From Myxococcus stipitatus (GTDB lineage Bacteria; Myxococcota; Myxococcia; Myxococcales; Myxococcaceae): a stretch of DNA of 64,000 nt. The notes under the pieces are model-generated. The model had not been told where the DNA came from. It saw nothing but the letters and a program-made list of their open reading frames with translations, and searched no databases. The stretch covers positions 6,136,001-6,200,000 of the forward strand of contig NZ_CP147913.1 in the NCBI RefSeq assembly GCF_037414475.1, written 5' to 3'. Below, piece by piece: positions 1 to 64,000 of the stretch; position 1 is the first letter of the stretch, and each line of letters begins with the position of its first letter. A program made the position numbers and the translations under genes.

Positions 1-950
1 GCGGCACCAGCGCGTACAGCACGGCCTTCCGCTTCACCACCGCGGACACGACGTGCCAGCCAGCGGCGGCGCCCACGCTCTCCACCCCGGCCAACGGGGC
101 CACGGGTGTGGCGCTCTCCCCGACGCTGGACTGGAGCGACGTGACGGGCGCCACCTCGTACGAGGTGCAGGTGGCGACGGACTCGGGCTTCGGCAACGTG
201 GTGCGCTCGGCCAACGCGCTCTCCAGCAGCACGTGGGGCGTCACCTCCGCGCTGACGGCCAACACGCAGTACTTCTGGCGGGCACGCGCGGTGGACTCCT
301 GCGGCGCGGGCGCCTACAGCGCGGGCTTCAACTTCACCACCCAGGGCGGTGGTGGCGGCACCTGCACGACGCCGCCCGTGGCCACGTATGACGGCACGTT
401 GGGCGCGCCCACGTGCGGCACCGGCTGCGGCTGCGACACCGGCACGCTGGTCAACAGCCGTGGCAGCCAGTTCCTCGCGGCCGAGCCCAACACGCCCAAC
501 GCCGTCGACGGCTGCCCGGATGGCCCGTTCGGCTTCTACCACCTGGACGAGAGCATCGACCGCGTCGTGCTCCGCAGCGTGGACGGCGGCGCCATCACCC
601 CGGGCAAGCAGGTCAAGGTGGACGTGACGGTGTGGTGCTACGACTCCTCGGACCGGCTGAACCTGTACTACGCCCCCGTGTCCGGCTTCCCCGTGTGGAC
701 GACGCTCGTCTCTGGCCTGACGTGCACGGGCAGCGGCGCGAAGACGTTCAGCCACACCTTCACCGTCGGCAGCACCGCGGGCCAGCACGTGCTCCGGGCG
801 CAGTTCGTGGAGGGCTCCAGCCCTCAGGCGAGCTGCACCTTCGGCCTCTACGACGACAATGACGACGTCGTCTTCGGCGTGGCGTCCTCCGTCGCGTCGG
901 GCCCCGTGAAGACCCCGCCCACCCAGGGCCGCTCGCGCGCCACGCGCTGA
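1..950 (+). CDS. Fibronectin type III-like secreted protein, C-terminal part
   Basis: The reading frame is open from base 3, so the gene begins left of the window; 315 residues are visible. Residues 20-95 form a fibronectin type III-like module (motifs LSPTLDWSDV, YEVQVATDSGF, YFWRARAVDS), and the first 17 residues look like the end of an identical module. A Gly-rich linker follows, then a Cys-rich C-terminal beta domain with several paired cysteines (CGTGCGCDTG, VWCYDSSD). These are features of an exported surface or extracellular protein that binds or scaffolds something. No catalytic motif is visible in this part, and the N-terminal function is outside the window. A perfect 12-bp hairpin follows the stop. 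Confidence 0.75.
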   Translation, partial: GTSAYSTAFRFTTADTTCQPAAAPTLSTPANGATGVALSPTLDWSDVTGATSYEVQVATDSGFGNVVRSANALSSSTWGVTSALTANTQYFWRARAVDSCGAGAYSAGFNFTTQGGGGGTCTTPPVATYDGTLGAPTCGTGCGCDTGTLVNSRGSQFLAAEPNTPNAVDGCPDGPFGFYHLDESIDRVVLRSVDGGAITPGKQVKVDVTVWCYDSSDRLNLYYAPVSGFPVWTTLVSGLTCTGSGAKTFSHTFTVGSTAGQHVLRAQFVEGSSPQASCTFGLYDDNDDVVFGVASSVASGPVKTPPTQGRSRATR

Positions 951-966
951 GCCCGGGAGGACGATG

Positions 967-996
967 CCTGCCCTGTCGCACACCCGACAGGGCAGG
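967..996 (+). terminator. Hairpin terminator after the fibronectin-type gene
   Basis: A perfect 12-bp stem pairs CCTGCCCTGTCG (967-978) with CGACAGGGCAGG (985-996) around a 6-nt loop, 17 bases after the stop codon. The sequence behind it is only moderately T-rich (tgttgtctggcttt). Its placement directly after a stop supports an intrinsic terminator. Confidence 0.7.
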
Positions 997-1169
997 TGTT
1001 GTCTGGCTTTGGGGCGCCCCCTCCCTGAAGGGCATCACCTTCCAGGGAGGGGTGGATGTGACGATTGTGTCGGATGAGCAACACACAGACTTGCGGGCCT
1101 CTGGGACATTTTGAGGAGTGAGTAGAATTCCAATCGCAGGCAAATCAAAGCCTGTCGATAGGAGCCCGC

Positions 1170-2156
1170 ATGCAAGCGATTCCAGCCCCAGCGTTTCTGT
1201 TCAACCTTTGCGCCGGATATTTCGCGCCCAGGTGTCTGCACCTCGTGGCTGAGCTCGGGGTGGCGGATGTCCTGGGGAACACACCGATGAACTCCGAGGA
1301 GTTGGCACGGGCCACGGGAGCCCATGCGGACTCGCTCCATCGGATGATGCGGATGTTGGCCGCGCAAGGTGTCTTCGAGCGGCGGGGCAACGGGTGGGTG
1401 CACACGGAGTACTCCGAGCACCTGAAGGTGGGCCATCCGCACTCCCTGCGGTCCTTCGTGTTGATGATGGGCAATGACCTCAACTGGAACGCGGCGGGAG
1501 CCTTGGGTGTCTCGCTCCAGACGGGGCAGACGGCGGCCGACGTGGTGTCGCCTGGCGGGCTCTGGCCGTACCTGCGCTCCCATCCGGAGGATGCGCGCAT
1601 CTTCGACGCGGCGATGATCAGCAAGTCCCACATGGCCATCAACGCCGTGCTCCAGGGCATGGACTTCACCCGCTACGAGCACATCGCGGACATCGCCGGA
1701 GGCCGGGGGCACTTCCTCTCGGCGATTCTGGACTCCGCGCCCCGCGCGCACGGCACGCTGTTCGACCTGCCGGACGTGGTGGCCAACGCGCTCACGCACC
1801 CGCGCATGAAGGGACACCCCGGGGACTTCTTCGTGGGGCCGTTGCCTCGAGCGGACGCGTACCTGGTGAGCAACATCCTCCACGACTGGATGGACCCTCA
1901 GGCCATCTCCATCCTCCGGCACATCCGGGAGGTGGCGCCGCCGCACGCGGAGCTGCTGGTGCTGGAGATGATGCTGCCCGAGGGGCCCGAGCCACATCAC
2001 GCCATCGTCATGGACCTCATCATGCTGTCGCTGGCCGGAGGCCGGGAGCGGACACAGGGGCAGTATGACGTCCTGTTCGCCGAGGGCGGCTTCAAGCTGG
2101 ACCGCATCATCTCCACGAACAGCCCCTACTCCATCCTGGTGGGCAAGGTCGCGTGA
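1170..2156 (+). CDS. SAM-dependent O-methyltransferase (plant/acetylserotonin type)
   Basis: 328 residues, the usual length for the family that transfers a methyl group from S-adenosylmethionine to a hydroxyl on a small, often aromatic, metabolite. The N-terminal 90 residues form the winged-helix dimerisation domain. The SAM-binding glycine motif is DIAGGRGHFL (about residues 173-182), and the catalytic-base motif ILHDW is near residue 237, followed by the late GRERT...GGF segment. All hallmark positions are present, so the enzyme should be active. A TAGGAG ribosome site sits 5-6 bases before the ATG. It stands alone with no biosynthetic cluster around it, so the substrate cannot be inferred. 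Confidence 0.85.
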   Translation: MQAIPAPAFLFNLCAGYFAPRCLHLVAELGVADVLGNTPMNSEELARATGAHADSLHRMMRMLAAQGVFERRGNGWVHTEYSEHLKVGHPHSLRSFVLMMGNDLNWNAAGALGVSLQTGQTAADVVSPGGLWPYLRSHPEDARIFDAAMISKSHMAINAVLQGMDFTRYEHIADIAGGRGHFLSAILDSAPRAHGTLFDLPDVVANALTHPRMKGHPGDFFVGPLPRADAYLVSNILHDWMDPQAISILRHIREVAPPHAELLVLEMMLPEGPEPHHAIVMDLIMLSLAGGRERTQGQYDVLFAEGGFKLDRIISTNSPYSILVGKVA

Positions 2157-2303
2157 CAAGGAGGGGCGCGCTCCTCCTGGGGGCGCGCTAAACCCTCCAT
2201 TTCGTTGAAACTGTCACTGGGTGGCGAAATGGGGCAAGGCGCCGCGCGGAGGGCCCGGCGAGTCGGGATAGGCTGAGGGCTCCTTCCCTGCGGGAGCCGC
2301 GCC

Positions 2304-3941
2304 ATGATTCGCAGCCTGGGTGTCTTGAGTCTCGTTGCTTGTGTCGCCTCGGGGTGTTCGGGCGATGGGGCCGGTGGAGAGGGGGGCAAGGGAGGCCCCT
2401 CGGAGTCGGCCTGTGAGGCGTTTGGCCGGTATGGCGCCGTGGGCACCACCTTCACGCTGCCGGGGCCGGACGCGAACGGGGAGATGTACCTCCCGGACGT
2501 GCAGAAGCGCTTCCCCCAGGTGGACTGGCGCACGCTGGACCGGCTCTACATCCCCGCGGGCAACTACACGCTCATCAACCTGGGCAACCTGCCGAACCGT
2601 TCGGCGGACCGGCGGCTGGTCATCACCAACACGGGGGGCCAGGTGGTCATCCGCCCCAAGGCGGGGAGCAAGCAGGGGTATCTCTGGGCGGTGAACGGGG
2701 GCTCGAACTGGGTCATCACCGGCCGGTACGACCCGGACTCGGGCACGGGGCACGCGGACTTCCCCGGCCACCGCTGCGGCGAGTATGCGACGTCCCGAGA
2801 GCGCTACGGCATCTTGAGCGATGACCTCTTCCTGAGCGGCGGCCACATGGGGCTGGGCATCGGGGACGCGCACAGCTTCGAACTGGAGTACCTGGAAATC
2901 ACCCGCGCGGGCTTCGCGGGCCTGCGCATCAACCGCGCGGCGGGAGCGGACGGCAAGGTGCCGCCGCTCAATGACATCCAACTGCACGACCTCTACATCC
3001 ACGACACGGCCAGCGAGGCCATCTACTTCGGCTCCACGCAAGGGGCGCCCACGCCGCTGGGCTCCAACCTGAAGGTCTACAACAACCGGCTGGTGCGCAC
3101 GGGGACGGAGTCGCTCCAGATTCAGAACCTGGGGGACGGCGCGGAAATCCATCACAACGTCTTCGCCTTCGGCGCCATCGACTGGCGCGCGGCGTTCTCA
3201 GGCTACCAGGACAACAACTCACAGGCGCAGGTGCGCGCGGGCCGCATCCGCTTCCACCACAACGTCTTCGTGGGGGGCGCGGGCTCGCTGCTCAACTTCT
3301 TCGCGCAGCCGGAGCCGGGGGACGTGCCGCTGAACGTGGAGTTCACGGACAATTATTTCGCGGACACGCTGTCGCTGGGCCTCTGGTTCGGCGGTACGAC
3401 GGGAGCGGATGCGCGGTTCCTCTGGGAGCGCAATGCGTTCCGGGGGCTCGACTTCGGCTACCAGGCCGTCTACCCGGCGGCGAGAGAGCCGGAGGTCGTC
3501 TTCGCCAAGGCGGAGACCATCGGCTCACCCATCACGTTGAAGGGGAACCAGTGGGAGGGGGCTCGCAAGTTGTTCGCGGGGCTGACGGGTGGGAGTGGAG
3601 CGGTGGGGACGGTGACGGCCACGGACAACGTGAATGGCCCGGTGACGCCGCTGACGTTCGTCTCCACGGGGCTGCCGGCGGGGACGGCGACGCGACAGCT
3701 CGAGCGGTGGGCGGCGCGCGCCACCCTGGCCCCCAACACGCCCGAGGTGACGTACGCGGCGGGGGCGCTGGTGATGCATGACGGGCAGCTGTACCGGGCG
3801 CGGTCCCAGAACACGAACAAGGTGCCTCCGGACAACGCGGCGGTGTGGGAGCGGTTGCCGCTGCCCGTGGATGACCTGCGCACCGCGCCGGGCACCGAGT
3901 GGGCCCAGCGCGGCATCGGCCTGCTCGACGTCGCGAGGTAG
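2304..3941 (+). CDS. Parallel beta-helix lipoprotein with C-terminal carbohydrate-binding module
   Basis: 545 residues. The N-terminus has a short hydrophobic stretch ending in the lipobox VASGC (Cys at about 18), so it should be a lipoprotein. Most of the chain has the repeating Asn/His-rich pattern of a right-handed parallel beta-helix (LHDLYIHDTASEAIYFG, YNNRLVRTGTESLQIQN, IHHNVFAFG), the fold of pectate lyases and polysaccharide-modifying enzymes. The end (about 480-525) has an aromatic pattern YAAGALVMHDGQLYRA...W like a type 5/12 chitin-binding module. A role in binding or cleaving a polysaccharide is inferred; catalytic residues could not be placed. It converges with the next gene, leaving only 14 bp. 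Confidence 0.75.
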   Translation: MIRSLGVLSLVACVASGCSGDGAGGEGGKGGPSESACEAFGRYGAVGTTFTLPGPDANGEMYLPDVQKRFPQVDWRTLDRLYIPAGNYTLINLGNLPNRSADRRLVITNTGGQVVIRPKAGSKQGYLWAVNGGSNWVITGRYDPDSGTGHADFPGHRCGEYATSRERYGILSDDLFLSGGHMGLGIGDAHSFELEYLEITRAGFAGLRINRAAGADGKVPPLNDIQLHDLYIHDTASEAIYFGSTQGAPTPLGSNLKVYNNRLVRTGTESLQIQNLGDGAEIHHNVFAFGAIDWRAAFSGYQDNNSQAQVRAGRIRFHHNVFVGGAGSLLNFFAQPEPGDVPLNVEFTDNYFADTLSLGLWFGGTTGADARFLWERNAFRGLDFGYQAVYPAAREPEVVFAKAETIGSPITLKGNQWEGARKLFAGLTGGSGAVGTVTATDNVNGPVTPLTFVSTGLPAGTATRQLERWAARATLAPNTPEVTYAAGALVMHDGQLYRARSQNTNKVPPDNAAVWERLPLPVDDLRTAPGTEWAQRGIGLLDVAR

Positions 3942-3955
3942 CGCGCGGCGCGGCG

Positions 3956-5479
3956 TCAGCGGACCTGGCTCACGAGCCAGGTCTGCGCATCGGGGCGGCT
4001 CCAGAACTCATCCCAGCCGCTGTGGGTGGTTCCCTCCATCACGGTGACCTGGAGCTCATTGGTGTAGTTGGCGCACTGGCGCATCTGGGTCGTGTAGCCG
4101 TCGGTGGGGTTGGTCCATTTCCACGCGTTGAACGTCCCGTCGCCGCGGTTGCCCGCGGCCCAGATGGGGAAGTCCGCCAGCACGCAGAGCGGCGTGACGG
4201 TGGGCGTGGTGTAGGCCACGGGCATTCCGCCGGCGTAGGTGCTCCGGTATTGGGTCATCTGGTCGATGACGCCCGCGCCTCCGAAGGAGAGGCCCGTCAT
4301 GGTCACCCGGTCGGGGTCGATGGAGTAGAGGTTGATGGCCTCCAGCACCAGGGCGTGGGTGAGGGCCGTGTTCCAGTAGGTGTCCAGCGGCGCGCCGATG
4401 CGAGGCGCGTTGGGCGCGATGACGACGGCGGGGTAGGTGTTGACCAGGGGCTTGCCAGGGATGAGCTGGCGGATGAAGCCCTCCGGGTTGGCGTTCACCT
4501 GGGTGTGGTCCGCGTTGAGCGTGATTCCGCCCCGGCCGTGGAGGGAGAGGACGAGCGGGTACTTCTTCCCGGGAATCGCGCCGAAGTCGATGGGGAGGAA
4601 GACGGCCGTGTCGTAGGTGCCGCCGCGAGCCCAGACGTGCATCTTTCCCGCGCGCGGGTCCGGAGCCACGGTGCCCGGATGCACCATGACGCTGACAGTG
4701 TCCGAGGCGGACCTGCCGCCGTTGTCGGTGGCGGTGAGGAGGAAGACGTGGAGGCCGCCCTGGGTGAGCCCGCTGATGCTCACGGTGGGCGTGGTGGCGT
4801 TCGTCAGGACGGCGGTGGACGCGCCGAAGACCTGGTCCCACTGGTAGGAGGCGATGGTGCCGTCGCTGTCGCTGGCCGTGCCCGTGAGTTGGAGGGACGT
4901 CTGGACGGGGAGGACGATGCCCGTGTCATTTCCCGCGTTCGCGGTGGGCGGCTGGTTGGCGAGGCGCTCGCCCATCACTTGCAGCTCACGGACGCGGCAC
5001 AGGCCATCGGTGGGGGCGCGCTTGCACTGGAGGCGCACGTAGCGCGTCTCGAGGGGCTGGGCGAGCGTGAGGGTCCAGGTGGGCTGGGTGTTGTTGGTGA
5101 TGGACGCGCCGGGGATGGACTGGAAGGAGTCCGTGAGGGCGGCGCGGTGGAGAATCTCGAAGTCGAGCATCTGCTGTCCGGCGGTGGTGTCCCGGCCGGA
5201 GTGCAGGGTGAGGCTGTCGACGCGGTGAATCGCGGAGAGGTCCACCTCCAGCCACTCAGGGCTGGAGGCCGCGGGGACGACGGCGGAGGCCCACCGGTCC
5301 TCGGTGTTGAGGATTCCGTTGAACGCCTTGGCGTGGCCGTACTGCGTGGGATAGCCGTTGGCGTGCACCGATGACGCCGAGGACGGCTTGCTGAGCGCGA
5401 CGTTGGTGGCTTGCGCCCACGAGGGGAGGGCGAACAGCGTCAGGGCGGTGACGAGGAGTCGCCGGGGGAGCCTGGACAT
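3956..5479 (-). CDS. Secreted esterase with discoidin (F5/8C) and PKD-like domains
   Basis: 507 residues. The start at 5479 is chosen over an upstream ATG because it has an AGAGG ribosome site 5 bases before it and opens directly into a signal peptide (MSRLPRRLLVTALTLFALP, cleavage near AQA). Domains in order: discoidin/F5-8C carbohydrate-binding domain (about 20-155), PKD/Big-like domain (about 165-255), then an alpha/beta-hydrolase of the feruloyl esterase/PHB depolymerase type. The hydrolase has the oxyanion segment LSLHGRGG, the nucleophile motif GLSFGGAG and a late histidine in GTTHSGWDEF. It probably de-esterifies polymer side chains outside the cell. The neighbouring beta-helix lipoprotein, transcribed toward it, suggests a shared polysaccharide theme. 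Confidence 0.82.
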   Translation of the reverse strand: MSRLPRRLLVTALTLFALPSWAQATNVALSKPSSASSVHANGYPTQYGHAKAFNGILNTEDRWASAVVPAASSPEWLEVDLSAIHRVDSLTLHSGRDTTAGQQMLDFEILHRAALTDSFQSIPGASITNNTQPTWTLTLAQPLETRYVRLQCKRAPTDGLCRVRELQVMGERLANQPPTANAGNDTGIVLPVQTSLQLTGTASDSDGTIASYQWDQVFGASTAVLTNATTPTVSISGLTQGGLHVFLLTATDNGGRSASDTVSVMVHPGTVAPDPRAGKMHVWARGGTYDTAVFLPIDFGAIPGKKYPLVLSLHGRGGITLNADHTQVNANPEGFIRQLIPGKPLVNTYPAVVIAPNAPRIGAPLDTYWNTALTHALVLEAINLYSIDPDRVTMTGLSFGGAGVIDQMTQYRSTYAGGMPVAYTTPTVTPLCVLADFPIWAAGNRGDGTFNAWKWTNPTDGYTTQMRQCANYTNELQVTVMEGTTHSGWDEFWSRPDAQTWLVSQVR

Positions 5480-5515
5480 GAGACCTCTGGGACACGGGTT
5501 GTGAAGATTTTCGGT

Positions 5516-5542
5516 TGCACTTGAATGAGTGTTGCAAGTGCA
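5516..5542 (-). promoter_or_regulatory. Palindromic operator candidate upstream of the esterase
   Basis: A perfect 8-bp inverted repeat, TGCACTTG (5516-5523) and CAAGTGCA (5535-5542), is spaced by 11 bases. It sits 37-63 bp upstream of the esterase start codon, where a promoter-binding regulator would act. A third TTGCA sequence lies inside it. No factor is known from the sequence. Confidence 0.4.
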
Positions 5543-5549
5543 TCCATTG

Positions 5550-5597
5550 AACGAAGAGCCGCTCGCGAGGTCGCGCATGCGACGGCGGCTCTTCGTT
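5550..5597 (-). terminator. Long hairpin after the Lys/Ala-tail gene
   Basis: Arms AACGAAGAGCCGC (5550-5562) and GCGGCTCTTCGTT (5585-5597) pair perfectly over 13 bp with a 22-base loop. The structure lies 67 bp after the stop of the minus-strand gene at 5664 and before the esterase promoter, so it probably ends the upstream transcript. No T-tract follows. Confidence 0.5.
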
Positions 5598-5663
5598 CCG
5601 TGAGGTCCCGACGACTTCTGGCGTGAGTGCCCGGTTCGGGCGGGAATGACCGGCCCGAGTGCC

Positions 5664-6284
5664 TCAGCGCACCGAAGACTTCTTCACCGCCGTCTTTCGA
5701 GCAGGGCGGCTCTTCGCGGTGGCGGCCTTCTTCGCGAGCGTGGGCTTTTTCGTGGCGGCGGCCTTCTTCGCGAGCGTGGGCTTTTTCGCGGCGGCAGCCT
5801 TCTTCGGTGCGGCGCTCTTCTTCGCGGAGGTCGCCTTGGGTGCCGCAGCGGCCTTCTTCGCGGGAGCCGAGGTGGCCTCTCGCGCGGAGGTGGAGGGCGA
5901 TGACGCACCCGTCAGCGCGGCATTCCAGCGTTCGATGTACTCGGCGCGGGACTCCGCGGTGGGAAGTCCCTCCATGTGCAGCGCGACAGTGCTCCCTCGC
6001 GCGGCGGCGAGGACACGAAGCTGCGCGGTCCTCGGATGTGGCCACTCCGCGCGGCTCAAGCGGATGCGCAGCAAGGACGGTGGCCGCACTCGGACGACGA
6101 GGACGTGGGTCCCATCCGCGAGCGTGGTCTCCTCGCCCTCCTTCAACGCTGTCCGCGCCTGGGACAGCCAGCGTCCCAATCCGTGGGCCTCGGCCCAGTT
6201 GCGCCAGGCATCCTGCGCGGTGAGGTCCATCGTGCGTCGTGCTCCAGCCTGGTAGCTGCCATCCGCCGTGAGTCCCGTGGGCAT
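5664..6284 (-). CDS. Unrecognised domain with histone H1-like Lys/Ala tail
   Basis: 206 residues from the ATG at 6284, preferred because AGGGAG lies 7 bases upstream; another ATG at 6293 is too close to that site. The first ~120 residues form an unrecognised compact domain (W/R-rich: WRNWAEAHGLGRWL, LLRIRLSRAEWPHP). The last ~75 residues are almost only Lys, Ala, Pro, Ser and Thr (repeats such as KKPTLAKKAAAT). This composition matches bacterial histone H1-like tails and the C-terminus of myxobacterial CarD, which bind DNA without sequence specificity. DNA or RNA association is inferred. A 36-bp unit is duplicated in the tail. Confidence 0.7.
   Translation of the reverse strand: MPTGLTADGSYQAGARRTMDLTAQDAWRNWAEAHGLGRWLSQARTALKEGEETTLADGTHVLVVRVRPPSLLRIRLSRAEWPHPRTAQLRVLAAARGSTVALHMEGLPTAESRAEYIERWNAALTGASSPSTSAREATSAPAKKAAAAPKATSAKKSAAPKKAAAAKKPTLAKKAAATKKPTLAKKAATAKSRPARKTAVKKSSVR
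5725..5796 (-). repeat. Two tandem 36-bp repeats coding KKPTLAKKAA units
   Basis: Bases 5725-5760 and 5761-5796 are near-identical copies. Each encodes 12 residues of the Lys/Ala tail (KKPTLAKKAAAT and KKPTLAKKAATA). In-frame duplication of this kind changes tail length without breaking the gene. Confidence 0.8.
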
Positions 6285-6382
6285 GTGTGTCATCTCCCTG
6301 GACGCACGATGAAGAGTGTCCAGCACGTGGGCAACTCCGAAGTCGAAGCCCGTCCCTCGCGGGGCTGGTGTAGACAGGGGCC

Positions 6383-7414
6383 GTGCGTTCCGACCCGTCT
6401 CCCGTCCTCGAGCTCCTCAGGAAGGAAACCCGCGACTACGTGCGGAGCCATCGCTCGGCTTCGCTGTGTGCCGGAATCACCCTGCGTGGAGAGCACCAGG
6501 TGCTTCCGGTGCGGGGAGAAGGGAAGCCACCCGCCGGGAATGCCCTGTACTTCCTCGGCACCGTGACCCAGGTCTTCACCGGCGCGCTCTTGAGCATCCT
6601 CGCGGACGCGGGACGGACGCGGCTCGACATGCCGCTGTCGGAGGTGATTCCCAGGCCGCTCCTTCCAGATGCGGACGCGGGGCTCATCACCCTGGAGCAG
6701 CTCGCCACGCACACCTCGGGAATGCCGCACCTCCCGCCCAACCTCAACGCGGCGGCAGCCAATCCCGAGGACCCCTTCGGTCATTACTCCGCGAACCTCT
6801 TCGGCGACTTCCTCCGGAGCTATCACCCGGACGCGCTTCCACCGCGCCCCGCTTCGGTGTCGCTGCTGGGCATGGGTGTGCTGGGCCACGCGCTCTCGCG
6901 ACGCGCGGGCGTGAACTATGGACATGCCCTGCGGGACTGGCTGTTCGCGCCCCTGAAGATGACGGATACCTCCGTGCGGGTGACGGACGAGCTCGCTCCG
7001 CGTCTGCTCCCAGGCCACACCGCACGAGGCGGGGCGATGGCTCCCTGGAACTTCCCCGCGCTGCCTGGAGGCGCCGGGTTGCACTCCACGGTGCCCGACC
7101 TGCTGCGCTTCCTCGATGCCTGCCTTGGCCGCGCGGATGAATCCCTGGCGCGGTCCCTGAAGCGGACGTGGGAAGGCCCCCATGGACTGGGCTGGTCCTT
7201 GTCCCAGCTCCGAGGGCATCCCGTCGCGTGGAGGGTGTCGGTGATGGGGGGCTACGTCAGCTTCATGGGGCTGGCGCCGGCGGCGGATGCCGGTGTCGTC
7301 CTGCTCTCGGACATGGACCGGACCTGGTTCGCCGCGTTCAGGAACCGCGTCCCGCTGGAGGCCCCCGGCCTCGCGCTCCTGTCCCGGCTCCTCTCGGAGA
7401 CCGGCGCGCGGTGA
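6383..7414 (+). CDS. Serine beta-lactamase-fold protein lacking catalytic residues
   Basis: 343 residues, GTG start with AGGGG 2-7 bases upstream. The fold is the class C beta-lactamase/serine hydrolase fold: structural markers ITLEQLATHTSGMP, LFAPLKMTDTSVR and GGAGLHSTVPDLLRFLDA align with the family. However, the nucleophile motif SxxK reads TVTQ (in LGTVTQVFTGAL), the YxN motif is absent (region ASVSLLGMGVLG), and the C-terminal HxG region reads VMGGYVSF. All three catalytic elements are therefore changed while the frame is intact. This is probably a non-catalytic binding or regulatory relative rather than a decayed gene. The partner is unknown. Confidence 0.75.
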   Translation: MRSDPSPVLELLRKETRDYVRSHRSASLCAGITLRGEHQVLPVRGEGKPPAGNALYFLGTVTQVFTGALLSILADAGRTRLDMPLSEVIPRPLLPDADAGLITLEQLATHTSGMPHLPPNLNAAAANPEDPFGHYSANLFGDFLRSYHPDALPPRPASVSLLGMGVLGHALSRRAGVNYGHALRDWLFAPLKMTDTSVRVTDELAPRLLPGHTARGGAMAPWNFPALPGGAGLHSTVPDLLRFLDACLGRADESLARSLKRTWEGPHGLGWSLSQLRGHPVAWRVSVMGGYVSFMGLAPAADAGVVLLSDMDRTWFAAFRNRVPLEAPGLALLSRLLSETGAR

Positions 7415-7519
7415 ATCGAGGGGACGGTCGAGGGCTGACGGGGCGAGCCCTTGCTCTGGACCGCACGGAGGTGCTCGCGCGCGGCGCCGCAGCCGTGGCA
7501 GCCTGCGCCCCCCAATCCC

Positions 7520-8416
7520 ATGGTTGAATACGACCCTCATCGTTGGTGGAGCTACTTTCACTACGTCAAAGGCTCGATGGTCCGCGAAATCGTGGCGCGG
7601 GTCATGGTGTGCGTCCTGTGGTCCGTGGGCGTCACCGCCTTCCAGTTCCACGTCCGCTCGGTGGCCATCCCCGCCACGGTGCACACGTTGGCGGGGCTCT
7701 CGCTGAGCCTCCTGCTCGTCTTCCGCACGAACTCTTCCTATGACCGCTTCTGGGAAGGCCGGAAGCTGTGGGGCGGCATCGTCAACGAGACGCGCAACCT
7801 GGCGCGAGCCGCGGGAGTCTTCCTCGGCGCGAACCCCGCCCTCTACACCGCGCTGCTGCGCTGGACGGCGGCCTTCCCGTTCGCCTGCGCGTCGTCCCTG
7901 CGAGGCCGCGCCAGCCTGGGGCCGCTGGCGAAGGATTTGCCCGAGGCCGAAGTGGCGGAGGTGCTGCACAGCCAGCACGTGCCGTTCGCGGTGGCGCGCA
8001 AGATGAGCGCGCTCCTGGACGAGGGCCGCCGCGAGGGCCGCTATCCCGAGTACGTGCAGATGCAGCTGGACCAGAACGTCCAGCTCCTCGTCGACTACAT
8101 CGGCGGGTGTGAGCGCATCCGCAAGACGCCCATCCCGTTCGCGTACGTGATGCACCTGCGCCGCGCGCTGCTCGTCTACTGCTACACGCTGCCGTTCGCG
8201 CTGGTGGAGTCGTTTGGCGGGCTGACGGTGCTGGCCACGTTCCTCGTGGCGTATGTGTTCTTCGGCATCGAGGAGATTGGCGTCGAAATCGAGGACCCCT
8301 TCGGCCACGACGACAACGACCTGCCGCTGGACCAGATCTGCAACACCATCAACGGCAACCTGTCCGCGCTGTTGCCCCGGACGCCGTCACAGCCGGAGGC
8401 CCCGACGGCCGCTTGA
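7520..8416 (+). CDS. Bestrophin-family channel (UPF0187)
   Basis: 298 residues from the ATG at 7520. This opens with the family N-terminus YDPHRWWSYFHYVKGSMVRE; an upstream TTG at 7451 would add unrelated residues. Four hydrophobic segments are visible (about 25-60, 110-135, 210-235 and 235-250), with the family motifs FRTNSSYDRFWEGRKLWG and IPFAYVMHLRRALL, and FGIEEIGVEIEDPFG near the end. Bacterial bestrophins are pentameric inner-membrane ion channels. No strong ribosome site is visible. It converges on the nitronate monooxygenase gene with a shared hairpin between. Confidence 0.88.
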   Translation: MVEYDPHRWWSYFHYVKGSMVREIVARVMVCVLWSVGVTAFQFHVRSVAIPATVHTLAGLSLSLLLVFRTNSSYDRFWEGRKLWGGIVNETRNLARAAGVFLGANPALYTALLRWTAAFPFACASSLRGRASLGPLAKDLPEAEVAEVLHSQHVPFAVARKMSALLDEGRREGRYPEYVQMQLDQNVQLLVDYIGGCERIRKTPIPFAYVMHLRRALLVYCYTLPFALVESFGGLTVLATFLVAYVFFGIEEIGVEIEDPFGHDDNDLPLDQICNTINGNLSALLPRTPSQPEAPTAA

Positions 8417-8426
8417 GCGGGCGCGC

Positions 8427-8451
8427 GGCCCTCGCGTGGAAAGCGAGGGCC
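8427..8451. terminator. Bidirectional terminator between convergent genes
   Basis: A perfect 9-bp stem pairs GGCCCTCGC (8427-8435) with GCGAGGGCC (8443-8451) around GTGGAAA. It lies between the stop of the bestrophin gene (8416) and the stop of the minus-strand oxidoreductase (8460), so it can serve both. Confidence 0.65.
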
Positions 8452-8459
8452 TGGAGTGT

Positions 8460-9548
8460 TCAGAGCGCCGCGAGTCGGCCCAGGACGCGGGTGGTGTCCT
8501 TCTCCAGGAAGTCGACCAGGTCCGCGGCGCGCGAGTGCCGGATGAGGGGCGCGTTCTGTCCCGCCCACAGCGACATCAGGTCCTCGCGTCCTTGCCGTGA
8601 CGCCGCCTGCCTCATGGGCTGGGTGAGCCAGTTCTGGATGGGGTAGGGCGGGATGTCCCGCTCGAGGGGCGTCAGCTCCGTCATGAAGCGGTTGCGGATG
8701 CCGCGCGCGTAGCGGCCGGAGAAGACGCGGGTCAGCGTGGTGGCGCGGGAGGTCTCCGGGTCCCTCAGGGCCCGGCGGTAGGCCTCGCTCGCGTTGGACT
8801 CCTCGCAGGCGAGGAAGGCCGTCCCCACCTGCACTCCCTCCGCGCCCAGCGCCAGCGCCGTGGCCACCGACCTGCCATCCGCGATTCCTCCCGAGGCGAT
8901 GACCGGCGTGCGCACCCGGTCCACCAACTGGGGCACCAGCGCCGTCGTCGCGGGGGCCTCGTCGACGGGCCTCAGGAAACAGGCCCGGTGCCCCCCGGCC
9001 TCGCTGCCCGAGGCGACGATGAGGTCCACTCCCGCCGCGTCCAGCGCGAGGCCCTCGGCCACGTGGGTCGCCGTGCCCACGGTGAGGATGCCCCGGGCCC
9101 GGCAGGCCTCCAGGATGCGCGCCGAGGGGACCCCGAAGATGAAGCTGAACACCGCCGGGCGCATCGCGAGCACCGCCTCCACCTGCTCCTCGTAGTCCGG
9201 CGCGAAGGCCGTCGGGTACGTGGGCGGCGGCACGCCCAGCTCGTCGAACCACGGCTTCAGCCGCTCGACGCCGGCCTGGAACTCCTGGGGCGAGGGCCGC
9301 AGCCCGCGCTCTGCCTCCAGCGGGACCCACAGGTTGATGGAGAACGGGCGCGAGGTGAGCCCACGCAGCTCCTGGATGGTGGCCTCGATGCGCGCGCCGT
9401 CCAGGTGGTTGGCGCCGAACGAGCCCAACCCTCCGGCCTCGGACACCGCCGCGGCCAGCCGCGTCGAGGACATGCCACCGCCGAACGGCCCCTGCACCAG
9501 CGGGAGCCGGACGCCCAACGTCCGCGTGACTCGAGTCTCGGTCCACAT
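8460..9548 (-). CDS. Nitronate monooxygenase-type FMN oxidoreductase
   Basis: 362 residues from the ATG at 9548, which has AGGAGGG 7 bases upstream; open frame further upstream lacks such a site. It is a TIM-barrel flavoprotein of the nitronate monooxygenase/2-nitropropane dioxygenase family. The markers are PLVQGPFGGGMSSTRLAAAVSEAGGLGSFG in the first 50 residues, then GVDLIVASGSEAGGHR and VIASGGIADGRSVATALALGAEGVQVGTAFLAC for FMN phosphate binding. Family members oxidise alkyl nitronates or reduce quinones with FMN, so the exact substrate is open. It is monocistronic, convergent with bestrophin and divergent from the GNAT gene. Confidence 0.85.
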   Translation of the reverse strand: MWTETRVTRTLGVRLPLVQGPFGGGMSSTRLAAAVSEAGGLGSFGANHLDGARIEATIQELRGLTSRPFSINLWVPLEAERGLRPSPQEFQAGVERLKPWFDELGVPPPTYPTAFAPDYEEQVEAVLAMRPAVFSFIFGVPSARILEACRARGILTVGTATHVAEGLALDAAGVDLIVASGSEAGGHRACFLRPVDEAPATTALVPQLVDRVRTPVIASGGIADGRSVATALALGAEGVQVGTAFLACEESNASEAYRRALRDPETSRATTLTRVFSGRYARGIRNRFMTELTPLERDIPPYPIQNWLTQPMRQAASRQGREDLMSLWAGQNAPLIRHSRAADLVDFLEKDTTRVLGRLAAL

Positions 9549-9788
9549 GGAGAAGCCCTCCTGTCGCCGACGTGGCGTAGCGGCGGGTCGCACCCTCCGC
9601 ATCCCCAACGCCGGGCGGACGGTCCGGGCTTCGCTTCCAGGTTTACCGTGACGAGAAGCTGGCCTTGTGGCGCGCGGGTTTCCGCCGAGGTCGCGGGAGC
9701 TTGCTCCGGTCAGGGGCAGGTGCAAGCCTGCCGTCGGGCCACTGTGCCATCACGGACGCAACCCGCCGTTTCCAGGGAGCTCGACACC

Positions 9789-10343
9789 ATGCACGCACCG
9801 GGACCGACCCTGCACACCGCTCGCCTCATCCTCCGCCCCACGGCGCGGCAGGACTTCGAGGGCTTCGTCGCCCTGCTGTCGGACGCCGACAGCGCCCGCT
9901 TCATCGGCGGCGTCCAGCCCCCTTCCGTCATCTGGCGCGGCTTCACCGGCATGGCGGGGGCCTGGGCCCTCCAGGGCTTCTCCATGTTCTCCGTGCTGGA
10001 GCGCTCCACCGGCAAGTGGGTGGGACGGGTGGGCCCCTGGCAACCGGAGGGCTGGCCGGGGACGGAGGTGGGCTGGTCCCTGCTGAAGGAGGCGTGGGGC
10101 CGGGGGTATGCCATCGAGGCGGCCTCCGCGGCGATCGACTGGGCGTTCGACCACCTGGGCTGGACGGAGGTCATCCACTCCATCGCCCCCGACAACGTCC
10201 CCTCCCAGCAGGTCGCCCGGCGGCTGGGCTCCACCCTACGAGGCCCCGGGAAGCTGCCCGCCCCCTTCGAGGCCGCCCCGATTGAACTCTGGGGACAGAG
10301 CCGGGAGGCCTGGAGGGCCCGCCGCGCTCCGTCCAATGGCTGA
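9789..10343 (+). CDS. GNAT acetyltransferase, RimJ/RimL type
   Basis: 184 residues. It begins LHTARLILRPTARQDFEGF, the standard opening of RimJ/RimL-like N-acetyltransferases. The acetyl-CoA-binding segment is EVGWSLLKEAWGRGYAIEAASAAIDWAF (G-x-G-Y-A), and the late motif is HSIAPDNVPSQQVARRLG. The family acetylates protein N-termini, amines or antibiotics; nothing here fixes the substrate. The start ATG is the one directly before the conserved N-terminus. Confidence 0.85.
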   Translation: MHAPGPTLHTARLILRPTARQDFEGFVALLSDADSARFIGGVQPPSVIWRGFTGMAGAWALQGFSMFSVLERSTGKWVGRVGPWQPEGWPGTEVGWSLLKEAWGRGYAIEAASAAIDWAFDHLGWTEVIHSIAPDNVPSQQVARRLGSTLRGPGKLPAPFEAAPIELWGQSREAWRARRAPSNG

Positions 10344-10474
10344 CCCAGGGTGGGATTCCAGGGCATGGAAGGGCCCCTGGTGTTATGTCCGGTGGTGGGC
10401 TAGTCCTCGCCGTTGGGACGTGTCCGCCCAAGGCTCCCTTTCTCAAGGGGCAGGGGGGCGACTAGATTCGAAGT

Positions 10475-10505
10475 CTCGCACGGAGTGACACGCACCGTGC
10501 GCGAG
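10475..10505 (+). promoter_or_regulatory. Hairpin in the infC leader
   Basis: CTCGCACGG (10475-10483) can pair with CCGTGCGCGAG (10495-10505) with a two-base bulge, leaving an 11-base loop. It lies 113 bp before the infC start, inside the 274-bp leader between the GNAT stop and infC. A role in leader control is only suggested by position. Confidence 0.3.
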
Positions 10506-10606
10506 TGTCAGAGGGGCGAGCCGCCCGCCGTACGCGTCGGCCCGACCCATGCCGTAACCCAAAGACCTGCCACACCCTTGGGGAGCAGGTCCTCCAACCC
10601 TTTCGC

Positions 10607-10620
10607 AGGAGCGTCACATT
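10607..10620 (+). promoter_or_regulatory. infC: infC ribosome-binding site with ATT start codon
   Basis: AGGAG (10607-10611) stands 6 bases before an in-frame ATT at 10618-10620. From ATT the frame reads straight into the IF3 N-terminus; the first common start codon in that frame (GTG at 10699) would remove 27 conserved-looking residues. In E. coli infC starts at AUU, and IF3 represses its own mRNA by rejecting that codon. The same autoregulation is expected here. Confidence 0.85.
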
Positions 10621-11346
10621 CTTCGTGATCAGAGAGGTAACCGCGGCGGGAGCCGCGACCAGAGAACCAATCGCCGTATCCGTGCCCGCGAGGTCCGCGT
10701 GGTCGGCTCCGATGGCTCACAGCTCGGAGTCATGCCGCTCGAGGCCGCGCTCGAGAAAGCCCGCTCGGAAGGGCTCGACCTCGTCGAGGTCAGCCCCATG
10801 GCACAGCCGCCAGTCTGCAAAATCATGGACTACGGCAAGTTCAAGTACGAGGAGAAGAAGAAGGCCTCGGAAGCCAAGCGGGCTCAGCTGATTGTCCACC
10901 TCAAGGAAGTGAAGCTCCGTCCCAAGACGGAGGAGCACGACTACGAGTTCAAGGTCCGCAACACGCGGCGCTTCATCGAAGAGGGCAACAAGGCCAAGGT
11001 GGTCATCCAGTTCCGCGGGCGTGAAATCACGCACAAGGAGCAGGGCACGGCCATCCTCGATGACGTGGCGAAGGACCTGAAGGAAGTGGCCGTCGTGGAG
11101 CAGCCGCCCCGGATGGAAGGGCGTCTGATGTTCATGATTCTGGCGCCCACGCCCAAGGTGGCGCAGCGCGCTCGCGAGCAGGCCCGGCAGGCCGCGGGCA
11201 TCGCCACCAAGCAGCAGCGCCCCAATCCGGCTCCGTCCGCCGACGAGAAGCCGGCCGCGCCCGCCGCCGCTGCCGCGGCTGCTGCCCCCAGCGCCCCCTC
11301 CGAGGAGCGAGCGCCCGCGTCTGACACGACGGGCCCGACTCCCTGA
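10618..11346 (+). CDS. infC: Translation initiation factor IF-3
   Basis: 242 residues, starting at the rare ATT codon. IF3 binds the 30S subunit, keeps 50S away and checks the start codon and initiator tRNA. The N-domain (about 18-85) includes VRVVGSDGSQLGVMPLEAAL and MAQPPVCKIMDYGKFKYEEKKK. The C-domain (about 90-175) includes LKEVKLRPKTEEHDYEFKVRNTRRF and RGREITHKEQG. A ~65-residue Ala/Pro-rich tail follows; a tail of this sort is known in Myxococcus xanthus Dsg, the IF3 needed for development and reported to start at a non-ATG codon. rpmI and rplT do not follow directly; a sigma54 activator does. Confidence 0.97.
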   Translation: MLRDQRGNRGGSRDQRTNRRIRAREVRVVGSDGSQLGVMPLEAALEKARSEGLDLVEVSPMAQPPVCKIMDYGKFKYEEKKKASEAKRAQLIVHLKEVKLRPKTEEHDYEFKVRNTRRFIEEGNKAKVVIQFRGREITHKEQGTAILDDVAKDLKEVAVVEQPPRMEGRLMFMILAPTPKVAQRAREQARQAAGIATKQQRPNPAPSADEKPAAPAAAAAAAAPSAPSEERAPASDTTGPTP

Positions 11347-11353
11347 GACCCAC

Positions 11354-11399
11354 ACCCCCGCACGCGGTGGATGGTTTCCACCTCCACCGCGTGGGGGGT
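11354..11399 (+). terminator. Strong hairpin terminator after infC
   Basis: CACGCGGTGGA (11361-11371) pairs with TCCACCGCGTG (11383-11393), and the stem extends with ACCCCC against GGGGGT around one bulged G. It starts 8 bases after the infC stop. The tail is not a T-run. Confidence 0.65.
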
Positions 11400-11552
11400 C
11401 TCCCCCTGGACTTCCCCACCCCGCATCCGCTTCCTGCTTCCTTGGAAAGGGAGCGTGGCTTCGCGGACGTTGGGGCATGCCGGGGGGTGAATCCTCCACG
11501 ACATGACGGTGTAGGCTGATAGGTTGGAAGACTCGGAAATCTGACTCAGCCC

Positions 11553-13169
11553 ATGCAGCAGAAGCTTTCCGCCGACATGTCGACGACCGCTGTCCACACG
11601 AAGGGCAAGTCCGCGCAGGCCCCGCGGAGTGTGCCCGCGCTGACCGTCGTGTCCCATCCGCAGGCGCAGCGGATCGGTGAGCGGCTCCTCCTGGAGGTCC
11701 TCGCCAGCGTGGGCCGGACGGCGGCCCTGTCCCGCAACGCGCCGGACTTCTCTCGTCCGGGAGGGGTGCTGGCGCTGCCGCTGTCGGACCCGTTCCTGAG
11801 CCGGACCCCGGTGCTGTTCGAGCCGGCGGCGAACGGGGGGCTGCGGCTGCTGGTGCCGGAGGACGGCACGCAGGTGTCCGTCGCGGGCGAGTCCGTCGCG
11901 GGCGGCCGTGAGTTCACCCGCGAGGAGCTGGCCGCGGGGGTGCCCCTGGTGCTGGCCGAGCGCGTGGTGCTGCTGCTCCACATGGCCTCGCCGTCCTCGG
12001 AAGGCGGCGTGAAGGACCTGGGGTTGGTGGGGCAGGCGGAGGGCATCCAGCAGCTTCGCGAGGACATCCTCCGGGTGGCGGACCTGCGGGTGCCGGTGCT
12101 CATCCGGGGTGAGACGGGCACGGGCAAGGAGCTGGTGGCGCGCGCCATCCATGACCAGGGGCCGCGGCGCTCCGGTCCATTCATCAGCGTCAACCTGGGC
12201 GCGCTCTCCAAGGAGCTGGTGGCCGCCGAGCTGTTCGGCGCGCAGCGGGGCGCGTACACGGGCGCGAACCGGGACCGAGAGGGCTTCTTCCGCGCCGCGC
12301 ACGGCGGCACGCTCTTCCTCGACGAGGTGGGCGAGGCCCCCGCCGAGGTGCAGGCCGCGCTCCTGCGCGTGCTGGAGACGGGCGAGGTGACGCCCGTGGG
12401 CGGCCACGCGGCGGTGCCCGTGGACGTGCGGCTGGTGGCCGCGACGGACTCCGATTTGGAGTCGCGCATCGAGGAGCGCATGTTCAAGGCGCCGCTGCTT
12501 CACCGGCTGGCGGGCTTCGAGCTGCGGGTGCCTCCGTTGCGTGAGCGGCGCGAGGACATCGGGTTGCTCTTCCTCCACTTCGCGCGCCAGGAGCTGGAGA
12601 CCACGGGCGAGACGTGGCGGCTGGCCTCCACGGACCCGCGCGCGCAGCCCTGGCTTCCGTCGTCGGTGGCCGTGCGGCTGGTGCGCTACGCGTGGCCCGG
12701 CAACGTCCGTCAGCTTCGCAACGTCACGCGCCAGCTCATCATCGGCAGCCGGGGCCTTCCGGGCCTGCGGGTGGACTCGCGGCTGGAGCAGCAACTGGAC
12801 GGCGAGTCACTGCCCGTTCCGGGGCGGGTGTTGTGCTCGCCGGCGCAGGGCCCGGTGGAGTCCGCGGACGCGAAGTCCTCCCGGCGCAAGCCCTCCGAGG
12901 TGGGGGAGAACGAGCTCCTGGAGGCGCTGCGCGCGTGCTCGTGGGACTTGAAGGCCACCGCGGACTTCCTGGGCATCCCCCGTCCTTCCGTCTACGTGCT
13001 CATCGACAAGAGCCCGCTCATCCGCACCGCCCGGGACTTGAGCCCGGAGGAAATCACCCGCTGCTTCCAGGAGTGCGAGGGGGATTTGGACAAGATGGTG
13101 CAGCGGTTGGAGGTCTCCCGCCGTGCCCTTCAGCGGCGCGTCCGGGAGCTGGGGCTCGCGGACGCCTGA
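11553..13169 (+). CDS. Sigma54-dependent transcriptional activator
   Basis: 538 residues. The N-terminal ~150 residues look like a divergent FHA-type sensor domain (LSRTPVLFEP...LVLAERVVLLLH) and not a response-regulator receiver. The AAA+ core (about 155-395) has Walker A GETGTGKE, the sigma54-contact loop as GAYTGA (usually GAFTGA), Walker B GGTLFLDEVGE, VRLVAATDSDLE and the sensor region PPLRERREDI. The C-terminus (about 455-538) carries a Fis-like helix-turn-helix (LKATADFLGIPRPSVYVLIDK) and a second similar helical unit (LDKMVQRLEVSRRALQRRVRELG). It should use ATP to open promoters bound by RpoN; its targets are unknown. No clear ribosome site is seen, and an internal ATG at 11577 is possible. 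Confidence 0.88.
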   Translation: MQQKLSADMSTTAVHTKGKSAQAPRSVPALTVVSHPQAQRIGERLLLEVLASVGRTAALSRNAPDFSRPGGVLALPLSDPFLSRTPVLFEPAANGGLRLLVPEDGTQVSVAGESVAGGREFTREELAAGVPLVLAERVVLLLHMASPSSEGGVKDLGLVGQAEGIQQLREDILRVADLRVPVLIRGETGTGKELVARAIHDQGPRRSGPFISVNLGALSKELVAAELFGAQRGAYTGANRDREGFFRAAHGGTLFLDEVGEAPAEVQAALLRVLETGEVTPVGGHAAVPVDVRLVAATDSDLESRIEERMFKAPLLHRLAGFELRVPPLRERREDIGLLFLHFARQELETTGETWRLASTDPRAQPWLPSSVAVRLVRYAWPGNVRQLRNVTRQLIIGSRGLPGLRVDSRLEQQLDGESLPVPGRVLCSPAQGPVESADAKSSRRKPSEVGENELLEALRACSWDLKATADFLGIPRPSVYVLIDKSPLIRTARDLSPEEITRCFQECEGDLDKMVQRLEVSRRALQRRVRELGLADA

Positions 13170-13344
13170 GCCGGCTGGACGCGTCAGACCTGCGTGGTGA
13201 CGTGTCGTTGACGCGTCCAATGCGCTCACTCGAGGAGGTCCGTGGGAGTCCTCCCGAGTGAATCGGGCACACGACGCCGCTGGTACGGTGCCTGCAAACT
13301 CACGTCGTCAACGCGCAGTCCAACCCCAGAAGGAGCCACGGCCC

Positions 13345-13701
13345 ATGGCCAACAAGACGCTCAAGCCCATTGTCATCCTCATTCAGCCCTCGGGCCCCAA
13401 TCCCTCTCCCGCGCTCGTTCGTCCCGGGGAAGAGGTGACGTTCCGGCTGGATGGCGTCAACTCCGCGGAGGTGCAGTTCACCGACGGCAGCTGCTTCTCG
13501 GAGCCTGGCCCGTTCATCCTGAACAACGGCAGCCCCCTGGCGGCCAACAGCGAGCACACGGTGACGTTGACCGCCGTCCCGCGGAACTACCCGTACAACG
13601 TCATCCTGCCCCCCTCGGTCGAGAGCCGCCTGGGTGGCAACGCGGAGACGAAGAAGGGTGGCCTGGACGTGACGACGGACCCGCCCAAGGACCCGAAGTA
13701 G
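13345..13701 (+). CDS. Hypothetical protein, 118 residues
   Basis: The ATG has AAGGAG 9 bases upstream. No signal peptide or membrane segment is visible. The chain is rich in beta-forming segments (PIVILIQPSG, EEVTFRLDGV, AEVQFTDGSCF, EHTVTLTAVP) and ends in a Lys/Pro tail; it may be a single small beta-sandwich. I do not recognise the family. It converges on the large kinase gene. Confidence 0.7.
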   Translation: MANKTLKPIVILIQPSGPNPSPALVRPGEEVTFRLDGVNSAEVQFTDGSCFSEPGPFILNNGSPLAANSEHTVTLTAVPRNYPYNVILPPSVESRLGGNAETKKGGLDVTTDPPKDPK

Positions 13702-13741
13702 CCTTCGCCGCCGGGCCTGATGGAGGGGAAGGGCGGGCGAG

Positions 13742-16700
13742 TCACTCCACGCCGGAGGCGAGCCTGCCCTTCCACCACGCGGCCAGGGAGGGATTGCGCG
13801 CCAGCGCGGCTTCCGCGTCCGCGCGGGCCTGACTTCGCCACGTCTGTTGCTGCTCGGCCGACGCGTGGGTCTGGGCCAGCGCCCCTCTCAACCCGGCGCG
13901 CAGAAGCCGCGCACGTGCCCACTGGGGCCGCGCGGCCAGGATGCGCTCCACGGACTCCACGCCGCGCATCAGCACCGGCGCGGCGTCCTCTCCCCGGCCC
14001 TGCCTCCAGCGCCCCCACGCGAGTTGGAGTTCTCCGGCGGCCAGCACGTACTCGTGCTTCCGGGGGGCCAGCTCCACCGCTTGCGCGAGCGCCTCCGCGG
14101 CCTTCTGGAAGTCCTCGTCCGTGGCGGTTCCCTTCAGCGCGCGATGACGGGCGCGCACGTCGAGCACGCCACCTTGATAGCGCCAGGCATACCCGAGGCG
14201 AGGGTTGAGCGCCCGGGCGCGCGCGAGGGCCTCTTCCGCCTGGGCGAGGTCCGGGCCCACGTCGCGCTTCTTGTCCAGCGCGTGGGTGGCCCACAGCACG
14301 TGCACTCGCGCCAGGTTGGTCCACATGTCCGCGTCACCAGGCAGGAGGTCCAGCGCGCGGCGGTAGTCCTCCTTCGCCGCGCGGAGGCTCGCGGTGGGGT
14401 CCTCGCCTCGCGCCAGGATGATGCCCGCGCGCACCGCCTCCACCTCGCCCAGGTTGTTGTAGGCGAATGACTGTTGTGGCGCGATGACGCGAGCGTCCTC
14501 GAAGGCCCGCCGGGCTTCGGCCAGCAGGGGCTCCACGTCCTTGCCCTCCTCCCAGTGCTGCTCGGCCTGCCACAGGAGGGTGGCGCCCAGGCCGTTGGGG
14601 AGCTGGGGCAGCCGGGGGTTGATGTCCCGGCCCTGTTTGTAGAGCGCCAGCGCGCGCACCACGTCCGGCTCCGGGTCCTGGCCATGCTCCTGCTTCCAGC
14701 GCGCGAGCTGCTCGGCCACGTCCGCGCCCTGGTAGCAGCCGATGACGTTGCGCGGGTTGAGCGAGAGCGCCCGCTCGATGGCCTCCATGGCGCGGCGCAA
14801 ATCCCCCTGCGTGTCCGTCGCCTGGGGCAGTCCCGCCCGGGCCCGGTAGGAGTTGCCGAGGTTGATCCACGCGTCCGCCTGGTTCTCCCGCACGCGGATG
14901 GCCGCCAGGTACGTGTCGATGGCCTTGTCCTGGTGGGCGCGTGGGTCCAGGCCGTGCTCGTTCTCGTAGTCGGCCCAGATTTGATGGGTGAGCCCCAGCG
15001 TCGCGTAGAAGGCGTAGTCGCGCTCCTCGGGGCTCAGCTGCTCCAGCGCCTCGACGGCCTTGCCCAATTGCTCCCGTGGGTCCTGCGAGAGCCGCTGTTG
15101 GTGTCGGGCCCAGAGCCTGTGCGCGATGGCCAGCTCCAGCGTCACGCGGTCGCTGGGCGGGGCGAGCTTCATCGCGGCCTGGGCCGCGTCGATGGCCTTG
15201 CCCAAGAGCTCCTCCACGTCGCTCGCGTTCTGGTTGGCGTGCTGCTCGGCCAGGCGGCGGTGCAGCCGTGAGCGCACGACGAGGGAGGGGTGGTGGTCCG
15301 GCGCGGCCTTCAGCGCGTGGTCCAGGGCCTCCAGTCCCTTCTGATAGAGCGGCTGGATGTTGCCCGCGCCGTAGAGCTCCATGACCAGCGCGGCCAGCTC
15401 CAGGCGCCCGAGCGCGTAGTGCCCCGCGGGCTGGCTCTCCGCCGTGGCGATGGCCTGGGCATACGCGCGCCGTCCCGCCTCCAAATCCGCCTGGGAACCC
15501 GCCGTGTCGCCCTGATGCCAGCGCCCCGTCGCGCGCGCCAGGTACACGTCGCCTCGCAGGTGCGGCGCCTCGTAGAACCAGGGCTGCGCATCACCCATCG
15601 CGTCCAGGTGCGCGAGCGCCTCCTCGTGGCGGCCTTCATGGAAGGCGAAGAGGGCCTTCACATACAGCGGCGGCGCGGGGACGTCGGGGCCCTCGGCCTG
15701 GCGCAGATAGGCCAGCGCCGGGTCCCGGTAGCGCTGCTCCAGCTCCCGGCGGCGCGCCTCCCGGTTCTCCGGGCTGCGGCGCTCGACGTCCAGCAGCAGC
15801 TTCTCCCGGTACTGGTCTCCCAGCACCACCGCCAGCGCCCAGGCCGCGCGAGGCTCCCGGTAGCCATTCTCCCACGCGGCCTCCAGCTTCCGCCGCGCGC
15901 CCTCCACATCGCCCAGCGCCCAGAGCGCGCGGCCCAGGGCGTAGTTGCCAGGGCCCGCCGCGCGCCCGCCCGACTCACGCACCTCCGCCTCGAGCGCCTC
16001 CATGCTCGCGCGCAGCGCCTTGCGGTCCTCGCGCGTGTCATGGAGCCGGGAGAGGAACGAGTAGCGCGCGGCCGCTTCGATGCGCTCCACCCGCTCGGTG
16101 AAGCTGCGGGTGAGCCGCTCGCGCTCGGCCACCTCGCTTCGCGCGAGCACGGCCTGCCCCAGCGCCAGCGCCACCACCGTCAGCGCCGCCAGGCCCAGGC
16201 TCAACACCACGCGGTGCTTGCGCGCCTTCTTGCGCAGCCGGTAGCCCAGGCCGCGCCGGGCCTGCACGGGCTCTCCCCCGAGGAAGTGCTCCAGGTCATC
16301 CGCCAGCGCCCGCGCCGAGTCGTAGCGGGCCGAGCGCTCCTTCTCCAGGCACTTGAGGACGATGGCCTCCAGGTCCTCGGGGATGTCCCGGTCCAGCGTG
16401 CGCGGCGGGGGTGGCTCCTCCGTCTGGAGCTTCGTGATGATGTCGTGTTCGTTGTCCCCGCTGAACGGCGTGCGCCCGGTGAGCAGCAGGTACAGCGTGG
16501 CGCCCAGGCCGTAGACATCCACGCGCCGGTCCAGCCGGGCCGTGTCGCCCCGGGCCTGCTCGGGAGCCATGTAGTGCGGCGTGCCCATCACCACGCCGTG
16601 CATGCCCGCTTCCTCGCGCCAGTCGCGGGCGAGTCCGAAGTCCATGACGAAGGGGACGAAGTCGCCGTCCTCCGTGCGCTCCACCAGGATGTTGCCGGGT

Positions 16701-17416
16701 TTGATATCGCGGTGGACCAGGCCCGCGCGGTGCGCGGCGTGGACACCCTCGGCCGCCTGTCGCAACAGGAGCACCTTCTGCTCGGGCGTCAGCGTCGGCG
16801 CGAGCTGTCCCAGCGACTGGCCCGCGACGTAGCGCATGGCGATGTAGCCGCGCCCCTGCACCTCGCCGACCTCGTACACCTCGCACACCCGCTCGTGGCG
16901 CACGCGGGCCTGGGCGCGGGCCTCGGACAGGAAGCGCCGGGCCAGCTCCGGGTCTCCGCCGCGCACGAACTTGAGCGCGACGTTGCGCCGCAAGAGCGGG
17001 TCATACGCCAGGAACACCTGCCCCATGCCGCCCTGGCCCAGGAAGCGCACCGGCTGATAGCGGTCCCAGTCCGGTACGGGAAAGCCCGGCTCCGCGGCCG
17101 CGTCCGCCGAGGCTGGCGCCTGCGGGGACACCACGGGGGTCTCCGGGTCCAGCGTCGCGGCCTCCAGCGGGCCGGGGCCCGTGCCCGCCGTGTCACCCAG
17201 CTCCCGGGAGAGCTCCTCGCGCAGGGCGCCGAGCGTGTACTCGCCCAGGCGCCCCCTCTCGCTCAACAGCTCCAGGGGACTGCGGCCCTGGTCGAGTGCC
17301 TCCTCGCGCAGCGCGGACGCCTCCTCGGCGGAGACGAGCCCTTCGTTCAGCGCGAGGAGCAACTCCTCCTCATACCTCTCCTGCGTCTTCCCCGCGGTGT
17401 CCACGGCCCCCAGCAT
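13742..17416 (-). CDS. Membrane Ser/Thr protein kinase with large TPR-like region
   Basis: 1224 residues from the ATG at 17416; a longer frame would run into the preceding gene. An acidic helical N-terminus (1-75) precedes the Hanks-type kinase domain (about 120-385). That domain has P-loop GQGGMGQVF, lysine in VALKFV (149), catalytic HRDIKPGNIL (235-), DFG (259-261) and activation-segment end GTPHYMAPEQ. All catalytic residues are present. A juxtamembrane basic stretch and one membrane helix (about 403-425) follow, then ~790 residues of helical tetratricopeptide-like repeats (for example WINLGNSYRARAG). The kinase would be cytoplasmic and the repeat region on the other side of the membrane, probably binding a protein ligand. 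This layout is common in myxobacteria. Confidence 0.9.
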   Translation of the reverse strand: MLGAVDTAGKTQERYEEELLLALNEGLVSAEEASALREEALDQGRSPLELLSERGRLGEYTLGALREELSRELGDTAGTGPGPLEAATLDPETPVVSPQAPASADAAAEPGFPVPDWDRYQPVRFLGQGGMGQVFLAYDPLLRRNVALKFVRGGDPELARRFLSEARAQARVRHERVCEVYEVGEVQGRGYIAMRYVAGQSLGQLAPTLTPEQKVLLLRQAAEGVHAAHRAGLVHRDIKPGNILVERTEDGDFVPFVMDFGLARDWREEAGMHGVVMGTPHYMAPEQARGDTARLDRRVDVYGLGATLYLLLTGRTPFSGDNEHDIITKLQTEEPPPPRTLDRDIPEDLEAIVLKCLEKERSARYDSARALADDLEHFLGGEPVQARRGLGYRLRKKARKHRVVLSLGLAALTVVALALGQAVLARSEVAERERLTRSFTERVERIEAAARYSFLSRLHDTREDRKALRASMEALEAEVRESGGRAAGPGNYALGRALWALGDVEGARRKLEAAWENGYREPRAAWALAVVLGDQYREKLLLDVERRSPENREARRRELEQRYRDPALAYLRQAEGPDVPAPPLYVKALFAFHEGRHEEALAHLDAMGDAQPWFYEAPHLRGDVYLARATGRWHQGDTAGSQADLEAGRRAYAQAIATAESQPAGHYALGRLELAALVMELYGAGNIQPLYQKGLEALDHALKAAPDHHPSLVVRSRLHRRLAEQHANQNASDVEELLGKAIDAAQAAMKLAPPSDRVTLELAIAHRLWARHQQRLSQDPREQLGKAVEALEQLSPEERDYAFYATLGLTHQIWADYENEHGLDPRAHQDKAIDTYLAAIRVRENQADAWINLGNSYRARAGLPQATDTQGDLRRAMEAIERALSLNPRNVIGCYQGADVAEQLARWKQEHGQDPEPDVVRALALYKQGRDINPRLPQLPNGLGATLLWQAEQHWEEGKDVEPLLAEARRAFEDARVIAPQQSFAYNNLGEVEAVRAGIILARGEDPTASLRAAKEDYRRALDLLPGDADMWTNLARVHVLWATHALDKKRDVGPDLAQAEEALARARALNPRLGYAWRYQGGVLDVRARHRALKGTATDEDFQKAAEALAQAVELAPRKHEYVLAAGELQLAWGRWRQGRGEDAAPVLMRGVESVERILAARPQWARARLLRAGLRGALAQTHASAEQQQTWRSQARADAEAALARNPSLAAWWKGRLASGVE

Positions 17417-17444
17417 ACGGGGTTGCACGGCCAGACGGGGAGAC

Positions 17445-17507
17445 CCGCCGGGAGGTCCACGAGTCCCCGAGTTGGGGACTGGGGGAAGGGTGTGGACCTC
17501 CCGGCGG
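17445..17507. terminator. Nested 16-bp inverted repeat between MYXO-CTERM and kinase genes
   Basis: Arms CCGCCGGGAGGTCCAC (17445-17460) and GTGGACCTCCCGGCGG (17492-17507) match perfectly over 16 bp. Inside is a second hairpin, AGTCCCC (17462-17468) with GGGGACT (17474-17480). It begins 15 bases after the MYXO-CTERM gene stop and ends 28 bases before the kinase start. It is probably a terminator that insulates the kinase, though no T-tract is present. Confidence 0.6.
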
Positions 17508-17522
17508 AAGAATGAAACGGGA

Positions 17523-20500
17523 CTAGCGGCGCTTGTTGCGGCGGCGCAGACCGAGCAAGCCCAGCAGGGCCAGCCACGACGAGGCCGGAGCCGCGCTGCA
17601 GCCACCACCCGCGAACGAGCGCGTGTTCAGCACCGTCCACCGGTACTCGGCGGGAGTCGCATCCACGTTGCTCGCCTCATCCACGGCGCGGACCCGCAGG
17701 GTGTGGTCGCCGTATGGGACGTCGTAGGTGGTGCGGCAGGCGACGTACGGGCCGCCGTTCAGGCTGCACTCGTACCGTACGCCTTCCTCGGTGGACCCGT
17801 AGTCGAACTGCGACTGCGTGGAGTCGGTGCGGTCCGGCGGGCTGCGGACGAACGAGGTGTCCGGCGCCACCGTGTCGATGCGGAACGTGTCCACGTTGGA
17901 GGCGGGGCCGGTGTTGCCCGCCCGGTCCGTGGCCGTGGCCGTCACCGAGTGCGAACCCTCCGCCATCGGCGTGGAAGGCGTGCAGTTCCAGCGGCCGGCG
18001 TCATCCGTGATGGCGGTGCACACGACGGTGCCTCCCTCGCGCACCGTCACCGTGGTGCCCGGCTCCGACGTGCCGCTGATGACCGGCGTGGAGTCGTTGA
18101 GGAGCGAGCCCGGCGCGGGGCCGGCGATGACCGGGGCGGCCGGCGCCGTGGTGTCCACCGTGAAGGTGGAGGGCGTGGACGGGGTGCTGACGCCGCCAGC
18201 GGGGTTGGTGGCGGTGGCCGTCACCGTGTGCGGCCCCTCTTGCAGCGGGGTGGACGGCGTGCAGGTCCAGTTCCCGTTGGCGTCGGCCGTGGCGGTGCAC
18301 AGCACCGTGGAGCCCTCGCGCACCGTCACCGTGGCGCCCGGCTCGGAGGTGCCGCTGATGGGCGGCGTCTGGGTCGAGACCACGGTTCCCGTGGAGGGAC
18401 CGGTGATGACGGGCGGGGTGGGCGGCGCCAACTGGATGACGATGTTCGTCGAGGGCGACGGCTCCGTGGTGCCCAGCACCGTGGACGTGACGACCACCGC
18501 GTGCGGCCCCTCGGGGATGTTGCCCAGGTTGCAGGTCCAGTTCCCGTTGGCGTCGGTGACGGCGGTGCAGGCGGGCGTGGGGTTCCCATCGACGTAGACG
18601 TGGATGGTGGTGCCCGGAGTCGCGGTGCCGCCGATGACCGGGTCCGTCACGCCGCCAGGACCCGGGTCCGTCACGGCGGGGATGCGCTGGCAGATGGAGA
18701 GCGAGTCCACGCGGAACGTGGCCGTCGTCGCCGAGTTGTTGTTGGTGGCGCAGTCGGTGTCGATGAAGGCCACGCGCACGTCACCGGTGGCCGCGTCGAA
18801 GTCGCGACGCTCCGAGAAGCCCTGCTCCATGGCGGCCTCGCGGGTGGTGGAGCCCGTCGCCGCGGGGACGCGTCCCAGCGAGAACCGCTGCGCGCCCGCG
18901 CTGGTGGTGTGGTTGACGCCGAAGATGCCCGGGTACCACTGGGGGCTGCCGTCGTAGTCCGCCGCGCCGGAGACGTAGCTGATGCGGTAGCGGCCCGGAA
19001 CCGTGAGCGCCGCCTGGATGGCCGCGTCCGGCAGGGCGGGCGCGCCGATGTCCGACACCTGCGTGCACTCGTTGCGAGCGTGGCGGGTGATGACCGTGTG
19101 CACCGCCTTGTTCTGGCAGCCGAAGGCGGCCTCCACCGCGCAGGTGGCGCCGCAGCCGTCGCCCGCCGTGGTGTTGCCGTCGTCGCACGCCTCGGAGGCC
19201 GCCTTGATGCCGTCGCCACACCGCACCGCGCAGGACGAGGGGATGTCCACGCAGCTGTAGCCCGCCTCGATGGCGCACGTGCTGCCGCAGCCATCGCCCG
19301 CGGTGGTGTTGGCGTCGTCGCACTGCTCGTCCCCATCCAGCATCCCGTTGCCGCAGATGTTGGCCGTGACGCAGACGTCCGAGTGGGGGTTGCACGTGCC
19401 GCTCTCGCAGACGCCGGACGCGTTGCAGGCCTGGCCGTTCTCCCACAGGCAGCGCGGCGAGCAGGTGTCGCCGCTCTGGAGGTTGCCGTCGTCGCAGACC
19501 TCGGTGCCGGCGACCACGCCGTCACCACAGGTGGTGGTGCAGAAGCTCGGAGCGCCGCTGCACGAATAACCGGGCTCCTGGGCGCAGCTGGCGCTGCAAC
19601 CATCACCCGCCGCGGTGTTGCCGTCGTCGCACGTCTCTCCCGCGTTCAGCACGCCGTTGCCGCAGCTCTGGGTGCACACGGACGTGCTGTTCGCCGGACG
19701 GGTGCAGACGTAACCGGACTCCACCCCACAGGTGGCGTTGCAGCCGTCGCCCGACACGGTGTTGCCGTCGTCACACGCCTCGGCGCCAGCGACCCTGCCG
19801 TCGCCGCAGGTGGTGGTGCAGACGGACGGCGCGACTGAGCAGTTGTAACCGGACTCCACGGCGCAGGCGGAGGAGCAGCCGTCGCCCGACGTGGTGTTTC
19901 CGTCGTCACAGGTCTCGTTCGGGTCCTGGACGTTGTTGCCGCACGAACGGACACACACGGAGGGCGCGTTCGTGGGGGTGCTGCAGGCGTAGCCGGCTTC
20001 TACGCGGCACTCGGTGGCGCAGCCGTCCTGGGAGTTGAGGTTGCCGTCGTCGCACTCTTCGCCCGGGTTCACCACGCCGTTGCCGCACGTGTTCACACAG
20101 GCCTGGCCCGGGATGGGGCACGCGGCGCCCAGCTCCAGGGTGCATGCCACGGAGCAGCCATCGCCCATGTTGGTGTTGCCGTCGTCGCACAGCTCGCCGG
20201 GGTTGAGCACCCCGTTGCCACACAGGGCCTTGCAGTTGGACGGCACGTCGTTGCACTCGTAGCCGCTCTCGACGCGGCAGGAGGCGGAGCAGCCATCGCT
20301 GCCCAGCGTGTTGCCGTCGTCGCACTGCTCACCGGCGTTGAGCTGGCCGTTGCCGCAGGTGGCGACGCAGGCCTGGCCCGGGGTCGGGCACGCATGGCCG
20401 GACTCCACGCGGCAGCTCGCGTTGCAGCCGTCGCCCGCCGTCGTGTTGCCGTCGTCGCACTGCTCGCCGGCGTTGAGCTGGCCGTTGCCACACGTCCGCG

Positions 20501-21683
20501 CGCAGGAGCTGGGCGCGCCCGCGCAGCCATAGCCGGGCTCGATGCCGCAGGTGTTGTTGCAGCCATCGTTGTTGGCCGTGTTGCCGTCGTCGCACTCCTC
20601 GCGGGGAGACACGGTGCCGTCGCCACAGCGGTCGTCGTAGGCGTCCACGAAGATGTAGCGGAACGCATTGGGCTCCGACTGCTCGTTCTCATTGCACAGC
20701 TCGATGCGGTTGAGGCCCGTGCGCCAGGGCGCGTTCGCTCCGAACTCCCGGATGATGTTCTTCTGCCAGGGCTGGCCCGCCGGCTGGCTCACCGTGACCG
20801 GCGTGAAGTTCGTCCCGTTCACAGTCGCGTGGTCGAAGTCGTTGTCGTTGAACGTCGCGAGGCGCAGGCGGAACTGGGCGACGTTGGTGGTCGAGGGGAT
20901 GATGAACCGCTGGTAGATACACGTCGGGGCACCCAGGGGCGCGGCCATGAAGCGCGCCGTCTGGCTCTCCTGCGGCCAGTCCTGGGCATCGCGCACACCC
21001 GGGACGGCGCCTGCGTTGTTGCTGGTGTAGAACCAGTGCGGGTCCAGACCGGACTCCAGCCGGCGGTTGTTCTGGTCCACGCCCGTGTTGAAGACCACCA
21101 CACCCGCCCTCACGCAGCGGCTGGGCGTCCCCGCGCAGGCGAAGCCGGGCTCGACTTCACACTGACGGTTGCAGCCATCGCCCTCGGCGCGGTTGCCGTC
21201 GTCGCAGATCTCCTGGTCGAAGTTGGGCCACTGGCGATTGTTGAACACGCCGTTGCCGCACAGCGACAGGTCGCAGGTGGCCGAGCATCCGTTGGTGTCC
21301 GCCGTGGTGTTGCCGTCGTCGCAGGCCTCGCCGGTGTTGATGACGTTGTTGCCGCACAGCGTGGCCAGGGAGCAGGGCCGGCCAGGCACATGGCACAGGT
21401 AGCCGGCTTCGATGGCGCCCGCGGAGGAGCAGCCATCGCCGCTCACCGTGTTGCCGTCGTCGCACTGCTCACCGGGCTGCAGCCGGCCGTCGCCCACGAG
21501 CGCGGAGGACTGGCTGGAGACCAGGGCCTCCTCGGGGACGGGCGCGGGAGGCGTGGGCTCGCAGCCGGTGAGGGCCGCGAGGAGCGCGAGCGCGAGGGCC
21601 GCGCGGAGCCCGGCGCGCGCGGGCGGCCGAGGCTCGGGACAGAAGTGTTCAGGGACTCGTGTTGTCATGGATGTCTGCCTCAC
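17523..21683 (-). CDS. Cys-rich CDDGN-repeat surface protein with MYXO-CTERM anchor
   Basis: 1386 residues. The N-terminus has a hydrophobic stretch with a lipobox-like end, LTGC (Cys about 41). Then come 14 copies of the myxobacterial Cys-rich repeat (pattern CGNGxxNxGExCDDGNTxxGDGC), interrupted after copy 3 by a ~150-residue non-repeat domain and followed after copy 14 by another beta domain. Three Ig-like repeats (IxGTSEPGxTVTVREG) and a final beta domain precede the C-terminal tag GCSAAPASSWLALLGLLGLRRR, which is the MYXO-CTERM sorting signal (Cys, hydrophobic helix, Arg cluster). It should be displayed on the outer membrane. Its ATG overlaps the stop of the OmpA-like gene (ATGA), so the two are translationally coupled. 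Having both an N-terminal lipobox and a C-terminal sorting tag is unusual. Confidence 0.92.
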   Translation of the reverse strand: MRQTSMTTRVPEHFCPEPRPPARAGLRAALALALLAALTGCEPTPPAPVPEEALVSSQSSALVGDGRLQPGEQCDDGNTVSGDGCSSAGAIEAGYLCHVPGRPCSLATLCGNNVINTGEACDDGNTTADTNGCSATCDLSLCGNGVFNNRQWPNFDQEICDDGNRAEGDGCNRQCEVEPGFACAGTPSRCVRAGVVVFNTGVDQNNRRLESGLDPHWFYTSNNAGAVPGVRDAQDWPQESQTARFMAAPLGAPTCIYQRFIIPSTTNVAQFRLRLATFNDNDFDHATVNGTNFTPVTVSQPAGQPWQKNIIREFGANAPWRTGLNRIELCNENEQSEPNAFRYIFVDAYDDRCGDGTVSPREECDDGNTANNDGCNNTCGIEPGYGCAGAPSSCARTCGNGQLNAGEQCDDGNTTAGDGCNASCRVESGHACPTPGQACVATCGNGQLNAGEQCDDGNTLGSDGCSASCRVESGYECNDVPSNCKALCGNGVLNPGELCDDGNTNMGDGCSVACTLELGAACPIPGQACVNTCGNGVVNPGEECDDGNLNSQDGCATECRVEAGYACSTPTNAPSVCVRSCGNNVQDPNETCDDGNTTSGDGCSSACAVESGYNCSVAPSVCTTTCGDGRVAGAEACDDGNTVSGDGCNATCGVESGYVCTRPANSTSVCTQSCGNGVLNAGETCDDGNTAAGDGCSASCAQEPGYSCSGAPSFCTTTCGDGVVAGTEVCDDGNLQSGDTCSPRCLWENGQACNASGVCESGTCNPHSDVCVTANICGNGMLDGDEQCDDANTTAGDGCGSTCAIEAGYSCVDIPSSCAVRCGDGIKAASEACDDGNTTAGDGCGATCAVEAAFGCQNKAVHTVITRHARNECTQVSDIGAPALPDAAIQAALTVPGRYRISYVSGAADYDGSPQWYPGIFGVNHTTSAGAQRFSLGRVPAATGSTTREAAMEQGFSERRDFDAATGDVRVAFIDTDCATNNNSATTATFRVDSLSICQRIPAVTDPGPGGVTDPVIGGTATPGTTIHVYVDGNPTPACTAVTDANGNWTCNLGNIPEGPHAVVVTSTVLGTTEPSPSTNIVIQLAPPTPPVITGPSTGTVVSTQTPPISGTSEPGATVTVREGSTVLCTATADANGNWTCTPSTPLQEGPHTVTATATNPAGGVSTPSTPSTFTVDTTAPAAPVIAGPAPGSLLNDSTPVISGTSEPGTTVTVREGGTVVCTAITDDAGRWNCTPSTPMAEGSHSVTATATDRAGNTGPASNVDTFRIDTVAPDTSFVRSPPDRTDSTQSQFDYGSTEEGVRYECSLNGGPYVACRTTYDVPYGDHTLRVRAVDEASNVDATPAEYRWTVLNTRSFAGGGCSAAPASSWLALLGLLGLRRRNKRR

Positions 21684-23527
21684 TTCTCGAGGGTGTCGGC
21701 CCCGGGGGTTCCCTGCTTCGTCTCGACGCCCTCGGCGTCACCGACGATGCGGAACTCCACGCGGCGGTTCTTGGCGCGGCCGGGCTTGGTGGTGTTCTCC
21801 GCGATGGGCTTGGCGGGGCCATAGCCCTGCGCATCCAACCGCTCGCGGCTCACGGACTTGCCCACCAGGTACTTCACCACCGCCTCGGCGCGGCGACGGG
21901 AGAGGTCCAGGTTGTAGTCCGCCTTGCCCGTGTTGTCGGTGTGTCCCTCGACGCGCAGCTTCTCGATTTCAGGGTGCGACGCGAGGATGGCCGCCACGCT
22001 GTCGAGCAGCTTGTGGCTGCGCGTGCTGATGACGTCCTGGTTGTTCTCGAAGAAGACGGACTCGAGGATGCGAATCTGTCCTTCGCCAATCTGCGCCAGC
22101 TGCTTCTGCTTGCAGCCGTGGTTCTTCTCCGTTCCCGGCTCATCCGGGCAGTTGTCCAGCCGGTCCACGAGCCCGTCGCCGTCGCGGTCCTTGTCCGGGC
22201 AGCCGCGGTTCTCCTTCGGGCCCGCCTCGTTCATGCAGGCATCGCGCGCGTCCGCCACGCCGTCCTGGTCGTTGTCCGGGTCCGGGCAGCCGTTGTCGTC
22301 CTCGAAGCCGTCCATGTCCTCGGCCTGCTTCGGGCACGCGTCCTTGGAGTCCGCGATGCCGTCGCCGTCGGAGTCCGGGTCATCCGGGCAGCCGTCGGAG
22401 TCCTCGAAGCCGTTGATGTTCTCTGCTTGCGCGGGGCAGCGGTCCGCCAGGTTGAGCAGGCCGTCCTGGTCGTCGTCCGTGTCCGCGCAGCCGTTGAGCT
22501 GGGCGAGGCCCGGCGTCGTCGGGCAGCGGTCCGCGACGTTCTTCACGCCGTCGCCATCCGCGTCCAGGTCGGGACAGCGGGCCGCGTCGTGGGGCTGGCC
22601 CGCGACACATGAAGCGACCTTCGTGCCATCGGAGCCGAAGTTGACGCCGGCCAGCACGCGGAACTCGGGCGTGCCGGGCGTCTGACCGAAGCCGGGGCCA
22701 CCCATGATGTAGAACTCGGTGCCCTCGGTCCGGGCGCTGCGAAGACCCAGCAGCACCTCGAGCGACTCGGGCGCGTCCGCGAACGGCAGCGTGCCGCGCA
22801 CCACCAACTCCTCGCGCAGGCCGAACAGCTCGGCGGAGACATTGACGCCGCCGTTCATCTCCACGCCCATCTCGTCGCGCAGCGGCGTCGCGCCGGGGGT
22901 AAGGGCGTACGTCTTGGTCCTCACGAGCGCGCCCACGTCCGCGCCCACGCGCCACGTGTCGTTCAGCCGCTTGCCAAGCCCCAAGCGCGGGGTGAAGACG
23001 AAGCCATCATCCCGGGTGAGCACCTCTTCGCTGCCCAGGGGCAGGGCCACGCCCAGGTGCAGGCCCATGTCGAGCGGGCCTCCGCGCGACTCGGACAGGA
23101 TGCCCGCGCGCGCCTGGAGCCAGGGCGTGCCCAGCGCGAAGGTCGACGGCGTCTCGAAGCCCAGCGTCTTCGTGTCCGGGCCCCACTGCGTGACGATGGG
23201 AACCTGCGCGCCGAGCTCCAACCAGTCCGTCAGGGCGTAGGCGCCGCTGAAGTGCACCGTCACGCGGTCGGACACCACGGTGCCCAGTCTCGCGTCGTTG
23301 CGCATCAGCACCAGCGGCCTGCGCTGGTAGTGGGCCGTCATGCCCAGGCGGAAGGTGCCATCCGGCAGCAGGTCGCCCGTGGACAGCACGAGGCTGTCCT
23401 TCGCGCCGGGGTTCAACTGCAACCGCTCCAGCTCCACGCTGGGAATCCGCTGGGCCTGTGCCTCAGCGGAGAATGCCCAAAGGACGGCCAGTCCTCCGAG
23501 CAAGGATGAGTGACTTCTCGATTTCAA
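21680..23527 (-). CDS. OmpA-family outer-membrane protein with thrombospondin type 3 repeats
   Basis: 615 residues from a TTG codon at 23527. GGAGG lies 5-6 bases before this TTG, and the frame then gives a clean signal peptide (MKSRSHSSLLGGLAVLWAF, cleavage near AEAQA); an upstream GTG would put acidic residues in front of it. Domains: an N-terminal beta-barrel-like region (about 25-300), Asp-rich calcium-binding thrombospondin type 3 repeats (about 310-450; DxDxDGVxDxxDxCP), and an OmpA domain (about 465-590; FFENNQDVIS, VEGHTDNTGKADYNLDLSRRRAEAV) that binds peptidoglycan. Together with the coupled MYXO-CTERM gene it resembles the TraB half of the Myxococcus TraA/TraB cell-recognition pair, an inference from architecture only. 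Confidence 0.88.
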   Translation of the reverse strand: MKSRSHSSLLGGLAVLWAFSAEAQAQRIPSVELERLQLNPGAKDSLVLSTGDLLPDGTFRLGMTAHYQRRPLVLMRNDARLGTVVSDRVTVHFSGAYALTDWLELGAQVPIVTQWGPDTKTLGFETPSTFALGTPWLQARAGILSESRGGPLDMGLHLGVALPLGSEEVLTRDDGFVFTPRLGLGKRLNDTWRVGADVGALVRTKTYALTPGATPLRDEMGVEMNGGVNVSAELFGLREELVVRGTLPFADAPESLEVLLGLRSARTEGTEFYIMGGPGFGQTPGTPEFRVLAGVNFGSDGTKVASCVAGQPHDAARCPDLDADGDGVKNVADRCPTTPGLAQLNGCADTDDDQDGLLNLADRCPAQAENINGFEDSDGCPDDPDSDGDGIADSKDACPKQAEDMDGFEDDNGCPDPDNDQDGVADARDACMNEAGPKENRGCPDKDRDGDGLVDRLDNCPDEPGTEKNHGCKQKQLAQIGEGQIRILESVFFENNQDVISTRSHKLLDSVAAILASHPEIEKLRVEGHTDNTGKADYNLDLSRRRAEAVVKYLVGKSVSRERLDAQGYGPAKPIAENTTKPGRAKNRRVEFRIVGDAEGVETKQGTPGADTLEK

Positions 23528-23655
23528 GAGTTCCTCCACGTCCACGCGGCGTCATGTGCGCGCGCGACCTTCGACCACCCGTTGGGTGCGCCTGCACGGT
23601 TGCACGGCGCGGGCCAGGATGTCGTGAGGAAGACGGAGGAATCGATGAGTGGGGC

Positions 23656-23708
23656 TGACGTGTCAGGGCGTGTTCCGCTTCATCCAGGCACGCCTTTGAC
23701 ACGTCAAA
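23656..23708. promoter_or_regulatory. Inverted repeat and palindrome upstream of the OmpA-like operon
   Basis: TGACGTGTCAGGGCGTG (23656-23672) is inverted as CACGCCTTTGACACGTCA (23689-23706), with a 16-base gap and one small mismatch. Within the right arm, TTTGAC-AC-GTCAAA (23695-23708) is itself a perfect 6+6 palindrome. The site lies 130-180 bp upstream of the OmpA-like start, which fits an operator. Confidence 0.4.
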
Positions 23709-23716
23709 CCGCGGTG

Positions 23717-23740
23717 GGCTGGGTATGGGGTTACCCAGCC
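23717..23740. terminator. Perfect 9-bp hairpin between sigma factor and OmpA-like genes
   Basis: GGCTGGGTA (23717-23725) and TACCCAGCC (23732-23740) flank six bases. It starts 40 bp after the stop of the minus-strand sigma gene, so it may be a terminator. The same half-sites with the same 6-base gap recur at 50427-50448 upstream of the geosmin synthase, so it could instead be a binding site. Confidence 0.45.
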
Positions 23741-23780
23741 CTTGCCAGATGCTTCGATTTCGAAAGACTTTCAAGAGGCT

Positions 23781-24671
23781 TCAGCCCTGGGCGAGTGCGG
23801 CCGCGTCCAGGCCCGCGTCGGCCATGAGCAGGGCCAGCTCCGCCTTGAGCTTGTCCTTGGCGCGAATCTCGAGCTGGCGGGCGCGCTCGCGGGAGAAGCC
23901 GAAGTGCTCACCCAGCTCGCTGAGGGTCATCTCGGAGTCGCCCATCACGCGGTTCTCGATGATGAAGCGCTCGCGCGGGTCCAACCGGCGCAGGGCGCGC
24001 TGGACCAGGTCCTTGGCCAGGCCCGCCTGCTGGCGGTCCGCGACTTCGTCCTCGTGAGACGCGGAGGCGGACTCGACGAAGTCCAGGTGGGTGGCGTCAC
24101 CGTCCTCGCCCACGGGGGCGTCCAGCGACAAGTCCCGGCCGCCCATGCGCTGCTCCATCTCGCGCACCTCGGAGGCCTTCACGTTGAGCTTGCGCGCAAT
24201 CTCCTCCGCGTTGACGACCGACGCATCTCCCGCGCCCATGCGCTCCAGCTCGCGGCGCGTGCGCGCGAGGCTGAAGAAGAGCCGGCGCTGGGCCTGGGTG
24301 GTGCCCAGCTTCACCAGGCTCCAATTGCGCAGGATGCAGTTCTGGATGTACGCGCGAATCCACCAGACCGCGTAGGAGATGAGGCGGATGCCCTTGTCCG
24401 GGTCGAACTTCTGCACCGCCTTCATCAGGCCGATGTTCGCCTCCTGGATGAGGTCGGACATCTTCAGCCCGTAGGAGCGGTACTCGTAGGCCACCTTCAC
24501 CACGAAGCGCAGGTTGGACGTCACCAGGTTGTGGCCCGCCATCAGGTCGCCCTTGCGGAAGCGGCGCGACAACTCCTGCTCCTGCGGCTGCGTCAACAGC
24601 GGGTACTGGTTGATCTCCGAGAGGTATGTGGAGAGGGAGTCCGGGGAGGAGAAGTGAGAAGAGTCCTGCAT
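23781..24671 (-). CDS. RpoH-group sigma70-family sigma factor (SigB/SigC-like)
   Basis: 296 residues from the ATG at 24671, preceded by GAGAG at 5 bases; an upstream in-frame ATG at 24740 would add 23 low-complexity residues. Region 1.2/2.1 starts [16 protein letters not shown]. Region 2 is [36 protein letters not shown], with the RpoH-type continuation [20 protein letters not shown]. Region 4 is [28 protein letters not shown]. The RNWSLVK...[10 protein letters not shown] stretch marks the heat-shock (RpoH) group, which in Myxococcus includes the developmental sigma factors SigB and SigC; the length is close to that of SigC. Promoter targets cannot be read from here. Confidence 0.92.
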
Positions 24672-24796
24672 GGCATCTCTCGGGGAAGGGGGCCGTTGGG
24701 AGCCGCGTTGGGCGGCCTGGGGCTCCTTCGCAATGCCCATGCCATTTCGGAATCACCCCGTTCCCAAGTGAATGCGCGGGTTTGCATCACTGACGC

Positions 24797-24830
24797 AGGG
24801 TGCTTAAGGGCGGCACCCTTTCGTTTTTAC
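24797..24830 (+). terminator. Plus-strand intrinsic terminator with U-tract, no plus-strand gene
   Basis: AGGGTGC (24797-24803) pairs with GCACCCT (24813-24819) around nine bases, and the sequence continues TTCGTTTTTAC. This is the best T-tract terminator form in this region, but genes on both sides are on the minus strand. It would end a plus-strand transcript from within 24672-24796, so an unannotated small RNA or antisense transcript is possible. The gap also holds the sigma-factor promoter. Confidence 0.5.
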
Positions 24831-24949
24831 AGGGGTGGGAACCGAAGACTCTTCCGACTGTGCGCCGGCCAACGCGGGCGGCGCTCACGGTCGTCTCGTC
24901 CCTTCGTACAAGTCCCCCTTCGAGTGCGCGGCCGCGTCATGTATCGCGC

Positions 24950-26296
24950 TCACGGGGATGGAGTGTTGTCCTCGCGAAGCTGTGTGAGGGTGAACTCGAG
25001 GATGCGACGGCGCCGCTGGTCGCGGGAGGAGCCCGGGTCCAGCTCGCGCAGGGCGTCGGTGAGCAGCCGCTCCGCTTCGGCGCGTTCGCCGCGGGCGCGC
25101 AGGACGCGGGCATGGCCCACGAGGACCCGCGTGCTCTCGGTTCCCGTGACGAGGGCCAGGGCCCGTTGGCTCGCGGCCAGGGCCTGGTCCTTCTTTCCCG
25201 CCATCAGATACAGCGAGGCGAGGCGCGACGGGGGGCCGGGGTCTTCTGGAAACGCCTTCTCACTGCGCTCCAGGGCGGGGATGGCCACCTCGGGGCGGTC
25301 CATCAACGCGGCCGCCATCTCGCGGTGGGCGTCGAGCGCCGCGCGCTCCTCCGCGCCGTTCGCGCGCTCGGCCTCCAGTTCGAGGAATCGCCACCACGTC
25401 TCGGCCATCTTGCGCAGGCCGGGTTCGTCTCCTGTCACCTCGCGGACCTCGCAGACCACTTCGTAGAGCGAGGAGCGCTGCGGCGAGGTGAGGGTTTCTT
25501 CAGGAGCGTCGAGTGCCCGGAGCGCCTCCTGCTCGAGGGTGTTTCGCAGGGCCCGTGCCTCCTCGGTCTCGATGTCCAGGGCGCAGCCCAGGCCCACGTA
25601 CAGAAGCCGCGAGCGGTCCTCCACGCGCGTCAGCTTGGGCAGCTCCTTCGCGGCGTGTCTCACGCAGTCGATGGCGTGCCCGGTGGCGGCCAGGGATTTG
25701 AGCAAGGAGACGGTGGCGCCCGCGCGGCGCGAGTCATGGTCTGGCAGCTGTGCCAGGGATTGCTGGTAGGCCGTGGCGGCTTCCTCGTGGCGGCCGGCAA
25801 GCGCGAGTGCATCCGCGCGCGCGAGGCCCTGCTGGCCCTGCCGGTCCTGGTGGAAGGCCTGCTCGGATTGGCTGAGATAGCCAAGCAGCTGCTGCACCGA
25901 CATCGCGCCCAGCGAGCGGCTCACGACGGTGCCTTGTTCCGGCTCGAGGACGAGCAGCGTGGGCCAGGTGTCTATCGGGTAGCGCTCGAGAAAGGCCGCG
26001 TTGGTGTCGACCTCGGTGTTGATGGCGAGCCAGACGAACCGGTCCGCTCGAGGCGCAAGCTCGGGGGAGGGCAGCACCGTCGCGCGCATCGAACGGCAGG
26101 ACTGGCACCAGGGGGCCCAGACCTCCACGAAGACGGGGAGGTTGCGCTCCCGGCCCGCCTGGAGGGCCCGTTTCCAATCATTTTCGATGAAGGCGATTCC
26201 ATTCTCAGGGGCCATGCCGCGCTGCGTCGCGGGCCCTTGAGCCGCGCAGCCTGAGAGGAGCAAAAGCAGGATGCCAACAGCGGTTTTCATCACCAT
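24950..26296 (-). CDS. Thioredoxin-fold lipoprotein with TPR-like C-terminus
   Basis: 448 residues from the ATG at 26296, with GGAG 5 bases upstream. MVMKTAVGILLLLLSGC gives a lipobox with Cys17. A thioredoxin domain (about 30-145) carries the redox motif WCQSC (63-67) in VFVEVWAPWCQSC and the cis-proline segment DTWPTLLVLEP. The remaining ~290 residues are helical repeats of TPR type (for example AAALMDRPEVAIPALERSEKAFPEDPGPPSRLASLY). It probably handles disulfides of envelope proteins and docks on a partner. It is divergent from the lipase gene across a 146-bp gap. Confidence 0.85.
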   Translation of the reverse strand: MVMKTAVGILLLLLSGCAAQGPATQRGMAPENGIAFIENDWKRALQAGRERNLPVFVEVWAPWCQSCRSMRATVLPSPELAPRADRFVWLAINTEVDTNAAFLERYPIDTWPTLLVLEPEQGTVVSRSLGAMSVQQLLGYLSQSEQAFHQDRQGQQGLARADALALAGRHEEAATAYQQSLAQLPDHDSRRAGATVSLLKSLAATGHAIDCVRHAAKELPKLTRVEDRSRLLYVGLGCALDIETEEARALRNTLEQEALRALDAPEETLTSPQRSSLYEVVCEVREVTGDEPGLRKMAETWWRFLELEAERANGAEERAALDAHREMAAALMDRPEVAIPALERSEKAFPEDPGPPSRLASLYLMAGKKDQALAASQRALALVTGTESTRVLVGHARVLRARGERAEAERLLTDALRELDPGSSRDQRRRRILEFTLTQLREDNTPSP

Positions 26297-26442
26297 GGGG
26301 GCTCCGGGAGCGCGGGTGCCGTCGCGAGTCCCCAGACACCCGGGAATCAAATGGGTTCCCTGGATGATGCGGGCCGCGCAACTTCGTGAGACAGCATGAG
26401 ACAATGGAGGGGACGCCCGATCCCCGTGGGCGGGAGCCCCTC

Positions 26443-27375
26443 ATGAGCCAGATCAACCGCAGCCGTCCTTCCCTCGCTTCGACCCCGACCTCATCGTTGA
26501 AGGGCCCCGCCGGCGAGCAGGCGCAGGGCGCGAAGAAGGCGCAGCCGGCGCTCCTGGCGCAGGGCAAGGATGAGTTCCAGGCGCAGACGAAGGCCTCGCC
26601 GCTGAGCGGCATCAAGTCCTTCTTCGGTGGGAACAAGGCGGAGCGGGCGAATGATGGGTTGTTCATGGGCGCCAAGGGGCAGACCTTCCCGCCCGGCACG
26701 CCGCTGAAGGACATCCCCGGTGTCACGCCCGCGGGCAATCCCAACCCGTCGCAGACGATTCTCTACGTCAACGGCATCTTGACGAACGCCTCCGCGCAGC
26801 TCGACGAGATGAAGGCCATCGCGGAGACGTCGGGTGCGCGCGTGGTGGGCATCCACAACTCGACGCAGGGCATCGTGGCGGACCTGGCCGAGTGCGTGGG
26901 CGACAAGATGGGCAAGGGGAAGAACCCCGCGGTGGACACGCTGGCGGACACCGTCTACTCGGAGCTGAAGGCGGGCCGTGAGGTGCACCTCATGGGCTAC
27001 AGCCAGGGGGGCCTCATCACCGCGCGTGCGCTGAATGACGTGCAGCGCCGGCTGCGCATCGAAGACGGGATGTCCTCCGCGCAGATTGAGAAGCTGATGG
27101 GCAAGCTGAGCGTGGAGACCTTCGGCGCCGCGTCCACGCGCTATCCGGATGGTCCGCAGTACGTGCATTACATCAACAACCGCGATGCGGTTCCCACGGT
27201 CACCGGCCTGGGAGGCAGCTTCGACCCGCTGGCGTTCGCGAAGGACGCGGGCAAGGGTGCGGTGGTGCACCGCTTCTCCGAGGGTGGGCTCAACCTCCTC
27301 GACAACCACATGTTGAACGTGAGCTACCTGAAGCACCGCGTGCCCTTCGAGCAGGCGCGCGCGGGCCAGTTCTAG
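26443..27375 (+). CDS. Alpha/beta-hydrolase (lipase-like) with disordered N-terminus
   Basis: 310 residues from the ATG at 26443, with GGGAG 6 bases upstream. The first ~90 residues are disordered (Ser/Gln/Lys/Ala-rich) with no signal peptide. The hydrolase core runs from TILYVNGILTNA, with nucleophile motif GYSQGG (Ser187), a likely acid in NNRDAVP and a likely histidine in LLDNHMLNVSYL, so a complete Ser-Asp-His triad can be proposed. This resembles lipases with long secretion or targeting N-termini, but no secretion gene is adjacent. A lipase or phospholipase role is inferred. Confidence 0.72.
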   Translation: MSQINRSRPSLASTPTSSLKGPAGEQAQGAKKAQPALLAQGKDEFQAQTKASPLSGIKSFFGGNKAERANDGLFMGAKGQTFPPGTPLKDIPGVTPAGNPNPSQTILYVNGILTNASAQLDEMKAIAETSGARVVGIHNSTQGIVADLAECVGDKMGKGKNPAVDTLADTVYSELKAGREVHLMGYSQGGLITARALNDVQRRLRIEDGMSSAQIEKLMGKLSVETFGAASTRYPDGPQYVHYINNRDAVPTVTGLGGSFDPLAFAKDAGKGAVVHRFSEGGLNLLDNHMLNVSYLKHRVPFEQARAGQF

Positions 27376-27391
27376 GCGCCGTCGCGGTGTC

Positions 27392-27417
27392 GAGGCGAGT
27401 GCATGGCCACTCGCCTC
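27392..27417. terminator. Bidirectional hairpin between lipase and esterase genes
   Basis: GAGGCGAGTG (27392-27401) and CACTCGCCTC (27408-27417) form a perfect 10-bp stem with a six-base loop. It lies 16 bases after the lipase stop and touches the stop codon of the converging minus-strand gene (27416-27418). Confidence 0.7.
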
Positions 27418-28687
27418 AAGGTCGAGACCGGAGGTAGGCCGTGACGGCCGCGGCCAGGTTCGACGCTCGGGGTTCGCCGACGCGGAATGACCAGAGGTTC
27501 GTGACGTAGCCGAAGCCAACACCGGCATCGGGGTCGGCGAAGCCGATGGAACCACCGGAGCCCGGGTGGCCGAAGGACGCGGGCCCGACCATGGGCATCG
27601 GAGGGCAGGCCCTCCAGAATCCGAGCGACATGTAGAAGGAGCGGTTGGCCGGGACGTCCAGTCCTGGCGGCAACCCATGCATCCGCGTCTGGTCGGTCTG
27701 GACGCAGGTCATCTTCGCGACCGTCGCTGGATTCAGCAGCCGCACGCCGTCGACCTCACTCACCGTGGCCGCGTACATCCGAGCCAGCGAGTGCGCGTCG
27801 GAGAACATGTTCCCGAACGGGAACTCCGCGGCGCGGAAGGCGCGCGTGTTCATGTACCCGCTCGTGTGGTCGAAGGCGCCGCCGAGTTGACCCGCGCGAG
27901 CCTGCACGGAGTCCGGGCCCCACAGGGCGTTCATCCAGGCGATGACCGTGTCCCTGTCGAGGCCGGTGGTTTCAATCAACCCGGCGGTCATCTCCTCCAA
28001 CGTGAACGGCGCGGCGTACTCGATTCTCGCCACCCGTTCTTCTTGGCGCTCAGGCAGCCCAATCCAGGCGCTCAGCCCGAGCGGGGCCGCGACCTGGTCC
28101 GCGAAGAAGGCGCCGAGCGATTGACCGGAGATCCTCCGCACGAGCTCCCCGACGAGGAACCCGAAGGTCATGCTGTGGTAGACGTGCTCGGCGCCGGGCT
28201 TCCACTCCGGCTTCTGCGCCTCGAGTGCCCGGATGACCGGATGCCACGCGCAGGCGTCCTCGAAGGTGAGTGGGCCGTCGACGACGGGCAGCCCCGCCTG
28301 GTGTGAGAGCAGCCAGCGCACCGGGATGTGTTCCTTGCCGGCGGCGCCGAACTCAGGCCAGTACTTGACCACCGGAGCGTCCAGGTCGAGCTGTCCTCGC
28401 TGTGCCAGCAGATGGGCGCAGAGGGCGGTGGCGCCTTTGGTCGTGGATGCGACCAGCGCGACGGTGTCCTTGCTCCATGGACGCTTCTCCTCGCGATTCG
28501 CGAGGCCGCCCCACAGGTCGACCACGGGGCGGCCATCCACGTAGACACAGCATGCCGCGCCGACTTCACCGGGGTTTCCTTCGAAGTTCGCCCGGAAGAC
28601 ATCGGCCACTCTCCCCCAGCCGTCCTCGACATGTCCTTGCACAACGGTTCCACCGGTCGTGTCCAACACGTTGCACATCCTTTCCAT
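27416..28687 (-). CDS. Serine esterase of the beta-lactamase fold (EstB-like)
   Basis: 423 residues from 28687; a second ATG three codons later is equally possible, and neither has a good ribosome site. Family VIII esterase/class C beta-lactamase fold: nucleophile motif SxxK as ASTTKG, tyrosine motif as YHSMTFG, and the HxG region as FGHPGSGGS, all in the proper order. The motif LSHQAGLPVVDG and the N-terminal VYVDGRPVVDLWGG are typical of EstB-type carboxylesterases, which hydrolyse short-chain esters and sometimes amides. No signal peptide, so it is probably cytoplasmic. All catalytic positions are intact, unlike the related-fold protein at 6383. Confidence 0.86.
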   Translation of the reverse strand: MERMCNVLDTTGGTVVQGHVEDGWGRVADVFRANFEGNPGEVGAACCVYVDGRPVVDLWGGLANREEKRPWSKDTVALVASTTKGATALCAHLLAQRGQLDLDAPVVKYWPEFGAAGKEHIPVRWLLSHQAGLPVVDGPLTFEDACAWHPVIRALEAQKPEWKPGAEHVYHSMTFGFLVGELVRRISGQSLGAFFADQVAAPLGLSAWIGLPERQEERVARIEYAAPFTLEEMTAGLIETTGLDRDTVIAWMNALWGPDSVQARAGQLGGAFDHTSGYMNTRAFRAAEFPFGNMFSDAHSLARMYAATVSEVDGVRLLNPATVAKMTCVQTDQTRMHGLPPGLDVPANRSFYMSLGFWRACPPMPMVGPASFGHPGSGGSIGFADPDAGVGFGYVTNLWSFRVGEPRASNLAAAVTAYLRSRP

Positions 28688-28769
28688 CGGTTTTGAAACG
28701 CATGGCGCCGCACCGGAGCGCTTGGATTCACGCTTCGCGGGCTGGTGTCTCATGTCTGCTGATGTTTGT

Positions 28770-28790
28770 GTTTCGCCGGATTGGCGAAAC
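28770..28790. promoter_or_regulatory. Palindrome upstream of the EstB-like gene
   Basis: GTTTCGCC (28770-28777) and GGCGAAAC (28783-28790) flank GGATT. It lies 83 bp upstream of the EstB-like start in an unusually A/T-rich patch and 114 bp after the DUF1048 stop, so it may be an operator or a terminator. Confidence 0.4.
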
Positions 28791-28903
28791 GCGATGCCGC
28801 AATCGATTGTCTATACAGGGCGTTCGACGACTTCCTCGCCCGGCGCCGTGGCCGCGCGGAGTGTGTTGCGGACGCTGCACGTGGAGGACGTGCGGTGTCT
28901 TTC

Positions 28904-29263
28904 TCAGACGCTCTTGGCTTCTTCTGCCTCGGCATGCGCGAGCGCGGTGGTCAGCCGTTCTCGCTCCCGGAGGATCCACTGGCCCTTCGGGTAGTTCCGG
29001 ACGAACGTCTCGATGAACTCCACGGGGTCCTCGCCGACGATCTTCCGGATGGGAGTCCGGTTCTCCACGCTCTGTTCGAACAGGTCGAGGAGGTCCGCGT
29101 AGATGGCGGTTCCGTCACCTCCCGTGCCGAAGTACATCAGGTACCGCTCCAGCGCCTCGAGCGCCGTGCGGTAGTTCGGCGGAAGTTGCTTCGCGCGCGC
29201 CTTGTACTGCCGCCATTGCGTCTTGTCGCCAATCACCTTCGTGATGAACGTTGAGATGAACAT
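28904..29263 (-). CDS. DUF1048 family protein
   Basis: 119 residues with an excellent AAGGAGG 8 bases before the ATG. It is a helical protein beginning MFISTFITKVIGDKTQWRQYKARAKQLP, the family pattern. DUF1048 genes commonly follow a PadR-type regulator, and here the two are one base apart (TGA, then C, then ATG). The biochemical role of the family is not established. Confidence 0.88.
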   Translation of the reverse strand: MFISTFITKVIGDKTQWRQYKARAKQLPPNYRTALEALERYLMYFGTGGDGTAIYADLLDLFEQSVENRTPIRKIVGEDPVEFIETFVRNYPKGQWILRERERLTTALAHAEAEEAKSV

Positions 29264-29264
29264 G

Positions 29265-29594
29265 TCATCTGCCTCCTTTTTGGAGCCGGGCGAGCCGTTC
29301 GGTGAGGAACCGCCACGTCTGCCAGAACTCCTCGAGATACGCCTGTCCTTGAGCGTTGAGTGAGTACACCTTGCGAGGAGGCCCCTTCTCGGAGGGGACC
29401 TTCTCCACGGCGACCAGGCCGCGCTGTTCAACCCTCACGAGCAGCGCATAGACGGTGCCCTCGGCGATGTCGGAGAAGCCCATCTCCCGCAACCGCGCCG
29501 TGATCTCGTAGCCGTACTCCGGCTGCACGGACAGGATTGCCAGGACGATGCCCTCCAACGTGCCCTTGAGCATCTCCGTCATCTGCTTGCTCAC
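29265..29594 (-). CDS. PadR-family transcriptional regulator
   Basis: 109 residues, GTG start with GGAGG 7-9 bases upstream. A winged helix-turn-helix fills the first ~85 residues: MLKGTLEGIVLAILSVQPEYGYEITARLREMGFSDIAEGTVYALLVRVEQRGLV, then the wing SEKGPPRKVYSLNAQGQAYL and a short dimerisation helix. PadR proteins repress nearby genes and usually their own operon, released by small molecules. It is the first gene of a two-gene operon with DUF1048. Confidence 0.93.
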   Translation of the reverse strand: MSKQMTEMLKGTLEGIVLAILSVQPEYGYEITARLREMGFSDIAEGTVYALLVRVEQRGLVAVEKVPSEKGPPRKVYSLNAQGQAYLEEFWQTWRFLTERLARLQKGGR

Positions 29595-29624
29595 AAACGC
29601 TCCTCCAGCTACCCAGTGTCACTG

Positions 29625-29640
29625 ACTACCAGTACATAGT
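29625..29640 (-). promoter_or_regulatory. Possible PadR operator/promoter patch
   Basis: ACTACCAGTACATAGT is an imperfect dyad (ACTA...TAGT) 31-46 bp before the PadR start, in the only A/T-rich patch nearby. Autoregulation is usual for PadR operons, but the motif match is weak. Confidence 0.25.
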
Positions 29641-29876
29641 AACGCTAAATAGCGGGAGTGCAAGTCCACCTGGCGAAGACGTCACCGTCCGCTGTGCGGG
29701 GCTCACGAGGGTGGATGTGTGCTTGGAACTCCCTCGAGCGCAATGGGGCGCCTCAGGCAAAGACACGCAGGACTGCTTGGAGGGCGCGGGTCTTCACCCA
29801 TGGATGGCTTCACCCCATTTCATTTCAAGCGGACACGTCCAGCACGTGGGGCCCACGTGGGAATGGGCACGAACCC

Positions 29877-30311
29877 TCATCGGGCGAGCTTGAGTGCGAC
29901 GACGGCCTGGTCCGTGATGGCGCCGGACAGTGAGAGGCGCAGCTCCCACGCGCCGGGCATGAAGAGGTCCAGGTCGGAGATTTCAAAGTCACTGGGCCCG
30001 CGCGGTGTGATTCGCACGGGCTCATCGAGCCCATGCCCCATGGTGGGCATCCACGGCTGAACCGCGAGGTGCAGACCCGGGACGGGCTTCCCGGTGGCGC
30101 TCTCCGTGACTCGGATGAGGAACCGCTGAGGCCCTCTTCTCAGCGGCAGCGTGTCCGTCAGCACTTCGATGCGCAGGCGCCCCGAGGTGCTCGTCGCCGT
30201 GGCCACGGACTCGGAGAGGGGAGGGCGGGCGGCCGTCTCCGACTCCGGAGTTGTGGGCTTCGTTGGAGGCGCGGCACTCACCAGCAGGCACAGCAACAGG
30301 GCGGTCTTCAT
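29877..30311 (-). CDS. YtkA/FixH-like exported protein
   Basis: 144 residues from the ATG at 30311, with GGGAGG 4 bases upstream. A signal peptide (MKTALLLCLLVSAAP) is followed by a low-complexity linker and a single Ig-like domain: RFLIRVTESATGKPVPGLHLAVQPWMPTMGHGLDEP...GAWELRLSLSG. The segment MPTMGHG is the Met/His patch typical of YtkA/FixH-like domains, which occur beside copper and cytochrome-oxidase assembly genes. It is divergent from two Sco-like genes across a 113-bp gap. Confidence 0.78.
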   Translation of the reverse strand: MKTALLLCLLVSAAPPTKPTTPESETAARPPLSESVATATSTSGRLRIEVLTDTLPLRRGPQRFLIRVTESATGKPVPGLHLAVQPWMPTMGHGLDEPVRITPRGPSDFEISDLDLFMPGAWELRLSLSGAITDQAVVALKLAR

Positions 30312-30424
30312 GTGTCCTCCCGAGGGGAATCCAAGGCGCGAGCCTTCTATCGGGACGCGCCACAAGGGGCGCGCGACAAGTTGCCACAGCACATGCTCGG
30401 TCCATTTGGGCGAGGGTGGCATCC

Positions 30425-31129
30425 ATGGGTCTCCACTCCTCTCGCCAGCACTTCACGGGCGCCGCTCGCCTGCTCTGGTGGGGACTGGGCGTGTTGAGCC
30501 TGGCCGGGGTGTTCGTGTTGGGCGCCGCGATGGTGGCGGTGGTGAGGCTCGCGCTGTCGGACGTGAGCTGGTTTCCGCCGAGCACCGAGTGGGTCCAGAG
30601 TCCCTTGCCCTTTCATGGGCAGCTCCCCCGCTACGCGCTCCACGACACCGAGGGCGTCGAGGTCGGGACTCGCCAGCTTCGCGGGCACGCCTATGTCCTC
30701 CAATTCGTGGCGGATGATTCACCCTCGGGAACACGGCTCGCGGAGGCGATGCATCGGCTCGAAGCGCGGGGCGTCTCCTTGCGATTCATCGTGATGAAGC
30801 AGCGGACGGCCAAGGACGACCCACGCCCCCTCTCGCCCGCATGGCACGTCGTGGAGTCGGACGGACAACTGGAGTCACAGGTGCGGCCCCTGCTGCGAGA
30901 GGCCGCCCCCACGGATGACCGGGTCCCTGGCGCGACGCTGCTGGTCGACCAGGCAGGGGGCCTGCGAGGCGTCTACGCCCTGGCCTCGGATTCACGTGCC
31001 ACAGACGCGCTGGTGGCTGACGCGTGGCAGCTCGTGGAGGCGGGCCCGGTTCCCGCCGTCGCCGGAGCACCTTCGGACCATCCCCACGTGTCGGGCGTGG
31101 GCTGTGAGTTTGAGCAGAGGAGACACTGA
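30425..31129 (+). CDS. Membrane-anchored Sco/thioredoxin-fold protein without the metal cysteines
   Basis: 234 residues, GAGGGTG 6 bases before the ATG. One N-terminal membrane helix (about 12-42) precedes a periplasmic thioredoxin-like domain (YALHDTEGVEV, AYVLQFVADDSPSGTRLAEAMHRLEARGVSLRFIV, PGATLLVDQAGGLRGVYAL). The position where Sco proteins have CxxxC reads ADDSPSG, so it cannot bind copper or do thiol exchange in the usual way. The only cysteine is near the C-terminus. It is two bases upstream of a canonical Sco gene and probably assists it. Confidence 0.72.
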   Translation: MGLHSSRQHFTGAARLLWWGLGVLSLAGVFVLGAAMVAVVRLALSDVSWFPPSTEWVQSPLPFHGQLPRYALHDTEGVEVGTRQLRGHAYVLQFVADDSPSGTRLAEAMHRLEARGVSLRFIVMKQRTAKDDPRPLSPAWHVVESDGQLESQVRPLLREAAPTDDRVPGATLLVDQAGGLRGVYALASDSRATDALVADAWQLVEAGPVPAVAGAPSDHPHVSGVGCEFEQRRH

Positions 31130-31131
31130 CG

Positions 31132-31806
31132 ATGGAGACGACGTCCCTGGAACACCCTCCCGTGCGCGTCCGGCGATGGCGCGGGTTGGGCCTGCTGCTG
31201 GCTGGAGCACTGGTGCTCATCGCGGGGCTCGGCCTGCCGCTCTTGCGCGACTCGCAGGCCCGCTTGCGTGCACGCGGCATCCCCACCTTCGGGAACCTCC
31301 CCACGTTTCAACTGACGGACCAGACCGGGCGCACGTTCTCCGACGCGGACCTGCGCGGTGAAATCGTGGTCGCGGACTTCATCTTCACCCGCTGCCCCAC
31401 GGTGTGCCCGCTGCTGACGGCGAAGATGGCGCGTCTCCAGCGCGAAGCCCGCGACAAGGGCCTCTCCGTGCGCTTCGTCTCGTTCAGCGTGGACCCTCGC
31501 TACGACACACCCGAGCGGCTCGCCGCGTATGCGAAGACACGCCACATCGACACGTCCAACTGGTCGCTCCTCACCGGCTCGCTCGAGGACGTGGAGACGA
31601 CGGTCCTGGAGGGCTTTCGCGTGATGATGGGGCGCGACGCGGACGCGGGGGACGACGACTTCCTCAGCATCTTCCACGGCGAGCACTTCGTCCTCGTGGA
31701 CGGCGAGGGGCGCATTCGTGGGTACTACCGCGTGGTGGATGAGGCCGGGGGACTCGAATCCCTCCAGCGCGACCTCGAAGCGCTGGTGCGGACGCGCGGT
31801 GGATGA
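31132..31806 (+). CDS. SCO1/SenC family copper chaperone
   Basis: 224 residues. One membrane helix (about 18-38) and a periplasmic thioredoxin fold with the copper motif CPTVC in IFTRCPTVCPLL, plus the distal histidine in FHGEHFVLVD. Sco proteins deliver copper to the CuA site of cytochrome c oxidase subunit II or keep its cysteines reduced. It follows the cysteine-less homologue with a 2-base gap, so they form one operon. No oxidase subunit gene is in the window. Confidence 0.93.
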   Translation: METTSLEHPPVRVRRWRGLGLLLAGALVLIAGLGLPLLRDSQARLRARGIPTFGNLPTFQLTDQTGRTFSDADLRGEIVVADFIFTRCPTVCPLLTAKMARLQREARDKGLSVRFVSFSVDPRYDTPERLAAYAKTRHIDTSNWSLLTGSLEDVETTVLEGFRVMMGRDADAGDDDFLSIFHGEHFVLVDGEGRIRGYYRVVDEAGGLESLQRDLEALVRTRGG

Positions 31807-31835
31807 GCCCCACCGCGCTCCACGAGCCGGTCCGG

Positions 31836-32036
31836 TTACTGCCGCACAGGCGGCTTGAGGTCCGCGGGCAAGCCCGTCCCGCTGGGAGGCCGCTCCAGGC
31901 GGCCGGGCTGACTGAGTCCCTGCCCCGAGAGCGTCCCTGCATCCTCCTGCGTACTCGGGCGAGGCTTCTTTCCATCGTCCGAGCACGCGCCGAGGACGGC
32001 GCACGCGGCGATGAGGACAATCCCCTGTCGAATCAT
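31836..32036 (-). CDS. Small lipoprotein
   Basis: 66 residues from the ATG at 32036. Signal peptide and lipobox (MIRQGIVLIAACAVLGAC, Cys18), then a short Pro/Gly-rich chain with no recognisable domain. It starts 16 bases after the stop of the YcnI-like gene and is probably cotranscribed. Function unknown. Confidence 0.75.
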   Translation of the reverse strand: MIRQGIVLIAACAVLGACSDDGKKPRPSTQEDAGTLSGQGLSQPGRLERPPSGTGLPADLKPPVRQ

Positions 32037-32052
32037 CGTTCGCACCCCGGCC

Positions 32053-32775
32053 TCAGTACTTGACCCAGATTTCCGTGCCCGGATGAATCTCCGTCAGCAC
32101 CTGCGTGCCCGGCTCCGTCTCGATGAGCCCCTTCGTCACCGGGTTGGCGCTGTACGCGCTGTTCCCCGCCCAGACGATGAGGGCATCACGGAACACCGCG
32201 AAGTCATGCACGTGCGCCTCCACGGTGTACTTGTTCCAGCCCGGCGTGCGCGGGGGATACACGAAGAGCTCGGGAGCGGGCTCCGGCTGCGGCGTGGAGC
32301 CCGAGTCCGCGGCGCCATGTCCGCCATGTCCGGACGTGCCCACCCACTCCACCGTCGACTCGCGGCCCTGGGCATCGCGGCAGACCTGCGTGGTGGGGAA
32401 GTACACCGTGGTGAAGGGAGCGTCGGGCAGGCGCGCGCGCAGCGCCAGGCGATAGGCATGCGTGTCCGCGGGCAACACCTCCGCGGTGCTGCCTCGGGTC
32501 CAGGTGATGGACGTCACCTGCCCATTGCCGTCCTTCTCCACGGTGGCCTTGCCAAACGTGGAGTCGAGCGGACGCACGGACGTGACACCCTCCGGGATGC
32601 GAATCTTGATTCGATACGTGTCCGCGCCGTCGCACCCATGGCTGATGGTGAACTGCGCGTCGAACGTCGTGCCCGCGACGGCGGGACCCGGTCCGGTGAC
32701 GGAGATGTGTGCGTGTGCCGCGCTACCTGCCAACAGACTCGCGACAGCCAACAGCGTTGGAAGTGAGGACTTCAA
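32053..32775 (-). CDS. YcnI-like (DUF1775) periplasmic copper-binding protein
   Basis: 240 residues from a TTG at 32775. GGGAGG lies 5 bases before it and the frame opens straight into a signal peptide (MKSSLPTLLAVASLL...AAHA). Upstream ATG choices would add a long polar extension. Cleavage after AHA leaves a mature N-terminal His (HISVTGPGP), which in Bacillus YcnI coordinates Cu(II) together with a tryptophan. The domain continues FTISHGCDGADTYRIKIRIPEGV. A His/Gly loop (TSGHGGHG) adds possible metal ligands. Together with the Sco and YtkA-like genes this is a copper-handling set. Confidence 0.88.
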   Translation of the reverse strand: MKSSLPTLLAVASLLAGSAAHAHISVTGPGPAVAGTTFDAQFTISHGCDGADTYRIKIRIPEGVTSVRPLDSTFGKATVEKDGNGQVTSITWTRGSTAEVLPADTHAYRLALRARLPDAPFTTVYFPTTQVCRDAQGRESTVEWVGTSGHGGHGAADSGSTPQPEPAPELFVYPPRTPGWNKYTVEAHVHDFAVFRDALIVWAGNSAYSANPVTKGLIETEPGTQVLTEIHPGTEIWVKY

Positions 32776-32918
32776 GCGGGCCTCCCTGGAAAGTGACTGC
32801 GTCAGGGACATCGGCGTAGCAGACCGCCGAAGGGCCACCGCTGCGGCCTTTTGCCGCAGCACGTGGGGGCACGCCCACTACTTGCCCCCGGCAACCATCC
32901 GGAAAGCAGATGTTGAGT

Positions 32919-34208
32919 TCACCACACGCCGTGCTCTCGCAAGAGCGCGCCCAGCGGCCGAGCCCCGCTGCGATGGGCATCGAAGAGGCTCGCGGCCACC
33001 TGCCGCGAGGGATGCCTCCACCCCATGTGCTCGCGCCCCTCATGGGACACCGGGCCGCAGAAGATGAGCGATGAGCGCAGCTCCTCCTCGGACGTGAACA
33101 CGGGGTGCTCCAGCGGCAGCGGGCTCTGGCTCGCGAGGAACACCTGGCGTCCTCCCAGTTCGCCCAAGCTCGCCTCCACCCAGCGAGGATGCAGTCCATT
33201 GGCCGGCTCATCGAGGATGGCGAAGTCCTCGTTGACGTCCAGGTAGTACAGCAACGACAGCAGGCGCTTCTGCCCGAAGCCCAGCTGAGCCTGCGTCAGC
33301 GAGTGTCCGCCCCTCCGGATGAACTGGAACGCCAGTCCTCCGAAGCCCACCCGCCCGCCATTCTCGAACGAGCGCTTCTCCAACACCTCCACGCGCAGCC
33401 GTCCGGACTCCAGGTCCGCCAGGCTCACGAAGCGCGCGAGGAAGGCCCGCTCCATCGTGTCATGGCGAAGCTCCAGCGCCTCCACCTCGGGCTCCACCTC
33501 CACGCGCTCCTTCAACCACCCCGGCATCCACGCGGGCAGGGCCATCAACCCCAAGGGGAACACCTCGCCGTCGCGGACCTCCATCGCGTAGCGCACCGCG
33601 CTCATCCGCTCGAACATCCCCAGCGACTCGTCGAAGCGCTGCGGCGCGAGCAGGAACGTGCGCCGCAAGAGCGGCTTGAGCCGCTCCTTCACCCCCGCGT
33701 CGAGGTACTGCGCCGTCATGAACAACAGCGTCCACACCGAGCGGTCCAACAACGACCAGCTCATCGCGCGGGACCAGACGGGCGCGCCGTCCACCTTGCA
33801 GTCAATCCCCTCCGCGTCCGCGCGCATCACCATCCGCGCCGAGGGTGACGTCCACCGCAGCTCCAGCTCGATGAGCGGCTGGAGCCCCGTGTCCGGGCCC
33901 GTCGCGCGGACCGGCAAGAGCCCCGCGCCCTGCCGGGCGAGCGCCTCCTGCCGAGGGGGCACGTCTGACTCATTGCGCGCGTAGACGTGCAGCTTCAGCC
34001 CGGGCAGGGCCAGCTCGTACTCCAGCGCGAAGGGCTCGTGGATGAGGCCGGAGAAGTCCGAGCCGATGACCGTACTGAACAACTCCAGCAGCGTCGTGCG
34101 TCCGGTGCCGTTGGCGCCCAACAGCAGGTTGAGCGAAGGGCTGGGCGTGAGCTCGGTGCCGGGCGCGACATCCCGGTAGCGGTGGACGGTGAGCCGGGTG
34201 AGCTTCAT
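32919..34208 (-). CDS. AAA family ATPase (RecF/OLD-like) with altered Walker A
   Basis: 429 residues. MKLTRLTVHRYRDVAPGTEL is the usual start of ABC/SMC-like ATPases such as RecF and OLD. Walker A reads GANGTGRTT, with Arg where the invariant Lys should be. A Q-rich signature LGFGQKRLLSLLYYL, Walker B FAILDEPANGLHP and the switch region FLASQSP follow in order. The middle ~150 residues form a lid region. No nuclease (TOPRIM) domain is fused. The cell role is unknown; adjacent genes give no partner, and the Lys to Arg change makes nucleotide hydrolysis doubtful. Confidence 0.78.
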   Translation of the reverse strand: MKLTRLTVHRYRDVAPGTELTPSPSLNLLLGANGTGRTTLLELFSTVIGSDFSGLIHEPFALEYELALPGLKLHVYARNESDVPPRQEALARQGAGLLPVRATGPDTGLQPLIELELRWTSPSARMVMRADAEGIDCKVDGAPVWSRAMSWSLLDRSVWTLLFMTAQYLDAGVKERLKPLLRRTFLLAPQRFDESLGMFERMSAVRYAMEVRDGEVFPLGLMALPAWMPGWLKERVEVEPEVEALELRHDTMERAFLARFVSLADLESGRLRVEVLEKRSFENGGRVGFGGLAFQFIRRGGHSLTQAQLGFGQKRLLSLLYYLDVNEDFAILDEPANGLHPRWVEASLGELGGRQVFLASQSPLPLEHPVFTSEEELRSSLIFCGPVSHEGREHMGWRHPSRQVAASLFDAHRSGARPLGALLREHGVW

Positions 34209-34400
34209 TCAAGGTCCTCGCGCGGAAGCTTCGCCGTCCGGGGGGCCCGGCGGGAATACCGAGGCCCGCCGAGTGTCTGGTTGCCTGCCCGTACCATGAC
34301 GCACCCGGGCGCGCTCGAAGCGTTTGGTGAGGCTTGGAGTCGTCTATACACTCCGCCCGCTTTCGCACCCCTCTGGTTCAGAAAGGTAGATGTGAGGACG

Positions 34401-35246
34401 ATGAAGAATCTTGCCCTCGGAGTCCTGTTCTCCGCGCTCGTGGCCCTGGTCGCCGCGCCCGCGTCCGCCGAGCTCTCGCTGCCCGCCGCCAGCCCCGCCG
34501 CCAAGGCGTCGCAGGACGTGGGCGTCAGCACCATTTCCATCGACTATTCCAGCCCTGCCGTGAAGGGCCGCAAGATCTGGGGAGACCTGGTCCCCTGGGA
34601 CAAGCCCTGGCGGTCGGGTGCCAACGCGGCCACGAAAATCACCTTCAGCAATGACGTGACGTTCGGCGGCAAGCCGGTGCCCGCGGGCACGTACTCCATC
34701 GTCACCCTGCCCTCGCAGAAGGGCTGGAAGGTGATGCTGAACAAGGAGCTGGGCCTGTTCTCCACGCCGGCGCAGTACTCCCCGGCGAATGACGTCGTCA
34801 CTGTCGCGGGCACCACCACCGCGATTCCCAACCGCGAGCGCCTGACGTACATCTTCTCCAACACCACCGACGACGGCACCACGCTGGACCTCGAGTGGGA
34901 GAAGCTGCGCGTCTCCGTCGCCATCAAGGTGGACACCACCGCGCTGGCCGCGGCGAACATCGCCAAGTCGGTCCGCGCCACGGCCTCCGAGCACGCGCAG
35001 GCCGCGCGTTACATCGCCGAGACGTCCAAGGACTACGCCACCGCGCTGAAGCACGCGGACGCGGCCGTGGCCATCAACTCCAACTGGTTCAACCAGTGGA
35101 TTCGCGCTGAAATCCTGGCCAAGAGCGGCAAGTACGCCGAGGCCCGCACGGCCGCGCAGATTGCGTGGGACCTGGGCCAGAAGGACGCGAACTTCTTCTA
35201 CAAGAACCAGGTCCAGCAGGCCCTGGCGGACTGGAAGAACAAGTAG
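34401..35246 (+). CDS. DUF2911 exported protein
   Basis: 281 residues from the ATG at 34401, GAGG 4 bases upstream. Signal peptide MKNLALGVLFSALVALVAAP (cleavage near ASA). DUF2911 domain (about 28-175): VSTISIDYSSPAVKGRKIWGDLVPWDKPWRSGANAATKI, VPAGTYSIVTLP. The C-terminal ~85 residues are TPR-like helices (AARYIAETSKDYATALKHADAAVAIN). The family is abundant in Bacteroidetes and myxobacteria and has no established function; a periplasmic location is expected. Confidence 0.87.
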   Translation: MKNLALGVLFSALVALVAAPASAELSLPAASPAAKASQDVGVSTISIDYSSPAVKGRKIWGDLVPWDKPWRSGANAATKITFSNDVTFGGKPVPAGTYSIVTLPSQKGWKVMLNKELGLFSTPAQYSPANDVVTVAGTTTAIPNRERLTYIFSNTTDDGTTLDLEWEKLRVSVAIKVDTTALAAANIAKSVRATASEHAQAARYIAETSKDYATALKHADAAVAINSNWFNQWIRAEILAKSGKYAEARTAAQIAWDLGQKDANFFYKNQVQQALADWKNK

Positions 35247-35260
35247 TCCGTCCTGACGGT

Positions 35261-35294
35261 GGAGCCTCTCGCCCCTTCAGCGGCGAGGGGCTCC
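35261..35294. terminator. Bidirectional hairpin between DUF2911 and bshA
   Basis: GGAGCCTCTCGCC (35261-35273) pairs with GGCGAGGGGCTCC (35282-35294) over 13 bp with one G-U pair. The right arm runs into the last codons of bshA, so it can end both convergent transcripts. Confidence 0.6.
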
Positions 35295-36440
35295 GCTCAC
35301 GAGCCGCCGGTAGAGCGACTCGTACTGGTCGATGGCAGGCTCCTTCCTGAATCGCTCGACGACGTCGGCTCGCGCTCGGAGGGAGAAGGCCCGCCACCTC
35401 GCTGAGTCCCGCAGCAACTGGAGCACGTGCCCCGCCATGGCGCGCACGTCTCCCAGCGGGGCGAGGAAGCCCGTCTCCCCGTGGCGAATCACCTCCGGAA
35501 TGCCGCCCACGTCGCTGGCCACCACGGGCACTCCGCAGCTGAGCGCCTCCAGCGCCGCGAGCCCGAAGCTCTCCTGTTCGCTCGGCAAGAGGAACACATC
35601 CGCCGACGCGAGCAGCTTCACGAACTGGTGCTGCTTGCCCGGGAAGGCCACGCGGTGGGACAGCCCCAGTTCGCGCAGCATCCCTTCCGCGGGCGCGCGC
35701 TCCGGTCCATCCCCCACCATCACCAGGCGGCAGGGCATCTGGCGGTGCACCTCCGCGAAGACGCCCACCACGTCGGTGATGCGTTTGACGGGACGGAAGT
35801 TGGAGACGTGGATGAGGACGGGCTCGTGCTCGCCCAGGTCCGGGAAGAGGGCCTTCAGCGACGCGCGCTCACGCCCGGGGGCGTAGTGCTCCGTGTCCAC
35901 GAAGTTGGCGATGACGTCGATGGGGACGCTGTTGGGAATGTTGAAGCCGCTCCACGTCGCGTCGCGGAGGAACGCGGACGGGGTCGTCACCGCGTCGCTG
36001 CGCAGGATGGAGAAGCGGGTCATGGGCAGGTAGCTGGGGTGGATTCCCACCAGCGTCGTGTCCGTCCCGTGCAGCGTGGTGACGATGCGCGGCGCCTTGT
36101 CGCCCAGCACCTCGCGCGCCATCCACGCCGCGGTGGCGTGAGGCACCGCGTAGTGGACGTGCAGCACGTCGAGCTGCTCGGCCGTGGCGACCTCAATCAT
36201 CTTGGAGGCCAGCGCGATGGGATACGCGCCGGAGTGCTGGAGGACGGGGTAGTCGCTCTCCGTCACCTCGTGGAACGTCACGCCCCGAGGCAGGGTGTCC
36301 AGCCGCACCGGGAGCTCCCGGGCGATGAAGTGGACGCGGTGTCCGCGCTCGGCCATGGCCAGGCCGACGCCGGTGGCGACCATGCCGCTGCCACCAAAGG
36401 TTGGAAAGCAGGTGATGGCGACGCGGAGGGGTGGGCTCAT
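35277..36440 (-). CDS. bshA: N-acetyl-alpha-D-glucosaminyl L-malate synthase
   Basis: 387 residues, GT4 glycosyltransferase. It joins UDP-GlcNAc to L-malate, the first step of bacillithiol synthesis. Family-specific motifs include the opening VAITCFPTFGGSGMVATGVGLAMAERGH, LDVLHVHYAVPHA, TTLHGTDTTLVG and YLPMTRFSI. The GT4 donor-site motifs are NFRPVKR, VMVGDGPE and PSEQESFGLAALEALSCGVPVVASDVGGIPEVI. These match BshA rather than generic GT4 enzymes. It is last in the operon; its ATG overlaps the stop of bshB as ATGA. Confidence 0.94.
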   Translation of the reverse strand: MSPPLRVAITCFPTFGGSGMVATGVGLAMAERGHRVHFIARELPVRLDTLPRGVTFHEVTESDYPVLQHSGAYPIALASKMIEVATAEQLDVLHVHYAVPHATAAWMAREVLGDKAPRIVTTLHGTDTTLVGIHPSYLPMTRFSILRSDAVTTPSAFLRDATWSGFNIPNSVPIDVIANFVDTEHYAPGRERASLKALFPDLGEHEPVLIHVSNFRPVKRITDVVGVFAEVHRQMPCRLVMVGDGPERAPAEGMLRELGLSHRVAFPGKQHQFVKLLASADVFLLPSEQESFGLAALEALSCGVPVVASDVGGIPEVIRHGETGFLAPLGDVRAMAGHVLQLLRDSARWRAFSLRARADVVERFRKEPAIDQYESLYRRLVSGAPRR

Positions 36441-37246
36441 CGGCTTTGAGGGAAGAACAGGGGCTTCTCGAAGCTATTCCGGCGGAAGTGCTCCACCGGG
36501 TCGACGAGCCCCAGCATCTCCCGGACGATGTACGGCTCTCCATGGGCCACACCCACCTGGGCGCCATAGAACCTGTCGCGCGCCTCCAGCGAGGAGAGCG
36601 ACAGGGCTGAACCCACCAGGGTGGCGGGAGCGCCCGGGCGCGGCAGCACCTGGCTCGCGTAGCAGTGCACCGCCGCCGTCTTCGTCTCGTACACGGAGGA
36701 CACGTCCACGACGAAGCTGGGCGTGGCGAGGTGCCGCAGCGGGTAGTAGAGCACCTGCCGAGGGGTGAAGGGCGCGCTGGCTGGCTCGGTCTCGAACTTG
36801 CGCACTCCGGCGAAGAACAGCGCGCGGGTGACGAGGGCGCTCGCGGCCTCGTGGTCCGGATGGCGCTCCTCTTCCCAGGGGACGATGACCAGCTCGGGAC
36901 GCAGCCGGCGCAGCACCTCCACCACGCGCGTCACGGCGGAGTGACGTGTGCGCTCGGGCTCGGGCAGCTCGAAGCCGGCCCAGGGATTGAGCCAGCCATC
37001 CGGCAGCTCCAGGTTCTCCCGCACCGTCAGGCCCAGCACCTTCGTGGCGGCCGCTGTCTCCTCGGCGCGGGTCTCCAGCGTGCCGCGAGAGCTCTTCTCC
37101 CCCCGGGACAGGTCGATGATGCCGGTGCGGTGCCCCTGGCTCGCGAGCTTCGCCAGCAGTCCACCGCAGAACAGCTCCACGTCGTCCGGATGCGGACCGA
37201 AGGCCAGGGCCTCCAGTCCGTAGGTCGCGCCTGTCGTGCCGCTCAT
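36437..37246 (-). CDS. bshB1: Bacillithiol biosynthesis N-acetylglucosaminyl-malate deacetylase
   Basis: 269 residues, PIG-L/LmbE zinc deacetylase. It removes the acetyl group from GlcNAc-malate, the second step of the pathway. Zinc and catalytic motif [17 protein letters not shown] (about 16-32), then [22 protein letters not shown] and [15 protein letters not shown]. The segments [14 protein letters not shown] and the C-terminal [24 protein letters not shown] are characteristic of BshB1. Its ATG overlaps the bshC stop by 4 bases, so the three genes are translationally coupled. Confidence 0.92.
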
Positions 37247-38922
37247 GGCGTCAGGTCCTGGAGGTCTCCGGAGAAGGGGACACACGCGTCGAGCACCTTG
37301 CGCGTGAACTCCCGCGTGCCGAAGCGGCAGGCGTAATAGGACATGCCGTGGATGCGCTCTTGCGGTGCGCCGTCGGGGACGAGCAGGGCCCGCAGCCGGT
37401 CCAGTCGCTCGGCCGCGACGGTGTCGCGCAGCGCGAGCGCCCGGCCATACCGGCCCACGAGTCGCGAGAGCGCGGTGCGGACGGTGCCTCGCGTGCGCTT
37501 GAGCGCATCCAGGAGCTGCGGGTCGAGCTTGAGCATCGCCTCGCCCAACGGCTCCAGCTCCGCGAGGAAGGACTTGAACAGGCGCGCCTCCAGCATGCCG
37601 GCGGATTCGAAGGGCTCCGCCTCGTTGCGCGTGGCCAGCCGCGCCAGCAGGGCTTCGCGGGGCTCGTTGACCTCGTCAGGCGTGAGCTCCAGTTTGTTGA
37701 GCAGCCTGCGAGCCCGGTCATCCACCACACGGAAGCGCGCGCGCGGCACCACCAGGGGCATGGGCCTGCCCGCGTGCTCATAGAGGGGCGGCAGCTGCGC
37801 GAAGTAGGAGATCTCCCCGGGGCCGCCGACATAGGCCGCGGTGGGCAGCAGGGTGTCCTGGAGCAGGGGCCTGAGCAGCGCGGAGGTGGTGAAGCGCAGC
37901 GGCTCGTGCTCGAGCGCGCGCAGCAGTTCGTCCGTCGTCACCTTGGCGCCACCGGGATGGCCCACCAGGCTCCAGATGCCAGGGCCCGCGGGGTCCAACC
38001 GGTAGCGCGCGCCGTCGACTCCCTCCGGTGAGTAGAAGCTCAGCGGCGAGCCGGGGCGGATGTGGACCTGCACGGTGAAGCCCGCTTGGGTCAGCGAGTC
38101 CACGTGGCGGGAGAGCTTGCCGGACAGCGCCTCCGCGTCTTGGAGGGCGAGGCGATGGATGGGGGCCGCGAAGGGCGCGAGGCGCGCGTCCCTCGGGTCG
38201 ATGAACACCAGGCCCTCCTCGGCGAAGATGGAGGCGAGGACCTGGGTGAACGCCTCGGAGAGCGTCGCGTCGGGCCGGTAGGCGCGCTCGAGCAGCTCCA
38301 GATGCTCGGCTGCCTGGGGCTCGGTGCTCAACTCCGCGCGCAGGGCCTCCAGCGCCTGGGTGACACCGGGGCCCAGTCGCTGGTGGGCGACGGGCGCACG
38401 CGAGGCGGCCGCGTCGGCGATGTCCAGGGACACGCGACAACAGGCACCTCTCGGGCTGGCGACGAAACAGTGGTCCACTTCCGGCAGGTCGTGGTCCTCG
38501 GTTTGAAGCCAGAAGACGGGAACACAGGGCCGGCCAGTTTCTTCCCGAAGGGCTTTCGCGTCGGCGATGGCGGCGGCGGCCTTGTAGAGCGTGTAGAGGG
38601 GCCCGAGGAACAGGCCCATCTGTTGACCCGTGACGACGGCGATGGTGCCGGGACGGGACAGCTCCTCGAGATGCCGCTGCCGGGCGGGGCTCGGAGCGAG
38701 CCGCGCGTTCTGGGCCGCGATGATGTCGAGCAGGGCCGGTGAGATGGAGCGAGCGCCCGCGTCCGCTGCGGCCTCCGCGCGAGCGGCGCGGTGACGGAAA
38801 CGGTCGGGCAGGAAGGCGAGCGCGCGTGGGTCTCCCTTGAGCCACGCGGTGGGAAAGGAGGGCGTCACGGAGGCGGTGATAACAGGTCGGCCCCTTGCCG
38901 GCACGGAGAAGGTCGGTGCCAT
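37243..38922 (-). CDS. bshC: Bacillithiol biosynthesis cysteine-adding enzyme
   Basis: 559 residues, close to the usual ~540. BshC adds cysteine to GlcN-malate to complete bacillithiol. Family marks are [24 protein letters not shown] (about 95-118), [64 protein letters not shown] and the C-terminal [10 protein letters not shown]. The nucleotide-binding-like GGPGE segment is intact. No ribosome site is obvious; a GTG a little inside is an alternative start. First gene of bshC-bshB1-bshA and divergent from a PIG-L/symporter operon. Confidence 0.94.
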
Positions 38923-39012
38923 GCACGTGAGGTGTGCATCTGGCCGGACGCGTCATGCGGCATGAAGGCCGTGCGCGCGTGGGTGAAGACCTTGTTGTAG
39001 GGTCCGCCCCGG
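38923..39012. promoter_or_regulatory. Shared divergent promoter gap, bsh operon and PIG-L/symporter operon
   Basis: Only 90 bp separate the bshC and PIG-L start codons, so both promoters lie here and probably respond together. The sequence CTTGTTGTAGGGT close to the PIG-L start resembles a -10 region. No palindromic operator stands out. Confidence 0.5.
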
Positions 39013-41499
39013 ATGCGAAACCTGCTCACCTTTGGCATGGCGTTGGTCATGAGCGTTGGAATCGGGACCCCAGCTCTCGCACAGGCACCTCGACAACCTC
39101 ACGCAGGAGAAATCGCCGCGGGTCTGCGGCGGCTCGGCGTGACAGGCAGCGTGCTCTACGTCGCGGCTCACCCGGATGACGAGAACACACGCTTTCTCGC
39201 CTGGCTGGTGGGAGAGCGCGGCCTGCGCGCGGGCTATCTCTCGCTCACGCGGGGCGATGGAGGACAGAACCTCATCGGCACCGAGCAGGACGAGATGCTC
39301 GGCCTCATTCGCACCTATGAGCTGCTCGCGGCCCGTCGCGTGGATGGCGCGGAGCAGTTCTTCACCCGCGCGCGCGACTTCGGCTACACGAAGTCCGCCG
39401 AAGAGGCGCTGCGCATCTGGGGCCACGACGCGGTGCTGGCGGATGTGGTGCTGGCCATCCGCCGCTTCCAGCCGGACCTCATCGTCACGCGCTTCGACAC
39501 GAAGCCGCCGAACCACGGTCACCACACCGCGTCCGCGCTGCTCGCCGCCGAGGCCTTCACCGCCGCCGCGGACCCGAAGCGCTTCCCGGAGCAGCTCGAC
39601 CTGGTGAAGCCGTGGAAGGCGGACCGGCTGCTCAACAACGTCCCCATCTGGAACCGGAAGCCGGACGCGGACATGTCCGCCTATCTCAAGGTGGATGTGG
39701 GCGGTTACGACGCGCTCCTCGGACGTTCGTGGGGCGAGGTGTCCGCGGAGAGCCGCAGCCAGCACAAGAGCCAGGGCTTCGGTGTCCCGGCCGAGCGTGG
39801 CCCGCTGTTCGAGTACTTCACGCCGCTCGATGGGACGCGCCCCAAGGCCGACGTGTTCGAGGGCCTGGATTTGTCTTGGAGCCGCTGGAAGGGCACGGAG
39901 GCGGTGGCCCGCGCGGTGGATGAGGCGGCGAAGGGCTTCGATGCGCGCGCGCCGCACCGCACGGTGCCCGCGCTGTTGCGAGTGCACGAGGCGCTGTCCG
40001 CGCTGCCCGACGACCATCCGTGGAAGGCCATCAAGCTGCGCGAGACGGAGGCGCTGGTGGCCGCGTGCTCGGGGCTGTTCCTGGAGGCGCGAGCGGCCGA
40101 GGCCGTGGGTGTGCCGGGCGCGACGGTGAAGTTGAACCTGTTCGCGCTGAACCGCTCGCCCGCGGCGCTCAAGCTGGTGAGTGTGTCGTTGCCGGGTGGG
40201 GAGCTCGTGAAGGTGGATGCGGCGCTCGCGGAGCATGCGCCCTTCAAGTTGGACAAGGAGGTGCGGCTGCCCGAGAACGCGGCCATCACCACGCCGTACT
40301 GGCTGCGCAAGCCGGTGTCCGGCGGGATGTTCGCGCTGGACGATGCGGACCGGGCGCTGACGGGGTTGCCGGAAGGGCCCTCGGCGCTGATGGCGTCGTT
40401 CGTCTATGAGGTGTCGGGCCGGCGCATCACGGTGACGCGGCCGGTGGTCTTCGTGTGGACGGACCCGGTGCGCGGCGAGCTGTACCGCGCGTTCGAGGTG
40501 GTGCCCGCCGTCACCGCGACGTTGGAGCGCGACCGGGTGATGTTCCCCAACGGCGCGACGCAGGTCGTGTCGGTGGTGCTGGGCGCGGGGCGCGCGGAGG
40601 CCACGGGGAAGGTTCGCCTGGAGATGCCTCCGGGGTGGAAGTCCGAACCGGTGGAGCACGCGTTCCAGCTCGCCGCGCGCGGCGACGAGAGGACGGTGCA
40701 GTTCAAGGTGACGCCGCCCAAGGGCGCGACGGAGAAGGGGCGCCTGCGCGTCGTGGTGGACCATGGAAACCGCCTGGATTCGTGGCGGGTGCGTTCGGTG
40801 GGGCATGAGCACCTGCCTCCGCTGGCGGTGCGTCAGGCCTCCGAGGGGACGCTGATTCCCTTCGCGCTGACGACGAAGGTGAAGCGTCTGGGTTACATCC
40901 CCGGGCCTGGGGACAAGGTGGCGGAGAGCCTGGCGGCGGTGGGGTACGAGGTGACGGTGCTTCCGGAGGAGCGGCTGGCCTCGGAGAAGCTGGAGCGCTT
41001 CGACGCCATCCTCGTGGGCGTGCGGGCCTTCAACGCCTATCCGCACATCGCGGTGCACCGGGAGAAGTTGCTGAACTACGTGAAGGGCGGTGGGCGGTTG
41101 GTGGTGCAGTACAACACCAACAACCGCGTGGGGCCGCTGGAGTCCTTCGTGGGGCCGTACCCGCTGGAGATTGGCCGAGACCGCGTGACGGATGAGACGG
41201 CGGCGATGGTGACCGTGTCCGCCAACGAGCCGCTGCTCTTGGGTCCCAACCGGCTGACGGCCGCGGACTTCGAGGGCTGGGTCCAGGAGCGTGGGCTCTA
41301 CTTCGCGTCGAAGTGGGATGCGCAGTACCGCCCGGTGTTCGCGTTGAAGGACGCGGGCGAGGAGCCGCAGCGCGGTTCGCTGCTGGTCGCTCGTCACGGC
41401 AAGGGCGTGTTCGTCTACACGGGCCTCGCGTTCTTCCGTCAGCTCCCCGCCGGAGTCCCCGGCGCCTACCGCCTCCTGGCGAACATCCTCGCGCAATGA
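39013..41499 (+). CDS. Large exported PIG-L deacetylase with C-terminal glutamine-amidotransferase-like domain
   Basis: 828 residues. Signal peptide (MRNLLTFGMALVMSVGIGTPALA), then a PIG-L zinc deacetylase domain (about 30-290) with AAHPDDENTRFLAWL, LTRGDGGQNLIGTEQDEML and NHGHHTASALLAAEAF. Beta-sandwich domains follow (about 340-610; NEW3-like VVSVVLGAGRAEATGKVRLEMPPGW), then a ThuA/GATase1-like domain (about 620-828; FDAILVGVRAFNAYPHIAVHREKLLNYVKGGGRLVVQYNT). It should act on an N-acetyl sugar conjugate outside the cytoplasm. Its stop overlaps the next ATG. Its divergence from bshCBA suggests bacillithiol or GlcN-malate as the chemistry, by inference. Confidence 0.85.
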   Translation: MRNLLTFGMALVMSVGIGTPALAQAPRQPHAGEIAAGLRRLGVTGSVLYVAAHPDDENTRFLAWLVGERGLRAGYLSLTRGDGGQNLIGTEQDEMLGLIRTYELLAARRVDGAEQFFTRARDFGYTKSAEEALRIWGHDAVLADVVLAIRRFQPDLIVTRFDTKPPNHGHHTASALLAAEAFTAAADPKRFPEQLDLVKPWKADRLLNNVPIWNRKPDADMSAYLKVDVGGYDALLGRSWGEVSAESRSQHKSQGFGVPAERGPLFEYFTPLDGTRPKADVFEGLDLSWSRWKGTEAVARAVDEAAKGFDARAPHRTVPALLRVHEALSALPDDHPWKAIKLRETEALVAACSGLFLEARAAEAVGVPGATVKLNLFALNRSPAALKLVSVSLPGGELVKVDAALAEHAPFKLDKEVRLPENAAITTPYWLRKPVSGGMFALDDADRALTGLPEGPSALMASFVYEVSGRRITVTRPVVFVWTDPVRGELYRAFEVVPAVTATLERDRVMFPNGATQVVSVVLGAGRAEATGKVRLEMPPGWKSEPVEHAFQLAARGDERTVQFKVTPPKGATEKGRLRVVVDHGNRLDSWRVRSVGHEHLPPLAVRQASEGTLIPFALTTKVKRLGYIPGPGDKVAESLAAVGYEVTVLPEERLASEKLERFDAILVGVRAFNAYPHIAVHREKLLNYVKGGGRLVVQYNTNNRVGPLESFVGPYPLEIGRDRVTDETAAMVTVSANEPLLLGPNRLTAADFEGWVQERGLYFASKWDAQYRPVFALKDAGEEPQRGSLLVARHGKGVFVYTGLAFFRQLPAGVPGAYRLLANILAQ

Positions 41500-41666
41500 G
41501 CCCTCCTGTGAATCCTGACGCCTCGAAGGCGGCTCCCGAGAAGCGGGCGGAGCTGGATGACGCGCCGCCCGTGTTGGGCTCGTGGCGCAACATCTACCTG
41601 TTCGTGGTGGGTGCCTTCGTCCTGTTCGTGTCGCTGACCTGGACCCTCACCTGGGTGTACTCGTGA
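41496..41666 (+). CDS. Small single-span membrane protein coupled to symporter
   Basis: 56 residues. The ATG (41496) overlaps the PIG-L stop as ATGA, and its stop TGA (41664-41666) overlaps the GTG start of the symporter. It has a charged N-terminus (about 1-30) and then one membrane helix, NIYLFVVGAFVLFVSLTWTLTW. Its size and coupling fit an accessory subunit of the symporter. It is easily missed because of its length. Confidence 0.8.
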   Translation: MSPPVNPDASKAAPEKRAELDDAPPVLGSWRNIYLFVVGAFVLFVSLTWTLTWVYS

Positions 41667-43375
41667 CTTCGCTCGACTGGTTGGTCCTCGTCGGAACGAT
41701 TGCGCTCATCGTCGGTTGGGGGATGTGGAAGTCGCGTGGCGCGCGGAACGCGGAGGACTTCCTCCGAGGCAAGCGCGTGCTGAAGTGGCACACCATCGGG
41801 CTGACGGTGATGGCGACGCAGGCGAGCGCCATCACGTTCCTCTCGGTGCCGGGGCAGGCGTACGAAGACGGGATGCGCTTCGTGCAGTTCTACTTCGGAC
41901 TGCCGTTCGCGATGATTCTCATCAGCGCCGTGTTCGTGCCCATCTATTACAAGATGAACGTCATCACGGCGTACCAGTACCTGGAGACGCGCTTCGACTT
42001 GAAGACGCGGCTCCTGGGGGCGTTCCTCTTCCTGGTGCAGCGTGGAATGGCGGCGGGCATCACCCTCTACGCGCCGTCCATCATCCTCTCGACAATCCTG
42101 GGCTGGCCGTTGGAGCCCACGGTGCTGGCCATTGGCGCGGTGGTGATTCTGTACACGGTGTCGGGTGGTGCCAGCGCGGTGAGCCAGACGCAGAAGCAGC
42201 AGATGGTGGTGATGATGAGCGGCATGGTGGTGGCCGCGCTCGTCATCCTCTGGCGGCTGCCCGCGAACGTGGGCTTCGGCGAGGCGGTGGATGTCGCGGG
42301 GACGTTTGGCCGGCTCAACGTGGTGAGCTTCGACTTCAACGTGCAGGATCGTTACAACTTCTGGTCGGGCATCACCGGGGGCTTCTTCCTGGCGCTGTCG
42401 TACTTCGGCACGGACCAGTCCCAGGTGGGGCGCTACCTGTCGGGGAACTCCATCTCCGAGAGCCGGCTGGGCCTGCTGTTCAACGGCGTGCTCAAGCTGC
42501 CGATGCAGTTCATCATCCTCTTCGTCGGCATCCTCGTCTTCGTCTTCTACCAGTTCAACTCGCCGCCGCTGCTCTTCAACGACACGTTGCGCGCGCGGGT
42601 GCAGGCCACGGAGAAGGCGGGGGAGTACGCGGCGCTGGAGTCGAGGTGGGAGCAGGTGCAGTCCAGCAAGCGGGAGCAGTTGGACCGCTATCTGGCCGCG
42701 GGTGACGCGGGAGATGCCGCGGCGCAGGCGAGCATGCGGGAGTCGCTGCGCGCCACCGCGACGGAGGCCAGCGCGATTCGCAAGGACGCGAAGGCGCTGG
42801 TGACGAAGGCGCTGCCCGGGGCGGAGACGAAGGACTCGGACTACATCTTCATCGGCTTCGTGAAGCGTTGGCTGCCGAGCGGACTGTTCGGCTTGCTCAT
42901 CGCGGTCATCCTGTCAGCGGCGATGAGCTCCATCGCGAGTGAATTGACGGCGTTGGGTGCGACGACGACGGTGGACTTCTACCGGCGGTTGGTGCGTCCG
43001 GAGGCATCGGACAAGCACGTGTTGGTGGCATCGAAGTTGTGCACGGTGTTCTGGGGGCTGGTGGCCGTGAGCTTCGCGAGCTTCGCGTCCCTGTTGGACA
43101 ACCTCATCCAGGCGGTGAACATCCTCGGGTCCATCTTCTACGGGACGGTGCTGGGGCTCTTCCTGGTGGCCTTCTTCCTCAAGCACGTGAAGGGGCACGC
43201 GGTGTTCACCGCCGCGGTCATCTCGCAGGCGACGGTGATTGGACTCTTCATGCTCAGCAACATCGGCTACCTCTGGTTCAACGTGATTGGCTGTGCGCTG
43301 GTGGTCGTGCTGAGCCTGGTGGCCCAGGCTGTCATGCCGCGTGAGGTGGACGTGGTTCCGGCGGCGGGGGCGTAA
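41663..43375 (+). CDS. Sodium:solute symporter (SSS family)
   Basis: 570 residues from a GTG that overlaps the small gene's stop (GTGA). LeuT-fold symporter with about 13 membrane segments. The family segments are WHTIGLTVMATQASAITFLSVPGQAYEDG (sodium-site helix 1), YYKMNVITAYQYLETRFDLKTRLLG, and GFFLALSYFGTDQSQVGRYLSGNS. A polar, probably coiled-coil loop of ~90 residues (about 320-410) is inserted between membrane helices. The substrate is not readable. Coupling to the PIG-L deacetylase suggests uptake of the sugar or acid product. Confidence 0.9.
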   Translation: MTSLDWLVLVGTIALIVGWGMWKSRGARNAEDFLRGKRVLKWHTIGLTVMATQASAITFLSVPGQAYEDGMRFVQFYFGLPFAMILISAVFVPIYYKMNVITAYQYLETRFDLKTRLLGAFLFLVQRGMAAGITLYAPSIILSTILGWPLEPTVLAIGAVVILYTVSGGASAVSQTQKQQMVVMMSGMVVAALVILWRLPANVGFGEAVDVAGTFGRLNVVSFDFNVQDRYNFWSGITGGFFLALSYFGTDQSQVGRYLSGNSISESRLGLLFNGVLKLPMQFIILFVGILVFVFYQFNSPPLLFNDTLRARVQATEKAGEYAALESRWEQVQSSKREQLDRYLAAGDAGDAAAQASMRESLRATATEASAIRKDAKALVTKALPGAETKDSDYIFIGFVKRWLPSGLFGLLIAVILSAAMSSIASELTALGATTTVDFYRRLVRPEASDKHVLVASKLCTVFWGLVAVSFASFASLLDNLIQAVNILGSIFYGTVLGLFLVAFFLKHVKGHAVFTAAVISQATVIGLFMLSNIGYLWFNVIGCALVVVLSLVAQAVMPREVDVVPAAGA

Positions 43376-43391
43376 CCGCCTCGGAGTGGCT

Positions 43392-43420
43392 GGGGCGTCG
43401 CGCCGGACTGGCGACGCTCC
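43392..43420 (+). terminator. Hairpin terminator after the symporter operon
   Basis: GGGGCGTCGC (43392-43401) and GCGACGCTCC (43411-43420) form a 10-bp stem with one G-U pair and a nine-base loop, 16 bases after the symporter stop. Confidence 0.6.
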
Positions 43421-43477
43421 TGTGGGCTCCCGTCGTTGGTGTCCGTGGGGTGGCCGCGTCATGATGGGCGCGACCCC

Positions 43478-45052
43478 ATGAACGACGAACTGGAGCGAGC
43501 GCGCCGCGAAGTCCGTCCCGATACGCTGGCCTCGCTTCGGCGGCTGGACGCCGCGCTTCAGCGCGCGGAGGTCCGCTGGGAGGGGAAGACGGTTCGGGAG
43601 TGGCTTGCGCTGTATGTGGAGCCCCGGGGGCCTGTCGAGGCGCTGACGCATCTGCGCGAGGCGGGGTTGGGGGTTGTCGCGGCGCTGTTGGAGGCGCTGG
43701 AGGTCGGCCAGCCGAGGCGGTGGGGAGAGGCGGAGCATGAGCGCAGGCTCCTGTTGCTGGACCTCCTGGCGCAGGTCGACCCGGTGCCGACGGGGATTGT
43801 CCCCGCGTTGCTGGAGCTGATGGAGACGCCGGGTGCACGGGTGCGCAGGGCGACGCTCGCGTTGATGGCGAAGCTTGCGCCCCGGCCCACGAAGGCGGCG
43901 CTGCGAGGACTCTTCGCCTGTCTGGCGGACCGCGACGGCGAGGTCCGTGCTCGCGCGGCGCAAGTCCTCTCAAGGCTGGAGGGTCCAATCCCAGCAAGTG
44001 TGCGGGATGCGGTGCTCGAGAGGCTCACGGACTCGCAGCGATGGGTGAGGTGCTATGCGCTCGTGGCGCTCGGGAGGGTGACGCCGCCCGATGTCTCGCT
44101 GGCGGTGGTGTTGGAGGAGCAGGCCCAGCTCGACGATGACAATCGGACGGAGGCGCTGAGTGCGTTGCTCGCGCATGCGCCTGAGCGGGCGTTGCCATTG
44201 CTCATGGAGAATGCGCGGCGGGGGCTCTTGAGCACGGATGTGTGGGGAGCACCGCACGCCGCGGGTGTCCGTGCGTTGTGTGTGTTGCGAGCGCAGGGGC
44301 GGCACGCGGCCTCGGCTCTGGGCGATTTGAGGCGATTGAGGTCAGAGGTCAAGTCGCCGGTCTTCGTCGACGCGGCCATCGACGCCATCGTGCGTGATGA
44401 GCTTCGTTCACGGAGCCCCGCGCTCACGGGTGTCGGCGCGGTGTCTGCGCTCCAATCCCGGCTGCCCGCGCCGCTGAGCGACGCGGAGCGTCCCGTGGAC
44501 ACACTGGTTCGTTGGGCCGTAGCCTGCGCGGGGCAGGGGACGGCGGCGCGGGTGCGCATCGTGATTGCAGCCGCGCGCCGGGTCGTGGGGCTCTGGGATG
44601 TGGAGTACCCGGACAACGAATGGCCCCAGCGTGGACTCCAGGCATTGGAGAGCTGGGTTTGTGACTCGACGGAGGCAGCGGCGCGCCATGCTCGGCACGA
44701 GGCCAGCCTCTATCCCAGTCAACTGAGTGCACCGGCTGCGTTCGCCGCGGCGTGGGCCGTCACCCATGCCTCGCACTGCACGCCAGTGGAGGGACCGGTG
44801 GAGCCACATGAAAGCGACGTGGACGATGGAGCCTTGCGAGCCTGCCTCCACTCCGCGACCAAGGCACTGTCCACACTATCGGGAGACCTGGGGCCACTGG
44901 GAGGGAGCCAACGGGCACCGGATGGCGTCTCACCTTCGGAGTCAGTGCGCATCCTCCATCGCGCCATCCAGGAAGAGGTTCTCCCCTGGGCCCTTGGGAC
45001 GTGGGACCCGGTGGTGGACGTGCGGCGCGTGAGGAGCGAGCGCCATTCCTGA
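43478..45052 (+). CDS. HEAT-repeat-like helical protein
   Basis: 524 residues from the ATG at 43478. No signal peptide or membrane segment. The middle of the chain is a series of paired helices with HEAT/Armadillo spacing (TGIVPALLELMETPGARVRRATLALMAKLAP, LRGLFACLADRDGEVRARAAQVLSRLE, RDAVLERLTDSQRWVRCYALVALGRV). Such proteins act as protein-binding scaffolds. The C-terminal ~150 residues are less regular. Function unknown. It converges on the encapsulin operon with a shared terminator. Confidence 0.78.
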   Translation: MNDELERARREVRPDTLASLRRLDAALQRAEVRWEGKTVREWLALYVEPRGPVEALTHLREAGLGVVAALLEALEVGQPRRWGEAEHERRLLLLDLLAQVDPVPTGIVPALLELMETPGARVRRATLALMAKLAPRPTKAALRGLFACLADRDGEVRARAAQVLSRLEGPIPASVRDAVLERLTDSQRWVRCYALVALGRVTPPDVSLAVVLEEQAQLDDDNRTEALSALLAHAPERALPLLMENARRGLLSTDVWGAPHAAGVRALCVLRAQGRHAASALGDLRRLRSEVKSPVFVDAAIDAIVRDELRSRSPALTGVGAVSALQSRLPAPLSDAERPVDTLVRWAVACAGQGTAARVRIVIAAARRVVGLWDVEYPDNEWPQRGLQALESWVCDSTEAAARHARHEASLYPSQLSAPAAFAAAWAVTHASHCTPVEGPVEPHESDVDDGALRACLHSATKALSTLSGDLGPLGGSQRAPDGVSPSESVRILHRAIQEEVLPWALGTWDPVVDVRRVRSERHS

Positions 45053-45130
45053 CTCCGATGCGCCCATGGCGGGGCAAGCCATAGCCCGCACATCCGCGGC
45101 GATGCAGTGAAGCGCTCTCAGCCACATCAA

Positions 45131-45160
45131 GGAGCGGGCTCACCGTGGCGAGCCCGCTCC
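45131..45160. terminator. Bidirectional terminator, HEAT gene and encapsulin operon
   Basis: GGAGCGGGCTC (45131-45141) and GAGCCCGCTCC (45150-45160) pair perfectly over 11 bp around eight bases. It lies 13 bases after the stop of the second shell gene. Confidence 0.7.
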
Positions 45161-45173
45161 CAATCACATCACA

Positions 45174-46580
45174 TCAAACGCCGAGCTCGACGTTCTCGAG
45201 CACACCCAGCGCGTCCGGAACCAGGAGTGCCGCGGAGAAGTACGTGCTCACCAGATAGGACGAGATGGCCTTCTCGTTGATGCCCGTGAACCGCACGGAC
45301 ACGCCCGGCTCGACCTCGTCCTGGAGCCCCGTGCGGTGCAGGCCGATGACGCCCTGGTCCGCCTCACCCGTGCGCATCACGATGATGGAGCTCGTGCGCG
45401 ACTCGGTGATGGGAATCTTGTCGCACGGCAGGATGGGAACCCCGCGCCAGGACATGACCTTGCTGCCCTGCACGTCCACCACCGTCGGGTACAGCCCCCG
45501 GCGCGTGCACTCCCGGCCGAACGCCGCGATGGTGCGCGGGTGCGCCAGGAAGAAGCGCGACTTGCGGCGGCGGCTCAACAGCTCGTCCATGTCGTCCGGC
45601 GTCGGCGGGCCAGAACGCGTGTGGAGCCGCTGCTTCAGGTCCGCGTTGTGCAGCAGACCGAAGTCGCGGTTGTTGATGAGCTCGTACTCCTGCTGCTCCT
45701 TCAACGCCTCGATGGTCAGCCGGAGCTGCTGCTCCGTCTGGTTCATGGGGCCGTTGTAGAGGTCCGCGACGCGCGTGTGCACCCGGAGAATCGTCTGCGC
45801 GATGCTCAGCTCGTACTCGCGCGGCGCCAGCTCGTAGTCCACGAAGCCACCGAACAGCGTCGGCTCACCCGAGTGACCCGCCGCCATCGGAATCGCCGCC
45901 TGGCCCATCTTGTCCTGCGGCTTCTTCAGGCGCTCCTTGAACTTCTCCACGTGCGCCTGGAGCGCCGGGGACTGCTTGATGAGGTCCTCGAACACCTGCT
46001 GCGGCAGCATCAGCACCGTACACGGCGTCGTCGCCTTGACGGTGAACGCCCAGCGGTCATTGGACTCCACCACCGCCTGGTCGCCGAAGTGGTCGCCGTC
46101 ACCCAGCACGTCCAGCGTCAGCTCGTCGCCGTACTTGCCCTGGCCCAGCTTCTTCGCCTTGCCGTGGGCCATCAGCACCACGTGCTCGGCGGAAGCCCCC
46201 GCCGAGACGATGGCGTCGCCCGCCTTGAACTCCTTCTGCACGAAGCGGCTCGCCAGCGCGCGGAACACCGAGTCGTCGCCCTCGAAGCCGCGCAGCAGCG
46301 GCAGCTTCGCGAGCTCCTGGGGCGGCACCTCCACCTTGGCGCCGATGTTGCTGAAGTTGAGCCGGTCATCCCCCGCCGCGTAGCTCAGGCGCCGGTTGAC
46401 GCGATACACGCCGCCGGACACCTGCACCCACGGCAGCATGCGCAAGAGCCACCGCGGCGTGATGCCCTGCATCTGCGGCAGCGACTTGGTCGTCGTCGCC
46501 AGCTGCCGGGCGCCCGCCGTGCTCAAGCTCGTCGGCTGCAACTCCATTCCGCCACCGCCTGGATTCGTTGGATTCGTCAT
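45174..46580 (-). CDS. Family 2B encapsulin shell protein (second copy)
   Basis: 468 residues. Encapsulins are HK97-fold proteins that self-assemble into hollow shells. The N-arm (about 22-95; [29 protein letters not shown]) precedes a cyclic-nucleotide-binding-like domain (about 95-215; [47 protein letters not shown]), the insertion that defines family 2B. The HK97-type P and A domains follow ([72 protein letters not shown]). The ligand pocket lacks the usual RxA of cAMP sites. It begins 15 bases after the first shell gene and differs from it along the whole length, so the two could form a mixed shell. Confidence 0.93.
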
Positions 46581-46595
46581 GGTGTCAGGGCTCCG

Positions 46596-48005
46596 TTACT
46601 CCGAGCGGCCAAGCTCGACGCTCTCCAGGATGCCGAGCGCGTCCGGCACCAGGACGGCGGCGGAGAAGTAGGCGCTGACCAGGTAGTTGATGATGGCCTT
46701 CTCGTTGATGCCCATGAACCGGACGGAGAGGCTGGGCTCGATTTCGTCCGGGATGCCCGCCTGGTGCAGACCGACGACACCCTGGTTCTTCTCACCGGCG
46801 CGCATCAGCAGGATGGAGCTGGTGCGCGAGTCGGAGACGGGAATCTTGTTGCACGGGAAGATGGGGATGCCGCGCCAGGCGGGCACCATGTTGCCGTTCA
46901 TCTCCACGCTCGTCGGGTAGATGCCCCGGCGGTTGCACTCCTGGCCGAACGCGGCGATGGCGCGCGGGTGGGCCAGGAAGAAGGACGGGTCCTTCCACAC
47001 GGTGGAGAGCAGCTCGTCCATGTCGTCCGGCGTCGGCGGGCCCGAGCGCGTGTGGATGCGCTGCTTCAGGTCCGCGTTGTGCAGCAGGCCGAAGTCGCGG
47101 TTGTTGATGAGCTCGTGCTCCTTGCGCTCCTTGAGCGCCTCCACCGTCAGACGCAGCTGCTGCTCCGTCTGGTTCATGGGCTCGTTGAACAGGTCCGCGA
47201 CGCGGCTGTGGACCTGGAGCACCGTCTGCACCACGCTCAGCTCGTACTCGCGGGGGGACGTCTCGTAGTCCACGTACGTGCCCGGCAGCACCGGCTCACC
47301 CGAGTGACCGGACGCCAGCTCGATGGCGGCCTGGCCGGAGGTGTCCTGCTTCTTCTTCGAGAGCGCCTTGAACTGCTCGATGTGCTTCTTGAGGGTGGGC
47401 GACTGGTCCACCACCGCCTCGAACGCGCTCTGCTGGAGCACCAGCACCGTGCAGGGCGTGACGGCCTTGGCCGTGAACTGCCAGTAGTCCTGCGACTCCA
47501 GCAGCGCCTGGTAGCTGTAGTGGTCGCCGTCGGCGAGCACGCCCAGCACCGTCTGGTCGCCGTACTTGCCCGCCCCAATCTTGTTCACCTTGCCGTGGGC
47601 GATGAGGACGATGCTGTCGGCCTCCTTGCCCTTCTCGGTGATGACGTCGCCCGCCTTGTACTCCTTCTGCTCGAAGCGGTTGGCCAGGGCCTGGAGCGCG
47701 TCCACGTCGTCGAACCCGCGCAGCAGCGGCAGCTCACACAGCTCCTGTGGGATGACGTGAACCTTGGCGCCCGTGGTGGAGAACGTCACCCGGCCATCGC
47801 CCACCGCGTAGCTCAGGCGGCGGTTGACGCGGTACACGCCACCGGAGACCTGCACCCACGGCAGCAGCTTGATGAGCCACCGCGAGGAGATACCCTGCAT
47901 CTGCGGCACGGACTTGGTCGTCGTCGCCAGCTGGCGCGCCGCCGCCGTACCCAGGCTCAACTGCGAGTGCTCCGCTGCGTTGTCCGGCTTCATCGAGTTC
48001 GCCAT
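46596..48005 (-). CDS. Family 2B encapsulin shell protein (first copy)
   Basis: 469 residues, AAGG 7 bases before the ATG. Same domain order as the downstream copy: N-arm ([29 protein letters not shown]), inserted cyclic-nucleotide-binding-like domain (about 97-215; [35 protein letters not shown]), then the HK97 shell domains ([74 protein letters not shown]). It lies 58 bp after the geosmin synthase, the cargo type known for family 2B. Tandem, diverged shell genes with a terpene cyclase are the hallmark of a two-component nanocompartment. Confidence 0.94.
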
Positions 48006-48063
48006 GAGAACACCTTGTCTTTCAGTGGAAAGGGGTTGGAGTCAGGAATGAGGTGAGAGGAAT

Positions 48064-50688
<2,625 letters not shown>

Positions 50689-51162
50689 ATGAGCAACAGG
50701 AGTGAAGCATCTGGTCGCTTCGAGGTGCTGGGCGAGAACGGGTTCGTGGTCTCGGATGATGCGGCCCGTATCGACCTGGATGTCGTGCATGGATACCTGA
50801 CGCGCTCGTATTGGAGCGAGGGTATCTCCCGGGCCACGGTGGAGCGGGCGTGCCGGCACTCATTGGTCTTGGGCGTGTATTCGGCGGACGGGGCTCAGGT
50901 GGGCTTCGCGCGTGTCATCACGGACCGGACGTCGTTTGCCTATCTCTGCGACGTCTTCGTCCTGGAGTCACATCGGGGGAAGGGATTGAGCAAGTGGCTG
51001 ATGGAGGTCCTCCTGGCTCATCCGGACCTCCAGGGGCTGCGACGCTTCTCGCTCGTCACCAAGGATGCCCATGGGTTGTATGCGCAGTATGGGTTCACGC
51101 CGCTGAAGAATCCGGGGGGATACATGGAGCGGCACGACCCGGACGTCTACCGCCGGAGGTGA
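50689..51162 (+). CDS. GNAT family N-acetyltransferase
   Basis: 157 residues from the ATG at 50689, with AGGAGG 10 bases upstream. It has the standard order of the small GNAT enzymes: LTRSYWSEGISRATVERACRHS, LVLGVYSADGAQVGFARVITD, LCDVFVLESHRGKGLSKWLMEVLLAHP (acetyl-CoA loop RGKGLS) and TKDAHGLYAQYGFTPL. Substrate unknown. It is divergent from the geosmin operon, and nothing ties the two functionally. Confidence 0.88.
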   Translation: MSNRSEASGRFEVLGENGFVVSDDAARIDLDVVHGYLTRSYWSEGISRATVERACRHSLVLGVYSADGAQVGFARVITDRTSFAYLCDVFVLESHRGKGLSKWLMEVLLAHPDLQGLRRFSLVTKDAHGLYAQYGFTPLKNPGGYMERHDPDVYRRR

Positions 51163-51230
51163 GGTCGGGCGCACTCGCGTGACTCATGTGGGGAGCAGCC
51201 GGGCTATCCTCGGTGGGACGAGGAGCGGCC

Positions 51231-52682
51231 ATGGCGAATGGACATCGGCGGGGCGGTGGCCCCGGCCGCAGCGAGGAGACGCGAATCGCCCCCGAGGATG
51301 AGGAGGCCACGGGGGACATTCCGGACTTCCATCCCGAGGAGACGCGAGTGGCGCCGCCGGACCCGGCCGAGGCCGGCGTGGATGACTGGCGCGAGGGCTC
51401 CGACTCGGACGCACGGGGACAGGAGGACATCGTCACGGATGCGCGAGGCGCTGGCCGGTCTCGTCCTGTCGGCATGGGGGCTGTCCGGCGAGGCGCCGAG
51501 GTGGCCGTTCCGGAGCGTGGCGCGGGAGGGGGCGCTCGGGGAAGGAGCGTGGCTGCGTCACCGTGGGATGAGGACGAGCAGACCGCCGCCATGGTGATTC
51601 CAGGAGGGGCGGGGGCCCGGCGCTCCGGCCCGGGTGGGAATGCTGAGGACGCGCCGCCGCCCTTCGCCACGGAGGTGCGTGGCGGCGCCAACGCCAAGGC
51701 AGGACGCGGCGCCGATGATGCGCTCCCACCTTTCGCCACGGAGGTGCGTGGCGGCGCCAACGCCAAGGCAGGACGCGGCGCCGATGATGCGCTCCCACCT
51801 TTCGCCACGGAGGTGCGTGGCGGCGCCAACGCCAAGGCAGGACGCGGCGCCGATGATGCGCTCCCGCCCTTCGCCACGGAGGTGCGTGGCGGCGCCAACG
51901 CCAAGGCAGGACGCGGCGCCGATGATGCACTGCCCCCTTTCGCCACCGAGGTCCGGGGGGGCGGAGCTCCCGCGACGGAGGTTCGCGGAGCCTCGGGCAA
52001 CGCGCCCACGGGGACCCGCGCTGGCGCCGAGAAGGCGGGGAACTGGCTGACACGCGGCGGAGAGAAGCCCCCTTCAGGCGGGCTCACGGCGGGGGTCGTC
52101 AGGCTCAGCCCGCTGGAGCCCGCGAACGGAAAAATCGCCGCCGCCGAGGAGAGTGGCCCCGCGCTGCGGACGATGTTCGCCAGTCACTCCGCCCTCCTCG
52201 CGGAGCAGCTTCGCGACGCGCTCGCGAAGAAGATGTACGGCCGAGGTCCGCACCGGGTGCTGCGCATCGACGAGCCCGAGGGCCCCAGCACCGCCGGCGG
52301 CAAGCTGGCCCGTCAAGCCATCTCCCTGGTGCCTCGCAAGGGCGAGGGCCCTTCCCTCATGTGCGGTTGGGTCGACGTCGCCAGACGCGAAGCCCAGCTC
52401 CGCGCCTACGACGGCGTCGCGCGCCGCTACGAGGCCCACCACGGTGAACCGCTGGAGCTCCAGCCCGAGGAGTACGAGCGCTTCCTGACCGACGTCGAGG
52501 ACGCGCTCATCAAGGCCGTCATCAAGGTCCGGCTCCTCATCCCCGAGGAACAGCCCACCCCAGGAGCGGCGACACCCGCCGCGAAGGCCCGCGCCAAAGG
52601 CGGTCTCCCCTGGCCGCTGGTGCTGCTGCTTTTGGGCGCAGCCTTCGCCTTGGGCCTCTTCGTGGGCCGCACTCCCGGCTGA
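51231..52682 (+). CDS. Repeat-containing tail-anchored protein
   Basis: 483 residues from the ATG at 51231, with GAGGAG 6 bases upstream. The N-terminal half is disordered, acidic then Gly/Ala/Arg-rich, and holds four near-perfect 23-residue repeats (core PPFATEVRGGANAKAGRG) and a degenerate fifth. A folded domain follows (about 300-445; MFASHSALLAEQLRDALAKKMYGRGPHRVLRID, MCGWVDVARREAQLRAYDGVARRYEAHHGEPLELQPEEYERFL). One membrane helix (PLVLLLLGAAFALGLFVG) sits 5 residues from the C-terminus, as in tail-anchored proteins. Family not recognised. The repeat looks like Thr-centred phosphorylation or protein-docking motifs; this is inference. Confidence 0.75.
   Translation: MANGHRRGGGPGRSEETRIAPEDEEATGDIPDFHPEETRVAPPDPAEAGVDDWREGSDSDARGQEDIVTDARGAGRSRPVGMGAVRRGAEVAVPERGAGGGARGRSVAASPWDEDEQTAAMVIPGGAGARRSGPGGNAEDAPPPFATEVRGGANAKAGRGADDALPPFATEVRGGANAKAGRGADDALPPFATEVRGGANAKAGRGADDALPPFATEVRGGANAKAGRGADDALPPFATEVRGGGAPATEVRGASGNAPTGTRAGAEKAGNWLTRGGEKPPSGGLTAGVVRLSPLEPANGKIAAAEESGPALRTMFASHSALLAEQLRDALAKKMYGRGPHRVLRIDEPEGPSTAGGKLARQAISLVPRKGEGPSLMCGWVDVARREAQLRAYDGVARRYEAHHGEPLELQPEEYERFLTDVEDALIKAVIKVRLLIPEEQPTPGAATPAAKARAKGGLPWPLVLLLLGAAFALGLFVGRTPG
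51663..51938 (+). repeat. Four tandem 69-bp coding repeats
   Basis: Units start at 51663, 51732, 51801 and 51870, and a partial fifth starts at 51939. The copies are almost identical at the base level, including third codon positions, which points to recent amplification or ongoing copy-number change. Each unit encodes 23 residues, so the frame is kept. Confidence 0.95.
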
Positions 52683-52781
52683 CGCGCAGCCCCCGGAAAC
52701 GACAGCGCCCCCGGTCGAGGCCCCGAGGCCCACGACGCGGAGGCGCTGAATGGAACAACGCCGCGAGGCGCTATCCCCGTA

Positions 52782-53432
52782 TCACGGCGTGGGCTGCGCG
52801 ACGGCCGGCTGAGTCCCCGCGGCGGCCTGCTCGGCGGCGGCCTTCTCCGCGGCGGCCTTCTCCTCGGCCAGGCGCGCGGCCTCGGCCTCGGCGCGCTTCT
52901 TCGTCTCGGCCTCCACCACCGTCTTCATGTTGGCCAGGCCGGACTCGAAGTCCTTGCCCAGCAGCTTGTCCATGTCCATGAGCAGCGAGAACGCCTTGCT
53001 GACGAAGTTGTTGTTGCCGCTCATCGCCCACGTCACCTCGGTGCCACCCTCCACGGGCTTGAAGGTGAAGGTCGACGTGTTGGTCACCGTGAACGGCTTG
53101 ATGAACTCCAGCTTGATGCGGACGAACTCGGTCGGCCGGCTCTCCTCGATGGTCATCCGGCCTTCGCCCACCTGGTCATTGCCTGTCCAGTAGTAGACAG
53201 CTCCGGTGCCGGACTCCGCGCCGGAGAACGTCATCTTCACGTTGGGGTCCAACCGGGCCCAGGGCGACCACGCGCTCCACAGATGAAAGTCATTCACCTG
53301 CGCGAAGACGAGGTCCGCGGACGCGGGCAGCGTCGCGCTGCGCTGGATGGTGAACTCCGAGGGGCGCGAGGCGATGACGCCCACGAGGATGAGGATGACG
53401 GCGGCCAGGCCGACGAGAATCTTCTTGAGCAT
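52782..53432 (-). CDS. Membrane-anchored SRPBCC-fold protein
   Basis: 216 residues from the ATG at 53432, with AAGGA 7 bases upstream. One N-terminal membrane helix (about 4-21), then a polyketide-cyclase/SRPBCC domain (about 28-172): FTIQRSATLPASADLVFAQVNDFHLWSAWSPWARLDPNVKMTFSG, GRMTIEESRPTEFVRIKLEFIKPF, TEVTWAMSGNNNF. A Lys/Glu/Ala helical tail rich in AAAEKAA ends the protein. The family binds hydrophobic ligands; no ligand is suggested here. Confidence 0.85.
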   Translation of the reverse strand: MLKKILVGLAAVILILVGVIASRPSEFTIQRSATLPASADLVFAQVNDFHLWSAWSPWARLDPNVKMTFSGAESGTGAVYYWTGNDQVGEGRMTIEESRPTEFVRIKLEFIKPFTVTNTSTFTFKPVEGGTEVTWAMSGNNNFVSKAFSLLMDMDKLLGKDFESGLANMKTVVEAETKKRAEAEAARLAEEKAAAEKAAAEQAAAGTQPAVAQPTP

Positions 53433-53565
53433 GGGGTGTGTCCTTGTTCGGGCGGCTGCCAGCAGGGCGCCAGCCCGTGGCGCGTCATAGAGGCTGCGGG
53501 CCATCCGACACAAGGCACCCCCTGTCGGAGATGGAACCTCCTGGGTCCATCGGTGGTGAAACGAA

Positions 53566-53598
53566 GGGGCTCGACATGGACGCGCCGTGTCGAGCCCC
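53566..53598 (-). terminator. Hairpin after the DUF4082 gene
   Basis: GGGGCTCGACA (53566-53576) pairs perfectly with TGTCGAGCCCC (53588-53598), 11 bp with an 11-base loop, 36 bases after the stop of the minus-strand gene. Confidence 0.6.
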
Positions 53599-53634
53599 TC
53601 GCGTCACTCACCCCCCGGAGTGGGGCGAGTGCAC

Positions 53635-56600
53635 TCAGTGGTAGGTGGCCGTGTAGTTGCCGGCCTGCGCGCCGTCGACGAAGACGAAGTCCACGCCCTT
53701 GATGGTTCGAGTCACCGTGGTGACGGGCGCACCCGCGTGGGTGACGGACGACAAGGTGAGACCCGTCGTGGTGCGCGTGGGCACCATGAGGGACAGGTTT
53801 CTCGCGGGGCTCGTCACGGTGAAGGTGAGCACGGTGCCGGTGAAGCCCAGGGCGGACACCTGCGTGGCCTCGCGCGCGTCGAGCCAGTCGAGCAACTGCT
53901 TCGCGGTGATGACCGGCACACCGTCGCGCCGGGCGGAAGCGATGATGGCGGTGGAGCCCGAAGAGGGGTGCTGGTCCACGTGCATGTTGGCGGTGAAGGC
54001 GCCGTAGTAGCCCTTCGTGTCCAGCGCGTTGGCGAGCAGCGTGTCGATGTGCAGCGGATACGACTGGCCGGACTCGTCCGTCATCTGAGTGGCCAACTGG
54101 TAGACGTCCAGCGGTGTACCGTCCACGTCCGCGAAGCGCATGGCCAGGCCGGAGCCGGTGAACAGTCCCGGGCGGTCCTGCACCCAGGAGTCGGGCCAGT
54201 AGTAGTAGTTGGTGTCCAGGCGGATGCCATGCAGCCGCGACACCTTGGGCTGGGTGGCCCAGTCGCTGAACGCGATGCAGTGGGTGCGGTTGGAGACGGG
54301 CGAGGGGATGGCGGGGTAGGTCTGCGCGAAGCTCGCGAGCTGGGGCGTGAAGAAGCTCGGGTCCAGCGAGGTGGCCGAGTAGTCATCGCAGTTCGTGTTG
54401 ATGTGCAGCGCGTACTCGAAGCCCTGGGCTACGTAGGCGTTGGCCTGGGTGGCCGTCAGTCCGCCCACGTAGTCGTAGACGGTGCCGCGGATGCACTCCC
54501 AGTCGTCCACGCTGCAGCCGCTGGGGCTGTCGGCCAGGTATTGATTCAAGCGCTGCGTAGTGCCGCCGCCGGGGTGTCCATCCCCCGTCATCACCACCAC
54601 GGCCTTGTGCGAGCGCGGGAAGTACCAGAGCCGGGGCAGCGGGATGCTGCTCGTCTGATGGAGCACGTTGGCCAGCAGGCGCTGCTGCTCGTCCGCCTGG
54701 GGAATCTGGACCTTGCCCAGGTTGACCCAGTCCGGCTGCGGGTCGAAGGACGCGTTGCCGTAGAACATGTCGCTGGCGCGGGCCTTGGGGCCGATGCTGG
54801 AGCCGTCCCGGTTCTGTCCCTGCCAGGCCGGGTTGCCCTGCCGGGTGAGGACGACGGAGCGGGCCAGGTCATACATGAACGCGGTGGCGGTGCCGCTGCC
54901 CACGGCGCGCTGGCTGATGGCGGCGTAGGGCGTGGCGGTGGTGGCGTTCGAGTAGAGCGTGGCCACGGCGCGCGTGCCGCTGGTCAGGGTGCGCTGGTCG
55001 GCGGGGCCGTGGTACTGCATCGTCTCCGGGGTGATGCCCGTGCCGGGGGCCTGTGAGGCATTGACGAGCAGATAGCCGTTGGCGAGTGTGCCCTGAGAGG
55101 GATTGAGGCCCAGCAGTGATTCCAGGTTGGAGGAGGGGCGCAGGGCGATGAGGCTGCCGCCCGCGTTGACCCAGTTCGTGATGAGCGTCACCTGGTTCGC
55201 CCCGAGCGTCTGCTCCCCCAGCACCAGCACCTTGTAGTCATTGAGGGACACGCTGACGCCCAGGTTGCCCGCGTCGGTGGTGGCGTAGGTGGCGATGCCT
55301 TCCGCCTCCAGGATTTCGCGCACGTAGTCGGTGAAGGGATTGCCCGGCGCGGTGGCCACGAGCACGGGGCCCGCGCCATGGAGGCCGGGGCGCGGAGGCG
55401 GGCCCAGCGTCTCGAAGACGACGTCCACCCAGTAGTTGGTGTCCTGGTGGGTGCTGCTGGGGAACGTGGACGAGGCGCCGTAGGTGTAGACGCCGTTGCC
55501 GCCGCTGGTGGTGCCGGGCAGGGCGCGAAGCGGCGGGGCATTCACGCCGTTGGCCAGCCCGCCGTTCGTGTAGGAATAGCCGCCCTGCGGCGCGAAGTAC
55601 GACGCGACGTAGGTGGTGCCCGCGGTGATGTCGACTGGAGACGCGAACGTCACCTCCTGCCAGCCGAAGGTCGTCTCGTTCGTGAAGGTGGCCGTGGCCA
55701 GGGGCTGGCCCGTGGCGCTCCACAAGTTGCCCACGTGGGTGCCTCCGTTGCCGCTGCCCTTGTAGAAGCGCACGCCCTTGACGCGGCCATCCACGTCCGC
55801 GCGGAACTTCACGCCCAGCTCCACGGCGGCGCTCTCATTGGCGGTGGGCGTGGCCGGCACATCGGTGGGGGCGAAGATGCGGAAGGTGTTGCCCGGAGGC
55901 TGCGTCGGCGGAGGCGCACCCGTGGCCTGGAAGACGACGTCCACCCAGTAGTTGGAGTTGCCGAAGCTGTTGATGGGGAACGTGCCCGCGGGGCCATAGC
56001 TGAAGATGCCGTTGCCGCCGCTGGTGCTGCCCGGCAGGGCGAAGAGCGGAGGCGCGTCCTGGCCCGTGGCCAGCCCCCCGTTGTCGAAGGCATAGGCGCC
56101 CACGGGCGCGTGGTACGAGACGACGTGTGTCGTGTTGGCGGGGATGGGGATGGGCGTCGTGAAGAGCACCTCCTGCCAGCCGGAGGCCGTCTCGCTCGTG
56201 AAGGTGGCGGAGGCCAGCCGCTGCCCGTTGACGCTCCACAGGCTGCCCACGTGGGTGCCCGTGTTGGCGGCGCCCTTGTAGAAGCGCACGCCCATCACGT
56301 TGCCGCTCACGCTGGTCTTGAACTTCACACCCAGCTCCACCGCGACGGAGTCATTCGTCACGGATGGAACGGCGGGCGTGGCGGTCGGCGGCCACATCGT
56401 CACCGGGGCGGCGGGACGGAAGACCACGTCCACCCAGTAGTTGGCGTTGGCGAAGCTGCCGAGGGGGAAGGTGCCGGCCGGGCCATAACCGAAGACGCCG
56501 TTGCCGTCGGGAATCCCCGGGAGCGCGTGAAGGGGCGGCGAGTCCACCGCCGCCGTCAAGCCGCCGCTGGTGAAGCCATAGCTCCCCACGGGCGCGTGAT

Positions 56601-57006
56601 ACGAGGCGACATACGAGGTGTTGGCGGTGACGCGCACGGGCGTGGTGAAGGACACCTCCTGCCAGCCGGTGGCCGTCTCGTTGCTGAAGGTGGCGAAGGC
56701 CAGCCGCTGACCCGAAGCACTCCACAGGCTCCCCACGTGGGTGCCCGTGTTGGCGGCGCCCTTGTAGAAGCGGATGCCCAGGATGTCTCCCTCGACGTCC
56801 GAGCGGAACTTCACGCCCAGCTCCACGGCGCTGGAGTCGTTCGTCACAGAGGGGACGGCGGGTATGTCGGAGGGGGAGAAGAGGGTGTATGTCGTTTGGG
56901 ATTGCGCGGCCGTGGGAAGGGCGAGCAGGACGGCCGCGAGCAAGGTGAGCACCTGGGCGCGCGGACGTCGCGCGGCCCGGGCGGGTCGTGACTTCGAGGG
57001 TGTCAT
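53635..57006 (-). CDS. Exported protein with three DUF4082 domains, GATase-like and deacetylase-like domains
   Basis: 1123 residues from the ATG at 57006, with AAGGAG 8 bases upstream. Signal peptide with basic n-region, then hydrophobic VLTLLAAVLLALP. Three DUF4082 domains (about 40-185, 195-335, 345-490) share FRSDVEGDILGIRFYKG...TGTHVGSLWSASGQRLAFATF, and differ at a moderate number of positions. A GATase1-like domain (about 505-720; VLVLGEQTLGANQ, WVNAGGSLIALRP) follows, then a polysaccharide-deacetylase-like domain (about 770-1020; AVVVMTGDGHPGGGTTQRLNQYL, FEYALHINTNCDD) and a C-terminal beta domain. DUF4082 occurs in cell-surface glycan-related proteins. It may modify an exopolysaccharide. 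Confidence 0.8.
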   Translation of the reverse strand: MTPSKSRPARAARRPRAQVLTLLAAVLLALPTAAQSQTTYTLFSPSDIPAVPSVTNDSSAVELGVKFRSDVEGDILGIRFYKGAANTGTHVGSLWSASGQRLAFATFSNETATGWQEVSFTTPVRVTANTSYVASYHAPVGSYGFTSGGLTAAVDSPPLHALPGIPDGNGVFGYGPAGTFPLGSFANANYWVDVVFRPAAPVTMWPPTATPAVPSVTNDSVAVELGVKFKTSVSGNVMGVRFYKGAANTGTHVGSLWSVNGQRLASATFTSETASGWQEVLFTTPIPIPANTTHVVSYHAPVGAYAFDNGGLATGQDAPPLFALPGSTSGGNGIFSYGPAGTFPINSFGNSNYWVDVVFQATGAPPPTQPPGNTFRIFAPTDVPATPTANESAAVELGVKFRADVDGRVKGVRFYKGSGNGGTHVGNLWSATGQPLATATFTNETTFGWQEVTFASPVDITAGTTYVASYFAPQGGYSYTNGGLANGVNAPPLRALPGTTSGGNGVYTYGASSTFPSSTHQDTNYWVDVVFETLGPPPRPGLHGAGPVLVATAPGNPFTDYVREILEAEGIATYATTDAGNLGVSVSLNDYKVLVLGEQTLGANQVTLITNWVNAGGSLIALRPSSNLESLLGLNPSQGTLANGYLLVNASQAPGTGITPETMQYHGPADQRTLTSGTRAVATLYSNATTATPYAAISQRAVGSGTATAFMYDLARSVVLTRQGNPAWQGQNRDGSSIGPKARASDMFYGNASFDPQPDWVNLGKVQIPQADEQQRLLANVLHQTSSIPLPRLWYFPRSHKAVVVMTGDGHPGGGTTQRLNQYLADSPSGCSVDDWECIRGTVYDYVGGLTATQANAYVAQGFEYALHINTNCDDYSATSLDPSFFTPQLASFAQTYPAIPSPVSNRTHCIAFSDWATQPKVSRLHGIRLDTNYYYWPDSWVQDRPGLFTGSGLAMRFADVDGTPLDVYQLATQMTDESGQSYPLHIDTLLANALDTKGYYGAFTANMHVDQHPSSGSTAIIASARRDGVPVITAKQLLDWLDAREATQVSALGFTGTVLTFTVTSPARNLSLMVPTRTTTGLTLSSVTHAGAPVTTVTRTIKGVDFVFVDGAQAGNYTATYH

Positions 57007-57235
57007 CCGGACATCTCCTTGGGGGTGGCACGACAAGACAGCGCGGCCCCGGCGCGCTTCGCACCGGAGGGCGCGACATATTGCTGTCGGCCTCTGACAG
57101 TCTCAACCTCGTGGGGACGAGGATGAGACGAATCGTGTCGAGGTTGCCACGCCACGCGATTTTTCCTCGCGGGTGCTGCGGCAACTCAATGGCAAGGGGT
57201 GTCTGGGATTACATCCACGGGGTGTGGATGGAGTT

Positions 57236-58648
<1,413 letters not shown>

Positions 58649-58864
58649 CGCGGGCGCAACATGCCACGTTTCCACTTCCGTCCCAGCGTCGTGTGGTGTG
58701 GCGTTCCTGTTGCGTGTGTGGGGAATGACTTCTTGGCATGCCAAGGAGCGCGGGCGGGTGGGGTGACAGGCAGGCTGCTCGAGGGGCGGGCGGAGTCATG
58801 GCGCGGTCCGCCAGGGGTGACGCATTGCGTTCAGGGTGTCCCATGGAGGACGCCTTGACGTGCA

Positions 58865-60466
58865 TCACGCGGCGGCGTGGGTGGGAGGAGGGGTGCTGCG
58901 CTCCTCCTCGTTCAGGGCGATGGACTTGCGGTACTCGGCGGCCTCCGCGATGCGCGTCAGTTCGAACTCGCCGTGGTGTTCGCGCACGGCCGAGGCGATT
59001 TCATCGAGGGTCGCTCGGAAGAACTCCTTGCGCTCGTTGATGCGGTTGACGCGGCGGTGCGTGAAGGTGCGGTGGAGGGCGGCCTCGAGGGAGGGGGCGT
59101 CGGCGGTGCGGATGATGGCGTGGACGTCGAACTCGAAGGGGACGGAGGCGTCGCCCAGCTCGTCGATGCGGTCCTGGGGGACGAGGCGCCGCGTCATGCC
59201 GACCTTGTAGACGTCCTCTCCGAACGAGCCGATGTTGGAGATGATGTAGACGTGGCCGGTGCGGGTGAGCTGGGCCTGGGAGATGGCGCGTTGGCGCTCC
59301 AGGTCCTCGGCCACGCGGCGTTCGAGTTCGGCGATGCGCTCCAAGAGCCTGGCGTTCTCGGCGCCCTTGCTGCGCTCCAGGTCCGCGCGTGCCTTGCGTA
59401 GGGCCTCTTCGTCGCGTTGGGCTTCGCGCTCCGCTTCCAGCTTGGCGCGCTCCAGCTCGCGTTGGGCGGCTTCTTCCTCGCGCATCTGTTCGCGGATGCG
59501 GCGCTGCTCCTCTTTCTCCTCGTGGCGCTTCTCTTCGTACTCGTGGGCGAGGCGCAGCTCCTCGAGCTTGAGGTCCACGTAGCTGGAGGCGATGTAGCAC
59601 TGCTGAATCTCGGTGAGGGCGCTGATGACCTCGGCGGATTTCAGGATGCGTGCTTCCATGGCCTTGATGTTCTTGTAGGTGACTTTGGCGACACAGGCAT
59701 CGGCTTCGCCGTTGAAGGCGCGCAGCATCAGCTTCAGGGTGCGCTCAATCTGCTTCTTGCCTTCGGCCTTGCTGCCATTGACTTCCCACTGGATGCGGCA
59801 GAATGCGGCCTGCTTGTCCTTGAGCATGGACTTCTGGCGTTCGCGGAGGAGGTCCAGGCGGTGCGCGTACTTCTCCGAGGAGGAGAGGTTGTAGATGGGT
59901 TTGTAGAAGCCGTAGGTGCGGAGGACGGTCTCCTCTTCGAGGGGGCGCAGCTCGTCGCGCAGCTTGTTGATGAGCGGTTCGAGGCGGGCGTATTCCTCAC
60001 GGGCCCGTTGGCGTTGCTGCTCGGCGTCGCGTGAGGCGGCGGCCGCGTCCTCCCGTGCGCGGGCGAGTTCGGCGCGGCCTTGTTCGCGGATGCGGGCCAG
60101 GTCCTCCTGGGCCTGCTCGCGACTCTGGGCGAGCTCCGCCGCGGTGCGGTTGCGTTCGAGGTGGAGGGCTTGTTGGGTCTCCGTGCGGGTGCGTTCCAGG
60201 TCGGTCTTGGCACCGCGGATGGAGGCATCGGAGGACTCGCGCTCTCGGGCGAGTTCGGTGGCGACGCGATTGCGTTCGGCCGCGAGCATGTGCGCGGATT
60301 CGGCCTGGGCTCGTTCGAGGGAGGAGAGGACGCGCTGGCGTTCAGCCTCGGCGTCGAGGACGGGCTTGAAGCGGACCTGGAGGGCGCGAAGTTGGCGGAC
60401 GGTCCGGACCAGGACCCCGGTCAACAGCAGGCTCAAGAGGGCCAGGATCAGGACGGCGGCGGGCAT
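58865..60466 (-). CDS. Membrane-anchored DUF4041 protein with GIY-YIG (T5orf172/MUG113) domain
   Basis: 533 residues, GGGGGAG 6 bases before the ATG. One N-terminal membrane helix (about 3-21), then a long coiled coil (about 30-165), a DUF4041 domain (about 175-310; [73 protein letters not shown]), a second charged coiled coil, and a T5orf172/GIY-YIG-like domain (about 420-510; [38 protein letters not shown]). Similar proteins occur in phages and mobile islands and are suspected in defence. The nuclease activity and the role of the membrane anchor are unproved. Confidence 0.88.
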
Positions 60467-60547
60467 GGTGGACTCCCCCGGAAACGTGCCGCGTCCGGCG
60501 GATGCCGGCGCGGAGGAGGACCACGGTGCTCCCCTCGGGCCGTGGGA

Positions 60548-60573
60548 GGGAATCCCCCCAAGGGGGGATTCCC
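60548..60573. promoter_or_regulatory. 26-bp perfect palindrome between DUF4041 and ppiB
   Basis: GGGAATCCCCCC (60548-60559) and GGGGGGATTCCC (60562-60573) meet around AA. The 12-bp arms are perfect and the gap is too short for a normal RNA loop, which favours a double-strand binding site. It lies between two divergent genes, 82 bp from one start and 152 bp from the other. Confidence 0.5.
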
Positions 60574-60724
60574 AAAGGCACTCATGGAGAGGGGCCGCTG
60601 CGCATGGGCGTGTTCGATGTCTCGCCCCCTCTCAGTGGGCGACAGTCGGGCCAAGAAAGTTCCGCGGGGCCAAGCCCCAGCGGGTATTGTGCCGGGCCCT
60701 TTCGATGACCCAGGAGAACCCCAC

Positions 60725-61225
60725 ATGACCAAGGTCAAGCTGACCACCAATCACGGCGACATCGTCCTTCAGCTGAACGCGGAGAAGGCACCGAAGAGCG
60801 CCGAGAACTTCGTTCAGTACGTGAAGGACGGGCACTACAACAACACCGTCTTTCACCGCATCATCAACAACTTCATGATTCAGGGTGGTGGCTTCGAGCC
60901 CGGCATGAAGCAGAAGCCCACGCGCGCCACGATCCAGAACGAGGCCGACAACGGCCTGAAGAACAACCGCTACACCGTCGCCATGGCGCGCACCATGGAG
61001 CCGCACTCGGCCAGCGCCCAGTTCTTCATCAACGTGGCGGACAACAGCTTCCTGAACCACTCCGGGAAGAACACCCAGGGCTGGGGCTACGCCGTCTTCG
61101 GCGAGGTCATCGAGGGCAAGGATGTGGTGGACGCCATCAAGGGCGTCCGCACGGGCACGAAGGCCGGCCACCAGGATGTGCCGCTCGAGGACGTCATCCT
61201 CGTGAAGGCCGAAGTCATCGAGTAG
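60725..61225 (+). CDS. ppiB: Peptidyl-prolyl cis-trans isomerase, cyclophilin type
   Basis: 166 residues, the length of the cytoplasmic cyclophilins. AGGAG is 8 bases before the ATG. No signal peptide. It has active-site segments [32 protein letters not shown] (with catalytic Arg in VFHRII), the [17 protein letters not shown] region and [19 protein letters not shown]. It catalyses proline cis-trans isomerisation during folding. Single-gene unit with its own terminator. Confidence 0.95.
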
Positions 61226-61264
61226 CCAAGGCTCGGGCGGAACGCCTGACCACGGGATGCAAGA

Positions 61265-61300
61265 AACCCCGGCACGGAGTTGCGTGCCGGGGTTCTTGTT
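61265..61300. terminator. Intrinsic terminator after ppiB
   Basis: AACCCCGGCACG (61265-61276) pairs with CGTGCCGGGGTT (61283-61294) in a perfect 12-bp stem, followed by CTTGTTTC. It lies 39 bases after the ppiB stop and 26 before the stop of the converging permease gene, so it can serve both. Confidence 0.85.
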
Positions 61301-61319
61301 TCATCGCCCCGCGGAAATG

Positions 61320-62936
61320 TCAGTGGTCGCCGTAGGGACCGCGCTCCACATCCGGGCCGTACCGGTCCGGGGGCTTCGGCGGCAGGGGCGTCTCTTTCTT
61401 CTCCGCCTCCGCCTCCTCGTCCAGCGACGGAGCCCCGGGGTGACCCAGCCCGCCGCGCTTCTCCCAGTTGAAGGGCGCGAAGTCGGCCGAACCCACCGCG
61501 GTACGCCAGCTCGCCTTCCTGCGCGCGTAGATGGCCAGCGGCACGGCGACGAAGAGCACGTTGCCCGCGATGAGGATGAGCACGTAGGTCAGCGGACTGC
61601 CGACCTTGATTTGCGACGGCGGGATGAAGCTCAGCACGAACGCGATGAGCGCGCCGATGAGACCCGCGCCACCAATCACCCACATGCCCGCGTCACCGCC
61701 CGGCACCCGGTACGCCCGAGGCGTGTTCGGCTCGCTGTACCGCAGGTAGATGGCCGCCGAGAACATCATGATGTACATGATGAGATACAGCGTGGACGTG
61801 AGCTGGCTGAGAATCTGGTAGGCCGCCTGCACCGACGGAAGAATGACGAACATCAACGCCAGGAACGTCACCAGCATCCCCTGCGCGATGAGGATGTGGC
61901 TGGGCGCTCCATGCTTGTTGACCCGCTGGAAGAACGGCGGCAGGTAGCCCGCGCGCCCCACGGCCCCAAGCGCCGCCGACGGCCCCGAAACCCAGACAGT
62001 GACACTGCCCAGCACCCCCAGGAACAACGCCACCGCGACGACGGACGACAGCCACGGCGCGCCGAAGGCCTTGAAGAAGTCCCGGTAGGACACCAGCAGG
62101 CTCTGCGTCAGATTGATTTGCGTCCGGGGGATGATGAGGCTGATGGCCAGCGTGCCCAGCACGAACACCACCACCGTGGCCACTGATGCCATCAGGATGG
62201 CGAGCGGATAGTTCTTCTTGGGATTCTGCACATCCTTCACATGGATGGCGTTCATCTCCATGCCTGAATAGAAGAGGAAGATGGAGGCGGCCAGCACCAG
62301 GTTGCTGAACTTGCTGAAGTCGGGAATCACCTTGTCCCAGCCCATCTGGATTTGGACCGGACGGCCCTCGGCCAGGTACGTCGCGCCCAGCACGATGAGC
62401 AGACCCGCGGGGATGATGGTGCCGATGAGCCCGCCCCACTTGGCGATGGTGGAGGACGCCTTGAGACCGCGCATCGTCACCAGCGTCGCGGCCCAGTACA
62501 GGCCCAGCACGATAAGGACCGTGTAGAACTTGTTGGAGGAGAGCGCCTTGTCCCACGTCTGGTTGGGGCCGACGAAGGCCAGCGACACGGCGCCGTAGGT
62601 GAGCACCGTGGGGAACCAGATGGTGGACTGCATCCAGACCAGGAAGATGGCGAGGAAGCCCCATCGAGGCCCGAATGCCTCACCCACCCAGCGGAACACG
62701 CCGCCCTTCTCGGGCCAGCCCGTGGCCAGCTCCGCCGCCACCAGCGCGACGGGGATGAGGAAGAACACCGCCGCGAACGTGTAATAGAAGATGGACGTGA
62801 GGCCATATTCGGCCTCGGCCGGGAGGCCGCGCAAACTGACGACGGCCGTGATGTTCATGATGGCCAGCGTGAGGACGCCCAGCGTGGGCGCCGCGACCCT
62901 CGCCGCGGTGGACCTGCTTGCTGCTCCGGAACCCAT
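61320..62936 (-). CDS. APC-family amino acid permease (GadC-like)
   Basis: 538 residues from the ATG at 62936, which has AGGAGG 8 bases upstream. About 12 membrane helices. It has the APC opening LGVLTLAIMNITAVVSLRGLPAEAEYGLTSIFYYTFAAVFFLIPVALVAAELATGWP, then GGVFRWVGEAFGPRWGFLAIFLVW and the helix 6 GMEMNAIHVKDVQNPKKNYPLAI. These segments resemble the glutamate/GABA antiporter subgroup more than generic permeases. A polar C-terminal tail of ~80 residues follows. It lies 36 bp after a DcaP-like porin gene, so the two probably form an outer- and inner-membrane uptake route. Confidence 0.88.
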   Translation of the reverse strand: MGSGAASRSTAARVAAPTLGVLTLAIMNITAVVSLRGLPAEAEYGLTSIFYYTFAAVFFLIPVALVAAELATGWPEKGGVFRWVGEAFGPRWGFLAIFLVWMQSTIWFPTVLTYGAVSLAFVGPNQTWDKALSSNKFYTVLIVLGLYWAATLVTMRGLKASSTIAKWGGLIGTIIPAGLLIVLGATYLAEGRPVQIQMGWDKVIPDFSKFSNLVLAASIFLFYSGMEMNAIHVKDVQNPKKNYPLAILMASVATVVVFVLGTLAISLIIPRTQINLTQSLLVSYRDFFKAFGAPWLSSVVAVALFLGVLGSVTVWVSGPSAALGAVGRAGYLPPFFQRVNKHGAPSHILIAQGMLVTFLALMFVILPSVQAAYQILSQLTSTLYLIMYIMMFSAAIYLRYSEPNTPRAYRVPGGDAGMWVIGGAGLIGALIAFVLSFIPPSQIKVGSPLTYVLILIAGNVLFVAVPLAIYARRKASWRTAVGSADFAPFNWEKRGGLGHPGAPSLDEEAEAEKKETPLPPKPPDRYGPDVERGPYGDH

Positions 62937-62972
62937 AGAGGTTACCTCCTGGTCCCGTGTCACGTTGGTGAC

Positions 62973-64000
62973 TCAGTAGCGGTACTGGAAGGTGAACTGG
63001 ACCCGGAACGCCTGGCCGGACCGGCCGTTGATGGCTCGGTTGTAGCCCCACAACCCCTCGAGTCCAGCCTGGGCGCCCTTGATGAGATGGGCAACCAGGT
63101 TCAGCGACGCGTATTGCGAGCGCCGGAAGCCCGTGGCCCCCAGGGCGTCTTCATTGTCGCGGTCCCACACCTTCAGCCAGCCATACGTCGCCGTGGAGCT
63201 CAGCATCTCCGTCCAGGCATACGTGAAGCCCGCGTAACCCCCCAGCAGGGGCAGCGCGTCGAGCGAGCCGCTCGCATCCGGCGCGGCGTCATACTGCGAG
63301 CCTCCCGTGTCGTTGACGTAGGCGGCGATGCCCTGGCCGCCTGTGATTCCGAGCTGGAGCGTGTGCTTGTGGCCAAGGTGATAGGCGCCCGCCAGGTTGC
63401 CGCCGACGCCCAGCACCGTGTCGCTGGAGTTCCGGTCCGTGGCCTGGCTGCTCACGGCGCGAACCAGGCCGGCGAGCTGCACGTGTCCCCAAGGGCCCTC
63501 CGCGCGCCAGGCGACGACGCCGTCGGGGACGATGTCGCGCGGCGCCCGCCCGCTGGTGGTGGGGACATTGGAGCCGGGCTGCTCGAGCGCGACCTGGAGG
63601 AACATCTTCAGGTCCTTGTCGTGGTTGAGCGGGTGGCCGTAGCGCAGCACCGCGTGCTTCATGAACACGAGCGCGTTGGGGCCCTCGAAGTCCAGCGTCT
63701 TGGGATAGGCATCGACGTTGGCGAACGTCGAGTCGGTGAAGCCCGCGACGAAGCCGCCGAGCTGCGCATAGGCGTAGTTGGGATGGAAGCCGAACGACGC
63801 GTGCGGCTGGGCGAAGCTGGTGTTGAAGAGCAGCCGCATGGGGCCCAGCTCCGTGTGGCCTCGGAACTCGACGGAGACGTCGGACGGGTTGGCGGTGGCC
63901 GTGGACTGCGCGCCGGATGACTCGTGGAACTCCTGGCCTTGGACGGGGATGGCGGAGGTGGTGAACCAGGTGGGCGTGTTCAGGAGCTTGGACGTCACCA
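62973..64000 (-). CDS. DcaP-like outer-membrane porin, N-terminus cut by window edge
   Basis: The frame is open to base 64000 and the N-terminal part lies outside; the methionine near the edge is internal. 341 residues are visible. Pattern of a DcaP-type trimeric porin: alternating beta strands (RTTELGPMRLLFN-like SVEFRGHTELGPMRLLFNTSF, HASFGFHPNYAYAQLGGFVAGFTDSTFANVD) and a C-terminal aromatic residue after FQYRY, the outer-membrane assembly signal. DcaP porins take up dicarboxylates and similar small anions. Probably cotranscribed with the permease. Confidence 0.8.
   Translation of the reverse strand, partial: VTSKLLNTPTWFTTSAIPVQGQEFHESSGAQSTATANPSDVSVEFRGHTELGPMRLLFNTSFAQPHASFGFHPNYAYAQLGGFVAGFTDSTFANVDAYPKTLDFEGPNALVFMKHAVLRYGHPLNHDKDLKMFLQVALEQPGSNVPTTSGRAPRDIVPDGVVAWRAEGPWGHVQLAGLVRAVSSQATDRNSSDTVLGVGGNLAGAYHLGHKHTLQLGITGGQGIAAYVNDTGGSQYDAAPDASGSLDALPLLGGYAGFTYAWTEMLSSTATYGWLKVWDRDNEDALGATGFRRSQYASLNLVAHLIKGAQAGLEGLWGYNRAINGRSGQAFRVQFTFQYRY

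Follow-up and report, generated by a model that had tools for sequence, protein, structure and literature searches.

The closest described counterparts of the gene pair analyzed here are TraAB and MXAN_5598, both of which have been described as systems that combine a barrel/OmpA part with a MYXO-CTERM part (PMC3325183, PMC11980579). TraA cannot form an adhesin without TraB, and exchange requires the OmpA domain of TraB (PMC6626042, PMC12045341). Neither TraA nor TraB needs the other to reach the outer membrane (PMC12045341), and TraA that lacks its tag is released via type II secretion (PMC11980579). TraAB is currently treated as a unique machine, and our literature search returned no paper that treats the linkage of barrel and MYXO-CTERM genes as a family and none on AgmC with Myxococcus gliding. 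Here, we describe a gene pair that appears to be a distinct, invariant Cys-rich branch of a general barrel-anchored module of myxobacteria.

The window, by which we mean the whole 64,000-nucleotide stretch that was analyzed, covers positions 6136001-6200000 of its genome. This genome is complete, measures 10.3 Mb, and has species of Myxococcus, Corallococcus, Pyxidicoccus, and Citreicoccus as its nearest named relatives. Both genes of the pair are read co-directionally from the minus strand, with the barrel/OmpA gene upstream (window positions 21680-23545; 621 aa as an open reading frame, with an uncertain start codon between 23545 and 23527) and the Cys-rich gene downstream (17523-21668; 1381 aa from a conserved ATG, within an open reading frame of 17523-21683). 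The first-pass annotation correctly saw that this order, with the barrel/OmpA gene first, is the reverse of that in TraAB, but it also had the two genes coupled through an ATGA. We found no such overlap; the GTG that opens the Cys-rich reading frame and overlaps the TGA stop of the barrel gene lies in a frame that is not conserved, and the start common to the relatives of this gene is the ATG at 21668, 11 nt past the barrel-gene stop. Since the two genes lie side by side in 35/35 carrier genomes examined, are without stop codons, and have a high third-position GC content, the gene pair is real and not a product of chance. A gene for a Ser/Thr kinase with TPR repeats follows downstream on the same strand (13742-17608) and is syntenic in 29/34 relatives; the predicted kinase is a possible regulator of the pair.

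A scan of genome contigs with an alignment recovered 23 loci, where a single-sequence query recovered 0. The pair is clade-specific in its distribution: a search of 195 genomes of the phylum yielded 49 with it, all from a single family. It is present in every sampled genome of the genus, and the Cys-rich gene is single-copy in the 35 carriers compared (27 of the genus and 8 of other genera). One distant metagenome-assembled genome, L188, has an orthologous surface gene without an adjacent barrel gene, so the pairing is strong but not absolute.

The first-pass description of the upstream product as a protein with OmpA and thrombospondin type 3 (TSP3) parts is borne out by profile searches. All on the minus strand, its coding sequence comprises an N-terminal barrel region (22631-23359), four stretches of TSP3 repeats that would serve as a periplasmic linker (22136-22576; PF02412), and an OmpA peptidoglycan-binding domain (21764-22054; PF00691, 1.1e-21) that matches Pal/OmpA structures. 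The TSP3-OmpA part also matches Capnocytophaga OmpA (5wtl) at 1.7e-64. In the AF2 model, the barrel region forms 12 long strands and aligns with the 12-stranded barrels of the autotransporter translocators NalP and EspP and of the transporter FapF (VIA-align, Z 19-21), which supports a 12-stranded outer-membrane barrel and is compatible with either a pore or an anchor. Many unrelated 12-stranded barrels give similar alignment scores. Against the exchanger_TraB profile (NF033763), the protein scores 263.7 bits, far below the cut-off of 700; profile comparison matches the barrel on its own to TraB at 97% (9e-11) and the whole protein at 1e-55, and these profile matches identify the upstream protein as a homolog of TraB. 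A genuine TraB is encoded elsewhere in the same genome (5311747-5313372; 1016 bits), next to a genuine TraA with TIGR04201 repeats, and the nearest in-genome paralogs of the window barrel are not TraB but two other MYXO-CTERM-linked proteins (2.5e-29 and 3.5e-25).

The downstream gene, likewise on the minus strand, begins with a predicted signal peptide that ends in the lipobox LTGC (21561-21668), with the predicted lipidated Cys at 21561-21563 and the pattern present in 32/35 orthologs. This lipobox had been missed in the first reading of the sequence. There follow N-terminal Cys-rich repeats (21114-21506; TIGR02232), an interrupting domain (20628-21113), the main Cys-rich array (19140-20627; TIGR02232/DUF4215), a second insert (18669-19139; residues about 849-1005), three Ig-like Big_13 domains identified by profile match (17859-18668), and a MYXO-CTERM sorting tag (17526-17609) made of GGGCS, a hydrophobic stretch, and an Arg tail. 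The count of 14 Cys-rich repeats proved exact (TIGR02232, 8e-182; DUF4215, 1e-89), and the Ig-like domains and the MYXO-CTERM tag had also been recognized correctly: the tail, GGGCSAAPASSWLALLGLLGLRRRNKRR, is MYXO-CTERM-like, keeps its GGGCS, together with the hydrophobic stretch and the Arg tail, in 34/35 orthologs, and scores 14.9 bits against TIGR03901 (cut-off 20), with the genuine TraA of the same genome at 14.5. Since both the lipobox and the GGGCS tail are conserved, the Cys-rich protein may carry lipid at both ends. The second insert is variable, being less conserved than the interrupting domain among 34 relatives and absent or mostly absent in 6 of them. With respect to TraA, the NCBIfam matches of the Cys-rich protein include neither the TraA profile NF033759 nor TIGR04201 and instead include TIGR02232, the PA14-like variable domain is absent, and the Cys-rich arrays of the two proteins match at 10% (hhalign). 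The proposed resemblance of the pair to TraB/TraA is thus half right: it applies to the upstream protein, a TraB homolog by profile, but not to the downstream protein, which has other Cys repeats, lacks PA14, and is not a TraA homolog.

The stretch that interrupts the repeats had been placed at residues 165-320 and put forward as a possible hypervariable recognition domain. A domain is indeed present, but it spans residues of about 191-352. We compared its variability at the species level, with one genome per species, and took the variable domain of TraA in those genomes as a control for allele switching. Nine pairs of sister species have TraB barrels that are 97-100% identical; within these pairs, identity is only 49-53% in the TraA variable domain but 91-99% in the interrupting domain. 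Since the TraA control falls this low, the method picks up allele switching where it is present, and we saw none in the interrupting domain. In 34 other species, this domain shares 70-88% identity with the window copy and has few indels, if any. An alignment of 24 species has 192 columns for the domain, about 90 of them invariant. Between species, the domain is therefore nearly invariant rather than hypervariable.

The interrupting domain is not a relative of the variable domain of TraA (hhalign probability 0.2%). By profile comparison, the second insert is likewise homologous neither to that variable domain nor to the interrupting domain. Searches of Pfam, NCBIfam, and PDB sequences assigned the interrupting domain to no family. 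Its model is a beta-sandwich that resembles carbohydrate-binding modules, and the nearest solved structures are CBM35 and glycoside hydrolase sugar-binding domains, although the similarity to them is weak (Z up to 7.7, with 2w47 at 7.2; lowest Foldseek E 3.7e-3) and the model is of low confidence (pLDDT 58). There was no PA14 structure among the matches listed for this model, which is not proof of absence. Since the pLDDT is 58 and all Z scores lie below 8, glycan binding is a guess from the fold. The constancy of the domain suggests a constant ligand, for example, a glycan of the matrix, of the cell's own surface, or of prey.

Taken alone, the window pair looks ordinary. Well-assembled Myxococcaceae genomes each encode about eight to fifteen members of the barrel family to which its upstream protein belongs. 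In a sample of 38 loci, many of them orthologous to one another and with the orthologs of the window pair left out, a MYXO-CTERM tail was encoded directly downstream of the barrel gene in 23/37 cases, directly upstream in 5/38, and at other positions in 2/336 (Fisher p 6e-25 for 23/37 vs 2/336). Since the tail was recognized by pattern, the 0.6% at other positions is an upper bound on the false-positive rate there. The barrels fall into 15 subfamilies at 50% barrel identity by average linkage (single-linkage clustering chained them together), and 7 of the 15 are linked or fused to MYXO-CTERM. There is one barrel per large surface protein, the barrel gene usually comes first, and the gap to the MYXO-CTERM gene is usually -4 to 21 nt. 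The partners are diverse, with some fused to the barrel and some being Ig proteins with an AgmC domain; a different family of the order supplies a TraA-related partner (209.7 bits) of 2116 residues with 307 cysteines. A protein that is fused in the window's genome (2139339-2144960) is encoded in M. xanthus AM003 as two, a barrel and an adhesin that bears the tag. The latter strain has eight barrel genes, 5/8 of which are in modules (the window ortholog, this split pair, an AgmC-like pair, a fused protein beside ftsZ, and TraAB) and 3/8 of which are without a MYXO-CTERM neighbor; one module partner lies at a contig edge and ends before its tail. Together, these findings suggest a more widespread two-part module, of which TraAB and MXAN_5598 would be two cases already known.

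We lean modestly toward the view that the window pair makes a surface adhesin whose specificity is constant and which is anchored to the cell wall, with the barrel partner clamping a disulfide-stiffened Cys-rich protein. The upstream protein would place its 12-stranded barrel in the outer membrane, its TSP3 linker across the periplasm, and its OmpA domain on peptidoglycan. The Cys-rich protein would be exported by Sec, have its MYXO-CTERM tail cut by myxosortase, and reach the surface via type II secretion, where repeats stiffened by disulfides would present the conserved carbohydrate-binding-like domain. By analogy with the model put forward for TraAB, the barrel protein probably holds its partner fast to the wall, and pulling forces would then act on the cell wall and not on the membrane. 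The first-pass annotation had suggested a parallel adhesion or recognition system. Adhesion is a fair reading, because an outer-membrane barrel, a cell-wall anchor, and a MYXO-CTERM surface protein make up the TraAB plan, but recognition is unsupported, the candidate domain being constant between species. We further propose, as an evenly balanced call, a general paired system in which each of a set of giant MYXO-CTERM adhesins (TraA, AgmC-domain, or Cys-rich) would be fixed to the wall by its own TraB-type barrel/OmpA partner, with TraAB as a branch that acquired a polymorphic domain and the window pair as a branch of fixed specificity that is maybe lipid-anchored at both ends.

Other explanations of the pair fit parts of these data. 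The barrel could serve its MYXO-CTERM partner as a dedicated pore for translocation or display, in the manner of two-partner secretion or FapF, with OmpA only positioning it. The 12-stranded fold, best structural matches that are autotransporter translocators and a polypeptide transporter, and the arrangement of one barrel per large surface protein with the barrel gene usually first are all what such a pore predicts. However, unrelated 12-stranded barrels score alike, the surface protein has its own lipobox and MYXO-CTERM tag, and in the TraAB system, type II secretion releases TraA that has no tag (PMC11980579) and the two proteins arrive at the outer membrane independently (PMC12045341), and we consider a pore unlikely. 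A structural envelope module, either a tether from the outer membrane to the wall or a surface coat with no specific adhesion role, would account for the constant sequence, the single copy, the presence in every sampled genome of the genus, and the OmpA anchor. Yet a plain tether would not usually have a big ectodomain that is rich in disulfides and includes Ig repeats and a lectin-like domain, and TraA and proteins that bear the gliding domain of AgmC are found among the related modules; this explanation strikes us as rather doubtful.

Two further readings fare considerably worse. TraB homology and the shared plan of an OmpA barrel with a Cys-rich MYXO-CTERM protein are what a second system of kin recognition and outer-membrane exchange, parallel to TraAB, would display. 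Such a system is highly improbable, given that the interrupting domain is constant between species where that of TraA is variable, that the PA14 variable domain is missing and the repeats are of a different family, and that these genomes also carry genuine TraAB. Since the candidate domain hardly differs from one species to the next, the evidence at the species level makes the pair look like a general adhesin module rather than a second kin-recognition system. Similarly, the orphan surface gene in L188 is what one would expect if two unrelated envelope genes lay together by chance, an idea to which we give very little credence in view of adjacency in 35/35 genomes, the family-wide linkage, and the fusions. 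A cell-wall-anchored adhesin of constant specificity thus remains our preferred reading.

Among known systems, AgmC-domain proteins (NF047640) resemble the window's surface protein in having MYXO-CTERM and genes directly downstream of the same barrel/OmpA family, but their ectodomain consists of an AgmC N-domain and Ig repeats, and they carry a type I signal peptide. Capnocytophaga OmpA shares the TSP3 linker and the OmpA peptidoglycan-binding domain and, to our knowledge, is without a MYXO-CTERM partner. The MXAN_5598-type protein beside ftsZ unites a large adhesin region, MYXO-CTERM, and a barrel of the same family with OmpA in a single chain (PMC11980579), and its homolog in the window's genome lies at 6835420-6843666; unlike the window pair, it is fused, with AgmC-type Ig repeats and without Cys-rich repeats. 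TraAB is like the window pair in that a barrel, TSP3, and OmpA protein homologous to TraB is encoded adjacent to a Cys-rich MYXO-CTERM partner. On the other hand, TraA has TIGR04201 repeats, a PA14 variable domain, and a type I signal, whereas the window protein has TIGR02232 repeats, no PA14, and a lipobox; traA and traB overlap by four bases, whereas the window pair has an 11-nt gap from the conserved start; and the candidate domain of the window pair is invariant between species, in genomes that also carry the true TraAB. If TraAB is one of several barrel-anchored modules per genome, some of them bearing the gliding domain of AgmC, comparisons among modules could be used to study how kin recognition arose and what the barrel partner does, with the invariant Cys-rich pair as a natural control that shares the plan of TraAB without its polymorphism.

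In the window's own genome, a single fused gene (locus L021, G000:C1:2139339-2144960, where G000:C1 denotes that genome) encodes a kelch-like tagged adhesin together with a TraB-family barrel, whereas M. xanthus AM003 encodes them by two genes (locus L237, G023:C362). The two loci represent a case of gene fusion or fission, which ties the kelch-like tagged adhesin to the TraB-family barrel.

Directly downstream of the window's Cys-rich surface gene lies a gene for a Ser/Thr kinase with TPR repeats (window positions 13742-17608), and this gene is syntenic in 29 of 34 relatives. The Cys-rich surface gene is also present in Myxococcales bacterium 68-20, a metagenome-assembled genome (L188:5512-9243), with no barrel gene adjoining it. 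The interrupting domain of the encoded protein is 73% identical there, and the lone surface gene may reflect transfer or a binning error. The locus was found, at 80% identity, in a record titled Comamonas sp. KCTC 72670 (L174), which probably derives from a mislabelled myxobacterium. At locus L109 of genome G007, the Cys-rich gene ends early, ahead of the MYXO-CTERM tail, leaving an open frame of 1202 aa; this early end is either a mutation or an assembly error.

In another family of the same order (L235:9142-17562), a barrel gene is followed immediately by one for a MYXO-CTERM protein, in the reversed order; this protein, of 2116 residues with 307 cysteines, is related to TraA (209.7 bits). 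The window's genome also encodes a small protein that carries TraA-type Cys repeats (TIGR04201) and an OmpA domain in a single chain (L022, G000:C1:7530784-7531794). Upstream of ftsZ, the same genome encodes a 2748-aa fusion protein with an AgmC domain, Ig repeats, an internal MYXO-CTERM motif, a barrel and an OmpA domain (L018, G000:C1:6835420-6843666). Its TSP3-like stretch also matches CglD, and the fusion protein is a homolog of MXAN_5598.

Follow-up and report, generated by a model that had tools for sequence, protein, structure and literature searches.

The locus and its neighbours

The window, meaning the whole 64,000-nucleotide stretch analysed, is part of the 10.31-Mb single-contig genome of Myxococcus stipitatus (contig NZ_CP147913.1, positions 6,136,001–6,200,000), and coordinates below are window positions unless stated otherwise. 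The gene under study occupies 51231–52682 of the forward strand and codes for a 483-residue protein of an unnamed family; searches of this protein against Pfam and NCBIfam returned no match. We prefer the ATG at 51231 as the start, because a Shine-Dalgarno-like GAGGAG (51220–51225) lies 5 nt upstream of it and many relatives have an MANG-type start. The longer open reading frame beginning at 51186 appears less likely.

Directly upstream lies a gene for a GNAT acetyltransferase (50572–51162, forward strand) and downstream, on the opposite strand, one for a START-like protein (52782–53513). Neighbouring genes were compared across 20 loci, each 17 kb long, ten of the same genus and ten of other genera. 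A START-like gene was found on the opposite strand, 0.1–6.2 kb away, in all ten same-genus loci, and a putative catalase-like gene, read from sequence, was present in the same neighbour group in six of these ten; in the loci of other genera the neighbours differed. Apart from the gene's own group, the largest shared one (17 loci) overlapped the gene and was rejected as a shadow frame. These comparisons suggest that the gene works by itself or with partners that are not linked to it.

Several other features of the window were noted. The START-like protein ends in an A/E/K-rich tail coded by a 15-bp repeat of the AEKAAA type (52817–52868, reverse strand). A Family 2B encapsulin shell gene with a cyclic-nucleotide-binding domain adjoins a double terpene cyclase gene, whose NCBIfam name designates it as family 2 encapsulin cargo; the two (46596–50319, reverse strand) form a known nanocompartment pair. 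Repeat arrays detected by TRF were also present in genes for a 1386-residue protein with twelve DUF4215 stretches and Big domains (17523–21683, reverse strand; 135-bp arrays at 20040–20602), an OmpA-domain protein with thrombospondin type 3 repeats (21680–23545, reverse strand; 102-bp array at 22259–22494), and an AHSA1-like protein with a histone-H1-like K/A-rich tail (5664–6326, reverse strand; 18/36-bp arrays). A Pkinase domain (16301–17059, reverse strand; 6152301–6153059 of the contig) was found within a 1294-residue open frame.

Architecture of the predicted protein

The window protein was modelled by AlphaFold2 together with 22 relatives as alignment input. Residues 1–310 (51231–52160), an arm rich in A, G, R, P, E, and D (composition taken over residues 1–305), were modelled without secondary structure, with a mean pLDDT per 10 residues of 36–50, and are predicted to be disordered. 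The arm opens with a pair of EETR[IV]AP motifs, EETRIAP (51273–51292) and EETRVAP (51336–51355), and the back-translated motif had no other match anywhere in the genome; ETR-like motifs open the arms of many relatives. The arm is followed by a conserved globular domain with a GPSTAGG loop (residues 311–440; 52161–52550), delineated by alignment and models and better formed than the arm in the AlphaFold2 model, and by a predicted membrane helix at residues 461–480 (52611–52670).

Hydropathy agreed with the model: 19-residue windows above 1.6 started only at residues 457–464, so that the single predicted hydrophobic helix falls in roughly the last 30 residues, and the same threshold revealed no signal- or export-like hydrophobic segment at the N terminus (MANGHRRGGG). 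Thus, the window protein is probably a membrane protein with one C-terminal helix. Tail-anchored membrane proteins are inserted after translation by a single helix at their very C-terminal end, lack an N-terminal signal, and keep the N-terminal bulk of the chain in the cytoplasm. The window protein resembles this class in its one predicted terminal helix and in lacking an N-terminal hydrophobic segment, and may share its mode of insertion and topology. The sequence-only reading of this DNA had called the protein tail-anchored, and at the level of prediction we agree.

The repeat array

TRF reported one 69-bp array in the gene, at 51663–51963 (4.4 copies, 95% matches, no indels, score 539), and the array is in frame. 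In the AlphaFold2 model it had no secondary structure and a mean pLDDT below 50, a low confidence that is no proof of disorder. Its main part, 51663–51938, consists of four 69-bp units, all of which code for the same 23 residues. Unit 2 (51732–51800) is identical to unit 1 (FATEVRGGANAKAGRGADDALPP; 51663–51731), while unit 3 (51801–51869) and unit 4 (51870–51938) differ from unit 1 at two and three of the 69 bases, respectively, and from each other at four. Every one of these differences is silent, and all are confined to unit positions 60–69. The near-identity of the four units, which the sequence-only reading had noticed to extend to silent positions, is beyond chance.

The same reading had described a decayed fifth copy after the four units. 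The stretch concerned, 51939–51992, codes for FATEVRGGGAPATEVRGG, which is identical in two of the three nearest relatives (G070 and G072) and near-identical, as FPTEVRGGGVPATEVRGG, in the third (G061). This conservation rules out a decayed copy; judged from the compared proteins, FATEVRGGGAPATEVRGG is the fixed, conserved end of the array.

The number of unit starts within this four-species clade, compared with one genome per species, was five in the window genome, four in G070, three in G072, and two in G061. The unit measures 23 residues in the window species and 24 residues in the three relatives. Because the differences among the units are exclusively silent and the unit length differs from that of the relatives, the comparison indicates that the window array was expanded or homogenised after the split from these relatives, in line with the recent duplication proposed earlier. 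A comparison of copy number across species had also been suggested, a number fixed among distant relatives being taken to argue against a role in tuning binding; the number proved variable within the clade, and other clades carry other units.

Near-identical tandem units within one gene, varying in number between close relatives, are also a feature of the Periscope Proteins. These are described as bacterial surface proteins in which the number of individually folding, rod-forming repeats varies (PMC9704523). The variation in unit number among the four species agrees with that description. On the other hand, Periscope Proteins are surface rods, whereas the arm of the window protein is predicted to be disordered and hydropathy did not indicate an exported surface protein, there being no hydrophobic export-like segment at the N terminus.

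The family and its conserved domain

When 96 genomes of the family were searched with the protein, 70 gave matches. From 65 of these, 70 loci (L001–L070, the window gene included) were taken, five genomes with weak or partial matches being left out; the genera represented were Myxococcus, Pyxidicoccus, Corallococcus, Citreicoccus, Archangium, and Hyalangium. L052, L064, L063, and L070 are second, diverged family copies with short arms in Archangium- or Hyalangium-type genomes.

In 21 aligned members, a domain of approximately 130 residues was followed by a hydrophobic C-terminal stretch, the latter recognised by eye. The loop residues G50, P51, S52, G55, and G56 as well as Q61 were invariant in this alignment. 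Variants of the loop were GPSSNGG in L065, GPSSAGG in L068, and GPSTGGG in L067, and the diverged L070, which stands outside the 21-member alignment, reads SSKAGG. In view of the latter, the loop is nearly but not fully invariant among the proteins compared. A wider scan with the seed P[EDL]GPSTAGG yielded 36 loci (L093–L128), reaching Polyangiaceae, Labilithrix, and Minicystis; since the 37-row domain alignment was gathered by the GPSTAGG pattern, the loop is invariant there by construction. One record (L097) is titled Comamonas sp. and was taken as a mislabelled genome of the window's genus; L128 is titled Deltaproteobacteria. Taken together, the alignments outline an unnamed family, found here in Myxococcota, which consists of a small GPSTAGG domain and a C-terminal helix.

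The distant members L119, L122, L123, L127, and L128 have the domain and the helix with just 7–18 open codons before the match, whereas the open frames before the match in L120, L121, L124, and L125 are longer than in these short forms. As some distant members have hardly any sequence in front of the domain, the long arm was apparently added in Myxococcaceae-type genomes.

Comparisons with known families and folds gave the following results: (i) Pfam searches with the 37 domain rows returned five families with at most two rows each (best E 0.0058), nothing usable; (ii) a sequence search of the PDB with the window protein gave a best E of 0.94, and a further search gave two matches (best E 0.027), which we do not credit; (iii) Foldseek with the domain model (mean pLDDT 71.3) returned no hits at E 0.001 or better; and (iv) the best VIA-align match of the model, Crl in 6omf (Z 5.4, rmsd 4.0 Å over 99 residues), was below a meaningful level. 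The missing clear fold match is no demonstration of a new fold. A limited, title-level literature search on the protein family found nothing.

Arm length and clade-specific repeat units

Sixty-one of the 70 loci had a recognisable start and entered the counts of arm length and motifs (out: L035–L037, L047, and L065–L069). The part before the domain varied from 56 to 366 residues (median 181), while the C-terminal part remained at 173–208 residues.

Clades with arrays use different units of 9–24 residues, as shown by TRF on the relatives, and many loci have no array. The units are FATEVRGG... (23–24 residues; window clade), GGSAPATEVR (10 residues), GRGQEVIQTEARGT (14 residues), IATELRPGGRG... 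(22/11 residues), STEVRxxKAPV (13 residues), EETRMGPVEP... (12/16 residues), ETRVASMED... (21 residues), DATRPIPRKTGARPALQD (19–21 residues), EEGQGLPEIIRPGRGGA (18 residues; Corallococcus group), and a PPPPSPLRA-like unit (9–12 residues; Citreicoccus group). When placed on a tree of the 70 domain sequences (27 of 66 inner branches strongly supported), the ten unit groups, which were assigned by eye and cover 33 of the 70 rows with 37 rows ungrouped, required nine changes, the minimum possible, compared with an average of 20.8 for shuffled labels. Since the unit types differ by clade and fit the domain tree with so few changes, the repeats are, on this comparison, repeated local inventions within one arm and not a single old repeat. 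Among the TRF rows with a period of at least 24, 53 of 56 (rows overlap) had a period divisible by 3.

The possibility exists that the array is a by-product of slippage in high-GC, low-complexity DNA, tolerated when in frame and disordered, with no role for either the repeats or the length of the arm. The turnover of unit type between clades and the TRF arrays in other proteins of the window are consistent with this explanation, which we regard as possible but on balance unlikely: 49 of the 61 arms are longer than 100 residues, and ETR motifs recur at the arm start across many genera.

Several units contain RGG or GRG (FATEVRGG, GGRG, and GRGQEV), which would suit an RG/RGG-rich polyampholyte responsible for clustering or for binding RNA at the membrane. 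RGG is missing, however, from the Hyalangium-type, M. xanthus-group, and Citreicoccus-type units, and the window unit has as many acidic residues (E, D, D) as basic ones (R, K, R). We thus consider such a role very improbable.

The threonine motif of the arms

In the 61 arms, T[RE] occurred 369 times, whereas composition shuffles predict 142.7 occurrences; for a stricter motif, T[RE] followed by a hydrophobic residue and either R or [AG]P, the count was 183 against 4.4 expected. Tandem copies and common descent exaggerate both enrichments. The density of T[RE] was 4.28 per 100 residues inside arrays compared with 2.71 outside, which argues against the neutral origin considered above. T[RE] was present in eight of the ten unit types, an observation that is suggestive rather than strong, because at these densities a random 18-residue segment often holds T[RE]. 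It was absent from the repeated cores of Corallococcus (11 rows) and Citreicoccus-type (two rows) units, and Corallococcus has TREEG or TRDDG in single copies only. That the threonine core is not universal fits neutral slippage.

Conservation of the core was assessed with a phase-free test in 16 arrays with a T column, as the version that selects units by a core-containing pattern is circular. The core ranked 1 of 13 in L012, 2 of 20 in L059, and 3 of 22 in L010, and was not outstanding in the other 13 arrays (in L055 and L061 a different T column was picked); in L009 it was below the mean.

Hanks-type kinases could modify the T-[RE] threonines, so that FHA proteins would dock to them and the repeat number would set the valency. 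The motif counts above and the presence of T[RE] in most unit types point in this direction, as does the genome, which has 113 Pkinase matches (111 above the cut-off) and 49 FHA matches; for M. xanthus, 99 such kinases have been given (PMC2887360). A large complement of this kind is, however, equally true for any protein of the window genome, the nearest Pkinase and FHA matches lie 23 kb and 243 kb from the gene, and the enrichment counts ignore common descent and duplication.

For self-binding FHA tails, the published context of the threonine is a hydrophobic residue at each of −3, +2, and +3, with E at −2 and S at +1 (PMC6733907); other FHA domains may read different contexts. EETRIAP and EETRVAP agree with it at two positions, having E at −2 and a hydrophobic +2 residue. 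The threonine of the window repeat has P at −3, F at −2, E at +1, V at +2, and R at +3, and thus fits the published context at +2 only. The sequence-only reading had pictured this threonine as surrounded by basic residues; within five residues we find one R (+3) and one E (+1), and that description does not hold. The PknA-dependent sites of another phylum have an acidic N-terminal side, P at +2, L or V at +3, and a basic residue at +4 (PMC7164672). The Hyalangium-type DDATRPIP, whose threonine is preceded by D at −3 and followed by P and I at +2 and +3, resembles this pattern in part, minus the basic +4 residue, while the window unit is unlike it.

The tails of GarA, OdhI, and Bdellovibrio DgcB resemble the arm in being disordered and N-terminal, and they too have a conserved threonine flanked by acidic and hydrophobic residues (PMC6733907). 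These proteins carry the FHA domain in the same chain, whereas Pfam found none in the window protein, which differs further in having many candidate sites and a repeat threonine without a hydrophobic residue at +3. The limited, title-level literature search found no phosphorylation data on the window protein. With the repeated cores of two groups lacking such a threonine and the window repeat departing from the FHA-bound tails at −2 and +3, phosphothreonine docking is doubtful and survives as a minority reading.

A related idea is that several clades independently assembled unrelated tandem units around T-[RE]-hydrophobic, converging on a multivalent docking platform, perhaps switched by phosphorylation, for the kinase/FHA network. 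We consider this convergent amplification improbable.

A flexible tether as the proposed explanation

We favour, with a probability of roughly 0.55, the explanation that the arm is a fast-evolving flexible tether whose array arose by in-frame duplication and is tolerated or selected for length, the short threonine motifs being possible contacts. The protein would be held in the inner membrane by its one C-terminal helix, with the small folded domain just before the helix and the disordered arm before the domain, and the repeats would form part of the probably cytoplasmic tether. Short segments of the arm would be duplicated in frame through replication slippage or unequal recombination, so that each clade builds its own array and the copy number drifts. 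The arm would contribute length and flexibility, and hence reach, and the repeated T-[RE]-hydrophobic motifs may serve as weak contact sites; the exact copy number presumably matters little.

The tether, a role that we infer, is supported by the wide variation of arm length next to a C-terminal part of nearly constant size, by the unstructured model of the window arm, by clade-specific units that fit the domain tree with the minimum of changes, by the predominance of TRF periods divisible by 3, and by distant members that have the domain and helix but hardly any arm. Against a tether-only role, T[RE] is denser in arrays and its threonine core is the best or nearly the best kept part of the unit in L012, L059, and L010; a pure spacer needs neither. 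The behaviour of the repeats as such looks like ordinary fast repeat turnover.

Should the motif reading be true, the arm would give assays a starting point for finding the binding targets of the large myxobacterial kinase/FHA network. If the arm needs length only, the family would provide a natural series for the evolution of a disordered tether, in which one domain and helix are combined with about ten repeat types. In either case, the GPSTAGG domain, which was unmatched in the libraries searched, could be named.
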